From Thiomargarita sp. (GTDB lineage Bacteria > Pseudomonadota > Gammaproteobacteria > Beggiatoales > Beggiatoaceae), in NCBI GenBank assembly GCA_020718845.1, contig DYRG01000002.1:1-64000 (forward strand): a stretch of DNA of 64,000 nt, in the 5' to 3' direction. A model generated the notes under the pieces. It made no database searches and had not been told where the DNA came from. It worked only from the letters and a program-made list of their open reading frames with translations. Shown piece after piece: positions 1 through 64,000 of the stretch. Numbering within the stretch: the stretch's first letter is position 1; the number at the start of each line of letters is the position of its first letter. Both the position numbers and the translations under genes were made by a program.

Positions 1-1793
1 CTATTTTATTAGAGGGTTTGCGTCGATTAGAATATCGAGGTTATGATTCGGCTGGAATTGCCGTGGTCGATGCTCAAAAAACATTACAACGTCGTCGCAT
101 GGTTGGTAAAGTAAAAGAACTAACAACTTCATTACAAAATTCTCCGTTAAAATCAACCACGGGGATTTCTCACACCCGCTGGGCAACGCACGGAAAACCT
201 AATGAAATCAACGCCCATCCTCATATTGCGGGAAATAACAGTTTAGCAGTTGTTCATAATGGGATCATAGAAAATCATCATGAATTGCGTGAACGTTTAA
301 TTAAAAGTGGCGCGGTGTTTGTTTCAGAAACCGATACGGAAGTTATTGGACATTTGATCCATTTCTATTTTCAACAAACCAATGATTTGTTACAAGCCGT
401 TAAAAATGCTTTGAAAGAATTACACGGAGCGTATGCAATTGGGGTTATTCATCAGCAAGAACCAGAGCGTTTGATTGCTGCGCGTTTGGGAAGTCCTTTG
501 GTGATAGGAATTGGGATTGGTGAACATTTCATTGCGTCGGATGTGGCGGCGTTAATTCCAGTGACGCAACGAGTGGTTTTCTTAGAAGATGGCGATGTGG
601 TTGAAATTAAAAGAGAAAATTTCACTATTTTTGATAAGAATGATAACAAGATTGAAAGAAAAATCTTTACCAGTGAATTACAAGCCGATGCTGTCGAACG
701 TGGTGAATATCGGCATTACATGTTAAAAGAAATTTTTGAGCAACCTCAAGCCGCTTTAAATACTTTGGAAGGTCGAATTAGTAATGGAAAAGTATTAGAA
801 GCTGCGTTTGGTGTGAAAGCACACGAATTATTTGAAAAAGTTGAGAATGTTCAAATCGTTGCGTGCGGAACAAGTTATCATGCGGGTTTGGTTGCAAAAT
901 ATTGGTTAGAATCCATTGCAAAAATGCCTTGCGCAGTAGAAGTCGCTAGTGAATTTCGTTATCGTCAACCTTTAGCGAGAAAAAATACTTTATTAGTGAC
1001 CATTTCTCAATCGGGAGAAACTGCCGATACATTAGCAGCTTTACATGAAGCAACTAAATTAGGTTTTTCTCCTTCTTTAGCGATTTGTAATGTGCCAGAA
1101 AGTGCATTAGTAAGAGCTTCTGATTTGGTGTTAATGACTCGTGCTGGTCCAGAAATCGGTGTTGCTTCGACAAAAGCCTTTACTACACAACTGATTGCTT
1201 TGTTACTCTTAACCATTGTTTTAGCTAGAAAAAATGGCATTTCAGAAACTCAAGAAAAACAAATGGTTAGCGCATTAGAAAAATTACCTTTAGAAATCAC
1301 GAAAGCATTACAACTCAATAAAACAATTGAGGATTTAGCAGAGCATTTTGCTGATAAAGAACACGCTTTATTTTTAGGTCGTGGCGCACATTATCCAGTT
1401 GCAATGGAAGGTGCTTTGAAATTAAAAGAAATTTCTTATATTCATGCTGAAGCCTATCCCGCTGGAGAATTAAAACACGGACCGTTGGCATTAGTGGATT
1501 CAGAAATGCCCGTGATTGCAGTTGCTCCCAATGACGCATTACAAGAGAAATTAAAATCTAATTTGCAAGAAGTTGAAGCACGTGGTGGACAAATGTTTAT
1601 TTTTGCAAATCATCAAGCGTTAATGAATAGCCCAAATACCGTGAAAGTGGTTGAGTTAGGTGAAATAGAAGAACTGATTTCTCCGTTGATTTATACCATT
1701 CCTTTGCAATTATTAGCCTATCATGTGGCTTTAATTAAAGGAACGGATGTCGATCAACCGCGTAATTTAGCGAAATCTGTAACGGTAGAATAA
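1..1793 (+). CDS. glmS: Glutamine--fructose-6-phosphate aminotransferase, 5'-truncated
   Basis: GlmS makes glucosamine-6-phosphate from fructose-6-phosphate and glutamine, the first step towards UDP-GlcNAc for peptidoglycan and lipid A. The frame is open from base 3 and reads ILLEGLRRLEYRGYDSAG, which in full-length GlmS lies about 16 residues after the start. The catalytic Cys and true start therefore lie left of the window. Visible landmarks are the glutaminase segments HTRWATHGKP and NGIIENHHELRERL, then two SIS sugar-isomerase domains (SQSGETADTLAAL, GPEIGVASTKAF) and the family C-terminus NLAKSVTVE. The next ORF starts 6 bases after the stop. The TTG at 18 is internal, not a start. Confidence 0.97.
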   Translation, partial: ILLEGLRRLEYRGYDSAGIAVVDAQKTLQRRRMVGKVKELTTSLQNSPLKSTTGISHTRWATHGKPNEINAHPHIAGNNSLAVVHNGIIENHHELRERLIKSGAVFVSETDTEVIGHLIHFYFQQTNDLLQAVKNALKELHGAYAIGVIHQQEPERLIAARLGSPLVIGIGIGEHFIASDVAALIPVTQRVVFLEDGDVVEIKRENFTIFDKNDNKIERKIFTSELQADAVERGEYRHYMLKEIFEQPQAALNTLEGRISNGKVLEAAFGVKAHELFEKVENVQIVACGTSYHAGLVAKYWLESIAKMPCAVEVASEFRYRQPLARKNTLLVTISQSGETADTLAALHEATKLGFSPSLAICNVPESALVRASDLVLMTRAGPEIGVASTKAFTTQLIALLLLTIVLARKNGISETQEKQMVSALEKLPLEITKALQLNKTIEDLAEHFADKEHALFLGRGAHYPVAMEGALKLKEISYIHAEAYPAGELKHGPLALVDSEMPVIAVAPNDALQEKLKSNLQEVEARGGQMFIFANHQALMNSPNTVKVVELGEIEELISPLIYTIPLQLLAYHVALIKGTDVDQPRNLAKSVTVE

Positions 1794-1799
1794 GCATTA

Positions 1800-2390
1800 A
1801 TGGACGCGAAGATTTTGGTATTGGAATCGGATTGGCGACTTGATCCACATTTAATGCCCACACAAACCCATTCTTCTTCGCGTTGTTATGCAAGTATTGG
1901 ATTAAATATACAACAAAATCAATTGATTATAAAAGAATTTTCTAAAAACCTTGAAATGTTTCTTTCTCAACCCATTAATCAAAAAGGTATTAACGTGATT
2001 ATTTTAAGTGGTCACGCGGGCTTTGAAAATCAAAAATTACAAATGTCGGCAATTGATCAATTATTTGAACCGTTAGAAATCTTTGAACCGATTAAAGAGA
2101 AACTTTTAAGAACTATTTTAATTTTAGATGCGTGTTTTTTAGGATTACAACTTGAACTATTCATGCAACGTTATCAGTTTTTAGGATGTGTTGGTTTTAA
2201 CAAACAAGTTAATTGGGTTTCATCGAGTATTTTAATTTTACTTATTTTGCGACAATTTCGAGAGCACGGTATTTTTGAAATGAAAAGAAAAAGTCCGATT
2301 CGCCCGCGTAAGATTTTAGAGCAATTACAAAACAACTCAAACCAAAATTTAGTGCAACAATTAGGTTTGCAATTCCTTTTCTCAAAGTAA
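1800..2390 (+). CDS. Unknown protein with caspase-like His/Cys motif pattern
   Basis: 196 residues, not recognised as a named family. It sits 6 bases after glmS and 6 before mnmG, so it is probably co-transcribed. Two hydrophobic strands each end in a candidate catalytic residue: INVIILSGHAGF near residue 70 (compare SGHG) and TILILDACFLG near residue 110 (compare the Cys motif of C14/CHAT proteases). A further strand/helix follows (LGCVGFNKQVNWVSSSILILL), in the place where CHAT proteins have a conserved strand and helix. There is no signal peptide or obvious TM segment. Seen: the motif order and spacing. Inferred: a small clan-CD (caspase/CHAT-like) fold. It could instead be a non-enzymatic alpha/beta protein. 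Confidence 0.7.
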   Translation: MDAKILVLESDWRLDPHLMPTQTHSSSRCYASIGLNIQQNQLIIKEFSKNLEMFLSQPINQKGINVIILSGHAGFENQKLQMSAIDQLFEPLEIFEPIKEKLLRTILILDACFLGLQLELFMQRYQFLGCVGFNKQVNWVSSSILILLILRQFREHGIFEMKRKSPIRPRKILEQLQNNSNQNLVQQLGLQFLFSK

Positions 2391-2396
2391 AGAATT

Positions 2397-4271
2397 ATGT
2401 TATTTCCAGAACGTTTTGATGTTATTGTAGTCGGTGGTGGTCATGCAGGAACAGAAGCTGCATTGGCAACTGCTCGGATGGGTTTGAAAACATTATTATT
2501 AACGCATAACATTGAAACCTTAGGACAAATGTCTTGCAACCCCGCAATTGGAGGAATTGGGAAAGGACATTTGGTAAAAGAAATCGATGCGTTGGGTGGT
2601 GTAATGGCAGAAGCTGCGGATCATTGTGGCATCCAGTTTCGAATTTTAAATGCCAGCAAAGGTGCAGCTGTTAGAGCAACTCGAGCACAAATCGACCGCG
2701 CTTTGTATAAAGCATATATAAGAACTAAATTAGAAACGCAACAAAATCTTCAGATATTTCAACAAGCTGTCGATGATATTATTCTTGAAAACAATCAAAT
2801 TGCTGGCGTAATCACTCAAATGGGTTTGCGATTTGAAAGTCGCGCAGTTGTTTTAACGGTTGGAACATTTCTCGACGGTAAAATTCATATTGGATTATCA
2901 AATTATCAAGCGGGAAGATTAGGTGATCCCACCTCGATAACTTTATCAGAGAAACTGCGTGAATTAAACTTAAGAGTTGATCGTTTGAAAACGGGTACGC
3001 CACCGCGCATTGATAAACGAAGCATTAATTTTGAAATTTTAACTGAGCAAGCGGGTGATCAACCTGTGCCAGTTTTCTCATTTCTAGGTAATGAAAAACA
3101 ACATCCGCAACAAATCCCTTGTTACATTACACATACTAATGAAGAAACCCATAACATTATTCGCACGGGATTAGATCGTTCTCCGCTTTATACGGGTGTT
3201 ATTGAAGGGATAGGACCGCGTTATTGTCCGTCAATTGAAGACAAAATCATGCGTTTTGCGGATAAGAACTCGCATCAAATCTTTGTAGAACCCGAAGGTT
3301 TAACAAGTAATGAAATTTATCCAAATGGGATTTCTACGAGTTTGCCATTTGATATTCAATTGAAATTAGTGCGTTCAATGAAAGGGTTTGAAAATGCTCA
3401 TATTACTCGCCCGGGTTATGCAATTGAATATGATTTCTTCGATCCACGTGATTTGAAACCATCTTTAGAAACGAAAGCGATTTCTGGATTGTTTTTTGCG
3501 GGTCAAATAAATGGAACAACGGGCTATGAAGAAGCTGCCGCACAAGGTTTATTAGCAGGTTTGAATGCGGGTTTATTCGTGCAAGAGAAACCATCGTGGA
3601 CACCTTTGAGAAACGAAGCGTATTTGGGTGTTTTAGTTGATGATTTAATTACCTTAGGAACAAATGAACCGTATCGAATGTTCACCAGTCGTGCAGAATA
3701 TCGTTTATTATTGAGAGAAGATAATGCGGATTTGCGTTTAACTGAAATGGGTAGAAACTTAGGTTTAATTGATGAGCAACGTTGGGCAATTTTTAATGAA
3801 AAACGTGAAGCCATTGAAATTGAAAAAAACCGTTTAAAATCTTTATGGGCATTGCCAAATGATCAAATAATTGAAAGTATTTTAGGACAACCGTTAAGAA
3901 AGGAAAATACCTATCTGGATTTGTTACGTCGCCCTGAAATGAATTATGAACTTTTAAAACAATTACCTCAAATGGATCAATCAGTTAGCGATCCGCAAGT
4001 GATTGAACAAATTGAAACACAAGTTAAATATAGTGGTTATATTGAAAGACAACTGGTCGAAATTACACGACAACGACGTTATGAAGAAACCCACGTCCCG
4101 GAGGATTTTGATTATAATCAACTAAAAGGTTTGTCGGCGGAGGTTTGTCAGAAATTAAATCGTCATCGTCCGACGAGCATTGGACAAGCATCAAGGATTT
4201 CTGGTGTCACGCCCGCGGCGATTTCATTGTTATTAGTTTATTTGAAGAAACATCGTGAACAAAAGGATTAA
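2397..4271 (+). CDS. mnmG: tRNA uridine 5-carboxymethylaminomethyl modification enzyme MnmG (GidA)
   Basis: FAD-dependent partner of MnmE that installs the cmnm5 group on wobble U34 of several tRNAs. 624 residues, the usual length. The N-terminal dinucleotide-binding motif [21 protein letters not shown] starts near residue 10. The family segments [54 protein letters not shown] and [21 protein letters not shown] all follow in order. The helical C-terminal domain is complete ([33 protein letters not shown]). It starts at ATG 2397, and mlaD follows 3 bases after its stop. Confidence 0.98.
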
Positions 4272-4274
4272 AAA

Positions 4275-4742
4275 ATGCACAATTCAAGAACATTAGAATT
4301 AATGGTAGGTTTATTTGTCGCATTAGGGATGGCGGCATTATTAATGCTTTCTTTGAAAGTGAGCAATTTAAGTAGTTTGTGGGGTAGCAACGAATATGAA
4401 GTGTCGGCTTATTTTTCAAATGTGGGCGGTTTGAAAGTCAAATCACCTGTGAAACTCGGCGGGGTTAAAATTGGATCAATTAGTGAAATAAACTATGACG
4501 ATAGCAAATACCAAGCCTTAGTTAAAATGAAAATTAACGCCCGTTATACGAAGATTCCTCAAGATACCAGCGCGGTTATTTACACGGCGGGTTTGTTAGG
4601 GGAGCAATACATTGGTCTTGAACCAGGAGGAGATGAGCAGTTTCTCAAAAATGGTAGCCGCGTGAGTTTAACACAATCGGCGGTTATTTTAGAGCAACTT
4701 ATTTCGCGTGTGCTTTATCAGTTTGCTGAGAAAAGCAAGTAA
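4275..4742 (+). CDS. mlaD: Phospholipid-binding MCE protein MlaD
   Basis: MCE-domain subunit of the Mla system, which carries phospholipid between outer and inner membranes. 155 residues: one N-terminal TM helix (about residues 8-27, LMVGLFVALGMAALLMLSL) and a single MCE domain with the signature GGLKVKSPVKLGGVKIGSI near residues 53-72, ending in ILEQLISRVLYQF. It is followed by mlaC and mlaB. The usual upstream partners mlaF (ATPase) and mlaE (permease) are absent. The preceding gene is mnmG, only 3 bases away, so MlaFE must be encoded elsewhere or be missing. Confidence 0.94.
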   Translation: MHNSRTLELMVGLFVALGMAALLMLSLKVSNLSSLWGSNEYEVSAYFSNVGGLKVKSPVKLGGVKIGSISEINYDDSKYQALVKMKINARYTKIPQDTSAVIYTAGLLGEQYIGLEPGGDEQFLKNGSRVSLTQSAVILEQLISRVLYQFAEKSK

Positions 4743-4766
4743 TTTTTAACCTTTTGGAGTTATTTC

Positions 4767-5387
4767 ATGAAACACCTTTTTCAATCTTTTTTAATTTGTT
4801 TTAGTTTAATCAGTTTCTCACCTGCACAAGCAAACCCAGATGCAGAAAATTTAGCAAAATCTACCGTCGATAAAGTATTACAAGTTATTCGTACAGAGAA
4901 ATCCGCTTTTGAAGCCGATCCTTCAAAATTATACGCATTAGTTGATAATGTAGTGTTACCTAACTTTGATTTTGAAAGAATGGCGAAATTAGTGTTAGCA
5001 CAAAATTGGAATGCAGCAAATGATGATCAGAAATCACGTTTCATTAAAGAATTTAGAGCATTAATTGTCCGTACCTATGCCCGTTCTTTATTGGATTATA
5101 CCGATCAAGAAGTAAAGTTCTTACCCTCTCGCAGTGAAGATGAACGTAGAGCAACTGTTCGCACTGAAGTTGTAAAACCAGGTACAAGCAAAGCAATTCC
5201 TATCGATTATGATATGTATTTACCTAAAAATCAATGGAAAGTTTATGATGTGAAAGTTGATGGGGTGAGTTTGGTAATGAATTATCGTAGTTCTTATGCG
5301 GAAGAAATCCGTAAAAATGGTTTAAATGGTTTAATTGACCAACTCAAAAATAAAAGTGCCGACGCAATGAAATCTGGTGCAAAATGA
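4767..5387 (+). CDS. mlaC: Periplasmic phospholipid shuttle MlaC
   Basis: Soluble periplasmic carrier that passes phospholipid between the MlaA complex and MlaFEDB. 206 residues with a Sec signal peptide (cleavage likely after AQA near residue 22). The Tol-toluene-tolerance/MlaC fold is recognisable from NVVLPNFDFERMAKLVLAQNW, FRALIVRTYARSLLDY and VDGVSLVMNYRSSYAEEI. A clear ribosome site (TTTTGGAG) lies upstream of ATG 4767. The stop overlaps the mlaB start by 4 bases (ATGA), indicating translational coupling. Confidence 0.95.
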   Translation: MKHLFQSFLICFSLISFSPAQANPDAENLAKSTVDKVLQVIRTEKSAFEADPSKLYALVDNVVLPNFDFERMAKLVLAQNWNAANDDQKSRFIKEFRALIVRTYARSLLDYTDQEVKFLPSRSEDERRATVRTEVVKPGTSKAIPIDYDMYLPKNQWKVYDVKVDGVSLVMNYRSSYAEEIRKNGLNGLIDQLKNKSADAMKSGAK

Positions 5388-5683
5388 AACCTTCATCGCA
5401 ATTACAAGTGATTTCTCCAGAAATGTGGCAATTAAGCGGTGATTTGAATTTTCAAACCGTTACTGTATTGCTAAAAGAGATCACTTTGAATTGTCAGCAC
5501 GGTTTCCCAAAAACGATTAATTTAGAGCAAGTTTCTCGTGCTGATAGTGCTGGACTTGCTTTATTAATTGAAATTATGCGATTAGCGCATCAAAAGCAAC
5601 AAGTTATTCACTTTTCTAATCCTCCTTCACAATTACAACGAATCGCGCAAGCCGTTGGTTTAATTGAAATTTTAGCGACTTAA
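5384..5683 (+). CDS. mlaB: STAS-domain protein MlaB
   Basis: Cytoplasmic STAS subunit that stabilises the MlaFED ABC transporter. 99 residues, the normal size. The segment INLEQVSRADSAGLALLIEIMRLA around residues 45-68 holds the conserved D-S-A-G of STAS proteins (anti-sigma-antagonist-like fold), and the last helix ends in VGLIEIL. It overlaps mlaC by 4 bases and is followed after 2 bases by the ABC ATPase, so all are probably on one transcript. Confidence 0.9.
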   Translation: MKPSSQLQVISPEMWQLSGDLNFQTVTVLLKEITLNCQHGFPKTINLEQVSRADSAGLALLIEIMRLAHQKQQVIHFSNPPSQLQRIAQAVGLIEILAT

Positions 5684-5685
5684 TT

Positions 5686-6606
5686 ATGTCCAACGCCGTT
5701 GTTATTCAAAATGTTCATAAAACCTATCGTCAAGTAGAAGCACTTAAAGGAATTACCCTCGATATTCCTCAAGGGAGTTTCTTTGGTTTATTAGGACCAA
5801 ATGGTGCTGGAAAATCAACACTCATTAATATCATTGCGGGATTGGTGCGTGCAAATCAAGGACATATTTCTGTCTTAGGGTATGATGTTGTAAAGGATTG
5901 GCGACAAGCACGTTTCTCATTGGGTATTGTTCCACAAGAACTTGTTTATGATGCGTTTTTCAATGTTCGAGAAATGCTCAAATTACAAGCGGGTTATTTT
6001 GGATTAGGTAAAGAAAATGAACCTTGGATCGATGAGCTTTTAGAAACCCTTTCTTTAACCAATAAAGCAAATGAAAGTTTCTTACGTTTATCGGGCGGAA
6101 TGAAACGACGCTTATTAATTGCACTTGCTTTAGTTCACAAACCCAAAGTTGTTGTTTTAGATGAACCAACAGCGGGCGTAGATGTTGAATTACGGCAATC
6201 TTTATGGCAATTCGCAAAGAAATTACATCAAGCGGGTCATACAATTCTTTTAACAACGCATTACTTAGAAGAAGCAGAAGCGTTATGTGAAAAGATTGCA
6301 ATTTTAAATCACGGAGAAATGATTGCTTTAGATCAAACCAAGAATTTGCTTGCCCGTCATCCTTATCGTTGGTTATATTTAGATTTGAAAGAGGATTATC
6401 AAGATTTTCCTCTAAATTTAAAAGATAAAATCATTACCCAGAAACCTCAACAATTAGTGCTTAGATTGCATCGAGAACAAGATTCAATTGTGGGTATTTT
6501 AGAGGAATTAAAAAAAGCAAATATTGAGGTAGTTGATTTGCATACCAATGAGCCAAGTTTAGAAGAAGTTTTCATCCATTTGATTAACCAAGAAACCTCC
6601 TCATGA
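5686..6606 (+). CDS. ABC-2 type transporter ATP-binding protein (YadG-like)
   Basis: ATPase of a two-gene ABC exporter. 306 residues: Walker A GPNGAGKST near residue 38, Q-loop VPQELVYD, signature LSGGMKRR, Walker B VVVLDEPTAGVD, switch His in LLTTHYLEE, and a C-terminal extension of about 80 residues typical of DrrA/YadG/CcmA-like ATPases. It overlaps the permease gene by 4 bases. In several beta- and gammaproteobacteria, as far as I recall, this pair follows mlaB, which fits an envelope role. The substrate is unknown. Confidence 0.93.
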   Translation: MSNAVVIQNVHKTYRQVEALKGITLDIPQGSFFGLLGPNGAGKSTLINIIAGLVRANQGHISVLGYDVVKDWRQARFSLGIVPQELVYDAFFNVREMLKLQAGYFGLGKENEPWIDELLETLSLTNKANESFLRLSGGMKRRLLIALALVHKPKVVVLDEPTAGVDVELRQSLWQFAKKLHQAGHTILLTTHYLEEAEALCEKIAILNHGEMIALDQTKNLLARHPYRWLYLDLKEDYQDFPLNLKDKIITQKPQQLVLRLHREQDSIVGILEELKKANIEVVDLHTNEPSLEEVFIHLINQETSS

Positions 6607-7376
6607 AATACAATATCAATTGGCTAGGATTTTATACTTTATTTGTTAAAGAAGTTTGGCGTTTTTGGAAAGTTGCAACCCAAACTATTTTAGCACCTGT
6701 CCTTAACGTTTTGTTATATTTAATTGTTTTTACCTCAGCACTTTCTCAACACGTTGAAATCTATCCAAATGTTAATTACACGGTGTTTTTATTACCCGGT
6801 TTAATTATGCTGGCGATCTTACAAAATGCGTTTGCAAATAGTTCATCGAGTTTATTTCAAGCAAAACAAAATGCGGGGATTACTTTTGTTTTGTTAGCAC
6901 CGATTTCTAGTTTGGAGTTTTATTTAGCGTTTATCGGTGCAGCAATTGTGAGAGGATTATTGGTTGGAATTGGAGTGTGGATTTCGGTAATTTTCTTTGT
7001 TGATTTGCCGTTTCATAACATTGGATTAGCGTTCTTTTTTGCAATTATTGCGAGTGGTTTATTAGGTGCATTTGGATTAGTTTCTGCAATCTATTCAGAC
7101 AAATGGGATCACATTGCAGCATTTCAAAATTTTATTATTTTACCGCTAACGTTTTTAAGTGGTGTTTTCTATCTCATTCGTGATTTACCACCTTTCTGGG
7201 CAAAGATTTCTTATTTCAATCCGTTCTTTTATTTGATTGATGGATTTCGTTATAGTTTTCTAGGTGTTTCTGATATGAATTTAATGGTGAGCATTATTTT
7301 TTCTAGTGCGGCGTTTATTGCGATTAGTATTTTCACTGTTTGGTTATTAGAAACAGGTTATAAATTAAGAGGATAA
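6603..7376 (+). CDS. ABC-2 type transporter permease (YadH-like)
   Basis: Membrane partner of the preceding ATPase. 257 residues with about six hydrophobic segments and the ABC-2 features GFYTLFVKEVWRFWKVATQTILAPVLNVLLY at the N-terminus and ILPLTFLSGVFYLIRDLPPFW before a short last loop. It starts at ATG 6603 inside the end of the ATPase gene (ATGA overlap). It is the last gene of the rightward run that begins at glmS; an inverted repeat follows directly. Substrate not predictable from sequence. Confidence 0.92.
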   Translation: MKYNINWLGFYTLFVKEVWRFWKVATQTILAPVLNVLLYLIVFTSALSQHVEIYPNVNYTVFLLPGLIMLAILQNAFANSSSSLFQAKQNAGITFVLLAPISSLEFYLAFIGAAIVRGLLVGIGVWISVIFFVDLPFHNIGLAFFFAIIASGLLGAFGLVSAIYSDKWDHIAAFQNFIILPLTFLSGVFYLIRDLPPFWAKISYFNPFFYLIDGFRYSFLGVSDMNLMVSIIFSSAAFIAISIFTVWLLETGYKLRG

Positions 7377-7379
7377 TTT

Positions 7380-7428
7380 GGTAGTGATCAAAAAGAAAAA
7401 TTCATTTGTATCACTACCCTATTTTTAT
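7380..7428. terminator. Inverted repeat between convergent permease and rdgB genes
   Basis: Arms GGTAGTGAT (7380-7388) and ATCACTACC (7410-7418) pair perfectly around an A-rich 21-base loop and are followed on the + strand by CTATTTTTAT. The position between convergent genes fits a terminator for the rightward operon. The overlap with the tail of rdgB and the long loop make it weaker than the other terminators in the window. Confidence 0.55.
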
Positions 7429-8024
7429 CTGTTTCTTAATAATAATTGCTCATGTAATAAATGCAGGGCTTTTCCTCGATGACTTAAAGCATTTTTGATT
7501 TCAGGAGAAAGCTCTGCGGAAGAACAATTGTGTTCGGGCACATAAAACAACGGATCATAACCAAAACCATTATTTCCTCTCGGTTCAAATAAAATAGTTC
7601 CTTCCCAAGTTCCTTGGCAAATTAATGGCGTTGGATCAAGCGCGTGACGCATATAGACCAAAACACATTGATAACGTGCGGTGCGCTTTTCTTTTGGGGT
7701 TTCTTTTAATTTTTCTAATAAAAGTTGATTGTTTTGCTCATCGGTAGCATTTTCTCCAGCAAACCGCGCAGAATAAATTCCAGGAGCGCCGTTTAAAGCG
7801 TCAATTTCAATGCCTGAATCATCTGCCAACGCGGGTAAATTCGTTGCTTGACACGCCGCCCGTGCTTTCAAAATCGCGTTTTCTACAAAGGTCAAACCTG
7901 TTTCTTCAACTGACGGAATATTGAAATGCCCTTGTGGAAAAACTTCAAATCCCAAATCAGAAAGTAACGCATTGAATTCACTTACTTTTCCTTTATTGTT
8001 GCTTGCTAAAACTAATGTTTTCAT
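7425..8024 (-). CDS. rdgB: dITP/XTP pyrophosphatase (RdgB/HAM1)
   Basis: House-cleaning NTPase that hydrolyses ITP, dITP and XTP to monophosphates. The frame is open to 8066, but the start is taken at ATG 8024 because the family begins MKTLVLASNNKGK and an AGGG ribosome site lies just upstream. That gives 199 residues. Conserved segments: SVEETGLTFVENAILKARAA, ALADDSGIEIDALNGAPGIYSARFAG, FGYDPLFYVPE, and the C-terminal LSHRGKAL. Divergent from miaB. Confidence 0.97.
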   Translation of the reverse strand: MKTLVLASNNKGKVSEFNALLSDLGFEVFPQGHFNIPSVEETGLTFVENAILKARAACQATNLPALADDSGIEIDALNGAPGIYSARFAGENATDEQNNQLLLEKLKETPKEKRTARYQCVLVYMRHALDPTPLICQGTWEGTILFEPRGNNGFGYDPLFYVPEHNCSSAELSPEIKNALSHRGKALHLLHEQLLLRNR

Positions 8025-8167
8025 TTTTTTAACCCTGATTACAAATAAAAAAGTAATTATATTCAAAACTTTTCTAAAATAAAAATTCCTCTTTTAATCC
8101 ACATTGTATAAATCACTTAAAATATGATAAGTTAGCCGTTTTTAGAAGCCATTTTTACAAAATATCC

Positions 8168-9502
8168 ATGTCTGGAAAAGTTTATATTAAAACCTTTGGT
8201 TGTCAGATGAATGAATACGATTCTGACAAAATGGCGTTAGCATTAGAATCTGCATACGGTTTGCAACGTACTGATTTACCAGAAGAAGCTGACGTTTTAT
8301 TACTCAACACTTGCTCAATTCGTGAAAAAGCCCAAGAAAAAGTTTTTTCTCAATTAGGTCAATGGAAAGACCTTAAAAAACAAAGACCTAACTTAGTTAT
8401 CGGCGTGGGCGGATGCGTCGCCAGCCAAGAAGGAGCGGCAATTAGAAGCCGTGCTCCTTTTGTGGATTTGATTTTTGGTCCGCAAACCTTACATCGTCTT
8501 CCTCAAATGCTCAAAGAAACCAGAGAAAAACATCAAACAATTGTTGACGTTTCTTTCCCTGAAATTGAGAAGTTCGATCATTTGCCACAACCTAAAGCAG
8601 AGGGCGTAACAGCTTTTGTTTCAATTATGGAAGGTTGTAATAAATTTTGTACTTATTGCGTTGTTCCTTATACGCGAGGTGCAGAAATCAGTCGTCCGTT
8701 TGATGATGTATTGCACGAAGTGGCACAGTTGCTCGATCAAGGCGTGAGAGAAATCAATTTATTAGGTCAAAACGTGAATGCGTATCGTGGTTTAATGCAC
8801 GATGGAGAATATGCAGATTTGGCGTTGTTAATTGAGTATTTGTCAGAAATGGATCAATTGGGAAGAATTCGTTATACCACTTCTCATCCTTCAGAAATGA
8901 CAGATTCTCTTTTTGAAACCTATCGAAAAATACCTAAATTGGTAAGCCATTTACATTTGCCCATTCAAAGCGGTTCAGATCGGGTTTTAGCGGCAATGAA
9001 ACGCGGTTATACGGCATTAGAATACAAACAAAAAATCCGTAAATTGCGTGAAGCACGACCTGATTTGAGTTTGTCGACCGATATTATTGTCGGCTTTCCT
9101 TCTGAAACAGAGCAAGAATTTCAAAAAACCTTAGAATTGATTGAAGAAATTGGATTTGATCATTCATTTAGTTTTATGTACAGTGCACGACCAGGTACAC
9201 CCGCCGCAGAAATGCCTGATTCTATTGATTTAGAAACCAAAAAACGGCGTTTATCAGAAGTGCAGATTTTATTGAATCAACAAGCCCAACACATCTCTGA
9301 GAAAATGGTAGGAATGGTTCAAACAATTTTAGTTGAAAAACCTTCCAAAAAAGACCCTCAACAATTAGCGGGGCGAACTGAAAATAACCGTGTGGTAAAT
9401 TTTAGTGGAACGCCAGATTTAATTGGTCAATTCATTGAAGTACAAATTACTGAAGCCTTGCCTAATTCTTTGCGAGCAATTATGGTGGAGAACAACCTCT
9501 GA
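8168..9502 (+). CDS. miaB: tRNA-2-methylthio-N6-isopentenyladenosine methylthiotransferase MiaB
   Basis: Radical-SAM enzyme that adds the 2-methylthio group to i6A37 of tRNAs. 444 residues. The N-terminal domain carries the three Cys of the auxiliary Fe-S cluster ([30 protein letters not shown]), the radical SAM domain has [15 protein letters not shown], and a TRAM domain closes the protein ([23 protein letters not shown]). Its TGA overlaps the CTG start inferred for phoH, giving a tightly coupled miaB-phoH-ybeY-corC operon, a common gammaproteobacterial order. Confidence 0.98.
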
Positions 9503-10479
9503 ATATCGAAACAACAGCGCGAGATATTGTTTTAAACCCTATTGACAATCAACGACTTGCAAATCTTTGTGGTCAATTTAATGAACATTTAAAGCACATA
9601 GAACAACGCTTTGGTGTTGAAATCAATCAACGTGGACATCATTTTAAGGTAACTGGTGTATCTGAACGTGTTTTTGAGGTGATTGAATTGCTCAAAGGAC
9701 TTTACGAAACAACTTCTCAAGAAACTATCAATCGGGAGCTTATTCATTTGTTTTCACAACCGTCCCATCTTGCTCAATTAGTGACCGCCGATAAAAATCA
9801 AGAAACCGATGAAATTGGTGTAAAAACTAAACGCGGTTTTATTAAAGGACGGGGATTTAATCAAACCCGTTATATTCAAAACATTTTAAGCCACGATATT
9901 AATTTTGGAATTGGTCCCGCTGGAACGGGTAAAACTTACTTAGCGGTGGCGTGTGCAGTTGAAGCATTGGAAAAAGAAAGTGTGCGGCGAGTAGTTTTAG
10001 TGCGTCCCGCAGTGGAAGCAGGTGAGAAACTGGGATTTCTCCCGGGTGATTTGGCGCAGAAAGTTGATCCTTATTTGCGACCTTTATATGACGCGCTATT
10101 TGAAATGCTTGGTTTTGATCGAGTGACTAAATTATTAGAACGCAATATCATTGAAGTTGCTCCTTTGGCTTATATGAGGGGAAGAACTTTAAATGAATCG
10201 TTTATTATTTTAGATGAAGCGCAAAACACCACCATTGATCAAATGAAAATGTTTCTAACTCGGATAGGATTTGGTTCAACGGCAGTGATTACGGGTGACG
10301 TAACGCAAGTTGATTTACCACGCGAAAGAAAGTCGGGTTTAAGACACGTTATTGATGTATTGCATGAAGTGGAAGGAATTAGCTTTTCATTTTTAACGTC
10401 GAAAGATGTGGTTCGACATCCGTTAGTTGCTCGAATTATTGACGCATACGAACGGGCAGAAAAGAAACTTGATTTATGA
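9499..10479 (+). CDS. phoH: PhoH-family ATPase (YbeZ), apparent CTG start
   Basis: PhoH-like P-loop ATPase thought to act in RNA metabolism with YbeY. Walker [16 protein letters not shown], Walker [12 protein letters not shown], and the family segments [23 protein letters not shown] and [13 protein letters not shown] are all present. The first conventional in-frame start is GTG 9679, but family homology continues upstream: codons from 9499 encode (L/M)[13 protein letters not shown] and then [28 protein letters not shown], matching the N-terminus of YbeZ proteins. The only plausible initiator there is CTG 9499, with GGAG 8 bases upstream and a 4-base CTGA overlap with miaB. The resulting 326 residues are normal for the family. 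Confidence 0.9.
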
Positions 10480-10937
10480 ATATTGAACTAGATTTCCAAT
10501 TGGGAGCAAATTTTCCTCATTTACCCAGTGAAAAACTCTTTTATGAATGGGTAGAAAAAACTTTAGAATTTGCTCAATTTAAAGTCGATGAACCGCCACA
10601 ATTAACGATTCGCATTGTTGATGAAACAGAAGGATTAGAATTAAACCAAACATGGCGGCATAAAAACTCTGCAACAAATGTATTGTCTTTTCCATTTGAA
10701 GCACCGCCTGAAGTTGATATTCCGTTGTTAGGTGATATTGTGATTTGTGCGCCAGTCGTTTTTAAAGAAGCCTTAGAACAATACAAATCTATTCCAGATC
10801 ATTTTGCGCATTTGACCATTCATGGAGTTTTGCATTTGTTAGGTTTTGATCATATTGAAGAAGATCAAGCAGAAGAAATGGAAGCCTTAGAAGTTGAAAT
10901 TTTAAATGCCTTAGACATTGCAAATCCTTATTTGTGA
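10476..10937 (+). CDS. ybeY: Endoribonuclease YbeY
   Basis: Zinc-dependent RNase involved in 16S rRNA 3' maturation and 70S quality control. 153 residues. The metal-binding signature HGVLHLLGFDHIEEDQAEEME (three His) is intact near residues 114-134, preceded by LNQTWRHKNSATNVLSFPFE and LLGDIVICAPVV. It overlaps phoH by 4 bases and corC follows at once; PhoH/YbeY adjacency is a classic conserved pair. Confidence 0.97.
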   Translation: MNIELDFQLGANFPHLPSEKLFYEWVEKTLEFAQFKVDEPPQLTIRIVDETEGLELNQTWRHKNSATNVLSFPFEAPPEVDIPLLGDIVICAPVVFKEALEQYKSIPDHFAHLTIHGVLHLLGFDHIEEDQAEEMEALEVEILNALDIANPYL

Positions 10938-10944
10938 ATCCGAT

Positions 10945-11772
10945 ATGAAAACCACCACCATGTTGTTTCTACAAGATAAGTTAAACCTGTTTTTAGACTT
11001 ACCTAAAGATCGAGAACATTTGTTATCTATTTTGCACAATGCCCGTCGAAAGAATTTGATTGCATTAGATGCCATGAAAATGATGGAAGGCGCATTGCAA
11101 GTTTCTCAAACTCACGCGCACGAAATTATGATTCCGCGTGCGCAAATGATTGTTATTTCACAAGATGATCGTCCCGAAGATTTTCTGCCAACGGTCATTA
11201 GTTCGCAACATTCGCGGTTTCCAGTGATTGGAGAGAGTCGAGATGATGTGTTAGGAATTTTGTTAGCAAAAGATTTGTTGAGTTATTTGGCGGAAGAAAA
11301 AGATAGTCGGCATTTTAATATGCGGGATTTATTACGACCCGCGTTTTTTATTCCAGAGAGCAAACGCTTAGATGTTTTGTTAAGAGAATTTAGAACAAAT
11401 CGTAACCATATGGCGATAATTGTCGATGAATATGCGGGGGTTGCTGGATTAGTCACTATTGAGGATGTAATTGAGGAAATTGTTGGTAATATTGAGGATG
11501 AATATGATTTAGAAGAAGCGGTGTATATTAAACCTCGAGAAGAAGGTTTTTATACGGTGAGAGCATTAACGCCTGTTGAAATCTTTAATCAATATTTCAA
11601 AGTGAGTTTCAGCGATGAGGAATTTGATACAATTGGAGGGATTTTAACGCAAACCTTTGGGTATTTACCAAAACGTGGAGAAACGTTAGAATTACATGGA
11701 TTAAGTTTTGAAGTGGTACGCGCCGATAAAAAGCGTTTGCATTTATTGAGAGTGCGCCCAGTTCTTTCTTAA
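10945..11772 (+). CDS. corC: CorC/HlyC-type CBS-domain protein (YbeX)
   Basis: YbeX/CorC proteins carry paired CBS domains and a CorC_HlyC C-terminal domain, and are linked to Mg/Co efflux and ribosome maturation. The frame is open from TTG 10918, but ATG 10945 is the better start, 7 bases after ybeY, giving 275 residues. Seen: ALQVSQTHAHEIMIPRAQM, the CBS pair with LGILLAKDLLSYL and DEYAGVAGLVTIEDVIEEIVGNIEDEYD, then the FAD-binding-like tail FDTIGGILTQTFGYLPKRGE. In many relatives lnt follows; here the operon ends. Confidence 0.93.
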   Translation: MKTTTMLFLQDKLNLFLDLPKDREHLLSILHNARRKNLIALDAMKMMEGALQVSQTHAHEIMIPRAQMIVISQDDRPEDFLPTVISSQHSRFPVIGESRDDVLGILLAKDLLSYLAEEKDSRHFNMRDLLRPAFFIPESKRLDVLLREFRTNRNHMAIIVDEYAGVAGLVTIEDVIEEIVGNIEDEYDLEEAVYIKPREEGFYTVRALTPVEIFNQYFKVSFSDEEFDTIGGILTQTFGYLPKRGETLELHGLSFEVVRADKKRLHLLRVRPVLS

Positions 11773-11833
11773 TGGCACTAATTTTGCTGAAAATAACTAC
11801 ATTTACACACAATTTCTCAAATAGGGGCATTTT

Positions 11834-12196
11834 ATGCGCGAAGATATGATTGGTACGATTTTACAAAAGCTGAACGGCAGTTCCGCTGAAATTGAAGCGG
11901 CAGCGGTGATTTCAATCGATGGATTGGTGATCGCGTCGTTATTGCCAAAAAGCATGGACGAAGACCGTTTGGGCGCGATGGCGGCGGCGATGTTGTCATT
12001 GGGCGAGCGCACCGCTGAAGAATTGGCGCGTGGCGACCTCGAACAGGTGCTGATTAAAGGATCGAAAGGCTACGTTTTCATGACCCACGCGGGCAAAGAC
12101 ACCGTGTTGAGCGTGATTACTACCTCAGAAGCAAAATTGGGTTTGATTTTTTTAGACGTTAAACGTAGCGCAGAAGCAATTGCTAAAGCATTGTAA
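11834..12196 (+). CDS. Roadblock/LC7-domain protein (MglB-like)
   Basis: 120 residues forming one Roadblock/LC7 domain: ILQKLNGSSAEIEAAAVISIDGLVIASLLP, then LGAMAAAMLSLGERTAEELARGDLEQVLIKGSKGYVFM, and the final strand and helix KLGLIFLDVKRSAEAIAKAL. Such proteins act as dimeric scaffolds or GAPs for Ras-like GTPases (MglB for MglA). The GTPase gene lies three genes downstream in the same tight run. An AGGGG site precedes ATG 11834. The first two thirds look markedly more GC-rich than neighbouring genes. Role inferred from context. Confidence 0.9.
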   Translation: MREDMIGTILQKLNGSSAEIEAAAVISIDGLVIASLLPKSMDEDRLGAMAAAMLSLGERTAEELARGDLEQVLIKGSKGYVFMTHAGKDTVLSVITTSEAKLGLIFLDVKRSAEAIAKAL

Positions 12197-12224
12197 TTAC
12201 TAACTATTTTTAGGAGTCATTATT

Positions 12225-12599
12225 ATGGCGGGCAATGCGTTTTTTCTCATTCGTATTAACGATCATGTGCAATATTTGAAGAAAATTAATCGTACCCTCG
12301 AAGGGCAAGATTCATTTCAAAGTTGCACTCACACCGAATGCAAATTAGGTAAATGGATGTATGGCGAAGGTGAAGCAGAAGTGGTTGCATTAGAAAATCC
12401 TCGTGCAAAGGAAATCTTTGAAGAACTTAAAGAACCACATGAGCATTTTCATCAAGCAAGTGCCGATGTGTTGGCAAAACAACTCGCGGGCGATAAAGAC
12501 GGCGCGCACCAATCCATGACTGAAATGCACAAATTATCATCGGTTGTGTACCAAAAACTATTAGACCTCGATAAACTCAGCAGTAAAAAACCTTCCTAA
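12225..12599 (+). CDS. Stand-alone CZB (chemoreceptor zinc-binding) domain protein
   Basis: 124 residues matching a CZB domain with no other module. The expected 3His/1Cys zinc ligands are present: His14 (INDHVQYLKK), Cys39 in EC-KLGKW, and His72/His76 in the EPHEHFH helix. CZB domains bind zinc very tightly and sense zinc or hypochlorous acid, normally fused to chemoreceptors or diguanylate cyclases; here the domain is free. AGGAG precedes the ATG by 9 bases. It lies between the Roadblock gene and the receiver-like gene, so it may be the sensory input of that cluster (inference). Confidence 0.9.
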   Translation: MAGNAFFLIRINDHVQYLKKINRTLEGQDSFQSCTHTECKLGKWMYGEGEAEVVALENPRAKEIFEELKEPHEHFHQASADVLAKQLAGDKDGAHQSMTEMHKLSSVVYQKLLDLDKLSSKKPS

Positions 12600-12652
12600 T
12601 CATGGTTTCCTCCAGAATAGAATTATTTTGGAGGAAAATGGAGTTAATTTTT

Positions 12653-13849
12653 ATGCGTAAGCGTCTTATTAAAATGTGTGAAGTTGGATTAGATGATTCG
12701 TTTGAACGTATGTTAGAACTGGTATTTGAACATAGTGCGCAAGACTTTATTTTGGTCAGAGAAAATAAAGCCGAGGCTTGTATTGTGGATTTTGATAATT
12801 TGCAGGCAAAAAAAAATTGGGAAAATTATCGTAAAGATCATCCTCATCTTCCTATCATTATTTTGTCTTTAAATGAAAATGTCCCTGAAAAAGATTTTTT
12901 TGTTAAAAAACCAGTTAATTTAAATGAGTTTGTAAAAGTTTTAAATCGCTTAAAACGTGTAATTGACGATACTAGACAAAGCCAACAACTTATGATGGAC
13001 GAAACCAACGATACTGATTCGCGTCCCTACTCTCGTCCTCCTCAAAAAGAAGAAATGGTATTAAGAGTCCGTTCTTCTCAAAAAACAGTTAATGATCTTC
13101 TTATAAAATCATTTGAAAAACAACAAGTTACAACCTTATCTAATTACGCTGAACATACGGCGTGTGGATTTGAACCAGACATTAATCCAAATGATGAAAA
13201 AGCCATTGAAAAAGTAACTTATGATCGTTCTCGACGCTTGCAAGGTTTAATTGAAAAAGCCTTAGAAACTGCTAAAACAAGTGGGTGTGTTAATCGTTTG
13301 AAAAGTACAATGGGCGAATTATTAATTGATCCCGCCAATCAACGAGTTTTAAGCAGCGTTAAAGAACAAACTTTGCATAGTTTAATGCTATTACCCACAA
13401 AGAATCTTTATATAGAAACGCAATTACTTTCTCCCAATCAAGCAAAAGAATATATTAAGAATTCCTCAACGCCTTTTTCTCATGATTGCTTAGATGAGTT
13501 TCTCTGGAAAACTGCGATTTTAACTTCGCATGGACGAGTGCCAATGGGAACGGATTTGCATTCTCCCGTGATTCTTTCAAGATGGGCTAATTTTAGTCGT
13601 TTGATGATTACACCACACGCCTTACAAATCACCGCATTATGGGCTGATTCGGCTTATTCTTTAATTGAAACAGCCGCTTTATTACAAATACCTCAACGCT
13701 ATGTTTTTTCTTTATATAGTGCAATGGTTGCTTTGAATTTAGCTTGCGTGACTCCTGGTATTTCTCCGCGTAAGAAAACAATTTTTTTTTCCAATCATTC
13801 TGATAAACGCGGTTTATTTCAACGCTTATTAGCAAAAATTTCTTTCTAG
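12653..13849 (+). CDS. Unknown protein with receiver-like N-terminal domain
   Basis: Not a recognised family. The frame is open from ATG 12602; ATG 12653 is preferred because GGAG lies 9 bases upstream and the first strand (KRLIKMCEVGL) starts there. ATG 12638 is also possible. The first 115 residues resemble a divergent response-regulator receiver: ACIVDFDN (Asp), PIIILSLNE (Ser), FFVKKPVNLNEFVKVLNRL (Lys-Pro), though the acidic pocket is incomplete. A polar linker and a helical C-terminal domain follow (SLIETAALLQIPQRYVFSLYSAMVALNLA, winged-helix-like). It lies 6 bases before the GTPase gene and is probably part of that signalling unit. Confidence 0.75.
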   Translation: MRKRLIKMCEVGLDDSFERMLELVFEHSAQDFILVRENKAEACIVDFDNLQAKKNWENYRKDHPHLPIIILSLNENVPEKDFFVKKPVNLNEFVKVLNRLKRVIDDTRQSQQLMMDETNDTDSRPYSRPPQKEEMVLRVRSSQKTVNDLLIKSFEKQQVTTLSNYAEHTACGFEPDINPNDEKAIEKVTYDRSRRLQGLIEKALETAKTSGCVNRLKSTMGELLIDPANQRVLSSVKEQTLHSLMLLPTKNLYIETQLLSPNQAKEYIKNSSTPFSHDCLDEFLWKTAILTSHGRVPMGTDLHSPVILSRWANFSRLMITPHALQITALWADSAYSLIETAALLQIPQRYVFSLYSAMVALNLACVTPGISPRKKTIFFSNHSDKRGLFQRLLAKISF

Positions 13850-13855
13850 GTCTTT

Positions 13856-14395
13856 ATGAGCGATTACAAAATTATTTTTACGGGTCCAACGGGGGCTGGT
13901 AAATCAACCGCTATTGCTGCATTAAGCGACGTTCCTCCCATTAAAACCGAAGCAAAATCAAAAGAAGCCGCTGGTTATGTGGGTAAAACGGGTATTACTG
14001 TCGCATTAGATTATGGGATTTTAAAATTATCTGATCGAGATAAAGTTCATTTGTTTGGCACGCCCGGTCAGGAACGTTTTGATTTTATGTGGGATATTTT
14101 AACGGAAGGGGGTTTGGGTTTAGTTTTGCTCATTAATAATACTCGTCCTAACCCATTGGAAGATATGGAGTTTTTTTTAAATGCCTTTGCAGATTTTATT
14201 GGTAAAACAAAATTAGCGGTGGGAATTACGCGGATGGATTTGCAATCAACGCCAACATTAGAGGATTTTCATCAGAAACTTAGAGAACATGGTTTAAATC
14301 CGCCTTTATTTGAAATCGATGCACGAACCAAAAACGACGTTGCGTTGTTATTACAAGCGTTGTTGTATTCGCTTGATCCTTGTTTAAAGAATTGA
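13856..14395 (+). CDS. Ras/Arf-like small GTPase (MglA-type, COG2229-like)
   Basis: 179-residue small GTPase: P-loop GPTGAGKST (residues 10-18), switch II GTPGQERFDFMW (68-79, DxxGQ replaced by TPGQ as in several prokaryotic GTPases) and a specificity motif TRMD (125-128) in place of NKxD. The final helix has a regular SALK-type replacement (EIDARTKNDVALLL). It is the last gene of the Roadblock-CZB-receiver cluster and is followed by a strong terminator. By analogy with MglA/MglB the Roadblock protein is the candidate regulator. No membrane anchor is visible. Confidence 0.93.
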   Translation: MSDYKIIFTGPTGAGKSTAIAALSDVPPIKTEAKSKEAAGYVGKTGITVALDYGILKLSDRDKVHLFGTPGQERFDFMWDILTEGGLGLVLLINNTRPNPLEDMEFFLNAFADFIGKTKLAVGITRMDLQSTPTLEDFHQKLREHGLNPPLFEIDARTKNDVALLLQALLYSLDPCLKN

Positions 14396-14412
14396 TTAAA
14401 GGAAGTCGACAG

Positions 14413-14448
14413 AAAAAGGCGTTGCCCTCATGGAACAACGCCTTTTTT
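14413..14448. terminator. Strong intrinsic terminator, bidirectional
   Basis: Stem AAAAAGGCGTTG (14413-14424) pairs with CAACGCCTTTTTT (14436-14448) around an 11-base loop, giving a GC core flanked by A and T runs so that it works on both strands. It lies between the GTPase gene (+) and the convergent lipoprotein gene (-). Confidence 0.92.
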
Positions 14449-14465
14449 AAGCACTAATAATTAGA

Positions 14466-14885
14466 TTATTGTGCTGGGGTAGCAGCTGGAGCAGCGGCTG
14501 GAGCAGCAGCAGGTTTAGCTTTTTTAGCTTTCTTAACTTTTTTGCTGTATTTTTTGCCTTTTTTAGCTGGTTTAGCTTTACCTTTAGCTTTACCTTTAGC
14601 TTTTTTGGCTTTACCTTTAGCTTTTTTAGCTTTTTTAGCTTTTTTAGCTTTTTTCGTAGGAGCAACTTCTTCTACGATTTTAGCTCTAGGAGCAGGAATA
14701 GCTTCAGACTTCATCGCTGGAGCTACTGGAGCTACTGGTGTTGCCTTTTCCACTTTAGCAGGTGCGCTAGTAGTAGCATCAGCTTTAGCTGCATCTTCTT
14801 TAGTGCCCTTAGAACAAGCACCAACTAATAATAATGCAGCGATACTAGCAGCTGCGCCGAGTAATTTAAGAGATTTGCTCAACAT
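14466..14885 (-). CDS. Small lipoprotein with Lys/Ala-rich histone-H1-like repeats
   Basis: 139 residues. Signal peptide MLSKSLKLLGAAASIAALLL with lipobox LVGAC (Cys24), so predicted to be lipid-anchored in the envelope. The mature part begins with an Ala/Thr/Pro/Glu linker, then residues 78-124 are a run of KKA and KGKA units (more than half Lys), ending in an Ala/Pro tail. This resembles histone H1 or AlgP tails, but on an exported lipoprotein. A role in binding polyanions (LPS, peptidoglycan teichuronic-type polymers, DNA) would be inference. The + strand frames over this region are shadows caused by the repeats. Ends 17 bases from the terminator. Confidence 0.85.
   Translation of the reverse strand: MLSKSLKLLGAAASIAALLLVGACSKGTKEDAAKADATTSAPAKVEKATPVAPVAPAMKSEAIPAPRAKIVEEVAPTKKAKKAKKAKKAKGKAKKAKGKAKGKAKPAKKGKKYSKKVKKAKKAKPAAAPAAAPAATPAQ
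14520..14655. repeat. Short tandem repeats encoding Lys/Ala run
   Basis: Imperfect tandem 9- and 12-base units built on TTTAGCTTT repeat across this stretch (for example four AGCTTTTTT units at about 14618-14654). They encode the KKA/KGKA units of the lipoprotein on the - strand and would be prone to slipped-strand length changes in multiples of three. Confidence 0.75.
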
Positions 14886-15058
14886 TTACGAAATTTCTCC
14901 ATGCACGGGGTTGTGATCAAAAATGCAACACTTGGAAAATCCTTGTGCTACAACCTTAATGAAGCAATTGTACGCTTCAGGTGTTATGATTTTGGCACAA
15001 TCGCTTATTTAACGCAAGTGAAAAGTTAAATTTTTTCGAATTAGAGGGTACGATTAAG

Positions 15059-17194
15059 TTGCCCTGCTCACCCAAAAACCACGATACTTTTCAAATGGAT
15101 ACATTCAACACGACTAATATTTGCAACATATTTGCATTAGTGGCGCGCTTTTACAACAAGCCATTGACCGTTACAGCGCTTCAACAGAGGGTGGAAACTC
15201 TAACACCACATCAATTCAACGCTATGGCGCACAGTGTGGGGTTTAGCAGTGCCTTTATCAAGCGTAAGATTGATAAATTCCAAGCCTTTGAATTACCAGC
15301 AATTTTAATTCTTGAAAATCAACAAGCTGTTTTGTTGTTAAAATACCACAATAACACTTGTCACATCCTCACCGCCGATAATCCCGACGCGCCTCTTGAA
15401 GTGCCTGTCGAAACTTTGCAGTATAGCGGATATGCGTTCATTGTGCGACCTCGACGTTGGTTTGATATGCGCAGCGAAGATTTTTCAGTAAAAACAAAGC
15501 ATTGGTATTGGAAAACGATTTGGCAAGCATGGCATTTATATGGTGAAGTTGCGTTAGCTTCCTTAATAATCAATATGTTAGGGTTAGCAATTCCCTTATT
15601 TGTGATGAATGTTTATGATCGAGTCGTTCCGAATCAAGCCTTAGAAACACTATGGGTTTTGGCATTGGGAATTGGGATCGTGTTGATTTTTGAGACAATT
15701 TTGCGAGGATTGCGCGGCTATTTTATTGATTTAGCAGGAAAAAATGCGGATCGACAATTATCGAGTCAGGTTTTGTCGCATCTTTTGCACACGCCGCTCG
15801 CCAATCAACCGCCATCGATGGGGAGTTTTGCGAGTCATTTGCATGAATTTGAAAGTTTTAGAGATTTTTTCACTTCCGCTGTTTTAACGACCTTAATTGA
15901 TTTACCGTTTAGTGCGTTGTTTATCTTGATGATTTTTATGTTGGGCGGACAATTAGCAATTGTGCCGTTGTTTGCGATGTTGCCGGTTTTGTTATTGAGT
16001 TTATTATTGCAATTTCCTTTGAGAAAAAACATTTCAGAAACCTTGCGATCAAATACTCAAAAACAAGCCATGTTAATTGAAACTTTGAATGGATTAGAAA
16101 CCATTAAAACCTTAGGTTCAGAACATAGCATTTTACGGCGTTGGATTGGGCTAATTAATCACGCAGCGAAATATAGTTTGCGTTCTAAAACATGGTCGGC
16201 AATGAATGTGCATATTGCTTTGTTTATTCAGCAATTTTCTTATGTTTCAATGGTGGTATTTGGGGTTTATTTGATTGCAAATGGTGAATTAACGGTCGGA
16301 GGTTTAATTGCGTGTACGATTTTGAATGGACGTGCGCTCGCACCTTTAACACAAATTGCGGGTTTGTTAATGCGTTACCAACAATCTCGAACTGCATTTG
16401 AAGCATTGCATAAAGTAATGAATCAACCATTAGAAAAAAACATAGAAACGCCAACCATTGAATCGCCGATCTTAAGCGGTAATATTGCATTTAAACAATT
16501 ACATTTTACTTATCCAAAAGCCCCACAACCTAGTTTAAAAGACGTTACTTTTCAAATTAAATCGGGTGAGAAAATAGGCATTATTGGTAAAAGTGGATCG
16601 GGTAAAAGTACCTTAGCAAAACTATTGCTTAATTTATATCAACCCAATGAAGGAAATGTATTAATTGAAGGATTAGATATTCGACAATTCGATCCCGTTA
16701 TGATTCGTTCACAAATGGGTTATGTTTCTCAAGAAACGGTTTTATTTTATGGTACAATACGCGAAAATATTACGTTTGGTTCTCCTTTGGCAACGGATCA
16801 ACAACTTTTGCAAGCAATTCGTATTTCTGGAATTGAAGAATGGTTACAACAACATCCAGCGGGTTTAGAAATGTTAATTGAAGAAAATGGACGTAATTTA
16901 TCGGGCGGACAACGTCAAAGCATTGCATTAGCGAGATCATTAGTGAATAATCCTAACATTTTGCTCTTTGATGAACCTACAAACGGATTGGATAATCAAG
17001 CCGAAGAACAATTCAAACAACGATTACAACCGCATTTGACGGGTAAAACTTTACTTTTAATTACCCATCGAGCAAGTTTATTAAGTTTAGTGCAACGTTT
17101 GATTGTATTAGACAATGGAAAAATTATTGCTGACGGCGCGAGAGATGCCGTTTTACAAGCCCTTTCAACTGGACAGATTAAAATAAATGCTTGA
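15059..17194 (+). CDS. Type I secretion ABC transporter with C39-like domain (LapB/RtxB-type)
   Basis: 711-residue exporter half: a C39-peptidase-like domain (about 1-135), a six-TM exporter domain (about 150-450) and an ATPase domain with Walker A GKSGSGKST, signature LSGGQRQS and Walker B ILLFDEPTNGLD. In the C39-like domain the catalytic Cys and His positions are not conserved (NTTNICNIFALVARFYN; ENQQAVLLL), so it is a substrate-docking rather than cleaving domain, as in LapB/HlyB. TTG 15059 has AGAGGG upstream; ATG 15095 is the alternative. No HlyD or TolC partner, nor an adhesin substrate, lies alongside. It overlaps uvrD by 8 bases. Confidence 0.9.
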   Translation: MPCSPKNHDTFQMDTFNTTNICNIFALVARFYNKPLTVTALQQRVETLTPHQFNAMAHSVGFSSAFIKRKIDKFQAFELPAILILENQQAVLLLKYHNNTCHILTADNPDAPLEVPVETLQYSGYAFIVRPRRWFDMRSEDFSVKTKHWYWKTIWQAWHLYGEVALASLIINMLGLAIPLFVMNVYDRVVPNQALETLWVLALGIGIVLIFETILRGLRGYFIDLAGKNADRQLSSQVLSHLLHTPLANQPPSMGSFASHLHEFESFRDFFTSAVLTTLIDLPFSALFILMIFMLGGQLAIVPLFAMLPVLLLSLLLQFPLRKNISETLRSNTQKQAMLIETLNGLETIKTLGSEHSILRRWIGLINHAAKYSLRSKTWSAMNVHIALFIQQFSYVSMVVFGVYLIANGELTVGGLIACTILNGRALAPLTQIAGLLMRYQQSRTAFEALHKVMNQPLEKNIETPTIESPILSGNIAFKQLHFTYPKAPQPSLKDVTFQIKSGEKIGIIGKSGSGKSTLAKLLLNLYQPNEGNVLIEGLDIRQFDPVMIRSQMGYVSQETVLFYGTIRENITFGSPLATDQQLLQAIRISGIEEWLQQHPAGLEMLIEENGRNLSGGQRQSIALARSLVNNPNILLFDEPTNGLDNQAEEQFKQRLQPHLTGKTLLLITHRASLLSLVQRLIVLDNGKIIADGARDAVLQALSTGQIKINA

Positions 17195-19556
17195 CCTTTC
17201 TCATTTAACCGATTCATTAAATCCTCAACAACGCGAAGCAGTGACTGCACCAGCGGGAAATCTTTTAGTTTTAGCAGGCGCTGGGAGTGGAAAAACTAAA
17301 GTTTTAACGCATCGTTTTGCATGGTTAATGGAAGTAGAAAAGATTTCTCCGCAAGCGATTTTAGCGGTAACATTTACCAATAAAGCGGCAAATGAAATGC
17401 GAGAACGTTTGAATAAACTTTTGCATTTGAATCCGCGTAGTTGGTGGGTAGGAACTTTTCATGGTTTAGCGCATCGTTGGTTGCGTACACATTGGCAAGA
17501 AGCGAATTTACCGCAAGCCTTTCAAATCATTGATAGTGATGATCAATTGCGCATTATTAAAAAGATTTTAAAAGAGATTTTAAAATTAGATGATAAAGTG
17601 TGGATTCCTAATCAAATTCAAGGCTATATTAGTCGCGCAAAAGATCAAGGGGTTCGTCCGCCTTATATGGATTCCTTTGATGAGTATTCTCGAACCATGA
17701 AAATGATTTATGAGCATTATCAAAACTATTGTGATCAAAATGGATTAGTAGATTTTGGAGAATTATTATTAAGAGTGTATGAAGTTTGGCATTATTATCC
17801 TAACATTTTAACGCATTATCAGAAACGTTTTCCTCACATTTTAGTCGATGAATTTCAAGATACTAATAATATTCAATATGCGTGGTTGCAACAGTTAATT
17901 GGAGAAACGGGTTGCGCATTTGTAGTGGGTGATGATGATCAATCCATTTATGGTTGGCGCGGTGCAAAAGTGGGTAATGTTCGGCGATTTCAAAAAGATT
18001 TCAAAACAGTTCAATTAGTGCGTTTAGAACAGAATTATCGGTCGAGTGCAACTATTTTAGCTGCTGCAAATGCGTTGATTGAGAAAAATAATTCTCGAAT
18101 GGGTAAGAAACTTTGGACGGAAGGGGATTCTGGCGAACCGTTGCGTTTATTTAATGCAATGGATGAAAAAGAAGAAGCGCGTTTTATTGGTGAACGCATT
18201 CAACAGTGGATTTCACAGAATAAAAAACATAAAGATTGCGCTATTTTATATCGTTCAAATGCCCAATCGCGGATTTTAGAAGAAACGTTAATTCAAATGC
18301 GTTTGCCGTATCGAATTTATGGCGGTTTGCGATTCTTTGAACGCCAAGAAATTAAAGATGCTTTAGCCTATTTAAGATTATTGGTTAATAAAGATGATGA
18401 TACTTCTTTTGAAAGAGCGATCGCTGTTCCGCCGCGAGGAATTGGTGATGTCACAATGGAGAAACTTCGTGAACACGCTCGCCAAAATCAAACATCATTA
18501 TGGCAAGCTGCTGACATTTTAAGTCAAGAGAAAAAACTGTTTTTTCAAAACCTAAAATCTCAATTAAATCAATCACTTAGTTTATTGGATGAATTAGAAA
18601 AACCAGAACAAGTTTCTCAAGAATTAAATCCGCGTGCGGCAAATTTATTGCGTCAATTTTTAGATATGATTTTACAATTAAGAAAAACGACTGAAAAAAT
18701 GCCTTTGCATCAATTAGTGTCTGCGGTTTTACTTCAAACGGGTTTGCTCAAATTTTACCAAGAAAAGAAAGGCGAAAAAGAGCAAATGCGAGCAGAAAAC
18801 TTACAAGAATTAATTAGTGCAGCAAAAGGATTTGAAATTGATAGCACGGAAGGTTTAACGCCGTTAATTGCTTTTTTGAGCAACGCTGCTTTAGAATCGG
18901 GAGAACGTCAAAGCGATCCCAATCAAGATGCGGTACAATTAATGACTTTACATTCAGCGAAAGGTTTAGAGTTTCCAGTGGTATTTCTGTGTGGATTAGA
19001 AGAGGGTTTATTTCCTCATGTCATGTCTTCGCAAACGGTTGAGGATTTAGAAGAAGAACGGCGTTTGTGTTATGTAGGAATTACTCGAGCAATGAAGCAT
19101 TTGTATTTGAGTTATGCAGAAAGCCGTTCGATGCGTGGATCAACGAATTTTACCCGACCTTCGCGTTTTTTAGAAGACATTCCAAAATCTTTAATTGAAG
19201 ATATTCGTTTGAAAACACCGTCACCTATTAAATCAACGGCATTTGCACCGTCGCCACATCGTTGGACAAATAAACCACGTTTTAATGATGAAGAAAAACC
19301 ACGCCAATTTTATCATTCAAGCGAACGATCTGAAGACAATAAACACCAACAAAATCAGCAAATTATAAATAAACAAGCATGGGTTGATCCGAAAGCAAGT
19401 TTTAAAATAAACCAAAAAGTCCAGCATGAGAAATTTGGGATTGGAATTGTCTTAGCAAATGAAGGAAAAGGTGAAGCAGAAAGAGTTTATGTTGATTTTG
19501 GAAAACACGGCAAAAAATGGTTAGTTTTGAGTTATGCAAAGTTACAACTCGCCTAA
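17187..19556 (+). CDS. uvrD: ATP-dependent DNA helicase UvrD/PcrA
   Basis: SF1A helicase for nucleotide-excision and mismatch repair. 789 residues. Motif I LAGAGSGKTKVLTHR (residues 29-43), Ia TFTNKAANEMRERL, II LVDEFQDTN, III VGDDDQSIYGWRGA, IV VRLEQNYRS, V VQLMTLHSAKGLEF, VI LCYVGITRAM. The C-terminal tudor-like domain (NQKVQHEKFGIGIVLANEGKG) binds RNA polymerase in relatives. A UvrD/PcrA rather than Rep assignment rests on this tail. Starts inside the end of the exporter gene. Confidence 0.95.
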   Translation: MLDLSHLTDSLNPQQREAVTAPAGNLLVLAGAGSGKTKVLTHRFAWLMEVEKISPQAILAVTFTNKAANEMRERLNKLLHLNPRSWWVGTFHGLAHRWLRTHWQEANLPQAFQIIDSDDQLRIIKKILKEILKLDDKVWIPNQIQGYISRAKDQGVRPPYMDSFDEYSRTMKMIYEHYQNYCDQNGLVDFGELLLRVYEVWHYYPNILTHYQKRFPHILVDEFQDTNNIQYAWLQQLIGETGCAFVVGDDDQSIYGWRGAKVGNVRRFQKDFKTVQLVRLEQNYRSSATILAAANALIEKNNSRMGKKLWTEGDSGEPLRLFNAMDEKEEARFIGERIQQWISQNKKHKDCAILYRSNAQSRILEETLIQMRLPYRIYGGLRFFERQEIKDALAYLRLLVNKDDDTSFERAIAVPPRGIGDVTMEKLREHARQNQTSLWQAADILSQEKKLFFQNLKSQLNQSLSLLDELEKPEQVSQELNPRAANLLRQFLDMILQLRKTTEKMPLHQLVSAVLLQTGLLKFYQEKKGEKEQMRAENLQELISAAKGFEIDSTEGLTPLIAFLSNAALESGERQSDPNQDAVQLMTLHSAKGLEFPVVFLCGLEEGLFPHVMSSQTVEDLEEERRLCYVGITRAMKHLYLSYAESRSMRGSTNFTRPSRFLEDIPKSLIEDIRLKTPSPIKSTAFAPSPHRWTNKPRFNDEEKPRQFYHSSERSEDNKHQQNQQIINKQAWVDPKASFKINQKVQHEKFGIGIVLANEGKGEAERVYVDFGKHGKKWLVLSYAKLQLA

Positions 19557-19575
19557 GAAATCGTTGAAAATCCCC

Positions 19576-19604
19576 TTGTCAAAAAGCAACGGGGGCTATA
19601 TGAT
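19576..19604 (+). promoter_or_regulatory. Candidate sigma-70 promoter for the leuA leader
   Basis: TTGTCA (19576-19581), a 17-base spacer and TATGAT (19599-19604): each box is one mismatch from consensus with ideal spacing. Transcription would start near 19611, about 230 bases before leuA, leaving a long leader. Confidence 0.7.
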
Positions 19605-19638
19605 GAGTAAAACTCTCCAAAACAAGACCCTTTGATTT

Positions 19639-19728
19639 ATGAACGTGTCAACACATTCTTACAATGCTTTTTCTGCACAAGTGGCAGTGTTGTTGTGTCG
19701 ATGGGTCGCCTCTCAACATTACTCCTAA
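19639..19728 (+). CDS. Candidate leuA leader peptide (29 codons)
   Basis: Short ORF from ATG 19639 to TAA 19728, ending in the run [15 protein letters not shown]. Four Val and two Leu codons sit close together (GTG GCA GTG TTG TTG at 19681-19695, plus GTC), as expected for a branched-chain-amino-acid attenuator. It lies between a good promoter and two GC-rich hairpins upstream of leuA. There is no strong ribosome site, so translation is inference. Confidence 0.5.
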
Positions 19729-19741
19729 GCACGTTGCGATT

Positions 19742-19788
19742 GCTGCCGTAGGGCAGCGTTTCTTTTATACTTGCCCATTCGGGGGCAA
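19742..19788 (+). promoter_or_regulatory. Candidate attenuator hairpins upstream of leuA
   Basis: Hairpin A: GCTGCC (19742-19747) with GGCAGC (19752-19757), followed by TTTCTTTT (19759-19766), a terminator-like layout. Hairpin B: TTGCCC (19771-19776) with GGGCAA (19783-19788), with further T-rich sequence downstream. GGCAGT within the leader-peptide Val/Leu codons (19683-19688) can pair with the 5' arm of hairpin A, giving a possible competing structure. Leucine or valine control is inferred. Confidence 0.55.
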
Positions 19789-19843
19789 CAATACCGTTTC
19801 TTTTTTCTTTTATTTCCTCGCAAATTTTTTAGGAGTTTCTCTC

Positions 19844-21382
19844 ATGCTTTCTGATAGCAAATTAATTATTTTCGACACCACTTTACGCGATGGCGAACAA
19901 AGCCCCGGCGCGTCGATGACCAAAGACGAAAAAGTCCGCATTGCCAAAGCCTTAGAAAAATTAAAAGTCGATATTATCGAAGCTGGATTTCCCGCTGCAA
20001 GCCAAGGGGATTTTGAAGCGGTTTCTGCGGTCGCCAGCGTGATCAAAGACGCAACCGTGTGCGGATTATCGCGTGCGCTCGACAAAGACATCGACACCGC
20101 CGCGCAAGCCCTTAAATCTGCTGCAAAAATGCGCATTCACACCTTTTTAGCGACTTCGCCCATTCACATGGAGAAAAAACTCCGCATGACACCCGACGAA
20201 GTGGTCGAAAGAGCAGTTGCGGCGGTCAAAAGAGCGCGAAATTACACCGATGATGTGGAATTTTCACCCGAAGACGCGGGTCGTTCCGAAACCGATTTTC
20301 TGTGTCGAGTGATCGAAGCGGTGATTAATGCGGGTGCAAAAACCATTAATATTCCCGACACCGTTGGTTATAATTTACCTGATAGATTTGGTAATTTAAT
20401 CAAGACCTTACGCGAACGCATTCCTAATTCTGATCAAGCGATTTTCTCTGTGCATTGCCATAATGATTTAGGATTAGCGGTTGCAAATTCTTTATCGGCG
20501 GTTTTGAATGGTGCGCGGCAAGTTGAGTGTACAATCAATGGGTTAGGTGAACGTGCGGGCAATGCAGCATTAGAGGAAATTGTCATGGCGGTGCGCACTC
20601 GACAAGATGTTTTTAATTGCGATACCACTATTGATACAACTCAAATCGTGAATTGTTCAAAATTGATTTCAACAATTACAGGTTTTCCAGTGCAACCCAA
20701 TAAAGCAATCGTGGGAGCAAATGCGTTTGCGCACGAGTCAGGAATTCATCAAGATGGCGTGATCAAACATCGAGAAACTTATGAAATCATGCGTGCGGAA
20801 GATGTGGGTTGGAAAGCGAATCGCATGGTGTTAGGAAAATTATCAGGTAGAAATGCGTTTAATCAGCGTTTAAAAGAGTTAGGTTATGATTTCACCTCAG
20901 AAAGCGAATTAAATGCCGCGTTCTCTCGTTTCAAAGCCTTAGCGGATAAGAAACAAGAAATCTATGATGATGATTTACAAGCCTTAATTAGTGATACTTT
21001 ATCCGCAGAGAACGAACGTTTCAAATTGGTATTTCTGCACGTTTGTAGTGAAACGGGAGAAACGCCTCACGCGCAATTAACTTTAAGTGTTGCTGGCGAA
21101 GAGAAAACAACCGATAAAACAGGCAGTGGACCCGTTGATGCAACTTATAATTCCATTGAGAGCATCGTGAAAAGCGGTTGTCATTTACAACTCTATTCTG
21201 TGAATAATGTCACCGATGGAACAGATGCTTTAGCAGAAGTGAGCGTGCGTTTAGAGAAAGATGGAAGAATTATTACGGGTCAAGGTGCAGATATTGATAT
21301 TGTAATTGCATCGGCAAAAGCCTATTTGAGCGCATTAAACAAAATCTTTGGAAAATTAGAACGTCAACATCCACAAGTTTAA
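19844..21382 (+). CDS. leuA: 2-isopropylmalate synthase
   Basis: Condenses 2-oxoisovalerate with acetyl-CoA, the committed step of leucine synthesis. The frame is open from 19664, but the family start [22 protein letters not shown] is at ATG 19844 with AGGAG 8 bases before, giving 512 residues. TIM-barrel metal site: [47 protein letters not shown] follows, and the C-terminal leucine-binding regulatory domain is complete ([16 protein letters not shown]). Codons up to about 20340 look much richer in G/C than the rest. An attenuator-like leader and a terminator bracket the gene, so it is monocistronic. Confidence 0.97.
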
Positions 21383-21403
21383 TTTCATTTTTTATTTCAA
21401 ATG

Positions 21404-21428
21404 CTCCCCAAATATGGGGAGTTTTTTT
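21404..21428 (+). terminator. Intrinsic terminator of leuA
   Basis: CTCCCC (21404-21409), loop AAATAT, GGGGAG (21416-21421), then seven T. A textbook rho-independent terminator 22 bases after the leuA stop. Confidence 0.93.
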
Positions 21429-21442
21429 AGAGGAACATTACG

Positions 21443-21540
21443 ATGAAAAACCAAATTTATTATGGTGATAATTTAGATATTTTGAGAAATCTTATCCAAA
21501 ATAAATAAAAATGTGGATTTATCGGAATGTATTATACTTT
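21443..21540 (+). pseudogene. Relic of a DNA methyltransferase N-terminus
   Basis: ATG 21443, preceded by AGAGG, opens a 21-codon ORF MKNQIYYGDNLDILRNLIQNK ending at TAA 21508. YYGDNLDILR is the typical opening (SAM-binding region) of N4/N6 DNA methyltransferases of restriction systems. Another frame just beyond the stop reads KNVDLSECII, matching the ESVDLIYIDPP that normally follows, so a small insertion or frameshift after codon 20 broke the gene and the remainder is gone. relA ends at 21532 on the other strand. Confidence 0.6.
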
Positions 21541-23718
21541 TTTTAAAGTAGAATTTTCTATACTTGGCTTCATTCTACTTACTTCTAAAACATTGCTGAG
21601 AGCATCAATTTTCTCAAGCGCTTTGCTCAATTGTTTTGCATCTCGAACTTCAATGCGTAAATTCATACTTGCAATCAAATCATCATCAGTTAAAGTATTC
21701 ACCGCTGTAATATTGATTTTGCTTTCAGTTAAAATGTCGCTAATATCACGCAACAAACCAAAACGGTCGTCCGCTTTTACATGAATTTCAACAGGATACA
21801 TTAATCCAATTGGCGATCCCCATTCCACATTTACCCAGCCGTCCTCATCAAAAGAAGAATCTTGTACTAAAGGACAATCGCGCCGATGCACTTGAATTCC
21901 TTTATCCGTGACATATCCAACAACGTGATCTTCAGGAACAGGATTGCAACATTCTGCCAAATAGGTTTGCATATTATTAAAATGCCCTTGAATTAAAATC
22001 GGTGGCGCGTGCTTTTTCTTACTTTTAATTGAAGGCGAATTTGGAGGAAAAACTCGATCTTGTAATGCGTCCGCAATTGAACACATATCTAATACACCTA
22101 ATCCAATTGCTTCTAATAAAGAGTCTAAATCATTGTAACGATATTTTGAAGCCAGTTCTTCTAAATTATATTCCATCACGTTCAAACGAAATAATTCACG
22201 GTTTAATAAAGAACGACCTTCGGCGATATTTTTTGAACGATCTTGTTGTCTAACCCATTGATTTATTTTAGATTTTGCACGATCGGTTTTTAAAAATCCT
22301 AAAGTATCATTTAACCAATGACGACTTGGGCGCTCTTGATCGGCAACGTGAATAGATACTTGATCGCCGCTATTAAGTGTATAATTTAATTGAACTATTT
22401 TGCCATTTACCGATGCCGCACGACACCGATGACCAATGCTGGTGTGCACATGATAAGCAAAATCTAATGGTGTAGAACCTGCGGGCAAATCAATGATTTT
22501 TCCTTTAGGCGTGAACACATAAATCCTCTCACCATACATTTCTTCTTTGAATTGCGTAATCAAATCAGTTGTATTACTTTCTGTTTGACAATGTTGCAAA
22601 GAAAAAATCTTTTGATTCATCTCTTCATTTTGTGTATCAAACTTTCCTTCTTTATAACGCCAATGTGAAGCAATTCCGATTTCTGATTCAAAGTGCATTT
22701 CATGCGTGCGGATTTGAACTTCAAAGGGATTTTCATCTATTCCAATCACCGCCGTATGTAAAGAACGGTAGTAATTTTGTTTAGGTCTTGCAATATAATC
22801 ATCAAACTCATTTCCCATCGGAGGAAAACAACCATGCACAACCCCTAATGCACTATAACATTCTCCAATGGTATTTACTAAAACTCTAATCGCCAAAACA
22901 TCATATAATTCACTGAATTTCTTATTTTTTTTCTTCATTTTTTGCCAAATACTATAAATATGTTTTGGTCGTCCGTTGATTTCTGCGTCGATGCCGCTGT
23001 TATGCAGTGCTTCTCGTAAAGTATTAATCATTTGCTCAATTAAATGCTCACGTTCGGTGCGGCGACGATCTAAGTTTCTTGCAATGCGTCGATAAACATC
23101 AGGCTCAGAATAACGTAACGACAAATCTTCTAGTTGCCATTTGATTTGCCAAATGCCTAAACGATTTGCTAACGGTGCATATAATTCAAGGGTTTCTCTT
23201 GCAATGCGGCGTTGTAAATGTTTAGGTTGAGCATCGAGGTGTTGCATTTCATATAGGCGTTCAACTAATTTAATTAGAACAACGCGCACATCAGAAATCA
23301 TTGCTAAAATCATGACTCGAATGCTTTCTAAACGCGCTTGTTTTTCTTCGGGAGAAATGTTGTCTTGGAATTTTAAGGTGTACAAATCTTTGAGAAACTC
23401 CATGCGCAGAGTGCTTTCTAAAAGATTGATAATGCTTTGAGTAAATTTGGGTTTAAGTTCTTCAAAAGTGACTTTATTTTTTTCTATTAATAAATGGAGA
23501 ATGGCAGCACTTAATCCTTCCGCGTCTAAACGCAGATGAAAAAGCATTTCTAAGATATTAAAAATAGGAGAAGTTCGTGATAAATTTGGATAAAAATGTT
23601 GATATAAATCAAAGGACTGAAGTAATTGTCGTTGTTCATCAAAGGTATAATGAGAGGCAAGTTTTTCAAACCATGCATCGAGGTTTTTTTCAAATGCCAA
23701 AGGACTGTATTTATTCAT
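21532..23718 (-). CDS. relA: GTP pyrophosphokinase RelA
   Basis: Ribosome-associated (p)ppGpp synthetase of the stringent response. 728 residues: N-terminal pseudo-hydrolase domain, synthetase domain (RPKHIYSIWQKMKKKNKKFSELYDVLAIRV and YYRSLHTAVIG), TGS domain (YVFTPKGKIIDLPAGSTPLDFAYHVHT), and a C-terminal zinc-finger/ACT region (AECCNPVPEDHVVGYVTDKGIQVHRRDCP; final ACT). The HD hydrolase motif is replaced (LRLDAEGLSAAILHLL; RLYEMQHL instead of RLHNMRTL), so it is called RelA rather than the bifunctional SpoT. It lies next to an M14 peptidase, not the usual rlmD or mazG. Confidence 0.95.
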   Translation of the reverse strand: MNKYSPLAFEKNLDAWFEKLASHYTFDEQRQLLQSFDLYQHFYPNLSRTSPIFNILEMLFHLRLDAEGLSAAILHLLIEKNKVTFEELKPKFTQSIINLLESTLRMEFLKDLYTLKFQDNISPEEKQARLESIRVMILAMISDVRVVLIKLVERLYEMQHLDAQPKHLQRRIARETLELYAPLANRLGIWQIKWQLEDLSLRYSEPDVYRRIARNLDRRRTEREHLIEQMINTLREALHNSGIDAEINGRPKHIYSIWQKMKKKNKKFSELYDVLAIRVLVNTIGECYSALGVVHGCFPPMGNEFDDYIARPKQNYYRSLHTAVIGIDENPFEVQIRTHEMHFESEIGIASHWRYKEGKFDTQNEEMNQKIFSLQHCQTESNTTDLITQFKEEMYGERIYVFTPKGKIIDLPAGSTPLDFAYHVHTSIGHRCRAASVNGKIVQLNYTLNSGDQVSIHVADQERPSRHWLNDTLGFLKTDRAKSKINQWVRQQDRSKNIAEGRSLLNRELFRLNVMEYNLEELASKYRYNDLDSLLEAIGLGVLDMCSIADALQDRVFPPNSPSIKSKKKHAPPILIQGHFNNMQTYLAECCNPVPEDHVVGYVTDKGIQVHRRDCPLVQDSSFDEDGWVNVEWGSPIGLMYPVEIHVKADDRFGLLRDISDILTESKINITAVNTLTDDDLIASMNLRIEVRDAKQLSKALEKIDALSNVLEVSRMKPSIENSTLKKV

Positions 23719-23734
23719 GATGACCTCTATTCAA

Positions 23735-26128
23735 TTATTCAAAAGTAAAAGTCGTTGGGCGACTAATTTCAAAGGTTTGATCGGGATTGCTTAATAGGGC
23801 TTGAACGTACAAATGATAGCCTTTAAATTCGGTGAAATCAGGGCATTGCAAAAGCCAAACGGCTCGACCGTCCGCGTCGGTTTGCGCTTGCCACAGCGGG
23901 AAAATGTGCCCCGATAAAAACAATTGTCCGATCATATTTGGCAAACTGTAAGGATTTTCCGTTTGAAATGAAGCATATACCTGCACATTCGCCAACGGTT
24001 TTCCATCAATCACCATTCGTACCCATTCGTTTTTAGTGACTTTTCCCCAAACGCCGATAGTTGGAAGCGATGATCTTGATTTTAAAGAAATTTCATCGAT
24101 GCACGCTTCGGTGAGATCGTCATTCATCGCGTCTTGAGCAATAAATCTTAAACGCATCCGATCCGTCAATGGCAGCACGCTTTCTAGTTCAAATTGCGCA
24201 TTTTCCCAGTAATTTCGATTGGGAATTCGTTCTAAAGTTCGCCAAGTTGCGCCGTCGTCGTTGGAAATTTGCACGTCGAGGCGATCGTCCTGCGTGCCGC
24301 CCAAATTTGCGAACCATCGCCGATACGATAATTCTAAATTATCCAACCCTAATGCGCTGAAACGGGGCGATGTCAGCATCGTTAAACCGTGCACGTCGTA
24401 ATTTAAAAGCGCATTGCCGCTGCCCGTTACCCAACACTTCGAGGCGGGGGCAGTTTCAGGACTTACAAAATGCGGCAAGGTTCGATGCCACGCCCATTTT
24501 TCTTGGGGATTGCTGACATTCCAAGCAAAATCAGCGACTTCCATATTATCCCATGCGATCAAACGTGCTTTGCCGAGCGGGATTTTTAAGGTTTGCGGGG
24601 TCGACAATTTTTCAAAATCCCAATTTAAATGAATTAATTCAATGCTTTGTGCTTGTTCTGAAATATAAATCACCATCGGATCGCTTATCCATGTTTCTCT
24701 GGGCGCAATCGATAGCGTTAAAGATGAATTTTCAAAAATAAGATGTTGATTTTGTTGATTAATTTCCAAAAAACCATTTAAAGATAATGTGCCTTCGTTA
24801 GTGATGTTGAGCTGTAATTCCCAGACTTCGCCCGCGTCGAACGCTCGATCGCCATTTCCATATAATTCACGCCAGATTGGATTCATGATTGGCGACGCGC
24901 CCGCCCATTGCACCATTTGCTTAAATGACGGATATAAATCATTGAAAATAGGCTCAATTCTTGATGGTGCAGCCCAAAATCCATCGGTGTATGTGCCCGC
25001 CTCTAAAGTGTACGCCAATGTGCCGTGCGTGGCGTACAAATAATCGTCGGTCGATCCACTCGTCGCGCCGTATAAATGCCAAGCATTTTCAGCTACATAG
25101 CCGTTTTTCTCAGTTAAACGATCCGCATAATATCGAAACAACGCATCTGATGAACTTGGCTCGTCGGTGTATCCCCAAGGGAACATCCATTCATTGCCGT
25201 AACTGTGGACGGTCGCGGCAAAACGCGGTTTTTCAATTGCCATCAAATCTCTCAATGCAATGGTTTCCGCTTCCGAAAATGCGCTAACCCCTTGATATGC
25301 TTCATTTTCCATGCTAATGTCATAAACCACCGATCCCCATTTCCACCCATAATTACGATTCAAATCAACCCCAAAACTTCCATCGAGATTGGGTCGACGG
25401 TTTTTACGCCACATTCCCCCGCCTTGAGGATGGGTTTGGCGATTAAATTCGTAACCGTCGGGATTCACACACGGAATAACGATGATATTTCGGGTATTGA
25501 TTAAACGGTTTATTTCAATATCTTGGAAAGATTGCTTGATAAAAGTATCGACAAAACGTAAGACAAGTTCTGCGCTTAAAGGTTCTCGTGAATGGTGTAA
25601 AGCATCAAACCATGCGGTGGGCTTAGTCTCTAAATTTGCAGAGATTTTTAACGCCCAAATGTCGCGTCCTTCGAAGGTTTTTCCGATTGAGAATTTTGAA
25701 ACAAATTGAGGATAAGTTTGAACTAATTGATCGAGGGTTTTTTCAATTTCTGCGAAGGTTCGAAATCCTCCCATCGAACCTGTTGGAGCGGCATTTCGCC
25801 GACTAATATCCGCTTGGGCGCGGCGGGCATAAAATTCTTGTAAATTACTGATCTTTATATTAAATTTAAATTCACGGCGTTTTAAAATATTTTGCAAACG
25901 TTTATCCGCATACAATAACACGGTGTTTTCATTCAATATTTCAACATCTGGCACAAGGCTTTGTAAAACGTGCAAATGTTCTTCGGATTCAATGTCGACT
26001 TCCAACAAATCACCCGCCCATCCAAGATTGCACCACAACAAAAGCGCGAATCCTAAAAACTTCAGGGTTTCAAACCTCGCGGTCTGAAACCCTTTCCGTT
26101 GTTTCTCGTGCATATTGAGAAAAATCAT
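23735..26128 (-). CDS. Secreted M14-family zinc carboxypeptidase
   Basis: 797 residues with an N-terminal signal peptide (hydrophobic LKFLGFALLLWCNLGWAG after a long charged start). The M14 zinc ligands are seen in HHSREPLSAELVLR (HxxE) and VHSYGNEW; substrate-binding residues in NPDGYEFNRQTHP, RKNRRPN and VDLNRNYGWKWG; the catalytic Glu in AYTLEAGTY. About 400 further residues form beta-rich modules (VSNPQEKWAWHRTLPHFVSP; FSALGLDNLELSYRRWFANLGG; then an Ig-like tail), probably for binding or secretion. Initiation at ATG 26128 with AGGA 5 bases upstream; Met at 26113 is possible. Much of the gene looks more GC-rich than relA next door. Confidence 0.9.
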   Translation of the reverse strand: MIFLNMHEKQRKGFQTARFETLKFLGFALLLWCNLGWAGDLLEVDIESEEHLHVLQSLVPDVEILNENTVLLYADKRLQNILKRREFKFNIKISNLQEFYARRAQADISRRNAAPTGSMGGFRTFAEIEKTLDQLVQTYPQFVSKFSIGKTFEGRDIWALKISANLETKPTAWFDALHHSREPLSAELVLRFVDTFIKQSFQDIEINRLINTRNIIVIPCVNPDGYEFNRQTHPQGGGMWRKNRRPNLDGSFGVDLNRNYGWKWGSVVYDISMENEAYQGVSAFSEAETIALRDLMAIEKPRFAATVHSYGNEWMFPWGYTDEPSSSDALFRYYADRLTEKNGYVAENAWHLYGATSGSTDDYLYATHGTLAYTLEAGTYTDGFWAAPSRIEPIFNDLYPSFKQMVQWAGASPIMNPIWRELYGNGDRAFDAGEVWELQLNITNEGTLSLNGFLEINQQNQHLIFENSSLTLSIAPRETWISDPMVIYISEQAQSIELIHLNWDFEKLSTPQTLKIPLGKARLIAWDNMEVADFAWNVSNPQEKWAWHRTLPHFVSPETAPASKCWVTGSGNALLNYDVHGLTMLTSPRFSALGLDNLELSYRRWFANLGGTQDDRLDVQISNDDGATWRTLERIPNRNYWENAQFELESVLPLTDRMRLRFIAQDAMNDDLTEACIDEISLKSRSSLPTIGVWGKVTKNEWVRMVIDGKPLANVQVYASFQTENPYSLPNMIGQLFLSGHIFPLWQAQTDADGRAVWLLQCPDFTEFKGYHLYVQALLSNPDQTFEISRPTTFTFE

Positions 26129-26144
26129 TACGTCCTAACGAAAA

Positions 26145-26840
26145 TTAGAAACGTCTACCGATACCAATACCATACACCCAAGGATTAATATCAACGTCAA
26201 CGCTTGCTCTGTTAGTTAAACCTGCGCCATATGTGAAGCTAGCGGTGGTTTTTAAGCCAATGTATTTCATATCAGCGTTCACAAACCAACCATTGCCCAT
26301 ATCAAAGTCAGCGCCTGCTTGAGCAACCCAGCCAGCTTTGTTATCAATTTCAAGTTTGCCCACGCCACCTAATGCACCCGCTAAAGCTGCATTGGTTAAT
26401 TCGCTTTTAAAGAACAGCGTGTAGTTCAAACCTAAACCCACATAAGGTTGGAATTGGCTTTTTGGTGAGAAATGATATTGTGCAATTAACGCAGGAGGTA
26501 AAACAGTGGTTTCACCGATTTTATTGAAGCCAGCAATTGCGTTTTTGCCAGTTAATTCGTGTTTGGTTGAAGGGTCTAATAACAATTCAACCCCGAAGTT
26601 ATCGGTGATCATGCTGGTGATGTCGATATCTAGTGTCCACGCATCGTTCACGCCGACTTTAGAATTTGCAACAGGGAAAGCGCCAGCGGTGCTGTTGGCA
26701 ATGGCGGTGCTGTCGTCGCTAGGGTTGATGTTGATGACGCGACCGCGCACTAATAAATCGCCCGCTTTGTGAGCGAACACTTCCGCGCTTGCTAAGCCTA
26801 AACCCGCTAATACGCATAATGACAGGACAGATTTTTTCAT
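26145..26840 (-). CDS. ompW: OmpW-family outer membrane protein
   Basis: Eight-stranded outer-membrane beta barrel of the OmpW/AlkL family, a channel for small hydrophobic compounds. 231 residues: signal peptide ending AEVFA, then GDLLVRGRVININP, SMITDNFGVELLLDP, LPPALIAQYHFSP, FQPYVGLGLNYTLFF, GWFVNADMKYIGLKT and a C-terminal GIGIGRRF ending in Phe, as for BAM substrates. The M14 peptidase gene follows 16 bases downstream, perhaps on the same transcript. Confidence 0.95.
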   Translation of the reverse strand: MKKSVLSLCVLAGLGLASAEVFAHKAGDLLVRGRVININPSDDSTAIANSTAGAFPVANSKVGVNDAWTLDIDITSMITDNFGVELLLDPSTKHELTGKNAIAGFNKIGETTVLPPALIAQYHFSPKSQFQPYVGLGLNYTLFFKSELTNAALAGALGGVGKLEIDNKAGWVAQAGADFDMGNGWFVNADMKYIGLKTTASFTYGAGLTNRASVDVDINPWVYGIGIGRRF

Positions 26841-26991
26841 AGATAGTTCTCCTTAAAATAATGAAAATAAAAGACAAAACGGGAAGTTTTCCCAAAAAGT
26901 ATTACCCCAAACCTAAGGCGTACTTTACCCTAATTTTGAGAAATTCGCAATTCTCTTAAAATGGGCAAATCTTTCTCCGTGCAAATAGACA

Positions 26992-27020
26992 TTGACGTAT
27001 CTTACATTAGCTTTTAGAAT
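26992..27020 (+). promoter_or_regulatory. Sigma-70 promoter for the 27074 gene
   Basis: TTGACG (26992-26997), exactly 17 bases, then TAGAAT (27015-27020). Five of six matches in both boxes. Transcription start expected near 27027, about 47 bases before the GTG start. Confidence 0.75.
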
Positions 27021-27073
27021 GCTCACACAGCCCAAAAGTTTTTATATTAATTTCATAAACTTAGGAGTTTAAG

Positions 27074-27451
27074 GTGCGTCACTATAAATGGTTGCTAATT
27101 TTATCGATCCTTTTTTCTTCTTTTGCGATGGCTAAAGGGGTCAAACAAAACGTCGTTTTTTCTAAAGGACAAAACGAAACAACTATCGACGGAACGGTGA
27201 TTCGTGGCGATCAAAACATTTACATCTTGCGAGCAAACGCTGGACAAACCATGCGCGTAGAAATTACTTCCTCTGAAAACAACGCCGCATTTGTAATTTA
27301 CCAACCCAATGGCAAAACTTTACCCAACGCGGACGAAGGTCAAGATGCAACTTTATGGGAAGGAAAATTACCCGCCAAAGGAACATACAAAATCGAAGTC
27401 GGCGGCACTCGTGGAAACGCTGAATATTCTTTAACTATTGGTATTAAATAA
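27074..27451 (+). CDS. Small secreted protein, PPC-like domain
   Basis: 125 residues starting at GTG 27074 with AGGAG 6 bases upstream. Signal peptide MRHYKWLLILSILFSSFAMA, then about 100 residues resembling a single bacterial pre-peptidase C-terminal (PPC) beta sandwich: YILRANAGQTMRVEITSSENNAAFVIYQPNGKTL and KGTYKIEVGGTRGNAEYSLTIGIK. PPC domains usually sit at the ends of secreted proteases; here the domain stands alone in the periplasm. It has its own promoter and a hairpin behind. Specific function unknown. Confidence 0.85.
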   Translation: MRHYKWLLILSILFSSFAMAKGVKQNVVFSKGQNETTIDGTVIRGDQNIYILRANAGQTMRVEITSSENNAAFVIYQPNGKTLPNADEGQDATLWEGKLPAKGTYKIEVGGTRGNAEYSLTIGIK

Positions 27452-27484
27452 CTCAATATCTTCAAATAGTTATAACTAAAAAAT

Positions 27485-27520
27485 CTTCTAAGTTTTAAAA
27501 ACCTAGAAGGCTTCTCTTTT
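27485..27520. terminator. Hairpin between convergent genes
   Basis: CTTCTA (27485-27490) pairs with TAGAAG (27504-27509) around AGTTTTAAAAACC, followed by CTTCTCTTTTT. It separates the PPC-like gene (+) from the TonB receptor (-). Its loop sequence closely resembles that of the hairpin at 62743. Confidence 0.6.
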
Positions 27521-27530
27521 TAAAGAAAGT

Positions 27531-29765
27531 TTATTTAAAACGATAACGCCCTTCAATAAACCAGTTTCTCCCCTCTAAAGGTAAATCATAAGTAATATCT
27601 TGGCTGGCAGGTTCTCTCGCATCAACATTAAACAAGTTTCTCACGCCAATCGCAAATCCCCAACGATCATCTTTAATGTTTTTGTAACGAAGCGTCAAAT
27701 CAAAAGTGTTATAACCTTTTAACGAGTTTCTCGTGTCGCCTTCTTCGGTATTTCTATAACGCTTGCTAATCCAATTCCACTGTTGATTCAAATACAAGTT
27801 GTTATACACTGACCAATCTGAACGTACATATAATTTATGCTGAGGGGTATTTTCGATTTGTCCACCGAGTTGTCTATCCACACTTGCATAAGAATAATTA
27901 AACAATAAACTCGATTTGCTCGACATTTTCCAGCGGGTTTCTAATTCAAATCCTTTGCCATTCCATTTCTCATTGTTTTTCGCAATGTAATTAAAACGCG
28001 CATTATTTGTTCCCATTGGTTGAGAGGGAGGAATTTCAGTTTGATTTCCATCTAAAATAGACGGCGGTGGCGTATCTTCTACTGCTTCAAATGTAATCTT
28101 ATCACGAATAGAAAATTGATATAAATTGAATGCAAAATACAAATCATTATTTACTTTCCAATCTAATGCCAATTCAGCGGTGTGCATCTTTTCTGGTTTT
28201 AAAGCAGCATTACCGTATTCTAATCCACTGCTTACATACAATTCTCTAAATGAAGGAGCGCGAAAAGCGTATCCATATAATAACTTAGCGGTTAAATTGG
28301 GTTCAATTTGCCAAACCAAAGCAGTGCGAGGATTAGTTGAACCACCAAAATCAGAATAATGGTCATAACGAACACCTGTTGTTAATGTCCAATGATCGGC
28401 AAATTTCCACTCATCTTGAATAAAGATTGATTCATTGGTTCGACTTGCATTTGGGTAAATACTTGCACTCGTATCGCTCAAATCTTTCAAATCACTCCCG
28501 GGTGGAATGCGTCCTCCATTTATATCTGCTCCAAAATTAGCAATATATTTTACATCTAATAATTGTCCATATTGATAACTTGTTCCAATGCGCCACAAAT
28601 GATCTTTCCAACCATTATAAAATGCCGATATTTCTGTATTTGTTTGACGTTCAGAAAGGCGCATAATCATCCGAGTTTCTCCATTTAAATTACCTGTTGG
28701 AGAAACCCGTTTTAAATAAATTGTTTCATTGACATCGACGTGATCTTCACGAAAACTCGCCCGCGCATTAATGCTCCAATCTTTAAAGAAATTTGGATTC
28801 AAATAAGAAACCGTTGCGTCGACCGAATCATCGCGCCATAAATCCAATGGATTCAAAGTGATAGGCACGCCCGTTTGAACATCTCGGCGGGTTCGATAGC
28901 CCGCTTGCGCCCGCCAATGATCTTTGTTTGCATCGATGCGCGCATCAAGCCCTTTTTTCGCCAAATTCACCGCATCAGGGGCAAACGACGATTTAATTCC
29001 ACCGCGTTGATCAAAAAAAGTTTGCGAATCTTCTTGAATGATGCCTTGTTGTCCTTCAGTATCAAAGACTTGCACGCTCGACGCAATATTAACCTCACCC
29101 ACTTTTTCGCCGTGTTGCGCCCACGCATCGACAGTTCGATAGCTGCCTAATCTCACACCCGTTTCAGTGCCTTTAATGTCATCTGCTTGTTTTGTAATGA
29201 TATTTATCACGCCAGCCATCGCGTCAGCGCCGTACAATGCTGAACCCGCGCCGCGAATAACCTCAATTCGGGAAATGTTTTGTACGGGCATTCCCGCCCA
29301 CACATTGTAACGCCCGCCGCTTTCGAGGCTTTTTAGTGGTACATCATTGATTAATAACAAAATTTCGGCATTATCTTTTGAATAAATCCCGCGCATAATG
29401 TAAATCGGGCGATAGGACGCTTGAGAGCGCGAAACGTGCAAACCAGGAACACTTTCAAGGACTTCGTCGATATCGCGTGCGCCCATTGCTTCGATATCTT
29501 GGGCGGTGATAACCGTTGTAACAGCAGGGGCTTCGGAGGTTTTTTGTTCAACGCCGCTGGCGACTTTCACTTTGCGGGCTTTGATCAAACCGTCAAATAC
29601 ATTGAAAACATCATCTAATTTGATTTCAACTTCTAAGAGTTGTTCAAGGCTCAAATTCTTTAAATGTTCTAAACGCTGTACTTTGTCTTCATCTACATCT
29701 GAATTAGCGGAAACATTAGCAGAGATTAATGCTAATCCAATACAATAAAAATATCTATTTTTCAC
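27531..29765 (-). CDS. TonB-dependent receptor, copy 1
   Basis: 744-residue outer-membrane receptor. Signal peptide, then a short conserved stretch (LKNLSLEQLLEVEIKLDDVFNVFDGL) and the plug domain (VTTVITAQDIEAMGARDIDEVLESVPGLHVSR, IEVIRGAGSALYGADAMAGVINIITKQ), a 22-stranded barrel, and a C-terminal aromatic (GRYRFK). No classical N-terminal TonB box or signalling domain is obvious. It is strongly similar along its length to the next gene upstream, indicating tandem duplication. Ligand unknown. The segment near 28860-29300 is visibly GC-richer. Confidence 0.93.
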   Translation of the reverse strand: MKNRYFYCIGLALISANVSANSDVDEDKVQRLEHLKNLSLEQLLEVEIKLDDVFNVFDGLIKARKVKVASGVEQKTSEAPAVTTVITAQDIEAMGARDIDEVLESVPGLHVSRSQASYRPIYIMRGIYSKDNAEILLLINDVPLKSLESGGRYNVWAGMPVQNISRIEVIRGAGSALYGADAMAGVINIITKQADDIKGTETGVRLGSYRTVDAWAQHGEKVGEVNIASSVQVFDTEGQQGIIQEDSQTFFDQRGGIKSSFAPDAVNLAKKGLDARIDANKDHWRAQAGYRTRRDVQTGVPITLNPLDLWRDDSVDATVSYLNPNFFKDWSINARASFREDHVDVNETIYLKRVSPTGNLNGETRMIMRLSERQTNTEISAFYNGWKDHLWRIGTSYQYGQLLDVKYIANFGADINGGRIPPGSDLKDLSDTSASIYPNASRTNESIFIQDEWKFADHWTLTTGVRYDHYSDFGGSTNPRTALVWQIEPNLTAKLLYGYAFRAPSFRELYVSSGLEYGNAALKPEKMHTAELALDWKVNNDLYFAFNLYQFSIRDKITFEAVEDTPPPSILDGNQTEIPPSQPMGTNNARFNYIAKNNEKWNGKGFELETRWKMSSKSSLLFNYSYASVDRQLGGQIENTPQHKLYVRSDWSVYNNLYLNQQWNWISKRYRNTEEGDTRNSLKGYNTFDLTLRYKNIKDDRWGFAIGVRNLFNVDAREPASQDITYDLPLEGRNWFIEGRYRFK

Positions 29766-29786
29766 ATATAAAACCTTTAAACAAGT

Positions 29787-31982
29787 TCATTTAAAACGAT
29801 AACGGGTTTCTATAAACCAATTACGTCCTTCCAATGGCAAATCGTAAGGAATAAATGAGCGGCTGGGTTCTCTCGCATCAGAATTAAATACATTTTTGAT
29901 TCCGAAAGCAAAATTCCACCGATCATCACGAATATCTTTATAACGAATTGTGAAATCAATTGTTTTGTAACCTTTCAAAGGTGAACGCAAATCAAGTTCA
30001 TCGTCGTCATTACGAGTTCGTGTACTAATCCAATTTAATTGTGTGTCTAAATACCAGTTGGCTTTTAATAGTAAATCTGTGCGCAAATAGAAATGATGAC
30101 GTGGGATATTTTCCAAATATTCTCCACTGCGGCTTTCTTTAACATCGACAAATGAATAATTGAAAAGCAAACTTGAGCGATTATTTATTTTCCAACGGGT
30201 TTCAAGTTCTAATCCTTTTCCTCGCCAACTTCCTGCATTTTGAGCTAATAAAATAGGTGGCGATATATTGGTTAAATTCATTTCTTGTTCTTCGCCTTCT
30301 TCATCATGATCTTCGGCTTCAAAGAGAATTTTATCTTTAATCAAATAGGAGAACAAATTTAAAGAAACATACACATCTTTATTGAAACGCCAATCAAAAG
30401 CTAATTCAGTCATTTGAATGGTTTCTGGCTTTAAATTTTGGTTACCCATTTGATTATTTGCGCTATTTAAATACAATTCTCTAAATGAAGGAGCGCGAAA
30501 AGCCTTTCCAAACAATAATTTAGTTGTAAAATTCTTTTCAATTTGCCAAACCAACGACAAACGCGGATTAAAGGAACGATCAAAATCAGAATAATGATCA
30601 TAACGAAAGCCGCTGGTTAATTCCCAATTATTAGCGAATTTCCACGCATCTTGTAGATAAGCGAACTCATTAATGCGTGTACTTTCAATAGGATATAAAG
30701 AATAAGGAGTTCCCGTTAAATCAATAATCGGACTGCCAGCGGGAATAGGATTTCCTTGTGGATCAAGACCATAGTTTGCGGCGTATTTTACATCAAATTG
30801 TTTTGCATAACGATAACCTGCGCCAATTCTCACCAAATGTTTATCCCAACCCGTGTAAAACAGCGATCCTTCCGCGCCAAGTGTTTGTTCACGCCCCGAT
30901 CCGACAATGGTCATGCCGTTGGGAAATGCGCCGCCAAATGCCCCCGCTGGAAATAAATTCATGTGGGTTGAACCGTGATTTTCGCTAAAATTAAGCTGTG
31001 CGTTGAGATTCCAATTTTTCGCAACTTTTTGATTTTTATAATTTAATGCTAAATCGTAACTATCGCCGCGCAATCGTCCGTCGGGATCGAGAGAGGTGGG
31101 CACGCCAACTTCAACGTTTCGGCGGGTTCGATAATTTGCCTGCGCGCGAAAATTTTCTTTCGACACATCGATGCGTGCATCAATCCCTTTTCGTCCTAAA
31201 TTCAAGCTGTTAGGTGCTTTTGAGGCATTTGTGCCGATCATTCGGTCGACTTGCGTTTGTCCGTCCTCTTCGATGATTGATTTTTGTCCATCAGAATCAA
31301 AGGCTTGAAGACTCGTGGCGACTTTAAAATCTTTATTTTGATAGCCGTTTAACATCCACGCATCAACCGTTCGAAAACTTCCCACTCGCAAACCCAGCTC
31401 TGTTCCTTTGATGTCATCTGCTTGTTTTGTAACAATATTTATTACACCCGACATTGCATCCGCGCCGTACAGTGCCGATCCGGGTCCCCGAATAACTTCA
31501 ATTTGCGCAATATTTTGAACTGGCATTCCCGCCCACACCTCTGCGCGATTGCCACTTTCGAGGCTTTTTACTGGTATATCATTGATCATTAAGAGAATTT
31601 CTGGATTTTCTCGAGAATAAATCCCTCGCATAGTATAAATCGGGCGATAAGAAATCTCCGAACGAGAAACGTGCATACCCGGAATTGTTTCAAGGATTTC
31701 ATCTAAATCACGCGCACCCATTGCTTCAATATCTTGATCCGTAATAACAGTGGTAATCGCGGGCGCTTGAGAAATGTTTTGCTCAACACCACTTGCAACC
31801 TTTACTTTACGCGCTTTAATTAATCCTTCAAATACATCAAATGTATCATCTAATTTAATTTCAATGTCACTTAATTCCTCTAATGTTAAATGCTTTAAAT
31901 ATTCCAAGCGTTCTATATTTTCATTTGCAAAAACGAGAGAAAAACTCAATAAACCCACACAATAAACAATTCCGTTGTTCAT
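29787..31982 (-). CDS. TonB-dependent receptor, copy 2
   Basis: 731-residue paralogue of the neighbouring receptor, 21 bases away. The N-termini nearly align (KARKVKVASGVEQ; VITDQDIEAMGARDLDEILETIPGMHVSR; IEVIRGPGSALYGADAMSGVINIVTKQ) and so do the ends (GRNWFIETRYRFK), while the extracellular loops differ (for instance an acidic DHDEEGEEQEMN insert), suggesting divergence in ligand. The YfiR-like gene precedes it by 26 bases, so the three are likely one operon reading leftward. Confidence 0.93.
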   Translation of the reverse strand: MNNGIVYCVGLLSFSLVFANENIERLEYLKHLTLEELSDIEIKLDDTFDVFEGLIKARKVKVASGVEQNISQAPAITTVITDQDIEAMGARDLDEILETIPGMHVSRSEISYRPIYTMRGIYSRENPEILLMINDIPVKSLESGNRAEVWAGMPVQNIAQIEVIRGPGSALYGADAMSGVINIVTKQADDIKGTELGLRVGSFRTVDAWMLNGYQNKDFKVATSLQAFDSDGQKSIIEEDGQTQVDRMIGTNASKAPNSLNLGRKGIDARIDVSKENFRAQANYRTRRNVEVGVPTSLDPDGRLRGDSYDLALNYKNQKVAKNWNLNAQLNFSENHGSTHMNLFPAGAFGGAFPNGMTIVGSGREQTLGAEGSLFYTGWDKHLVRIGAGYRYAKQFDVKYAANYGLDPQGNPIPAGSPIIDLTGTPYSLYPIESTRINEFAYLQDAWKFANNWELTSGFRYDHYSDFDRSFNPRLSLVWQIEKNFTTKLLFGKAFRAPSFRELYLNSANNQMGNQNLKPETIQMTELAFDWRFNKDVYVSLNLFSYLIKDKILFEAEDHDEEGEEQEMNLTNISPPILLAQNAGSWRGKGLELETRWKINNRSSLLFNYSFVDVKESRSGEYLENIPRHHFYLRTDLLLKANWYLDTQLNWISTRTRNDDDELDLRSPLKGYKTIDFTIRYKDIRDDRWNFAFGIKNVFNSDAREPSRSFIPYDLPLEGRNWFIETRYRFK

Positions 31983-32008
31983 AACTCATCATCCTTTATA
32001 ATTTTAGA

Positions 32009-32560
32009 TTATTTATTTACGATTTTAGCTATTTTCAATAGTTGAGCGCTTGCTTTAAGTCGTGAAGCAGTAATTCGATCTGATGAAATAAATAGCTTTA
32101 TTTTACCTTCCACCGTTGCAAACATAATCATTCCTCCATGCTCAATAAAATCTTCCGTATCTCCAACGGTAAGAATGTGAAAATTATTTAAAAAATTTAA
32201 TATCTTAGGCATTTTATTTTGTTCTGAACTACTTACAAATACCAAATGACATTCTTTTGCATCAACTTCATTTGTTACTTTAAGAACTTGAATAGAATGT
32301 TGTCCAGCGACCTTTTGATTACCCGTAATAGCTTCTAAATTATCACCAAAGGGATCAGACCCTAAAATACATAAAAGAAAAGGCGCATCATCAGAAGAAA
32401 ATGCTTTCGAGGGCCACGTAATAAAGTTACTTAAATTATGAAGAAAAGCTGCTTTCAATTCATACTCTGAAGGACCAGCAGATTGTAATGGCATAATAGG
32501 GATTAAAAGTAGCCAAAAAAAACATTTTATGAGTTTAAACTTTGATGAAAGCAACAACAT
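32009..32560 (-). CDS. YfiR-like periplasmic protein (DUF4154)
   Basis: 183 residues with a signal peptide (FFWLLLIPIMPLQSAG) and the DUF4154/YfiR pattern: ELKAAFLHNLSNFITWP, FLLCILGSDPFG, AKECHLVFVSSSEQ, ILTVGDTEDFIEHGGMIMF, and KLFISSDRITASRLKASAQLLKIAKIV. The conserved Cys pair (LCILG, KECH) is kept. YfiR itself is a redox-sensitive inhibitor of a membrane diguanylate cyclase; in many proteobacteria this family stands next to TonB receptors and sensor kinases. No cyclase is adjacent here, so a partner must be elsewhere or the role differs. Confidence 0.9.
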   Translation of the reverse strand: MLLLSSKFKLIKCFFWLLLIPIMPLQSAGPSEYELKAAFLHNLSNFITWPSKAFSSDDAPFLLCILGSDPFGDNLEAITGNQKVAGQHSIQVLKVTNEVDAKECHLVFVSSSEQNKMPKILNFLNNFHILTVGDTEDFIEHGGMIMFATVEGKIKLFISSDRITASRLKASAQLLKIAKIVNK

Positions 32561-32649
32561 AATTGTTCCTCGATAATTATTAAAATAATATACAGCAAAT
32601 CGTTTTGTTTAAAAAAGAAAATATGTTTAGTTTAACACATATTCTAACA

Positions 32650-33510
32650 TTAAATGTTATGCAGTTGTTTTGTTCCCACCCAATCTCGAACAAATTGCAT
32701 TGCTGCTCTTCCACTTCGGCTTCCTCTTAATAATGCCCATTGTAACGCTGCTTCACGCACAGTTATTTCACAAATGCCTGATAAACCATGATATTTTAAC
32801 CAATAATCGACAATTTCTAAATAACGATCTTGATTAAATGGATAAAACGATAACCACAACCCAAAACGTTCAGATAATGAAATCTTTTCCTCACTAGTTT
32901 CTCCAGGATGTAATTCATCATTTACCCAGTGCATTTCAGTATTTTCTTTGCCAAATTCGGGCATTAAATGTCGACGATTTGAAGTGGCATAAATTAAAAC
33001 ATTTTCTGGCGCGACATTAATTGATCCATCTAAAACACTTTTTAAGGCTTTATAACCTGCATCGTTTGCTTCAAATGACAAATCGTCACTAAAGATAATA
33101 AAACGTTGAGGAAATTGGCTTAATATTTCAGTTAAAAGGGGTAAATCTGCCAAATGCTGTTTATCCACTTCAACTAATCGCAGCCCTTCATGATGATAAG
33201 TGTGTAATAATGCTTTAATTAAAGAAGATTTTCCTGTGCCTTTTGAACCCCATAACAAAGCATTATTTGCGGGTAATCCTTTTAAAAATTGCCGCGTATT
33301 TCGATCTAATAATTTCTTTTGTTCTTCAATATGTTGCAAATCATTAAGTTGTAATTTGCTCAATTGTTTAATGGGTGTCCAAAGATTCTTTTGCCAAATC
33401 GCTGCTGATGTTTTTTGCCAATTTGGAATTTGAGAAACTGGCGGAACAAGTTGCTCAATTCGATCTAAGAGTTTCTCTAAACGTTGAATTAAATGCTTAT
33501 CCACCACCAA
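32650..33510 (-). CDS. DUF815 AAA+ ATPase
   Basis: 286 residues. Walker A LLWGSKGTGKSSLIKALL near residue 84, Walker B FIIFSDDLSFE, sensor region LIYATSNRRHLMPE and an arginine-rich end (REAALQWALLRGSRSGRAAMQFVRDW). This is the DUF815 family of cytosolic AAA+ proteins, widespread but functionally undefined. It overlaps the upstream thiS by 14 bases. Confidence 0.9.
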   Translation of the reverse strand: MVVDKHLIQRLEKLLDRIEQLVPPVSQIPNWQKTSAAIWQKNLWTPIKQLSKLQLNDLQHIEEQKKLLDRNTRQFLKGLPANNALLWGSKGTGKSSLIKALLHTYHHEGLRLVEVDKQHLADLPLLTEILSQFPQRFIIFSDDLSFEANDAGYKALKSVLDGSINVAPENVLIYATSNRRHLMPEFGKENTEMHWVNDELHPGETSEEKISLSERFGLWLSFYPFNQDRYLEIVDYWLKYHGLSGICEITVREAALQWALLRGSRSGRAAMQFVRDWVGTKQLHNI

Positions 33511-33700
33511 TCGCCCTCACGATTTCAACTTTGTCATTGTTCTTTAAAAAATAACTTTCAAATTGACTGCGCGAAATAATGTTTTGATTGATTTCTACCG
33601 CCAATCGTTGTCCGGTTAATTCACAGTGTTCTAATAATTGAGCAATTGAATAATTCTCAATTATTTCAAATGGTTGTCCATTCAATAAAATTTGCGTCAT
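33497..33700 (-). CDS. thiS: Sulfur carrier protein ThiS
   Basis: 67-residue ubiquitin-like carrier ending in the required Gly-Gly (VEIVRAIGGG). The C-terminus is adenylated and thiocarboxylated to donate sulfur for the thiamine thiazole ring. ILLNGQPFEI and VAVEINQNII-type strands match the family. thiG is not adjacent; the gene is coupled instead to the DUF815 ATPase. Confidence 0.93.
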   Translation of the reverse strand: MTQILLNGQPFEIIENYSIAQLLEHCELTGQRLAVEINQNIISRSQFESYFLKNNDKVEIVRAIGGG

Positions 33701-33715
33701 AAAATAAAACCTTTC

Positions 33716-33744
33716 TTGACTTCATTTAAAAATCACATTATAGT
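33716..33744 (+). promoter_or_regulatory. Promoter of tRNA-Gly
   Basis: TTGACT (33716-33721), 17-base spacer, TATAGT (33739-33744). Close to the sigma-70 consensus and about 30 bases before the mature tRNA 5' end. Confidence 0.8.
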
Positions 33745-33774
33745 TCTCTTTTAATTCCTTTGCACAATCGACTG

Positions 33775-33848
33775 GCGGGTGTAGTTCAATGGCAGAACCG
33801 TAGCTTCCCAAGCTACTGGCGTGGGTTCGATTCCCATCACCCGCTCCA
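33775..33848 (+). tRNA. tRNA-Gly (anticodon CCC)
   Basis: 74 bases with a complete cloverleaf: acceptor GCGGGTG/CACCCGC, anticodon stem GTAGC/GCTAC around loop TTCCCAA (anticodon CCC), T arm TGGGT-TCGATTC-CCATC-type, discriminator T and encoded CCA. It reads GGG codons. It lies directly upstream of a glycosyltransferase gene with no terminator seen between. Confidence 0.97.
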
Positions 33849-33876
33849 ATTAAATATTTTGCATCCTCTTAACCCC

Positions 33877-34818
33877 ATGAATAATAACAAAAAAATTACC
33901 ATTGTCATTCCTATTTTTAATGAATCAGCTACCATCAAACATAGTTTAACTGTTATTCATAACGAAATAAAAAAAATCCCTCATATTGATTTTAATATTT
34001 TACTTGTCAATGATGGTTCTTCGGATAATACACTAGATGTTCTTAAAGAAATACCCCTTTCTCAATTAACCATGAATATCTTAAATTTCACCCGTAATTT
34101 TGGTAAAGAAGCCGCTATTTATGCTGGATTAGAATATTCAAAACAATCTGATGCCGTTATTGTTATGGATAGCGATTTACAACATCCTCCATTTTTAATT
34201 GAAAAAATGATCATTTTTTGGTTAAATGGCAGTGAAGTTGTTGAAGGTTGTAAATTAACACGCGGCAGAGAATCTCTTATTTCAAATTTATTTGCTAAAA
34301 GTTTTTATTTTGTTTTCAAAAAACTTACCCACTTTGATTTAAAAAACCATTCTGATTTTAAATTACTTGATCGTAAAGTTGTCATTGCATATTGTGCATT
34401 ACCAGAAAGAAAACGTTTCTTTCGTGGCTTGATTTCATGGTTGGGGTTTTCAACGACCCAAATCTTTTTTGATGTTCCTGAACGTCAATATGGGCAGTCG
34501 GTGTGGTCACGTTATAAATTATTTCGCTTTGCACTTCATGCACTTACCAGTTTTTCTTCGACTCCTTTGCATTTCATTAGCCTTTTAGGATTCCTCTGTT
34601 TTTCTTTGAGCATTATTATAGGAGGAATTGCATTATATGACAAATGGAATGACCAAGCAGTCAGTGGTTTCACGACAGTCATTTTGCTGATTTTAATTGT
34701 AGGTAGTTTGATTATGTTTGGATTAGGATTAATTGGGATTTATTTAGAACAAATATTTGATGAACTTAAACAACGTCCTTTATATATTGCTCAACAAGAT
34801 AAAGATCAAAATAAATGA
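33877..34818 (+). CDS. Family 2 glycosyltransferase, GtrB/DPM1-like
   Basis: The frame runs through the tRNA, but the real start is ATG 33877 (MNNNKKITIVIPIFNESATI), giving 313 residues. GT2 domain with LLVNDGSSDNTLDVL, NFTRNFGKEAAIYAGLEY and the DxD-like VIVMDSDLQHPP, then two TM helices at the C-terminus (about residues 225-250 and 262-290), the layout of bactoprenol-phosphate glucosyltransferases. These load undecaprenyl phosphate with one sugar for transfer by a GT-C enzyme; the 561-residue membrane protein two genes on is a candidate. ATGA overlap with the next gene. Confidence 0.92.
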   Translation: MNNNKKITIVIPIFNESATIKHSLTVIHNEIKKIPHIDFNILLVNDGSSDNTLDVLKEIPLSQLTMNILNFTRNFGKEAAIYAGLEYSKQSDAVIVMDSDLQHPPFLIEKMIIFWLNGSEVVEGCKLTRGRESLISNLFAKSFYFVFKKLTHFDLKNHSDFKLLDRKVVIAYCALPERKRFFRGLISWLGFSTTQIFFDVPERQYGQSVWSRYKLFRFALHALTSFSSTPLHFISLLGFLCFSLSIIIGGIALYDKWNDQAVSGFTTVILLILIVGSLIMFGLGLIGIYLEQIFDELKQRPLYIAQQDKDQNK

Positions 34819-35513
34819 AACTTAGCCGAGAAATAACCCTCAAAATTCATTTTCTATTAGATCAATGTATTCCTCCAATATTGCGTGATCAAAAATGGTT
34901 TATGTGGTTGCCTTTTAAACTATTATTTGGAAACAAAGCAAATGCCTTTTTAGATTTTAAACAACACGCACCTTTTTTATCACCTTCAGAATTGATTAAT
35001 TATTACCAAAAAGTGGCTTCTGTTTGCATCAAAAGAGAAACCGATCTAAACCAAGCCTGTGTTGAAAAAATTGAACAACAAATTAAAGGAACAACCATTT
35101 TAGATATTGCGTGCGGAACAGGTTTCATGGCAAAACGTTTGGCATATAAAAAATATATTGTAACGGGAGCTGATATTATTTTGCCTAATTTGCCTGATTT
35201 TCCTCAAATTACCTTAATTCAAACGCATATCGAGAAAACGCCTTTTATTGATAAACAATTTGATACCGTGATTTGTGCGCATACGTTAGAACATACTCAA
35301 CATCTTTCTCAAGCTATTTATGAATTAAGACGTATTACAAAACAACGTTTAATTATTATTGTTCCAAAACAACGTCCTTATTTGTACACATTTGATTTAC
35401 ACTTACACTTTTTTCCTTATGCAAGTTCACTGTTAACAGCAATAGGAAGTATAGGAAATCCGCATACGTTATTTGAAATCGGAGGAGATTGGTTTTATGT
35501 TGAAGATTTTTAA
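34815..35513 (+). CDS. Class I SAM-dependent methyltransferase
   Basis: 232 residues. SAM-binding motif I TILDIACGTGFMAKRLA near residue 95, followed by TGADIILPNLPDF and the motif IV/post-I region FDTVICAHTLEHTQHLSQAIYELRRITKQRLIIIVPKQ, characteristic of UbiE/Methyltransf_11 type enzymes. It lies between a lipid-linked glycosyltransferase and a polytopic membrane protein, suggesting modification of a surface glycan or its carrier (inference). Acceptor unknown. It overlaps both neighbours. Confidence 0.85.
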   Translation: MKLSREITLKIHFLLDQCIPPILRDQKWFMWLPFKLLFGNKANAFLDFKQHAPFLSPSELINYYQKVASVCIKRETDLNQACVEKIEQQIKGTTILDIACGTGFMAKRLAYKKYIVTGADIILPNLPDFPQITLIQTHIEKTPFIDKQFDTVICAHTLEHTQHLSQAIYELRRITKQRLIIIVPKQRPYLYTFDLHLHFFPYASSLLTAIGSIGNPHTLFEIGGDWFYVEDF

Positions 35514-37158
35514 TAAAATCAATTGGTTACAATATCAAGAGATATTGCTTGTTTTGTTATTAATTATAGCTACTGTTCTATTAAATAAACCAGTTGGAGA
35601 TAGTTTCTGGCGGTTCGATGATCCTATGATTTTAAAATGTGCAATTGAATATCGTTGGTGGGAACATTTTATTATTCCAGAATCTTATCAATGCTTATCT
35701 GCGGCTCATTTAACACCTTGGGTTACTTTTTCTTATGCACTTGATTACAACTTATTTGGTTTAGAACCTAAATTTTTCTATTATCATCAAATATTTTCGT
35801 TAAGTTTAGTTTCAATATTTACGTTTGTATTATTACGTTTATATGTAAATCCTTTGATTGCGTTTTTTGGGATTTTATTATTTCTAATCGGTTCTCCTGT
35901 GTGGGTTTCTTCGCAACAATTAATGGTTCGTCATTATGTGGAAGGCTTATTATTTTCAATCATTTCAATTCATTTCTTTATTTTATCATTAAGATTTCAA
36001 CAATATAGATATGCTCTTTTAGGATGTTTGTTTTATATTTTAGCAACATCTGCAAAAGAAATTTATGTTCCACTGTTAGGAATATTATTATTCATTCCCG
36101 AAGGGAGATTAAAAGACCGCTTTTATGCAGCGATTCCTTATTTCATTTGGGGAGCAATTTATATTATTTGGCGAAAATATATGTTAGGTGTTTTTATGGG
36201 GGGTTATAATCCAACAATGCACTTTCTTAATTATTTTAATCAAGATATTTTATTAAATGGCTTAAATAAAATCTCTAGCTTTATTTTAATGGCTGAATAC
36301 GCAAATATTATTTTGATACTATATTTTTGTATTATAGTTTTAATTTTAAGGAAACATCTCCTTTTAAATATAATTGGAAGTCTATTAATAATTGCGCCAT
36401 TAGTTCCTCTATTTAATACTGAATTTATAGAATTTAGAACCTTCTTTTTTCTTTGGTGGGGCTTTTGTATTTTAATTATTTTTTCATATCATCACATCTA
36501 TACTAAAAATATTTCTCTTTTTATACCATTAGGAATAATTTTTGGCTTATTTTTATGGAAAGTAATAGATAAAAGAATAGAAACCAAAAAAAATATAAAA
36601 CCTACGCTCGTTGAATTTAACCAACAAGGACATTTTTATTGGAACGAAAATAATCAAAAAATATTATTTTCACCTCATAAACTTATTTTTGGAGGCGGTT
36701 GGTATTTTGCTGATTTAGAAAAAATAAAAAAGAAACTAGGATTATCAAGCCCTCATTTATATGCGTTACTAAATCTTAAATTTTTATCTGATAGTTTATT
36801 ATTACAAAATACTATTTGGAGATATAATATAGTTTGTCAATGTATGGAACAAGTTGCTAAAGAAGATGTGAAAAAAGAAATAGCAAATTTAAACAGTAAA
36901 ACTGTAGAAAAAAAATTGTCTATCTTCGTAAGCAAGACTTTAAATACTATTGAATGGAAATTTGCTCCCTATAATCAAGGAACTTATTATATAATTTCAG
37001 ACAGATTCTATATGCCGATACCTAAAGAAAATACCGCTCTATTTTATGATAAAAAACTAAATTTTATAATTGTTTATGAATCACCAGAGGGTTGGATAAC
37101 ATATTCACCTGAATTTACGTTAGAAAAAGATCAAATAATTGATTGGAAACGTCCTTAA
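35497..37158 (+). CDS. Polytopic membrane protein, GT-C glycosyltransferase-like
   Basis: 553 residues from ATG 35497 (GGAGGAG upstream; the frame extends to 35473). About ten to twelve TM helices from residue 14 onwards with a periplasmic C-terminal domain of roughly 190 residues. After TM1 comes WRFDDPMILKCAIEYRWWEHFI with an acidic pair, as in GT-C enzymes whose first luminal loop carries the catalytic Asp. Extremely AT-rich codons, more so than the flanking genes. Likely the glycosyl-transfer partner of the GtrB-like protein; not assignable to a named family by eye. Confidence 0.8.
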   Translation: MLKIFNKINWLQYQEILLVLLLIIATVLLNKPVGDSFWRFDDPMILKCAIEYRWWEHFIIPESYQCLSAAHLTPWVTFSYALDYNLFGLEPKFFYYHQIFSLSLVSIFTFVLLRLYVNPLIAFFGILLFLIGSPVWVSSQQLMVRHYVEGLLFSIISIHFFILSLRFQQYRYALLGCLFYILATSAKEIYVPLLGILLFIPEGRLKDRFYAAIPYFIWGAIYIIWRKYMLGVFMGGYNPTMHFLNYFNQDILLNGLNKISSFILMAEYANIILILYFCIIVLILRKHLLLNIIGSLLIIAPLVPLFNTEFIEFRTFFFLWWGFCILIIFSYHHIYTKNISLFIPLGIIFGLFLWKVIDKRIETKKNIKPTLVEFNQQGHFYWNENNQKILFSPHKLIFGGGWYFADLEKIKKKLGLSSPHLYALLNLKFLSDSLLLQNTIWRYNIVCQCMEQVAKEDVKKEIANLNSKTVEKKLSIFVSKTLNTIEWKFAPYNQGTYYIISDRFYMPIPKENTALFYDKKLNFIIVYESPEGWITYSPEFTLEKDQIIDWKRP

Positions 37159-37185
37159 ACTTCTTTAATTTTTTACGTTGGATTT

Positions 37186-38565
37186 ATGAACATTGAAAAA
37201 CCTTGGACGGGTCGTTTTACCGAACCCACAGATAGCTTTGTTGAGGCTTTTACTGCCTCTGTGACTTTTGATCGTCGTTTGTATCATTACGATATTATGG
37301 GTTCAATTGCTCACGCGAAAATGTTAGCAAAAGTCGGCGTGTTAACCGATAAAGAAATGCACCAAATTGTCGACGGTTTGAAACAAATCGAAAACGATAT
37401 TGAACAAGGTAATTTTGCTTGGTTAATTGAGTTAGAAGATGTGCATATGAATATTGAAGCACGATTAACTGATCGCATTGGAATGGTAGGTAAGAAACTC
37501 CACACTGGACGTTCAAGAAACGATCAGGTTGCAACGGATATTAGATTATATCTCCGCGATCAAATTGACAGTATTTCTAGCGAATTACAACGTTTCATGC
37601 ACAATCTTTTAATTATTGCTGAACGTGAAGCTGAAACAATTATGTCGGGTTTTACGCATTTACAAAGTGCCCAACCTGTTACTTTTGGACATCATTTGCT
37701 CGCGTGGTTTGAAATGCTCAAACGTGATTTAGATCGTTTCAAAGATTGTCGTAAAAGAGTGAATCAAATGCCGTTAGGTTCGGCAGCGTTAGCTGGAACA
37801 ACTTATCCTTTAGATCGAGACTATACTGCGCAATTATTGGAATTTGAAGGCGTTTGTCAAAACTCATTAGATGCGGTTAGTGATCGGGATTTTGCGATTG
37901 AATTTACCAGCGTTTCTGCGATTTTAATGATGCACCTTTCTCGATTTGGAGAAGAACTCGTTTTATGGTCTTCGCAACAATTTGATTTTGTTGATTTAGG
38001 TGATTCTTTTTGCACGGGTTCTTCAATTATGCCACAAAAGAAAAATCCCGATGTTCCAGAATTAGTTCGAGGAAAAACAGGTCGAGTTTATGGGCATTTG
38101 ATGAGTCTTTTAACGTTAATGAAATCTCAGCCTTTAGCGTATAACAAAGATAATCAAGAAGACAAAGAACCGTTATTTGATACCATCGATACTTTGAAAG
38201 GAAGTTTAAAAGTATATGCGGATATGATGTTGGGTATCAAAGTTAAGCAAGATAAAATGCGTAAAGCGGCTCGAGAAGGTTTTACAACTGCAACGGATTT
38301 AGCGGATTATTTAGTGAGAAAAGGGATTGCATTTCGTGATGCGCATGAAATCGTTGGAAAAGCGGTTCGTCATTGTGTTGATCATCATTGCTATTTAGAT
38401 GAATTACCTTTAGAAACTTTTAAAACTTTCTCCAAAAAAATAGAAGAAGATGTGTACCAAGTTTTAACGTTGGAAGGGTCGGTTTCAGCGCGTAATCATC
38501 TCGGAGGAACTGCGCCAGAACAAGTGAAGAAAGCAATTGCAAGAGCTAAACAATCTTTGACATAA
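37186..38565 (+). CDS. argH: Argininosuccinate lyase
   Basis: Last step of arginine synthesis: argininosuccinate to arginine plus fumarate. 459 residues. Opening [39 protein letters not shown], the catalytic region [18 protein letters not shown], and the fumarase-superfamily signature [24 protein letters not shown] are intact. Separated by 27 bases from the membrane protein upstream and without other arg genes. Confidence 0.98.
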
Positions 38566-38620
38566 TATTGTCATTGTTTTTGGAATGTACCAATTATAAC
38601 TACACAAGAGGAAATGCCGA

Positions 38621-38794
38621 ATGATTCTCCACAAATTACCTAATAAGCACCGTATAAAATTAATTGGGAAAATTAAAGAAAATCCTGATTTAACTCGAGT
38701 AGAACATAGAGAGCAATTATGGGTTTATTTTAAAGAAATCTACGAACACGTAAAAAAAATACCTATCAAAATTGCTAATGAAAAAAATAGCTAA
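38621..38794 (+). CDS. Possible small protein, 57 residues
   Basis: ATG 38621 has AGAGG about 8 bases upstream and opens 57 codons (MILHKLPNKHRIKLIGKI... ending IANEKNS, TAA 38792-38794). Basic and helical in composition, no TM segment. Not recognised. It fills the 300-base space between argH and the next gene. An overlapping ATG at 38614 gives only nine codons. Confidence 0.4.
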   Translation: MILHKLPNKHRIKLIGKIKENPDLTRVEHREQLWVYFKEIYEHVKKIPIKIANEKNS

Positions 38795-38866
38795 AGAGGT
38801 TATGTTGCATTTGCAAATAAGTAACTAAGCTATATGTAATTATTTTAAACAATTAAGGATAGAAAA

Positions 38867-39220
38867 ATGAAAGAACTAGAAACGATTCCAGCGTTTTATG
38901 AATCAGAATTGTGGGTGATTAAAAACACGCTAAAAGAGCGTTATAATCAAGAGGTTGAAATCGAAACGGGTGAAGGAGAAATTCGTTTGCATCCCGATCA
39001 TCGTGAATTAACCTTATGTCCAGTGGTTGCGTGGAAAGTCGACAAAGTCACTTTTGTGATTATAAAGAGTGGGTTAGAGCGTTATCGTTGCCAATTTTTC
39101 TACCGCATTCATCAACAATTTGGAACAAGCATCGAAGAATATGACAACATTGGTGATTGCGTGGTCAGTTTGTTGCGCGCTCAAGCAGATTATGAAGGAA
39201 AACAAACGCTTAAAAAATAA
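38867..39220 (+). CDS. Conserved-looking small unknown protein
   Basis: 117 residues, soluble. Start ATG 38867 with AGGATAG upstream. Acidic N-terminal helix (ETIPAFYESELWVIKNTLKERY), then strands VEIETGEGEIRLHPDHRELTLCPVVAWKVDKVTFVIIKSG and the ending FGTSIEEYDNIGDCVVSLLRAQADYEG. Codon use matches the neighbours. No family recognised. It faces lolD convergently across a hairpin. Confidence 0.75.
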   Translation: MKELETIPAFYESELWVIKNTLKERYNQEVEIETGEGEIRLHPDHRELTLCPVVAWKVDKVTFVIIKSGLERYRCQFFYRIHQQFGTSIEEYDNIGDCVVSLLRAQADYEGKQTLKK

Positions 39221-39244
39221 CTTTGTTCATCGCCAAAAATATAA

Positions 39245-39272
39245 GAGAAATGAAATCACGATCTCATTTCTC
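39245..39272. terminator. Hairpin between convergent unknown gene and lolD
   Basis: GAGAAATGA (39245-39253) pairs with TCATTTCTC (39264-39272), 9 bp with a 10-base loop. On the - strand it is followed by TTATATTTTT, so it most likely terminates the lolC-lolD transcript. Confidence 0.7.
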
Positions 39273-39289
39273 CGTGAAATAAAATTCTT

Positions 39290-39973
39290 TTAAACTGAGG
39301 TTTGTAATTTACCGTCTTTGATATGGTAAATTTTGTCCATGCGATGCGCTAAAGTTTCATCGTGCGTGACAACCACTAAACTGGTTTCAATTGCTGCATT
39401 GAGTTCTAACATTGTTTGATAAACTTGATCGGCGGTGTGGCGATCTAAATTACCCGTCGGTTCATCTGCTAACACACAACGCGGTTTGGTAACTAATGCT
39501 CTCGCAATTGCCGCCCGTTGACGTTCACCGCCTGACATTTCACCTGGTTTGTGATCAACTCGTTTAGACAAACCCACTTTCTCAAGAATTTCAAAGGCTT
39601 GTCTTTTGGCATCGGAGGGATTTGTTTTACGAATTAATAACGGCATCGCCACATTTTCTAATGCGGTAAATTCAGGCAACAAATGATGAAATTGATAGAT
39701 AAATCCTAAATTTTGATTTCGCCACATTCCACGTTGTGCTTGATTTAATTCACTGAGTTTCTTACCCGCCACCCACACTTCACCTTGCGTCGGTTCTTCT
39801 AAGCCCCCTAACAAATGCAATAAGGTGCTTTTACCCGATCCAGAACTCCCGACAATAGCAATTCTTTCTCCCGCCGCAATGCTCAAATTAATATCGCTTA
39901 ACACATCAACCAACAAACCCGCATCACGAAAACTTTTGCTCACATTCATACATTGCAAAACTAAATTACTCAT
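39290..39973 (-). CDS. lolD: Lipoprotein-releasing ABC transporter ATPase LolD
   Basis: Drives extraction of outer-membrane lipoproteins from the inner membrane for hand-over to LolA. 227 residues: Walker [18 protein letters not shown], LolD-type [24 protein letters not shown], signature [15 protein letters not shown], Walker [13 protein letters not shown]. It overlaps the LolC-type gene by 8 bases. Only one permease gene accompanies it. Confidence 0.96.
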
Positions 39974-41216
39974 AACGCAAAGCCTCCGCAGGTTGAGTTT
40001 TCGCCGCGCGACGGGCGGGATATAAGGTTGCCACTAAACTTAAAATTAATGATAACAAACCAATTTTCATTACATCAAACCAATGCAAATCTGAAGGAAC
40101 ATCTGAAATATAATAAATGGCTGGATTTAAAATCTTATCTCCAGAAATATATTCCACTAATGCAACCACACTTTCTATATTTAATGCTAAAGAAACGCCG
40201 CCAATTAAACCTAACAAAGTTCCAACCACCCCAATTAACGTTCCTTGCACCATAAAAATCCACATAATTGTGTTTGGTGTTGCGCCTAAAGTTCTCAAAA
40301 TTGCAATATCAGATTCTTTATCTGTCACAACCATCACTAAGGTTGAAATAATATTAAACGCTGCAACCGCAATAATTAAACTCAAAATGATAAACATTAC
40401 GGTCTTTTCCATTTTAACGGCTTTAAAGAAATTAGCATGACGATGTGTCCAATCTTGCAAATAAAAACCCGCTGGCAAAGTTGCTAAAAATTCCTTTTTA
40501 ACTTTTGTGGCAGCAAACATATCATCTAATTTGATATTCAAACCATGCACAAATCCTTCTTCAACTCGCAAAAGTTTCGCCGCATCATCGATGTGCATTA
40601 ATACAAAATTACTATCAAATTCATGGATTCCCATTTCAAAAACACCCGCAATTGCCATCCGTTTCATTCGTGGCATTACCCCGACTGGAGTCACATTTGC
40701 TTGAGGAACAACAATGGTAATTTGATCACCCACAGAAACCCTCAAAGATCGAGCAAGTTCATGTCCAATAATGACTTTAAATTCATTAGATTTCAAATCA
40801 TCTAAATGACCCACTTTTAATTTCTGCGGTACTTTTGAAACTTGCGGTTCTATGGAAGGAACAATGCCTTGTAGAAATACCCCTTTCATATTTTTATCAA
40901 AACTCACCATTGCTTGACCTTGAATATAAGGTGCAACGCCCGTAACTTGAGGATGTTTGCGGATTTCCTCTGATAAAGATTGCCATTGATTAGTAACTTC
41001 TTTCTCTGGAAAAACCATAATATGCGGCGACATTCCTAACATTCTTTCTCGCAGTTCTTTCTCAAAACCATTCATCACAGAAAGCACCGTAATTAAGGCA
41101 GTCACACCTAAGGCAATACCGAGCATTGAAATCAATGAAATAAAAGAAATAAAATGATTGCGTCGTTTTGCTCGCGTATAACGTAATCCAATATAAAATG
41201 CTAAGGGTCTAAACAT
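39966..41216 (-). CDS. lolC: Lipoprotein-releasing permease, LolC/LolF type
   Basis: 416 residues with the LolC/E layout: N-terminal TM ([31 protein letters not shown]), a large periplasmic domain, and three C-terminal TMs ([68 protein letters not shown]). The segment [17 protein letters not shown] corresponds to the LolC Hook that recruits LolA. There is no separate lolE, so a homodimeric LolF-type transporter (LolF2D2) is likely. lolA itself is at 55198. Confidence 0.93.
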
Positions 41217-41225
41217 AATAAGTTC

Positions 41226-41921
41226 CTAATTTTGGCTGTATAATTTCAAACGATCTAAATTATGAATATGAATGGTTTTTCCTTCCACTGTAATTAGACC
41301 TTCTTTGGTTAAATGTTGTAAGATTCTCGATAAGGTTTCGGGCTTAATTGAAAGCCGAGATGCAATAACGTGTTTAGGAATTTGAAAGCTCACTTGACAA
41401 CTATTTTTAGAATCAATAGGTATTTGATATAAAAGGTAATTTACTAAACGATAAGTAGCATTTTGTAATGTTAAATTATCGATTTCACCTAACCACGTTC
41501 TCAAACGCATACTCATATCGCACATTACGCGCTTACAAGTATCAAAAGATTCTGCTAAAATACTTAAAAATGCTTTATTTTCAAATAAAAGTACTTCACT
41601 CGGAATAATGGCTTGCGCCGTTACTGGATAGACTTGTTTTTCCATAAACATAATTGCTTCCGCAAAACTATCACCTGGGCGGATAATTTCAATCACTTTC
41701 TCCATACCTTCCAATGATAAACGAATCAATTTAATATGACCCGTTAATAAAATAAAAAACCGTTCCGCTTTTTGACCATGTTCAAATAAAAATTCGCCTT
41801 CTTGTAATTGACGACATTGCATGGTTTGCTTAATTCGACTTAATTGTGTATCATCCAAACTTGCAAACAAAAAGAAGTTTTTTAACACTTGATCGTCAAT
41901 AGAATGTTTAGAATGCGACAT
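41226..41921 (-). CDS. Crp/Fnr-family regulator, Dnr-like (NO-responsive)
   Basis: 231 residues: cyclic-nucleotide-binding-type sensor domain and winged HTH (FQIPKHVIASRLSIKPETLSRILQHL). The Fe-S cysteines that FNR carries near its N-terminus are missing. The segment FAEAIMFMEKQVYPVTAQAIIPSEVLLFENKAFL and the recognition helix closely resemble Pseudomonas Dnr, a haem-dependent NO sensor that binds TTGAT-N4-ATCAA. It is divergent from the hemerythrin operon, with such a site between them. Confidence 0.9.
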   Translation of the reverse strand: MSHSKHSIDDQVLKNFFLFASLDDTQLSRIKQTMQCRQLQEGEFLFEHGQKAERFFILLTGHIKLIRLSLEGMEKVIEIIRPGDSFAEAIMFMEKQVYPVTAQAIIPSEVLLFENKAFLSILAESFDTCKRVMCDMSMRLRTWLGEIDNLTLQNATYRLVNYLLYQIPIDSKNSCQVSFQIPKHVIASRLSIKPETLSRILQHLTKEGLITVEGKTIHIHNLDRLKLYSQN

Positions 41922-41941
41922 GATGTCCTTTCCTTTATTTT

Positions 41942-41955
41942 TTGATGTTTATCAA
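41942..41955. promoter_or_regulatory. Perfect FNR/Dnr box
   Basis: TTGAT-GTTT-ATCAA, the full palindromic consensus. Its centre (41948.5) is about 41 bases before the start site expected from the -10-like TTTAAT at 41977-41982, the class II activator position for the rightward hemerythrin operon. It may also autoregulate the divergent Dnr-like gene. Confidence 0.88.
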
Positions 41956-42007
41956 TTACATTTGTAATAAAAATGCTTTAATCTGCTCTCATTATCAAGG
42001 AGGAAAA

Positions 42008-42436
42008 ATGGAAACAATTACAGCTTTATTAACCGACCAGCACAATATTTGTGATGTACTATTTGCTCAAACGGAACAAGCGGTGGCAGCTCAAGATTGG
42101 GCGTTAGCGACGGCTCATTTTAACGCATTTCACAGCGCAACGGCAGATCATTTTAATCGTGAAGAACAAGTGCTTTTTCCCGCGTTTGAAAGTTTCACCG
42201 GTAATTCTCAAGGTCCGACTTCTGTGATGCGTTTTGAACATACTCAAATGCGTGAACTTTTTGATGAGCTAAAAAATGCGTTAAATCAACAAGATAGCGA
42301 TGAATATTTAGGATTATCAGAAAACTTTTTAATGCTCATTCGTCAACATAATGCAAAAGAAGAACAAATTCTTTATCCGATGACGGATCGCATTTTAAAT
42401 CATCAACGCGCTGAATTACTTGATCATTTGAAATAA
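42008..42436 (+). CDS. Hemerythrin-like di-iron protein
   Basis: Start ATG 42008 with AAGGAGG just upstream (the frame extends to 41942, inside the operator). 142 residues of one four-helix bundle with the hemerythrin ligand pattern: LTDQHNICDVLF, FNAFHSATADHFNREEQVLFP, RFEHTQMRELF, IRQHNAKEEQILYP. Such proteins bind O2 or NO or repair Fe-S damage. First gene of a DUF2249/membrane-protein operon behind the FNR/Dnr box. Confidence 0.93.
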   Translation: METITALLTDQHNICDVLFAQTEQAVAAQDWALATAHFNAFHSATADHFNREEQVLFPAFESFTGNSQGPTSVMRFEHTQMRELFDELKNALNQQDSDEYLGLSENFLMLIRQHNAKEEQILYPMTDRILNHQRAELLDHLK

Positions 42437-42441
42437 ATAAT

Positions 42442-42699
42442 ATGGCTGCGATTCAAATCGATGTTCGGCTTTTAGAACCTTGCGAACCTTTAGAGCAAAT
42501 TCTCGCCGCTTTAAGCACTTTATCAAATGGCGATTATTTGCACGTTCTTCACCGTTTAGAACCCTTTCCTTTATATAAAATGCTTGAAAAACAAGGTTTC
42601 AAATGGACAACTCGTTTTATTTCTTCAGAAATCCCCATTGAAATCTTTATTTGGCGAGAAACTGATTTGATTGCAACGCAGGCTGTTCAATCCTTATGA
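42442..42699 (+). CDS. DUF2249-domain protein
   Basis: 85 residues, one TusA/SirA-like DUF2249 domain: IDVRLLEPCEPLEQILAALSTLSNGDYLHVLHRLEPFPLYKMLEKQGFKW. The motif LEPCEPL keeps a Cys near residue 13. DUF2249 proteins frequently accompany hemerythrins and NO-reductase-linked genes in denitrifiers, and that context is kept here. Biochemical role unproven. It overlaps the next gene by 4 bases. Confidence 0.9.
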   Translation: MAAIQIDVRLLEPCEPLEQILAALSTLSNGDYLHVLHRLEPFPLYKMLEKQGFKWTTRFISSEIPIEIFIWRETDLIATQAVQSL

Positions 42700-43973
42700 A
42701 TACCGCTCAATTATCATTACGACAAACCCCTTCTTTAGACGTTCCTTTACGTTTTTTCCTCACCGCTCCTTTATTTGCAATCTTAGCAATGTTGCTCTGG
42801 TTATTCAAAGGAGATTCTTTATTAGCAAATCGCTGGTCGCCTGATGTATTAGCATTTACACATTTGTTCACTTTGGGGTTTATGCTTCAAATCATGAGCG
42901 GCGCATTATTACAACTCCTTCCTGTTTTATTTGGGATTATTTTTATCAAAGCAAAATTGTGGAGCACGCTAATTCATAGTTGTTTAACCATTGGAACGCT
43001 TTTATTAACGGGCGGTTGGATTTTTGATATAAAAATATTCTTACAAATCAGTTATTTATTTTTATTATTAGGAAGCATTATTTTAATTAGTATTTTAGGA
43101 GTTGGTCTATTTAAAAGTCCCAATAAATCACCTATTTTAATAAGCACTCGTTTGGCTTTTATTGCTTTAATTATAACCTTAGGATTGGGTTTTATTTTAT
43201 TGGCTTTATTTGCGTTCGATATTCAAATTTATAATCCACTTTTTCTCACTAAATTGCATTTAACGTGGGGTTTAATTGGTTGGACATTATTATTAGTCGT
43301 GGGAATTAGTTATCAAGTCGTTCCAATGTTTCAAATTACGCCAATTTATCCAAATTATTTTAGTCGATCTTTTGCACCTTTTGTATTTGGTATTTTAATT
43401 TGTTGGACAATTGGAATTCCTTTAGAAGTTATTTTAGTTTTTTTAGCAATTTCGTTTGCAATCATAACGTTAAAACTTCAACATAAAAGATTGCGTAAAT
43501 TACCTGATATTACTTTAAATTTTTGGCGTTTTGGAATGTTTTTTTTAATCATAAGTGCGGTGTTTTATTTGACGGGTTATTTTTGGGATTTTCCTCAACG
43601 TGATATTTTGCAAGGTATTTTATTTATCGGAGGATTTGTTTTGCCAGTCATTCAAGGAATGCTTTATAAAATAATTCCTTTTTTAATATGGTTACATTTA
43701 ACAAATGCTCAACTTGATTTCACCAAAAAAATCAAAATTCCTAATGTTAAACAAATCATTACTGAGAAATGGCAACGTTGGCATTTTTGGTTTTTTTTAA
43801 TTTCTTTTATAATTACACTTTTATCGATCATTTTTCCTCTCTATTTTTCTCAATTGGCGGCATTTCTAGGATTAATTTCTTTTAGCCTGTTAGAATACAA
43901 TCTGATTAAAGCCACTCAAAAATATTTAACCGTTCGCCGTCAAATAAATGAAATGCAACTCTTTAACATTTAA
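42696..43973 (+). CDS. Polytopic membrane protein, haem-copper-oxidase/NnrS-like
   Basis: 425 residues with about twelve TM helices. Conserved-looking His residues lie in helices: FTHLFTLGFMLQIMSGALLQLLPVL near residue 55, LTKLHLTWGLIGWTLLLVVGISYQVVP near 190, and PFLIWLHLTNAQ near 335. Third gene of the Dnr-box operon after hemerythrin and DUF2249. It resembles the NnrS-like or oxidase-subunit-I-like membrane proteins found with DUF2249 in denitrifiers; a role in NO or haem-Cu stress is inferred. Its end touches the convergent TPR gene. Confidence 0.82.
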   Translation: MNTAQLSLRQTPSLDVPLRFFLTAPLFAILAMLLWLFKGDSLLANRWSPDVLAFTHLFTLGFMLQIMSGALLQLLPVLFGIIFIKAKLWSTLIHSCLTIGTLLLTGGWIFDIKIFLQISYLFLLLGSIILISILGVGLFKSPNKSPILISTRLAFIALIITLGLGFILLALFAFDIQIYNPLFLTKLHLTWGLIGWTLLLVVGISYQVVPMFQITPIYPNYFSRSFAPFVFGILICWTIGIPLEVILVFLAISFAIITLKLQHKRLRKLPDITLNFWRFGMFFLIISAVFYLTGYFWDFPQRDILQGILFIGGFVLPVIQGMLYKIIPFLIWLHLTNAQLDFTKKIKIPNVKQIITEKWQRWHFWFFLISFIITLLSIIFPLYFSQLAAFLGLISFSLLEYNLIKATQKYLTVRRQINEMQLFNI

Positions 43974-45523
43974 AGATTTTCTAATTCAGAAATACGTTGT
44001 TCAACAATTTTAGAATCAAACTTGGCTTTGTGGTTGGTGCTTAATGTTAAGGCACGTTGATAATAGGGTAATGCCGCTTGTGATTTGCCCAATTGATCCA
44101 AGCTAACGGCTAAATTGTAAGCATAATCAGGATGTTGGTTGTTGCGGCGATAAGCCTCAAAATAGGCTTGTTGCGCTTCGCCCCAGCGGAGTTGGCGGCT
44201 GTAAAAATTCCCCAATACAAATTGCAAATGTGATGATTCAGGTTGTTGATTTAATTGATGTTTTAGCGCACTTTCATTCTCTGGCATTTCGCCTCCTTGC
44301 AAATCAATCAAACCCGCTTCCGCAATAGCATCTTTTGGATAAAATTGCAATATTTTTTGATAATAAGTTTTTGCTTGGTTAAGTTGTTGATTTTGCACAG
44401 AAATCCCTGCCAATCCCAATAACGCATCTCGATTACGATTATCTTCTTGTAAAACAGCAAGATAGAGTTTTTTGGCTTTTGTGTAATTACCTTGTTGATA
44501 GGCTTGATACGCGTCTTGCAAACGATTATCGACTAGGTGAGTTGAAATATTATGCTCTATTTTCAAACGCTTAGTTGTTTTAGTGGTTTGTGTATTTTGA
44601 GGAGGCGATGCAGGTTGCGTTGGTGTTTGAGATGTATTTACAACCTCTTGATTATTCTCCGTTTTTAGAGAAACGATTGGCGTTTTTACGGGAGTTTTTT
44701 CTTCAACTGTTGGAATTTGTGTAATTACAGTTTGAGGTTGTGTAACCGTTTGTTCTTGTTGAGATTTTTTTTGAATTTCGGCGAGTTTCGCTGCTAATCC
44801 ACCCGCTGGCAACGGCGTAACTTGATTTGTTGCAAAAGAAGATTTACCAAGTTCCTCTGCTTTTTGAGAAACGAAGAAATACCCGCCTCCTAACAAAATG
44901 ATCATAAATATCAATAAACCCATATAACCCAATAATGGTTTCAAAGAAGCACTTGAATTTGCAGCTTGTAATTCAGCGGCAGCGGCGGCTTGTTCTTCTT
45001 TTGTCCAAGGCTTTGAAAGGGTTTCTTCAATATTGAGCAATTTCTCTGGTTTTTTCTCAATTTTTTCCTTTATTTTTTTCTTTTCTTCTTTCATCGGAAC
45101 TTGCTCAGATACAAAAGGTTTAGTAATGGCTTCTTCTTTTTTTAATTTAGGTTTAATTTCTTGTGAAGGAAGATCATCTAAAGGCAACCAAATATCATTA
45201 TAACCATTTGATTTTTCTGTAATTTGTGGGGTATTGAGAGTTGATTTTAAATCGACATTTTCATCTAATAATAAATTAGCATCTGCGATTTGTTCATCAA
45301 AATTAAAAGTCAGCGTAGATGCTTCTTCTAAAAGCAACGTTTCATCTGCTGTTTGATCATTTAATATTAACGGCGTTTCTTCATTTAAGTCTAATAATAG
45401 TTCTTTATCAGTTTGCTCAAGAGAAATCGGTTTTTGAGAAATATCAAATGCAACGAGTTCTTGTTCCGTTTGCTGACGTTGTGCTTCTTCCGCACGTTTG
45501 AGGGCTTCAATTAATAAACTCAT
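43970..45523 (-). CDS. TPR-repeat membrane protein
   Basis: 517 residues. The N-terminus MSLLIEALKRAEEAQRQ is the motif seen at the start of pilus/secretion-associated TPR proteins. A long acidic and then Lys/Glu-rich cytoplasmic linker follows, one TM helix (YMGLLIFMIILLGGGYFFV, about residues 198-216), a Gln/Thr/Pro-rich periplasmic linker, and at least four TPR motifs (LQDAYQAYQQGNYTKAKKLYLAVLQEDNRNRDAL and following). Such topology fits a MshN/GspB-type assembly factor, but no pilus or secretion genes are near. Function open. Confidence 0.82.
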   Translation of the reverse strand: MSLLIEALKRAEEAQRQQTEQELVAFDISQKPISLEQTDKELLLDLNEETPLILNDQTADETLLLEEASTLTFNFDEQIADANLLLDENVDLKSTLNTPQITEKSNGYNDIWLPLDDLPSQEIKPKLKKEEAITKPFVSEQVPMKEEKKKIKEKIEKKPEKLLNIEETLSKPWTKEEQAAAAAELQAANSSASLKPLLGYMGLLIFMIILLGGGYFFVSQKAEELGKSSFATNQVTPLPAGGLAAKLAEIQKKSQQEQTVTQPQTVITQIPTVEEKTPVKTPIVSLKTENNQEVVNTSQTPTQPASPPQNTQTTKTTKRLKIEHNISTHLVDNRLQDAYQAYQQGNYTKAKKLYLAVLQEDNRNRDALLGLAGISVQNQQLNQAKTYYQKILQFYPKDAIAEAGLIDLQGGEMPENESALKHQLNQQPESSHLQFVLGNFYSRQLRWGEAQQAYFEAYRRNNQHPDYAYNLAVSLDQLGKSQAALPYYQRALTLSTNHKAKFDSKIVEQRISELENL

Positions 45524-45909
45524 GGGTTAATGTAATAATAAATGGTTAGTTATTAAAATGTGTTTTAAAATGATTTTTCTAAGCGTGAGAAAATCTTATT
45601 TAATCCCGCTAAGTTGCTAATTGTATAACTTTTAGCGTTTTTAGTAAAAACTCAAATTTTTAATATTTTCATTCTGTTGATTTTTATGGTATTTTTAAAT
45701 TTAAAACAAGAACAGAGGAAATTAAAACATTAAATTTATCAAATTTGAAATATTTTTTCATTAAAATACGAAGAATAAAAAATGGTATTTTTAGAGAAAA
45801 TTTTCTTTATTTTTTCTCTATTTTATTCAAAAAAATAAGCAAAAAAGCGCATTTTGGGGAAGTTTGTGAGAAAATGGGCGTTAAGTTTGACGATAAAAAT
45901 CGGGATGTC
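45524..45909. other. Divergent intergenic region, no gene seen
   Basis: About 390 bases between the TPR gene (-) and ppx (+). Very AT-rich, with several A and T runs. The ppx frame stays open back to 45745, but that stretch (Lys/Phe/Ile-rich) lacks family homology and is taken as non-coding. Both genes must be transcribed from here; no single promoter pair stands out. Confidence 0.6.
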
Positions 45910-47406
45910 ATGAATAATAACCTTGAATTTCAAACAGTTGCAGCGGTAGACTTGGGATCAAACAGCTTTCACATGATTGTGGTGAGCTTGAAAGATCAAC
46001 AAATGCAAATCCTTGATCGGCTTAGAGAACAAGTGCGTTTAGCGGCGGGTTTGGATCAGCGCAAACACCTCTCATCTGAAGCCCAAGCGCGGGCGTTGGC
46101 GTGTTTGGAGCGTTTTGGGCAACGGTTGCGCGATATGCCGCAAGGGAGCGTGCGGGCGGTCGGGACAAATACCCTGCGCAGCGCGCATCAAACGAGTGGT
46201 TTTCTCCACGCCGCCGAACAAGCCCTCGGGCATCCTATTGAAATCATTGCAGGTCGTGAAGAAGCGCGACTGATTTATTTGGGGGTTGCGCACAGTTTGG
46301 CATCGCCGCCGCAAGAGCATTGTTTGGTGGTCGATATTGGCGGAGGAAGTACCGAATTTATTATTGGTGAAGGATTTGAACCGTTACGCAGAGAAAGTTT
46401 GTTTATGGGATGCGTATCATTTGGGGTGCGTTATTTTCATAATGGATTGATTTCAAAAGATAATTTTCGCAAAGCAGAAATCGCAGCCCGATTAGAACTC
46501 CAACCCGTTGCAGAGGAATTTCGACGTGTAGGTTGGCAGAAAGCAATTGGTTCATCGGGTAGCATTAAAAGTATTTCAAAAGTATTAATTGCAGAGGGTT
46601 GGAGTCGAGATGGAATTTCTTTAGAAGGTTTAAAGAAACTCAGAAATATTTTAATCGATGCAGGTGATATTAAAAAACTCCGTTTGAAAGATTTGTCAGA
46701 AGAACGTTTAGCGATATTTCCCAGTGGGGTTGCAATTCTATTAGCAATTTTTGAAGAACTCGGCATTTCACGGATGACGGTTTCTGATTGGGCATTGCGA
46801 GAAGGCTTAGTCTTTGATTTAATTGGAAGAATTCGTCATGACGATATTCGTGATCAGACCATTTTACGAATGCAAAAACGTTACAATGTCGATATCAACC
46901 AAACCAATCGCGTGATGAAAACTGCATTAGGAATGTTTGAGCAAGCGGCGAATAGTTGGGAATTAGGTTGTGAGAATTCGCGCTTAACGTTGAAATGGGC
47001 TGCGCAATTACATGAAGTGGGTTTGATCGTTGCGCATAATCAATATCATAAACATGGCGAATATTTATTACAAAACTCTGATTTAGCGGGTTTCTCACGG
47101 CAAGAACAAGGCATTTTAGCGGCATTAGTGCGGGGACATCGGCGTAAATTTCCTCATTCTCTTTTTGAAACCTATCCTTCAAATGAACGTCAAATGGCAA
47201 CTCGTTTGTGTATTGTTTTACGTTTAGCGGTTTTGTTGCACCGTCATAGAAATGATATGCCATTACCTTTTCTTTCAGCTTCTAAAAACAGTTTGCGATT
47301 AACATTTCCTCCCGATTGGTTAGCCAAACATCCTCTCACACAAGCCGATTTAGATAATGAGCAAAGCTATTTGTTAGCAATTGGATTTCAATTAAGTTAT
47401 GCTTAA
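45910..47406 (+). CDS. ppx: Exopolyphosphatase / pppGpp phosphohydrolase (Ppx/GppA)
   Basis: Start ATG 45910 (MNNNLEFQTVAAVDLGSNSFHMIVV), giving 498 residues. ASKHA-fold phosphate loops: AVDLGSNSFHM, AVGTNTLRSA, VVDIGGGSTEFIIG, AIGSSGSIKSISKV, and GVAILLAIFEELGI; an HD-like C-terminal domain follows (WAAQLHEVGLIVAHNQYHKHGEYLL). Degrades polyphosphate and/or pppGpp. About 250 bases near 46050-46320 are conspicuously GC-rich compared with the rest. Overlaps pabB by 8 bases. Confidence 0.95.
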   Translation: MNNNLEFQTVAAVDLGSNSFHMIVVSLKDQQMQILDRLREQVRLAAGLDQRKHLSSEAQARALACLERFGQRLRDMPQGSVRAVGTNTLRSAHQTSGFLHAAEQALGHPIEIIAGREEARLIYLGVAHSLASPPQEHCLVVDIGGGSTEFIIGEGFEPLRRESLFMGCVSFGVRYFHNGLISKDNFRKAEIAARLELQPVAEEFRRVGWQKAIGSSGSIKSISKVLIAEGWSRDGISLEGLKKLRNILIDAGDIKKLRLKDLSEERLAIFPSGVAILLAIFEELGISRMTVSDWALREGLVFDLIGRIRHDDIRDQTILRMQKRYNVDINQTNRVMKTALGMFEQAANSWELGCENSRLTLKWAAQLHEVGLIVAHNQYHKHGEYLLQNSDLAGFSRQEQGILAALVRGHRRKFPHSLFETYPSNERQMATRLCIVLRLAVLLHRHRNDMPLPFLSASKNSLRLTFPPDWLAKHPLTQADLDNEQSYLLAIGFQLSYA

Positions 47407-48361
47407 AAGTCTTTTAAATCAATGGGGTAGCCAAAGAAAGCCGTTTTTTTTTATTATCGACTTTGATGTTCGGCAATTTGAAGTTATCCCTTTTGATGAT
47501 TTGAAAGATGTCTATTTTGAAATGGATAGTTTCTCTGTTTTAAAACCTCTTTTTTTAGATCATCAAATCATCCCTGTTTTAAACATTAAAAGGAAAGTTT
47601 CTTTTGAGGATTATCAGAGAGCTTTTTCTCAAGTTCACAACGAAATTTACAATGGCAATACTTATTTGTTAAATTTAACTTTTCCTACCGAAATTGATTT
47701 AAATACTGAGTTATTAAATGTTTATGCTCAAAGTCATGCACAATTTAAATTATTTTATAAAAATCAATTTATTTGTTTCTCACCCGAACGTTTTGTTGAG
47801 ATCAAAAACAATCAAATCAAAACCTATCCAATGAAAGGAACGATAGATGCGTCATTGGAAAATGCTGAAGAAAAACTCTTAAATGATCCCAAAGAATTTG
47901 CTGAACATACGATGGTGGTTGATTTATTAAGAAATGATTTGTCGATGGTTTCAAAAAATGTTAAAGTTAAGCGTTTTCGTTTCTTAAATAAAATCAATGC
48001 GGGATCAAAACAACTGTTACAAATGAGTTCGGAAATTATCGGTGATTTAAAAGACGATTGGCATTGCAACATTGGTGATATTTTATTGACTTTATTGCCA
48101 GCGGGATCGATTTCTGGAACGCCTAAGATTAAAACCATAGAAATTATTAAAAAAATAGAAAACTATCAACGCGGTTTCTTTACAGGAATCTTTGGTTATT
48201 TTGATGGAAAACTATTAGATAGTGCCGTAATGATTCGTTTTATTGAGAAACAAAATGATCGTTTCTTTTATAAAAGCGGTGGCGGAATTACTATTGACAG
48301 TAATATTGAAAACGAGTATAAAGAACTCTTACAAAAAGTCTATTTACCATGCAATTGTTAG
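47399..48361 (+). CDS. pabB: Aminodeoxychorismate synthase component I, compact form
   Basis: 320 residues; the chorismate-binding core without the long N-terminal region of E. coli PabB. Motifs: EIYNGNTYLLNLTFPT, FICFSPERFVEI, the catalytic PMKGTIDAS, HTMVVDLLRNDLSMVS, LLPAGSISGTPKIKTIEIIKKIE and FFTGIFGYF. Makes 4-amino-4-deoxychorismate for folate; the glutamine amidotransferase (PabA) is not here. Strongly AT-rich with heavy Lys/Ile/Asn use. Overlaps pabC by 13 bases. Confidence 0.9.
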   Translation: MLKSLLNQWGSQRKPFFFIIDFDVRQFEVIPFDDLKDVYFEMDSFSVLKPLFLDHQIIPVLNIKRKVSFEDYQRAFSQVHNEIYNGNTYLLNLTFPTEIDLNTELLNVYAQSHAQFKLFYKNQFICFSPERFVEIKNNQIKTYPMKGTIDASLENAEEKLLNDPKEFAEHTMVVDLLRNDLSMVSKNVKVKRFRFLNKINAGSKQLLQMSSEIIGDLKDDWHCNIGDILLTLLPAGSISGTPKIKTIEIIKKIENYQRGFFTGIFGYFDGKLLDSAVMIRFIEKQNDRFFYKSGGGITIDSNIENEYKELLQKVYLPCNC

Positions 48362-48930
48362 AAACTATTAAAGTTGATCGAGGAAAACCTTATCTTATTT
48401 CCTTTCATAATGAACGTTTTAATAGAACACGACTTGAATTATTTGGGATTCAAGAAAATTTTGATTTATCGACTATAATAAATCCGCCAGATTTGAATTG
48501 TTATCGTTGCCGCATTGTTTATAGTAAAAAAATAGAAAAAATTGAATTTATTCCTTATCAACCTCGTATTTTTAAAACGTTTCAAATTGTGTATAATGAT
48601 TATATTGATTATAAATATAAATATTTAGATCGAAGTGCAATTCAAAAATTAGAACAATTTAAACAAGAAGTTGATGATATTTTAATTATAAAACAAGGAC
48701 TTATTACAGATACTTCAATCGCAAATGTGGCGTTTTTTGATGGTGAACAATGGATTACACCCGCAAATCCGCTTTTAAAAGGGACAACCCGCGAAAGATT
48801 ATTGCAAGAAAATAAAATTCAAACAAAAATGATTGATCTAAAAGAAATAAAAAAGTATTCAAAAATGGCATTAATGAATGCGTTATTAGGTTTTACTGTT
48901 TTAGAAGAATTTTATTTGATTGGAGGATAG
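48349..48930 (+). CDS. pabC: Aminotransferase class IV, aminodeoxychorismate lyase-like
   Basis: 193 residues, shorter than E. coli PabC. The PLP lysine lies in DYKYKYLDRSAIQKL, and the fold-IV segments DDILIIKQGLITDTSIANVAFFDGEQWITP and PLLKGTTRERLL are present. Splits aminodeoxychorismate into p-aminobenzoate and pyruvate, consistent with the pabB directly upstream. Shares the AT-rich composition of pabB. Confidence 0.85.
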   Translation: MQLLETIKVDRGKPYLISFHNERFNRTRLELFGIQENFDLSTIINPPDLNCYRCRIVYSKKIEKIEFIPYQPRIFKTFQIVYNDYIDYKYKYLDRSAIQKLEQFKQEVDDILIIKQGLITDTSIANVAFFDGEQWITPANPLLKGTTRERLLQENKIQTKMIDLKEIKKYSKMALMNALLGFTVLEEFYLIGG

Positions 48931-48934
48931 CACT

Positions 48935-49489
48935 TTGATTTCACCAGATGATATTAAAACAATTGAAGCAGAAGCAGATTTAATTTGCGATGCTTTAACC
49001 GTTCAACAAGGTTTAGATAATATGGCGGAAGCCATTAATGCTCAATTAAAAGATAAGAATCCGTTATGTATTTGTGTTTTAACAGGAGGAATTATCGCTG
49101 CTGGTCAATTATTACCACGTTTGAATTTTCCTCTGCAATTAGATACCGTTCATGTGAGTCGTTATCGTGGAACAACTCGCGGAAGAGATTTGCAATGGAA
49201 AAAAGCGCCTGAATATCCATTACAAGATCGAAATTTATTGATTATTGATGATATATTAGATGAAGGTTTGACGCTTAAAGCAATTGTTGATTATTGTCGT
49301 AATGCTGGAGCAAAAGAAGTTTATACGGCGGTATTAGCAGATAAACCCCATTCTCGCCATCCAAATGGGGTTCAAAAAGCGGATTTCACGGCGGTAATGC
49401 TACCTTCCCGTTATGTGTTTGGATATGGATTAGATTATAAAGAGTATTTACGCAATGTAAATGGCATTTATGCCGTGAAAGAATTATAG
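48935..49489 (+). CDS. hpt: Hypoxanthine(-guanine) phosphoribosyltransferase
   Basis: Type I PRTase; salvages hypoxanthine/guanine with PRPP. Start taken at TTG 48935 because GGAGGA (48922-48927) lies 7 bases upstream; 184 residues. The PRPP loop is NLLIIDDILDEGLTLKAIVDYC, with CVLTGGIIAAGQLLPRLNFPLQLDTVHVSRYRGTTRGRDLQW before it and FVFGYGLDYKEYLRN-type tail after. It stands directly before the methylthioinosine phosphorylase, which releases hypoxanthine. Confidence 0.93.
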   Translation: MISPDDIKTIEAEADLICDALTVQQGLDNMAEAINAQLKDKNPLCICVLTGGIIAAGQLLPRLNFPLQLDTVHVSRYRGTTRGRDLQWKKAPEYPLQDRNLLIIDDILDEGLTLKAIVDYCRNAGAKEVYTAVLADKPHSRHPNGVQKADFTAVMLPSRYVFGYGLDYKEYLRNVNGIYAVKEL

Positions 49490-49500
49490 AGGAACTTGTT

Positions 49501-50250
49501 ATGTTGGCGATTATTGGTGGAACGGGAATTACCTCATTAGAAGGGTTAATTATTGAACGGCGGCAAGTGGTTTATACACCTTATGGTGCGCCGTCAGGTC
49601 CGGTGGTGCATGGGATTTATAACGGTAAGTCTTTGATTTTCTTGCCTCGTCACGGCTATGATCATCGCATTCCACCACACCAAATTAATTATCGCGCCAA
49701 TCTTTGGTGTTTGCATCATGTGGGCGTGACAAATATTTTAGCATTTGCGGCAGTGGGAGGAATTCATCCAGAAATGAAAGCAACTGATTTGGTAATTCCT
49801 CACCAATTAATTGATTACACTTACGGTCGATTTCATACCTTTTTTGAAAACGATCCAGAAAGCTCTTTAAATCAACCCGTGACGCATATTGATTTCACCG
49901 ATCCTTATTGTCAAACGTTGAGAGAACGGTTAATTCAAACCGCAAAACAAATTGGTTTGTCGATTCATGAGCAAGGGGTTTATGCAGCAACCCAAGGACC
50001 GCGTTTAGAAACTATTGCAGAAATAAACAAATTAGAGAAAGATGGTTGTGATATGGTGGGGATGACGGGAATGCCAGAAGCCGCATTGGCGCGTGAGTTA
50101 GAAATGTGTTACGCCAGTTGTGCGATCATTGCAAATCCTGCTGCTGGGCGAGGCAGTCCGACGATTACAATGGCAGAGGTAGAAGCTAATTTGAAAATCG
50201 GTGTAACTAAAGCACGACAACTATTAGCTGCGGTGATAGAAACGTTTTAA
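49501..50250 (+). CDS. S-methyl-5'-thioinosine phosphorylase (MTAP family)
   Basis: 249 residues. LAIIGGTGITSLEGL, PRHGYDHRIPPHQINYRANLWCLHHVGV, VPHQLIDYTYGR, ATQGPRLETIAEINKLEKDGCDMVGMTGMPEAALARELEMCYA closely resemble the Pseudomonas methylthioinosine phosphorylase. Releases hypoxanthine and methylthioribose-1-phosphate from MTI after deamination of methylthioadenosine; the upstream hpt can then recapture hypoxanthine. It ends 4 bases into the convergent response-regulator gene. Confidence 0.9.
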   Translation: MLAIIGGTGITSLEGLIIERRQVVYTPYGAPSGPVVHGIYNGKSLIFLPRHGYDHRIPPHQINYRANLWCLHHVGVTNILAFAAVGGIHPEMKATDLVIPHQLIDYTYGRFHTFFENDPESSLNQPVTHIDFTDPYCQTLRERLIQTAKQIGLSIHEQGVYAATQGPRLETIAEINKLEKDGCDMVGMTGMPEAALARELEMCYASCAIIANPAAGRGSPTITMAEVEANLKIGVTKARQLLAAVIETF

Positions 50251-51290
50251 TTTTTGCTCAAAACGTTATAAATGGTCGTACTTTCTTTGGTATTTTTGAA
50301 TTTTACTTGACCAAGTTTCTCACATTGATAACGATGGCTTAATTGCAAAAATAACGTTTCATTAATCACGATTTTTCCTTTCGTAATAACGGCTTGATAA
50401 CGCATTGTATTAGTTACAGTTTGTCCAAGCGGCACAAAGGAAGGAGAAATCGTTGACAAATACCCTACATTACTAAAAATAATTTGTCCGCTGTTCACGC
50501 CCATTCCTATATCTGGAAATAACAATGTGTGCTTAGTTTTAGATTGCAATTGCTCTAAACTTTCACGCAGTTGTAAGCAAGTATTTAGAGCAATTTCCAA
50601 ATGCCCAGTTTGACGAAAAATTGCTAATAATGTTCCTCCCAAAAATGAACTCATTTCTGCGCCTTGTGTAGTGCATTTTTCATTAATATGTTTAGCAACT
50701 TGCTCTGTCACTTCTGCAACGGCTTGAGGGGCTAAATTTTCATTTAATGACGTTACGCTATTCATATCAAACACAACCAGCGTTGCTTCAGATAAAAAGG
50801 TTTTGTGTTGAATGGTTGTTGAAATAGGTTCATCAATAGTTTTTGCTCTACTTGAAGGTAATGTATCTTCACGATAAGCATCTAAAGCATCATTTAATTC
50901 ACTTTCAACAGAAATATTTTGAATAGTTCTTTCTAAAGAACTTTCTAAGTCTTTGAAATTAATGGGTTTTGTGAGAAAATCAGATGCGCCACAATTCATG
51001 GCTTTTCTAATATTATCCATATCACCATACGCCGAGATTACAATAGTGCTCACTTTAGCGTTCATTTGTTTCAACATTGCTAATAATGTCAACCCATCCA
51101 TTTGAGGCATATTAATATCGGTGATCATTACACGAATATCTGGATTTTTCTTTAATTTATCCAATGCCTCCAAACCATTTCTTGCGTACACAAAACTATA
51201 GGTATTTTCACGGATTTTTTGTTTAAATTTGTGTTGAATAAGCAATTCTAAATCTGCTTCATCATCCACTACCATAATTTTAACGGTCAT
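50247..51290 (-). CDS. Response regulator with degenerate nucleotide-cyclase domain
   Basis: 347 residues. A standard receiver (D9/D10, phospho-acceptor D58 in MITDINMP, K108 in LTKPIN), a linker to about residue 160, then a class III cyclase homology domain: LVVFDMNSVTSLNE (metal Asp175 kept), SFLGGTLLAIF (second metal Asp replaced by Gly219) and DIGMGVNSGQIIFSNVG...VPLGQTVTNTMRYQ. With one metal ligand lost it is probably catalytically dead or atypical, acting as a binding or dimerisation module. It lies 12 bases after the histidine-kinase gene. Confidence 0.9.
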   Translation of the reverse strand: MTVKIMVVDDEADLELLIQHKFKQKIRENTYSFVYARNGLEALDKLKKNPDIRVMITDINMPQMDGLTLLAMLKQMNAKVSTIVISAYGDMDNIRKAMNCGASDFLTKPINFKDLESSLERTIQNISVESELNDALDAYREDTLPSSRAKTIDEPISTTIQHKTFLSEATLVVFDMNSVTSLNENLAPQAVAEVTEQVAKHINEKCTTQGAEMSSFLGGTLLAIFRQTGHLEIALNTCLQLRESLEQLQSKTKHTLLFPDIGMGVNSGQIIFSNVGYLSTISPSFVPLGQTVTNTMRYQAVITKGKIVINETLFLQLSHRYQCEKLGQVKFKNTKESTTIYNVLSKN

Positions 51291-51302
51291 ATTGCTTACC
51301 TT

Positions 51303-53318
51303 CTAATGATTTGTTTTAGGTAAAGTTAAAATAAATTCAGCGTATTCATCAGGTTGCGAAGTTACAAGAAACTCCCCTTGATGTCCACTTACGATTATAT
51401 CATAACTCATTGAAAGTCCTAAGCCAGTTCCTTCCCCGGGGGGTTTGGTGGTAAAGAAAGGCTCTAAAATTTTCTTTTGTTTATCTTCTGGAATGCCCAT
51501 TCCATTATCCCAAATTTGGATTTCAATTTTATTATCTTTGTTATGGGTTGTTAAACGCACAATTGGGGTAAATCCTTTACCTTTTGTAATACTCTTTTGA
51601 TTAACCGAATAACAAGCATTATTAATCAAATTTAGAAATACTCGACTTAAATCTTGAGAAATCACTTTAAGAGGTTTTATAGCTTGATCATAATGCTCTT
51701 CAATTGAAACATAAAAATTAACATCTTTTGCTCGCATTCCATGATAGGCTAATTGCGCATATTCGTGTAAAAGTTCATTAATATTCGTCGGCGTTCTTTC
51801 GGTATCACTTCCTCGAGAATGTAAGAGCATACTTTTAATAATACCGTCTGCTCGTTTTGCGTGTTCTTGAATTTTAGTGATATAAATTTCTAAATCATCA
51901 AAAATACTTTCTAAATCATTAGGTTGCTGTTTTAATTCAAGCAGACTTTCATTTGATAATTCGGCAAAATTACTAATAAAATTCAAAGGATTTTTGATTT
52001 CATGTGCAATCCCAGCAGTAAGCATTCCTAACGAAGCCATTTTCTCAGAATGAATAAGTTGCGCTTGCATTTCTTTTTGGGTTTTTAACGCATCACCTAA
52101 TGCCTTATTCTTTTGTTTTAAACTGGCGGATCGTTCTTGAACTTTTAATTCTAATTGCCGCGTATAATTACGATTAGTTTGGAAAGATTCTCCAATAATT
52201 TCAAACCATCTTTTCCAACTAATTGGCACTTCTGGAATATTGATTGGATGAGGACTTTTGCTCTCTTTTTCAATATATTCGACTAAACGATTTGCGGGAC
52301 TCACAAAATAATGTCGAATTAAGCGGTCGACAAATAAAAGTAACAAACCCAAGATTAATAATAATGTTGAAAATAATAAACCGCCTTGTTCAAATAAAAA
52401 ATGCGTTAAAGTTTGAGGGCGATCTAAAAAGATCACTTTCCAAGGCGCAAACTTTAATTTTTGATAATACACTTGATAATCACCAAAATAATGTAATTTC
52501 AAAGGCTGATCTTGTAACATTAATTCAAACTCTTTGCTATATTCACTTGGCACTGCGCGTTGAGCAGGTTTTGCAAGTATATGTTGTGAAGAAACTAATC
52601 CTTGATAACCAATCAATTGGTGATTCTCGTTAATTAATGCCAATGACCCTTGTTGATCATTTAATTTAAGCATAAAACTATTTAAAATATCTACACTCAT
52701 ATCAATCCCAACCATACCACGAAAAATCATTTGATCATCTGGTAGTTTTTCATAAATTGGAGAAGTACAAGAAACCATTAAGGCTTTATTTGTTTCATCA
52801 TAATAAGCGTTTGTCCAAAAATAGTTTTTTTGAAATTCTGGGGTTAAATTTTCATAGATTTTTGAAATAATTTCTAAGGGTTGGGGATATATCCACATAA
52901 ACCCCGTATTTGATAAATAATAAGCGGCGGTTATTTTTTCTAACATTTCAACAGTTGTTTTTAAAACAAAACTAAGTTGTCCAGAAATGTTTAATTCATG
53001 GGTATTTTGTAGATTTAAATCTTTTTCAATTAGAGTGGCGTGAAAGAGCTGATTAGAAATATTTTCTTGAGGAAAAGAAAACCAATATTCGGCTTGTTGT
53101 TTTAGAAAAACGGTTTGGTTAGAAACACGTCTTAAAAAATTATCCAATTCGCTCACTCGATGCTCAAATTGCAATCTAAGTTGCTCTGCTTTTGCTTTGG
53201 TTTGTAATTGATATTCGACAAAAAGCAACAACGCAAAAATTGAAATCACAATAATCGTTGAAAACTCTAATAATCTATTGTATTTCTTACTAAAATTATT
53301 ATTGGACATTGAGCGCAT
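51303..53318 (-). CDS. Sensor histidine kinase with periplasmic dCache-like domain
   Basis: 671 residues. TM1 (about 19-35) and TM2 (about 313-331) enclose a roughly 275-residue periplasmic domain of Cache type ([40 protein letters not shown]), so it senses a small external ligand. Then a coiled coil, HisKA with His439 ([19 protein letters not shown]), N box [13 protein letters not shown]1 [11 protein letters not shown]2 [11 protein letters not shown]. Start at ATG 53318 or 53309. Cognate to the cyclase-domain response regulator that follows. Confidence 0.93.
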
Positions 53319-53391
53319 CGCTGTTTAATTAAAAGGTCGTTGGGGTAAAGGATAACGTTATCTAAAATTCGGATCAAGCAACGTAGCGATT

Positions 53392-53420
53392 TTGCGTTGA
53401 TTTGTCAAAAGCGTTACAAT
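53392..53420 (+). promoter_or_regulatory. Candidate promoter of pepA
   Basis: TTGCGT (53392-53397), 17-base spacer, TACAAT (53415-53420), 80 bases before the pepA start. The -10 is good, the -35 weak. Confidence 0.45.
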
Positions 53421-53499
53421 GTTTTTTTATAAAAATGGGCTGTTTTGACCGAAAACGGCAAAATAAGCGACTTTTCACAACTTTGCGATGGGGAGCATC

Positions 53500-55038
53500 A
53501 TGGAATTTAGCATCAAAAGCGGGCATCCAGAAAAACAACGTACGGCGTGCGTGGTGGTTGGAGTCTACGAACCGCGCCGCTTGTCTGACATGGCAAAACA
53601 CATCGACGATCAGTGCGATGGCTTATTATCCAATATGTTACGTCGCGGCGACCTCGAAGGCAAAATCGGTCAAACTTTACTTTTACACAATGTCGCGGGC
53701 ACGTTGGCGGATCGAATTTTGTTGGTCGGCTGCGGACGCGAACGCGAACTCGGCGACACCCAATATCAAAAAATTATCGAAAAAGCCGTGAATACCCTCA
53801 ATGAAATGGGGGCTATGGAAACCGTTTGTTATTTGACAGAATTAAATGTCAAAGGACGCGATATTTATTGGCGAGTGCGCCATGCCGTTGAAATGACTGC
53901 AAATACTTTGTATCGTTTTGATCAATTAAAAACTAAAAAAGACGTGACGCGCCGTCCGTTGCGAAAAATAATTTTTAGCGTGACATCGCGCCGAGAATTG
54001 CCGCTCGCCGAAAAAGCCTGTCACGAAGCCCAAGCGATTGCGGCGGGCGTTAAACTCGCCAAAGACCTTGCGAATTTGCCGCCTAATATTTGCACGCCGT
54101 CGTATCTTGCTGAACGCGCTCATAATTTATGCCATATTCATAAAAACGTCTCTTGTGAAATATTAGATGCCGAAGCGATGCAAGCCCTTGGAATGAATGC
54201 ACTTTTAGGGGTGGCGCGAGGAAGTAATGAACCTGCCAAAATGATTGTTCTTAATTATCAAGGAACTAAGAAAAGTCAACCCCCGATCGTTTTTGTGGGG
54301 AAAGGGATCACCTTTGATTCGGGAGGGATTTCGCTCAAACCCGGGCTCGACATGGATCAAATGAAATTCGATATGTGCGGCGCGGCGACTGTTTTTGGGG
54401 CATTTACCGTCGCTGCCGAATTGCAATTACCCCTAAATTTAGTCTGTATTATGCCGTGCACCGAAAATCTCCCCAGTGGTCACGCGCTCAAACCTGGGGA
54501 TATTTTAACGTCGATGTCGGGGCAAACCATTGAAATCCTTAACACTGATGCGGAAGGACGTTTGATTTTGTGCGACGCTTTAACTTACGCCGAGCGTTTC
54601 AAACCCGAAGCGGTCGTCGATGTGGCGACGTTAACTGGTGCGTGTATCGTTGCGTTAGGGCGGCAACCGAGCGGTTTATATGGAAATAATCCTACTTTAA
54701 TCAATGAGTTAATCACCGCAGGCAAAAATTCCGCTGATCGGGTGTGGGATATGCCGTTATGGGATGAATATCAAGATTTATTGGATAGCCCTTTTGCGGA
54801 TATGGCAAATATTGGCGGTTCTGAAGGGGGATCGATTACAGCGGCTTGTTTTCTCTCACGTTTTGCGAAAAAATACCACTGGGCGCATCTGGATATTGCG
54901 GGCACGGCATGGTATCCGCGTTCAACTAAACGTGTCACCAAAGGTGCGACAGGTCGTCCCGTTCCACTTTTAGTGCAATATTTGCTCGACAAATTCCACA
55001 CCGAACCCACCGCCGTTGAAATCGATAACGAAGAATAA
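53500..55038 (+). CDS. pepA: Cytosol (leucyl) aminopeptidase PepA
   Basis: M17 di-zinc aminopeptidase, hexameric; in E. coli also a DNA-binding protein in Xer recombination. Start ATG 53500 with GGGAG upstream, 512 residues. Catalytic domain: [50 protein letters not shown], the signature [18 protein letters not shown], and [15 protein letters not shown]. The family is normally next to holC; here it is next to lolA. Much of the gene uses G/C-ending codons, unlike its neighbours. Confidence 0.97.
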
Positions 55039-55040
55039 AT

Positions 55041-55120
55041 GATAGTGGTGCATTTACGGGTGATGATCTTTATATTTCAAGAAGTTAGAACAGGATTTCA
55101 CTCTATATTGCATCACTATC
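55041..55120. repeat. 80-base element with 12-base terminal inverted repeats
   Basis: GATAGTGGTGCA (55041-55052) and TGCATCACTATC (55109-55120) pair at 11 of 12 positions across a 56-base interior with no ORF. It fills most of the pepA-lolA gap. A small mobile-element remnant or a structured 3' UTR are both possible. Confidence 0.5.
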
Positions 55121-55163
55121 TTGTGTAAAATATACTCCTCTAAAAATGGAATATTTTTTGCTG

Positions 55164-55169
55164 TATAAT
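55164..55169 (+). promoter_or_regulatory. Candidate -10 box of lolA
   Basis: Perfect TATAAT directly preceded by TG, 29 bases before the lolA ATG. No good -35 box at standard spacing, so assignment is tentative. Confidence 0.4.
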
Positions 55170-55197
55170 TAAGAATTTAACTTAATTTGAGAAACCT

Positions 55198-55830
55198 ATG
55201 AAATTGAAGAGATTAGTATTCGCAGGAATGTTAGCTTGCACGACAACTTTTGGAAATGCGGCTGAAAATCAACGCGATGATTTAGAAGTTTTTATGCAGG
55301 ATTTGAAAAGTCTACACGCAGAGTTTTCTCAACAAGTTCTTTCTGCTGAAGGAACAGTGAGAGAAACAAGTACGGGTAAAGTCAATATAGAACGCCCGGG
55401 TAAGTTTCATTGGGAATATGAAAAGCCTTATCGTCAAACAATTGTCGCAAATGGTGAAAAAATTTGGGTATATGACAAAGACTTAGAGCAAGTTACGATT
55501 AAATCATTTAAACAAGCATTGGGAAGCACGCCCGCGTTACTTTTTAGTAGTGGTGGGGATTTGCATGAGGCGTTTGATATTGAAGAACTTGAAACCGAAG
55601 TTGAAGGAGAAAGTTTATTTGAATTGATTCCTAAAGATGAGCAAGCTCAGTTTGAAAGTATGTATTTGAACTTCACAAATGGCGTATTGCAAGATTTAGA
55701 ATTACACGATAATTTAGGTCAAATCAGCACCATTACATTTTTAAATCAACAACGTAATGTTCAAATTGCACCTGAATTTTTTAATTTTGAACCGCCGAAA
55801 GGAGTGGATTTAATCGACGGTACGAAATAA
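55198..55830 (+). CDS. lolA: Outer-membrane lipoprotein carrier LolA
   Basis: Periplasmic chaperone taking lipoproteins from the LolCD(E/F) transporter to the outer membrane. 210 residues: signal peptide MKLKRLVFAGMLACTTTFGNA, then LKSLHAEFSQQVLSAEGTVRETSTGKVNIERPGKFHWEYEKPYRQTIVANGEKIWVYDKDLEQVTIK, a textbook LolA opening, and the C-terminal FFNFEPPKGVDLI. Single gene followed by a terminator. Confidence 0.96.
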   Translation: MKLKRLVFAGMLACTTTFGNAAENQRDDLEVFMQDLKSLHAEFSQQVLSAEGTVRETSTGKVNIERPGKFHWEYEKPYRQTIVANGEKIWVYDKDLEQVTIKSFKQALGSTPALLFSSGGDLHEAFDIEELETEVEGESLFELIPKDEQAQFESMYLNFTNGVLQDLELHDNLGQISTITFLNQQRNVQIAPEFFNFEPPKGVDLIDGTK

Positions 55831-55842
55831 AAGAATATAAAA

Positions 55843-55882
55843 AACTCGTTGAAATATTTAATAAAATCAACGAGTTATTTTT
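55843..55882. terminator. Terminator between lolA and the arnA-like gene
   Basis: AACTCGTTGA (55843-55852) pairs perfectly with TCAACGAGTT (55867-55876), with A runs before and ATTTTTAT after, so it can serve both convergent genes. Confidence 0.88.
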
Positions 55883-55894
55883 ATGCTTAAAAGA

Positions 55895-57871
55895 TTACTT
55901 TATTTCATGAGTAATCGCATCTTGTAAGAAAAAATCTAACGTTTTCTCAATCGATTCTGCTAAAACAATGCTCGGTTTCCAATCCAATAAACGGTTTGCA
56001 TTACGAATGCTTGGACGACGATATTGCACATCTTGATAGCCTTTTCCATAATAACTTCCGCTTTCTACCACATGAAATCCTGCAAACGGCGGGAAATGAT
56101 TTCTTAATGGATGTTGCTCAAATTTTTCTAACAGTACTTCACCAAGTTCCTTAATGCTTGCTTCATTGTAAGGATTGCCAATATTGACAATTTGTCCATT
56201 ACAATTATCTTGCTTATTTTCAATGATTCTAAACAACGCTTCAATGCCATCAGAAACATCGGTGAAACAACGTTTTTGCAATCCACCATCAATCAATTGA
56301 ATCGGCGTTCCTTCCACTAAATTTAAAATTAATTGCGTAATTGCTCTCGAACTTCCAATGCGTGCCGACGCTAAACTATCTAAACGCGGTCCTATCCAAT
56401 TGAAAGGTCTAAATAACGTGAATTTCAAACCTTGTACACCATACGCCCAAATCACTCGATCTAATAATTGTTTGCTGCTCGAATAAATCCAGCGTTGCAT
56501 TCTAATAGGACCTAAAATAAGTTTTGAATTATCTTCATCAAATTCTTCCTCATCACACATTCCATAAACTTCTGATGTTGAAGGAAAAATTAAACGTTTG
56601 TTATATTTTACGCAATAACGAACAATCCGAAGATTTTCTTCAAAATCTAATTCAAAAACTTTTAAGGGATTTCTCGTGTATTCAATCGGCGTTGCAATCG
56701 CCACCAATGGAACAATTACGTCACATTTCTTCACATGATATTCAATCCATTCTCGATGAATTGAAATATCGCCTTCGTGGAAATAGAAATCGGGATGATT
56801 AAGCAATCGTTCGGTGTAATGACAACGCAAATCCATTCCATGAACTTCATAATCGCCGCTTTCTAATAAACGTTCGCTCAAAAAATTTCCAATAAAACCA
56901 TCTACACCTAAAATTAAGATTTTTTTCTTTCTTTTAAATTTAGGAATTTGCCCTAATTTCATACCCGCCACTAAATTCATTTCTTTGGTGAGTTGTTCCC
57001 CACTTAGAAATAAACCGCTTTCTTGTTGCGCAAAATCAATTTGTAACGCTTGTTCTCCACACGCAACCACCAATGGATTAATCGTTAAAATTGTTCCCGC
57101 TGGAGATTTTGAATTTACATCTAAAATGGATGCTTGCCAAATCAAAATCTTGCGATTTCCTGCAAAAGTAAATGCCCCCGGATAAGGTTGCGTCACTGCT
57201 CGAATTAAATTACGAATTTGAAATGCAGATTTATTCCAATGAATTTCACCGTCTTCGGGTTTTCTTCCACTAAAATAAGTCGCTTGAGAATGGTTTTGAG
57301 AAATACGCGGGGCATTACCATTTTTGAGTTGTGGCAAACATTGATTTAACATTTTTCCTGCTAAAACAACTAATTTCTCATTTAGCATTTGAGCCGTATC
57401 GCCATTTGAAATCGCAATTTTGCTCTGCGCAACAATGTCACCGTCATCAGGTTTGGGAGTCATGTGATGTAATGTCACACCCGTTTCAGTTTCTCCATTT
57501 ACCAAAACCCAATTAATCGGTGCACGTCCTCGATATTTGGGTAACAAAGAACCATGCAAATTAAAACACCCTTGTTTAGGGATTTCTAATAACGGTTCTT
57601 TGAGCATATTTCTATAATAAAAAGAAAACAACATATCAGGTTGCATTGCTTTGATTTTTTCAACCCATAACGGGTGATTCAAATCATCGGGGGCAAATAC
57701 TGGAATGTTATGCTGTGCAGCGAGCTGTGCAACCGAACGAAACCACTGATTTTCTTTAGGATCGTCTTTGTGGGTAAAAACTGCTGTGATTTCAAACCCG
57801 TTCTTTAAAAGAGATTCTAATCCAATACAACCCATATTATGGTAGGCTAAAACAACCGCTTTCAATGCCAT
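55895..57871 (-). CDS. arnA: ArnA-like bifunctional formyltransferase/UDP-glucuronate decarboxylase
   Basis: 658 residues in two domains. Residues 1-300: formyltransferase with [34 protein letters not shown] (Asn/His/Asp type site). Residues 315-658: SDR decarboxylase with [39 protein letters not shown] and [16 protein letters not shown]. In ArnA these make UDP-Ara4N for lipid A modification and polymyxin resistance. The other arn genes are not adjacent; it follows ctpA by 6 bases. Confidence 0.92.
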
Positions 57872-57877
57872 TTCCTT

Positions 57878-59236
57878 TTATTGTGCTTTGATATTAACAA
57901 TACTTAAACCTTTCAACAAATTAAGTGCTTCATATAAAGCATAATCTGATTTTGCCAAAGGTTCTTTCTTATCATCTTTATTATCTTTTTCTTTCGAAGA
58001 TTTCTGGATTTTAGGAGGATCAGTTTCTTTTGTTTCTTTAGGATTATTCAAATGTCCCCGCAAATCTGCTTCGCTTATATTATTTGAATTTTCATCGACC
58101 ACTTCAACAGAAGAAATTTCTATTTTATTCAAGACGATATCTGGTTTAATGCCTTCCGCTTGAATAGAACGTCCTAACGGCGTGAAATAACGCGCAGTCG
58201 TAATTTTTACCGCAGAATCATTACTAATGGGTTGAATCGTTTGCACCGATCCTTTTCCAAAGGTTTTAGTTCCCATAATAATGGCACGTTTGTGATCTTG
58301 TAATGCACCCGCAACAATTTCAGAAGCCGATGCAGAACCCCCATTTACTAATACAACTAAAGGCGCACCTTCTAATAAATCTTTAGGTTTTGCTTTAAAT
58401 TTCATTTGAGAATCTTTAACGCGCCCTTCGGTATAAACAATTAAGCCTTTTTCTAAGAAAGTATCTACAACACCAACCGCTGCTTGTAATACACCGCCGG
58501 GGTTATTTCTCAAATCTAAAATTAAGCCTTTTAAATCACCGTTGTTTTCTTTTTTCAAATCACTGAGGGCTTTTGCTAAATCCTCAGTTGTTCTGTTTTG
58601 AAATTGGCTAATTCTTACAAAACCATATCCTGGTTCTAATAAACGGCTTTTCACGCTTTTGACTTGAATAATATCGCGGACAATCGTGAGTTGTAAGGGT
58701 TTTTCTTGACCTTCACGAATAATGCTTAAAGTAATTTCACTGCCAACTTTTCCTCGCATCATTTTCACGGCATCATTTAAGGTTAAACCTTTGACTGGTG
58801 TTTGATCAATTTTAATAATCACATCACCCGCTTTCACCCCAGCACGTTGTGCGGGCGTATCATCAATCGGAGAAACCACTTTTACAAAGCCATCTTCCAT
58901 ATTTACTTCAATACCTAAACCACCAAATTCTCCGCTTGTTCCTACCTGCATTTCTTTGTAGGCTTCAGGGTTCAAATAAGAAGAATGTGGGTCTAATCCA
59001 CTTAACATTCCTTCAATTGCATATTGGATAATTTGTTTATCGCTGACTTCCTCAACGTAATCTTCTTTGATTCGAGTAAATATTTCAGTAAAAGTATGAA
59101 GTTCATCAACGGGTAAGGGAGGAACTTTTGGTTGTCCAGAACGGTCAGCAAAAACACCGTGCGCGGTTGCAATTAAAACACCGAGAGCCGTGCCTAAAAG
59201 CAAAGAGGGGAAATGGCGGAGAAAGAACTTTTTCAT
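57878..59236 (-). CDS. ctpA: Carboxyl-terminal processing protease CtpA
   Basis: S41 periplasmic serine protease. 452 residues: N-terminal signal anchor (FPSLLLGTALGVLIATAHGVFA), PDZ domain (GEFGGLGIEVNMEDGFVKVVSPIDDTPAQRAGVKAGDVIIKIDQTPV), and the catalytic Ser/Lys in GGSASASEIVAGALQDHKRAIIMGTKTFGKGSVQT. The C-terminal tail is charged and Lys-rich (PPKIQKSSKEKDNKDDKKE). Cleaves C-termini of envelope proteins or peptidoglycan hydrolases in relatives. It lies 21 bases after gpsA. Confidence 0.96.
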   Translation of the reverse strand: MKKFFLRHFPSLLLGTALGVLIATAHGVFADRSGQPKVPPLPVDELHTFTEIFTRIKEDYVEEVSDKQIIQYAIEGMLSGLDPHSSYLNPEAYKEMQVGTSGEFGGLGIEVNMEDGFVKVVSPIDDTPAQRAGVKAGDVIIKIDQTPVKGLTLNDAVKMMRGKVGSEITLSIIREGQEKPLQLTIVRDIIQVKSVKSRLLEPGYGFVRISQFQNRTTEDLAKALSDLKKENNGDLKGLILDLRNNPGGVLQAAVGVVDTFLEKGLIVYTEGRVKDSQMKFKAKPKDLLEGAPLVVLVNGGSASASEIVAGALQDHKRAIIMGTKTFGKGSVQTIQPISNDSAVKITTARYFTPLGRSIQAEGIKPDIVLNKIEISSVEVVDENSNNISEADLRGHLNNPKETKETDPPKIQKSSKEKDNKDDKKEPLAKSDYALYEALNLLKGLSIVNIKAQ

Positions 59237-59257
59237 AACGTTTTATCTAACTCAAGT

Positions 59258-60262
59258 TTAATGTTCGGCTTTTGGTTCACGGGATAATAAATTAAAGACA
59301 GTTTCTTTAGGTGTGCAATGCCCTTGCAATACCGCGTGGACTTGCGTTGTAATGGGCATTTCTATGCCTAACTGTTGAGAAACTTTGACGACTTCTTCTG
59401 CGGCAAAGATGCCTTCAACCGTTTGAGCAACGGCATTTCTAGCTTGCTCGACGTTGTTATATTGTGCTAATGCGTAGCCAAAACGACGGTTTCTCGATTG
59501 ATTATCAGTGCAAGTTAAAATCAAATCGCCTAATCCCGTCAAACCCATGAAGGTTTCTAATTGACCGCCCATTGCTAATCCTAAACGGACGATTTCTGTT
59601 AAACCGCGTGTAATTAAAGCTGCGCGGGTATTTGCGCCGAAACCTAAGCCGTCAGCAATTCCCGCAGCGATTGCAATGATGTTTTTGGCTGCGCCGCCAA
59701 CTTGGACACCGATCACGTCATGGCTTGTATAAACGCGACAACTCGAATTATGTAAGGATTCCGCGATGTTACGCGCATTTTCGGCATCATTTGCAGCAAC
59801 AGTCATGGCGGCGGGCAAACCCTTTGCAACTTCCGCTGCGAAAGTGGGTCCTGAAATTACTGCAACAGGATAGTTTTCGCCCAAGGTTTGCGCAACCACT
59901 TGATTTAAAAGCAATCCAGAGCCGTGTTCTAAGCCTTTAGTTGCCCACGCGAGAGGAAGTTTCTTTTGTAATAAAAACGGGGTTAATTGCGTTAAAACAA
60001 TTCGAAACGCATCGCTTGGCACTGCAATCAAGATTACATCAGCTTGAGAAAGTCCAATTTCTAAATTTGCAAGTGGTTGTAATGATTCAGGAAATTTTAT
60101 TTCAGGCAAAAACGCGGTATTTTGACGAGTTTTGAGCATTTGATCGATTTGAGCGGGATCGTTGCTCCATAAATCGGTTGGGCATTGATTTCGGGCGAGC
60201 AAAACGGCTAACGCAGTTCCCCACGCGCCTGCCCCAATCACTAAAAATCGCCGCCCGTTCAT
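59258..60262 (-). CDS. gpsA: Glycerol-3-phosphate dehydrogenase [NAD(P)+]
   Basis: Reduces dihydroxyacetone phosphate to sn-glycerol-3-phosphate for phospholipids. 334 residues. Rossmann motif VIGAGAWGTALAVLLARN (residues 8-25), AWATKGLEHGSG, VISGPTFAAEVAKGLPAAMTVA, QVGGAAKNIIAIAAGIADGLGFGANTRAALITRGLTEI with the catalytic Lys, and GLGDLILTCTDNQSRNRRFG. It follows secB after 4 bases, a conserved gammaproteobacterial pair. Confidence 0.98.
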   Translation of the reverse strand: MNGRRFLVIGAGAWGTALAVLLARNQCPTDLWSNDPAQIDQMLKTRQNTAFLPEIKFPESLQPLANLEIGLSQADVILIAVPSDAFRIVLTQLTPFLLQKKLPLAWATKGLEHGSGLLLNQVVAQTLGENYPVAVISGPTFAAEVAKGLPAAMTVAANDAENARNIAESLHNSSCRVYTSHDVIGVQVGGAAKNIIAIAAGIADGLGFGANTRAALITRGLTEIVRLGLAMGGQLETFMGLTGLGDLILTCTDNQSRNRRFGYALAQYNNVEQARNAVAQTVEGIFAAEEVVKVSQQLGIEMPITTQVHAVLQGHCTPKETVFNLLSREPKAEH

Positions 60263-60266
60263 AGAC

Positions 60267-60734
60267 TTAATTCACCGTTGCAGGTTGTTCGTCAGCTTGT
60301 TGCTGTTGCAATTGCATTTGATACATTGCATCGAAGTTGATGGGTTCAATTAATAATTGTGGGAAACCACCGCGAGTCACTAAATCAGAAACCGCTTCAC
60401 GCGCAAATGGAAATAACGTATTTGGGCAGTAACTATTTAAAATATAATGGGTTTGGCTTTCATCAAAACCCACTAATGAAAATAAACCCGCTTGTTTGAT
60501 TTCGGCTAAGAAAGCGGTTTTGTCGCTTAAAGAAACCGTTACCGTAACGCTAAGAATAACTTCATAAAATTGTTGATTGGGTTGAGCAACTTCGATACCG
60601 ACTTGAATATCAACGACGGGTTGAGATTGGGTTTGTTGAAAGAAGATTTCTGGCGAATTAGGGGTTTCAAAAGAAATATCTTTGACGTAAATTTTTTGGA
60701 GAGAAATTTGTTGTTGGGGAGCTTGGTCAGCCAC
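60267..60734 (-). CDS. secB: Protein-export chaperone SecB
   Basis: Tetrameric chaperone that keeps preproteins unfolded for SecA. 155 residues: ISLQKIYVKDISFETPNSPEIF at the N-terminus, LVGFDESQTHYILNSYCPNTLFPFAREAVSDLVTRGGFPQLLIEPINFDAMYQ in the core. Placed between the rhodanese and gpsA genes; the grxC that lies between rhodanese and secB in E. coli is missing. Confidence 0.97.
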   Translation of the reverse strand: MADQAPQQQISLQKIYVKDISFETPNSPEIFFQQTQSQPVVDIQVGIEVAQPNQQFYEVILSVTVTVSLSDKTAFLAEIKQAGLFSLVGFDESQTHYILNSYCPNTLFPFAREAVSDLVTRGGFPQLLIEPINFDAMYQMQLQQQQADEQPATVN

Positions 60735-60768
60735 AGAAGTTACCTCGTTGAATTTGTTAGAAAAAAGG

Positions 60769-61215
60769 TTATTTTTTAGCCTTTAGCGGGGTATTTTTAG
60801 CGATGGGCAGACCCGCACTTTGCCACGCCAACATTCCGCCCTTGAGATTATACACTTTTTCAAAGCCATTTTTCTTTAAAATCCGACACGCATGGCTTGA
60901 GCGATTTCCTGACGCACACCCGACCACAATGGGTTGTTGGCGATATTTGTCGAGTTTGGCAAAATTGTTTCCCAAATTCCCGACTGAAATATGTAACGCA
61001 TTGATAATATGACCCTTTTCAAACTCATTGGTTTCGCGTACATCCAAAACAAGCGCATTGTCGTGATTAATTAAACTAACCGCTTGCAACGGAGGAACGC
61101 TTTCAATCCCAGAAATCACATCAGAAAGCAAATTCCAAATTAACATGGCAAGCACGGCGATGAATGCACCTACTAACATTCCATGATTGCCAATAAATTC
61201 AAGTAGTTGCTCCAT
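60769..61215 (-). CDS. Membrane-anchored rhodanese (YibN-like)
   Basis: Start at ATG 61215 (overlapping the DUF2892 stop as TAATG, with GGGGT upstream); 148 residues. One N-terminal TM (NHGMLVGAFIAVLAMLIWNLL), then a rhodanese domain: ALVLDVRETNEFEKGHIINALHISVGNL and the active-site loop VGCASGNRS with the persulfide-forming Cys. Gene order with secB-gpsA matches YibN, while the upstream DUF2892 gene recalls the two halves of YgaP. Probably moves sulfane sulfur at the inner membrane. Confidence 0.93.
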   Translation of the reverse strand: MEQLLEFIGNHGMLVGAFIAVLAMLIWNLLSDVISGIESVPPLQAVSLINHDNALVLDVRETNEFEKGHIINALHISVGNLGNNFAKLDKYRQQPIVVGCASGNRSSHACRILKKNGFEKVYNLKGGMLAWQSAGLPIAKNTPLKAKK

Positions 61216-61442
61216 TATTTTACCCCGCAACACTCGGCATTGCTTTTAACACCCATCATTTTGAGAATAATTGCGAGCGGACAAAATCCCGTGAAACCAC
61301 TTTGAAATAAATTAAAGCCCACAAACGCCGTGAAAAATAACCAATACTTGTGCATAAACAACGGGCTATCTTCAACGCCTAATGCCAAACTTAGCATAAT
61401 GAAGAAACCCGCTACAATCACGATAATCCGTTCAGTTGTCAT
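61215..61442 (-). CDS. DUF2892 (YgaP-type) inner-membrane protein
   Basis: 75 residues with two TM helices (IIVIVAGFFIMLSLALGV and KYWLFFTAFVGFNLFQSGFTG) and a short tail GFCPLAIILKMMGVKSNAECCGVK with three Cys. In E. coli YgaP this domain follows a rhodanese in one polypeptide; here they are separate, translationally coupled genes. GGAG lies upstream of ATG 61442. A terminator separates it from arsR, so it must have its own promoter or rely on readthrough. Confidence 0.92.
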   Translation of the reverse strand: MTTERIIVIVAGFFIMLSLALGVEDSPLFMHKYWLFFTAFVGFNLFQSGFTGFCPLAIILKMMGVKSNAECCGVK

Positions 61443-61483
61443 AAATAAATGCTCCTTTTTGAATTGAGTTAAATTAGAAAAAT

Positions 61484-61510
61484 AAAAAAGCGAAGTCGTA
61501 AAAACTTCGC
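61484..61510 (-). terminator. Intrinsic terminator after arsR
   Basis: On the - strand GCGAAGT (61510-61504) pairs with ACTTCGC (61496-61490) around a 7-base loop and is followed by TTTTTT (61489-61484) and ATTTTT. It uncouples arsR from the downstream DUF2892-rhodanese genes. Confidence 0.85.
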
Positions 61511-61541
61511 ATTATAGGCACTAGAGGTAAAATTCAAGCCT

Positions 61542-61865
61542 TTAGGCACAAAAAGAACAAAATACATCACGCATCATACTGATTAAACGCAAAGTTCTCG
61601 AATCGCCCACTCGATAATAAACTCGATTGGCATCTTTGCGAGAGGCAAGAATGCCTTTGTCGCGTAAAATCGCCAAATGTTGTGAAATATTACTTTGAGA
61701 TGTGCCAACTTGTTCGACAATATCTTGCACGCTCAACTCTTTTTCGCCCAACGTGCATAAAATTTTCAAGCGCAAGGGGTGCGACATCGCTTTCATAGAG
61801 CGCGAAGCACGCTCAATATCTTCATCCTGCGTGATCAACGCAAATGGATTTCCGCTTTCATTCAT
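61542..61865 (-). CDS. ArsR-family repressor, YgaV/BigR/SqrR-like
   Basis: 107-residue winged-helix repressor: AMSHPLRLKILCTLGEKELSVQDIVEQVGTSQSNISQHLAILRDKGILASRKDANRVYYRV. Cys37 in LKILC matches the first thiol of the persulfide sensors YgaV/BigR/SqrR, and the C-terminal CSFCA (Cys103, Cys106) can supply the second. No metal-site ELCVCDL motif. Downstream DUF2892 and rhodanese genes match E. coli ygaVP. A perfect 9-2-9 palindrome lies 86 bases upstream. Sensing of H2S/persulfide is inferred from family and context. Confidence 0.9.
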   Translation of the reverse strand: MNESGNPFALITQDEDIERASRSMKAMSHPLRLKILCTLGEKELSVQDIVEQVGTSQSNISQHLAILRDKGILASRKDANRVYYRVGDSRTLRLISMMRDVFCSFCA

Positions 61866-62377
61866 TGTTTTTTAATCCCGTTTGCCGATTTATGTCCAAA
61901 CAAACCATGTTTTAAACAGATTGTACCGCATTTTTTGTGAAAAATTAAGAATTTTAGTAAATACTAAAATCCAAATATTCATTGCACGCAATAATAAAAT
62001 TGCCTACGACCTATACTAAACACATTTATCTTTAAAATAAAGAACTATTCAACACGCAATATTTTTCTCGATGAAATTTTTAGGTTCAAGTTGTAATTTA
62101 ATTTTAAAAAGATAATAAAATTAATAGATTATACAATTTAAATTTTTTTTAAAAAGACCAACTTTTCAAAATATTCTGTTTAAGAAACTCCCGATTTTAT
62201 CTTTAATAAATCTTTTTGTTGTTTATGAAATTAATAATTTATTAAGTATTTTTATAGAGATTTCTTGAATCTCTTGCGGGTTATTTACACAATATTTAAA
62301 TGGATATTTAGGACTTCATTACTTTATCAGAATGTATTAAAATTAAAATTGAAACCAACAGCTACAAGGAGACAACC
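61866..62377. other. Long AT-rich intergenic region between arsR and the DsrC-like gene
   Basis: 512 bases with no ORF of note. It holds the ArsR-type palindrome at 61951-61970 and many A/T runs between 62080 and 62260. The promoters of both divergent genes must lie here. A weak TTGCGG/TTAAAT pair near 62275-62302 could serve the DsrC-like gene. Confidence 0.6.
61951..61970. promoter_or_regulatory. Perfect palindrome, candidate ArsR operator
   Basis: ATTTTAGTA (61951-61959), two central A, TACTAAAAT (61962-61970). A 9-2-9 inverted repeat of the kind bound by ArsR-family dimers, upstream of the ArsR gene in a divergent promoter region. Binding not shown. Confidence 0.72.
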
Positions 62378-62719
62378 ATGCAATATGAAGTAAATGGAAC
62401 GACCGTCGAAGCCGATAAAAACGGGTTTTTGGTCGATATTGATGAGTGGAATGAAGACGTTGCGCGAGCGATTGCTGCTCACGACAATATCGAATTAACC
62501 GAAAAACACTGGGATTTAATCAACTATTTGCGCGAAGAATACGTTGAAAATCGTGGAAATCAACCAAACACCCGTAGCATTATTAAAGCAATGCAGGAAA
62601 AATGGGATGATAAATCCGTTGATTCTAAATCACTTTATGAACTTTTCCCTTTAGACCCTTCAAAACAAGGTGGTCGCATCGCAGGTTTGCCAGAAAGCAA
62701 ACGTAAAGGCGGTTATTAA
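62378..62719 (+). CDS. DsrC/TusE-family protein lacking both C-terminal cysteines
   Basis: 113 residues with the full DsrC fold: VNGTTVEADKNGFLVDIDEWNEDVARAIAAHDNIELTEKHWDLINYLREEYVENRGNQPNTRSIIKAMQ. The C-terminal arm reads KQGGRIAGLPESKRKGGY, whereas DsrC has two Cys and TusE one; here the positions are Gly99 and about Lys110, and there is no Cys anywhere in the protein. It cannot carry persulfide and belongs to the Cys-less variants (sometimes called RspA) suggested to be regulatory. Strong AAGGAG site; single gene with its own terminator. Confidence 0.93.
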   Translation: MQYEVNGTTVEADKNGFLVDIDEWNEDVARAIAAHDNIELTEKHWDLINYLREEYVENRGNQPNTRSIIKAMQEKWDDKSVDSKSLYELFPLDPSKQGGRIAGLPESKRKGGY

Positions 62720-62739
62720 TCTATTTTCAAACTCACTTC

Positions 62740-62777
62740 AAACCTAGCAAGTTTTCAAAAACCTGCTAGGTTTTTTT
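62740..62777. terminator. Intrinsic terminator after the DsrC-like gene
   Basis: AAACCTAGCA pairs with TGCTAGGTTT (arms 62740-62749 and 62764-62773), followed by further T. Works on the + strand for the DsrC-like gene and, through the A run, possibly for convergent lpxB. Confidence 0.9.
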
Positions 62778-62783
62778 AGTTCT

Positions 62784-63911
62784 TCAAATCATAGAAAGCA
62801 CTGCATCGGCGGCTAATTCATCTGAATTTTGTCTTAAACTAAAATGAATGATATTAAATGCGCTTTCTAATGCTAATTGCTTTTCTGAATGCTCTAAAAA
62901 ATCCCACACAGCTTCCACTAAATGTTCTGGCGTTGCTTGATCTTGAATAAATTCGGGCACTAAACTTTGTTGTGCAAGTAAATTTGGTAATGAGAAATGA
63001 TTTACTTTAACCAATTTTTTCGCAAGCCAATACGTTGAATTGCTCACTTTGTAAGCCACCACCATTGGGCGTTTAATTAGGGCAGTTTCTAAGGTTGCTG
63101 TTCCCGATGCCAATAAAACAACATCTGAAGCCGCCATGATTTGTCGTGCTTGTCCATGAAAGAGTTGAACATCAACATCTTTGAAATGTTCCCATTGCGC
63201 TTTAAAAAGCTCGGTTACTTTCTGATTTGCTAAAGGAACAAGAAAGGTTATTTTTTTTCTAGTTTGTAATAATTGCGCAGTTTTAAGAAATAAATTTCCT
63301 AACCTCGATACTTCGCTCGCCCGACTGCCTGGTAATAATGCAATATATTGATTATCTTGAGGTATTTTTAATAAATGACGGGCTTGTTGTTTATCAGAAG
63401 AAAAAGGAATTTGCCAAGCAAACGGATGCCCAACAAATTTAACTGGCATATTATGTTTTTGATAATAGGCAACTTCAAAAGGAAATAGCGTCAACATCAA
63501 ATCACAAGCGCGTTGAATTTTCTTTAAACGATATTCTCGCCACGCCCACACGGTTGGACTCACATAATGAACGGTTGGAATATTATTCTTTTTTAGAGCA
63601 ACTTCTAATCCTAAATTGAAATCTGGCGCGTCAATTCCTACAAATACATCAGGCGGGTCTTTTAAGAAATGTTTTTTCAAACCTTGTCGACAACTCCACA
63701 AACGTGGTAAATGTTGCAAAACTTCACTCAAACCCATCACAGAAAGCCATTCCATTGGGTATAAACTTTTCATACCCGCAGAAATCATATTTGCACCACC
63801 AATTCCTTCAATTCGAGCATTGGGAAAACGGGTTCTAATTGCTTTAATTAAACCCGCCCCCAACAAATCCCCCGACGTTTCTCCCGCTACAATTGCAATA
63901 TAAGGTTTCAT
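62784..63911 (-). CDS. lpxB: Lipid-A-disaccharide synthase
   Basis: GT19 enzyme that joins lipid X and UDP-diacylglucosamine to form the lipid A disaccharide. 375 residues. IVAGETSGDLLGAGLIKAI at the start, GIGGANMISAGMKSLYPMEWLSVMGLSEVL, IDAPDFNLGL, HYVSPTVWAWREYRLKKI, ALLPGSRASEVSRLGNLFL, ASGTATLETALIKRPMVVAYK. lpxA/rnhB, its usual neighbours, would lie to the right, outside the window. Confidence 0.97.
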   Translation of the reverse strand: MKPYIAIVAGETSGDLLGAGLIKAIRTRFPNARIEGIGGANMISAGMKSLYPMEWLSVMGLSEVLQHLPRLWSCRQGLKKHFLKDPPDVFVGIDAPDFNLGLEVALKKNNIPTVHYVSPTVWAWREYRLKKIQRACDLMLTLFPFEVAYYQKHNMPVKFVGHPFAWQIPFSSDKQQARHLLKIPQDNQYIALLPGSRASEVSRLGNLFLKTAQLLQTRKKITFLVPLANQKVTELFKAQWEHFKDVDVQLFHGQARQIMAASDVVLLASGTATLETALIKRPMVVAYKVSNSTYWLAKKLVKVNHFSLPNLLAQQSLVPEFIQDQATPEHLVEAVWDFLEHSEKQLALESAFNIIHFSLRQNSDELAADAVLSMI

Positions 63912-64000
63912 TGGTGTTGCTCATGGAAATTTTTAAAGGTAAATTGTTTATTTAAAAATAGGCAGTTCTTATGAAATGGCAAGATTACTCTTTAAAGATT

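Follow-up and report, generated by a model that had tools for sequence, protein, structure and literature searches.

What does a free-standing CZB zinc-binding domain do in an operon with a Roadblock protein and a small Ras-like GTPase? The question is raised by four genes in the window, by which we mean the whole 64-kb stretch of DNA analysed here; it is part of an assembly of 2.98 Mb (99.97% complete, 123 contigs). Our preferred reading, to which we give a probability of about one half, is that these genes encode a derived, sensor-coupled switch of the Group 3 MglA type. CZB would report zinc or redox state to Roadblock and, through it, to the GTPase, with surface motility as the likely output. 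The features are:

11834..12196, + strand: ROBL, a 120-aa Roadblock/LC7 protein of the MglB type, corresponding to MglB-2 in Group 3 loci; Pfam PF03259, 1.7e-18
12225..12599, + strand: stand-alone CZB zinc-binding domain, 124 aa; Pfam PF13682, 3.4e-15
12653..13849 (probable start; ORF open from 12602), + strand: P3, with a receiver, a variable linker, an alpha/beta part and a putative winged-helix-like C-terminus; without a Pfam family
13856..14395, + strand: Ras-like small GTPase, 179 aa, from the Group 3 branch of MglA; Pfam ATP_bind_1, 3e-13, and tree placement
14412..14448, + strand: intrinsic terminator with a 13-pair outer stem and a T-rich 3' arm; -19.3 kcal/mol, z = -3.3

The preliminary description had reported four tightly packed genes closed by a strong terminator, and the ORF coordinates, Pfam matches and hairpin bear this out. 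By ORF coordinates the successive intergenic gaps are 28, 2 and 6 nt. The ATG at 12653, rather than position 12602, is the probable start of P3: its counterparts in the family begin close by, and there is a GGAG 9 nt before it. The gap between CZB and P3 would therefore be about 53 nt. The consensus terminator scan missed the hairpin because its loop is longer than the 8-nt limit of that scan. The promoter consensus scan gave only four matches, all on the - strand and fewer than in shuffles.

Judged by eye from translations, the upstream neighbours are MiaB-PhoH-YbeY-CorC-like, and downstream lie a lipoprotein-like ORF, an ABC transporter and a UvrD-type helicase. The miaB-phoH-ybeY-corC genes (8168-11772) adjoin the module in the window; in the relatives L075, L076, L078 and L084 the module also lies beside miaB or phoH-ybeY-corC, with orientation differing among relatives. 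The convergent ORF at 14466-14885 on the - strand, which has the lipoprotein-like signal LLVGACSKG and, after it, a long KKAKK tail rich in Lys and Ala, resembles a secreted histone-H1-like protein. Elsewhere the same genome holds another module of the form P3-like - GTPase - Roadblock, which is more divergent and has no CZB (G000 contig C17:3904-5871, L088). Many family members carry a divergent variant in which a P3-like gene lies between two GTPases (L089-L096).

Does the operon belong to a known system? The preliminary description could not name one. The core can be named, as it corresponds to the Group 3 MglA loci of Wuichet & Søgaard-Andersen (2014). That paper (PMC4316618) places Group 3 almost exclusively in beta- and gamma-proteobacteria and gives as its features a G4 motif lacking the customary Lys, a DAR motif in G5 and one or two coupled MglBs. 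It also describes a conserved neighbour with a receiver-like N-terminus, a variable linker and a winged-helix-like C-terminus. The window operon shares these locus features, with one Roadblock as its coupled MglB and, as the adjoining protein, P3, whose C-terminus is putatively winged-helix-like. Beyond its match to ATP_bind_1, the GTPase has weak Ras matches. The TPGQ and TRMD motifs noted earlier are present (residues 69-72 and 125-128). The first is part of GTPGQ (G68-Q72), which is invariant in 19 sequences and present in 21/21 members of the family clade; the second is the G4 motif, deviating from [NT]KxD in having no Lys; and G5 is DAR (155-157).

In a tree of 112 GTPases, those of the family form one clade (99/97) inside a clade that also holds Neisseria and Snodgrassella, with moderate support for the containing forks (83/82; inner fork 88/79). 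The family GTPase profile matches the Group 3 GTPases of Neisseria and Snodgrassella over their full length, at 53% identity. Neisseria, Snodgrassella, Methylococcaceae and Leucothrix were among the matches listed in a scan of named genomes (80 loci listed, so that the numbers for lineages outside the family are minima), and these loci hold P3 and Roadblock homologues. Given the nesting of the GTPase clade with Neisseria and Snodgrassella, and the shared locus homologues, we conclude that the system descends from the Group 3 type, which includes the Snodgrassella mgl locus (Meng et al. 2024).

The family has nevertheless diverged from its Group 3 relatives in gene content. Canonical loci run P0 - P3 - GTPase - MglB-1 - Roadblock, and genes for PAS and a phosphonate-binding-like (PhnD-like) protein often come next. 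Although MglB-1 has no Pfam match, MglB is among the Roadblock structures that its model (pLDDT 94) matches. The window operon, by comparison, begins with Roadblock, includes CZB, and is without the MglB-1, P0 and PAS-PhnD genes. MglB-1 was not found in any of the 42 genomes of the family survey, which we take as Beggiatoaceae, and no PAS relative was found in the window genome at E 1e-25.

The GTPase itself is also altered. The six positions that best discriminate 21 family GTPases from 44 MglB-1-linked GTPases (12, 37, 39, 40, 43 and 47) all lie in the P-loop or switch I. Residue 12, the position of Ras Gly12, is Val in 44/44 MglB-1-linked GTPases, whereas no family member has Val there. Residue 47, just before the G2 Thr, is Ile in the window and Ile, Leu or Val in 21/21 family members. 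It is Thr in 91/91 other GTPases, a set that includes conservon and Thermus/Deinococcus proteins. According to PMC4316618, the Arg finger of Group 1 lies at this site, where Groups 2-5 have a conserved Thr. Because that Thr is missing, we regard the window system as a derived variant of Group 3 rather than a plain member.

Two other systems invite comparison. The Streptomyces conservons (Group 2 MglA, CvnABCD) likewise combine in one operon a Roadblock, a small accessory protein and a GTPase with GTPGQ and DAR. Unlike them, the window has no adjacent CvnA histidine kinase and no demonstrable DUF742 protein, and has a receiver protein and CZB instead; the P3 profile aligned with one DUF742 protein at a probability of 1.1% over 24 columns (hhalign), which is not significant. 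The MglA-MglB pairs of Myxococcus and Thermus (Group 1) share the GTPase and a Roadblock GAP, and Myxococcus adds a response-regulator partner, RomR. In contrast to Group 1, the window GTPase lacks the Arg finger in G2 (Ile47), has GTPGQ instead of TVPGQ, and has different partners. Thus the core has been known by neighbourhood since 2014, whereas the coupling to CZB, the loss of MglB-1 and the P-loop and switch I changes are absent from the literature that we found. Among open-licence papers, we found none on CZB with Roadblock or with MglB, and none on Beggiatoa gliding with Roadblock.

ROBL matches Roadblock/MglB structures in the PDB and is 51-68% identical to ROBL of canonical Group 3 loci such as those of Neisseria, Snodgrassella and Methylococcaceae. 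Its Asp29 and Gly30 are both invariant in 19 sequences. The GC3 of its gene is 0.55, compared with 0.22-0.36 in the neighbouring genes. Horizontal transfer was considered as an explanation and rejected, because GC3 is not consistently raised in relatives.

With ROBL scored as present at E below 1e-48, 29/42 family genomes carry it. In 25 of these 29, a CZB gene lies 3' of ROBL on the same strand, at a spacing of 11-78 nt (median 43). This pairing upholds the earlier claim that an MglA/MglB-type switch is coupled here to a free CZB. The order ROBL-CZB-P3-GTPase is kept across the family, and in many cases another CZB comes after the GTPase. Neighbourhood conservation beyond this genome had been named beforehand as a check, and gene order proved to be kept across about 20 genera. 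That unrelated genes were grouped by chance, an idea with nothing to recommend it except the unusual composition of the Roadblock gene, is therefore refuted; that composition, moreover, does not recur consistently in relatives.

The coupling of CZB to ROBL is real and conserved in the family, and adjacency is not universal. Three of the four exceptions (G003, G027 and G039) have P3 directly 3' of ROBL, and G003 and G027 carry a CZB after the GTPase. In the fourth (G012), PAS and PhnD-like genes adjoin ROBL. Two genomes (G004, G010) have the ROBL-CZB pair located apart from the P3-GTPase pair. In two drafts (G007, G016) ROBL-CZB is present and a GTPase of the family clade was not detected.

Might CZB merely be co-transcribed, with its target not the GTPase module but chemoreceptor arrays, a diguanylate cyclase or some step in zinc handling? 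Most characterised CZB domains, as described in PMC8262984, do sit in chemoreceptors or diguanylate cyclases, and several family members have a second CZB that stands alone. Counter to this, the window CZB is the sole CZB in its genome and lies in this operon. Furthermore, the ROBL-linked CZBs form one clade (95/90), apart from the copies found after the GTPase, and stay with ROBL when the operon is split. We consider simple co-transcription unlikely. Less likely by far is that the downstream CZB copy and P3 form the sensing pair, the Roadblock-CZB adjacency being inherited and functionless. In L075 and L076, CZB is indeed found only after the GTPase. However, the window and several relatives retain the ROBL-linked copy only, and ROBL-CZB adjacency persists across most family genera and across operon breaks.

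The predicted zinc ligands of CZB, H14, C39, H72 and H76 (3His-1Cys), are invariant in 18 relatives. In this it resembles the CZB-only proteins, which stand alone, have the 3His-1Cys site and make up 27% of CZB sequences in Perkins et al. 2021 (PMC8262984); its own partner is a Roadblock/GTPase operon. The preliminary description had proposed gating by zinc or HOCl. HOCl now appears as one option only: according to a 2026 preprint (PMC13370339), zinc and O2 as well as HOCl elicit responses from CZB receptors. The preprint favours CZB as a reader of redox state by way of available zinc, which it proposes as a redox messenger (see also PMC8262984).

CZB is not confined to the family. A Thiodictyon MAG (L140) has the order P0 - MglB-1 - Roadblock - CZB - P3 - GTPase - CZB, and a Stewartia symbiont (L114) has P3 - GTPase - CZB. 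The GTPases of both fall outside the family clade and have Thr at residue 47. The CZBs of these two loci form a group outside those of the family (93/94), with the pair from Thiodictyon as sisters; we interpret this to indicate that CZB was recruited, transferred or duplicated more than once. Given that Thr47 is kept in both, the catalytic-site change may track the loss of MglB-1 rather than the gain of CZB, a weak indication from two cases.

In other lineages, a different cytosolic sensor is often encoded 3' of Roadblock. It is PAS at no fewer than 13 loci and protoglobin at 3 or more; protoglobins were named by similarity to an annotated one and by eye, and both PAS and protoglobin are read as sensors by neighbourhood. 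Protoglobin follows Roadblock in L107, L108 and L113 (Methylobacter, Chromatiales). Given these neighbours, CZB appears to occupy a slot in which cytosolic sensors are exchanged. A Thermus plasmid locus (L202) has the order DUF4388 - GTPase - Roadblock - protoglobin, which suggests that haem-based sensors take the position of CZB in both Group 3-type and DUF4388-type GTPase loci. At three further loci (L148, L166, L171) the gene after Roadblock resembles, by eye, a 2Fe-2S ferredoxin with a FSCRKGTCHGCLC-type motif.

The remaining protein, P3, is homologous to P3 of the Neisseria, Snodgrassella and Methylococcaceae loci. In its AlphaFold2 model (pLDDT 83), residues 20-138 match receiver domains with Z up to 12.6 in a fold search, and the linker at about 142-182 is of low confidence (pLDDT under 50). 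The receiver is divergent by sequence, as previously described, and of the usual acidic pair mainly residue 31 is left (Asp in 21 and Glu in 7 of 34). The label 'pseudo-receiver' is not established, because the phospho-acceptor D63 and K103-P104 are invariant in 34/34 relatives; judged by these residues, the receiver may be phosphorylated. The C-terminus had been described as helical. Helices are present in the model, but an alpha/beta part precedes them and a short strand stands at the end. This region is putatively winged-helix-like, with whole-model fold-search matches confined essentially to the receiver. A comparison of the P3 C-terminus with the N-terminus of MglB-1 gave no relation.

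These features allow P3 to be seen as a response regulator whose C-terminus binds DNA. The module would then be a transcriptional switch in which GTPase/Roadblock and CZB tune P3, and motility would not be the direct output. The receiver fold with its invariant D63 and K103-P104 is consistent with this, and a winged HTH was predicted, and a transcriptional role proposed, for Group 3 by Wuichet & Søgaard-Andersen (PMC4316618). Arguing against it, the C-terminus has no detectable relation to any DNA-binding Pfam family, and winged-helix-like parts may be protein-binding modules. We regard a transcriptional switch as the strongest of the alternatives, about half as probable as the favoured reading.

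In the sensor-coupled switch that we favour, the GTPase would alternate between GTP and GDP forms, with Roadblock as its partner and probably its GAP. The co-transcribed CZB would bind zinc by its three His and single Cys ligands and serve as a soluble zinc or redox sensor acting on Roadblock, in the place held by PAS or protoglobin genes in related loci. In its zinc-bound or its zinc-free form, it would change the action of Roadblock on the GTPase. P3 could provide a second input through its receiver or relay the state of the GTPase onward as output. The family has lost MglB-1, and the P-loop and switch I of its GTPase have changed, presumably as a re-tuning. Gene content and its conservation, the zinc ligands, the receiver fold and the PilT-family genes are likewise observed; we infer CZB-Roadblock contact, GAP activity, the signal and the output. 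We hold three refinements more tentatively, at somewhat short of even odds: that free CZB gates Roadblock directly, that the sensor slot is exchangeable among CZB, PAS and protoglobin, and that the P-loop and switch I changes offset the loss of MglB-1.

The likely output would be surface motility, by type IV pili or gliding, steered along redox gradients. In Snodgrassella, which has a Group 3 mglA, mutation of an orphan mglB altered soft-agar spreading, an effect read as pilus-dependent (PMC11112851). The window genome has three PilT-family ATPases above the cut-off. PilT-family genes are common and do not lie near the operon, so the link to motility rests on family analogy, by which an output in motility or polarity is plausible.

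If the favoured reading is correct, pairing with Roadblock would connect CZB to a small GTPase, an output new for this domain, and would supply Group 3 with a definable input; known CZB action, in the excerpted literature, runs through chemoreceptors and diguanylate cyclases. The changes in the P-loop and switch I lend themselves to comparative study of the way in which bacterial GAPs act. Large filamentous sulfur bacteria live by moving between oxygen and sulfide. For these organisms, the operon may provide a link between redox chemistry and gliding that can be tested.
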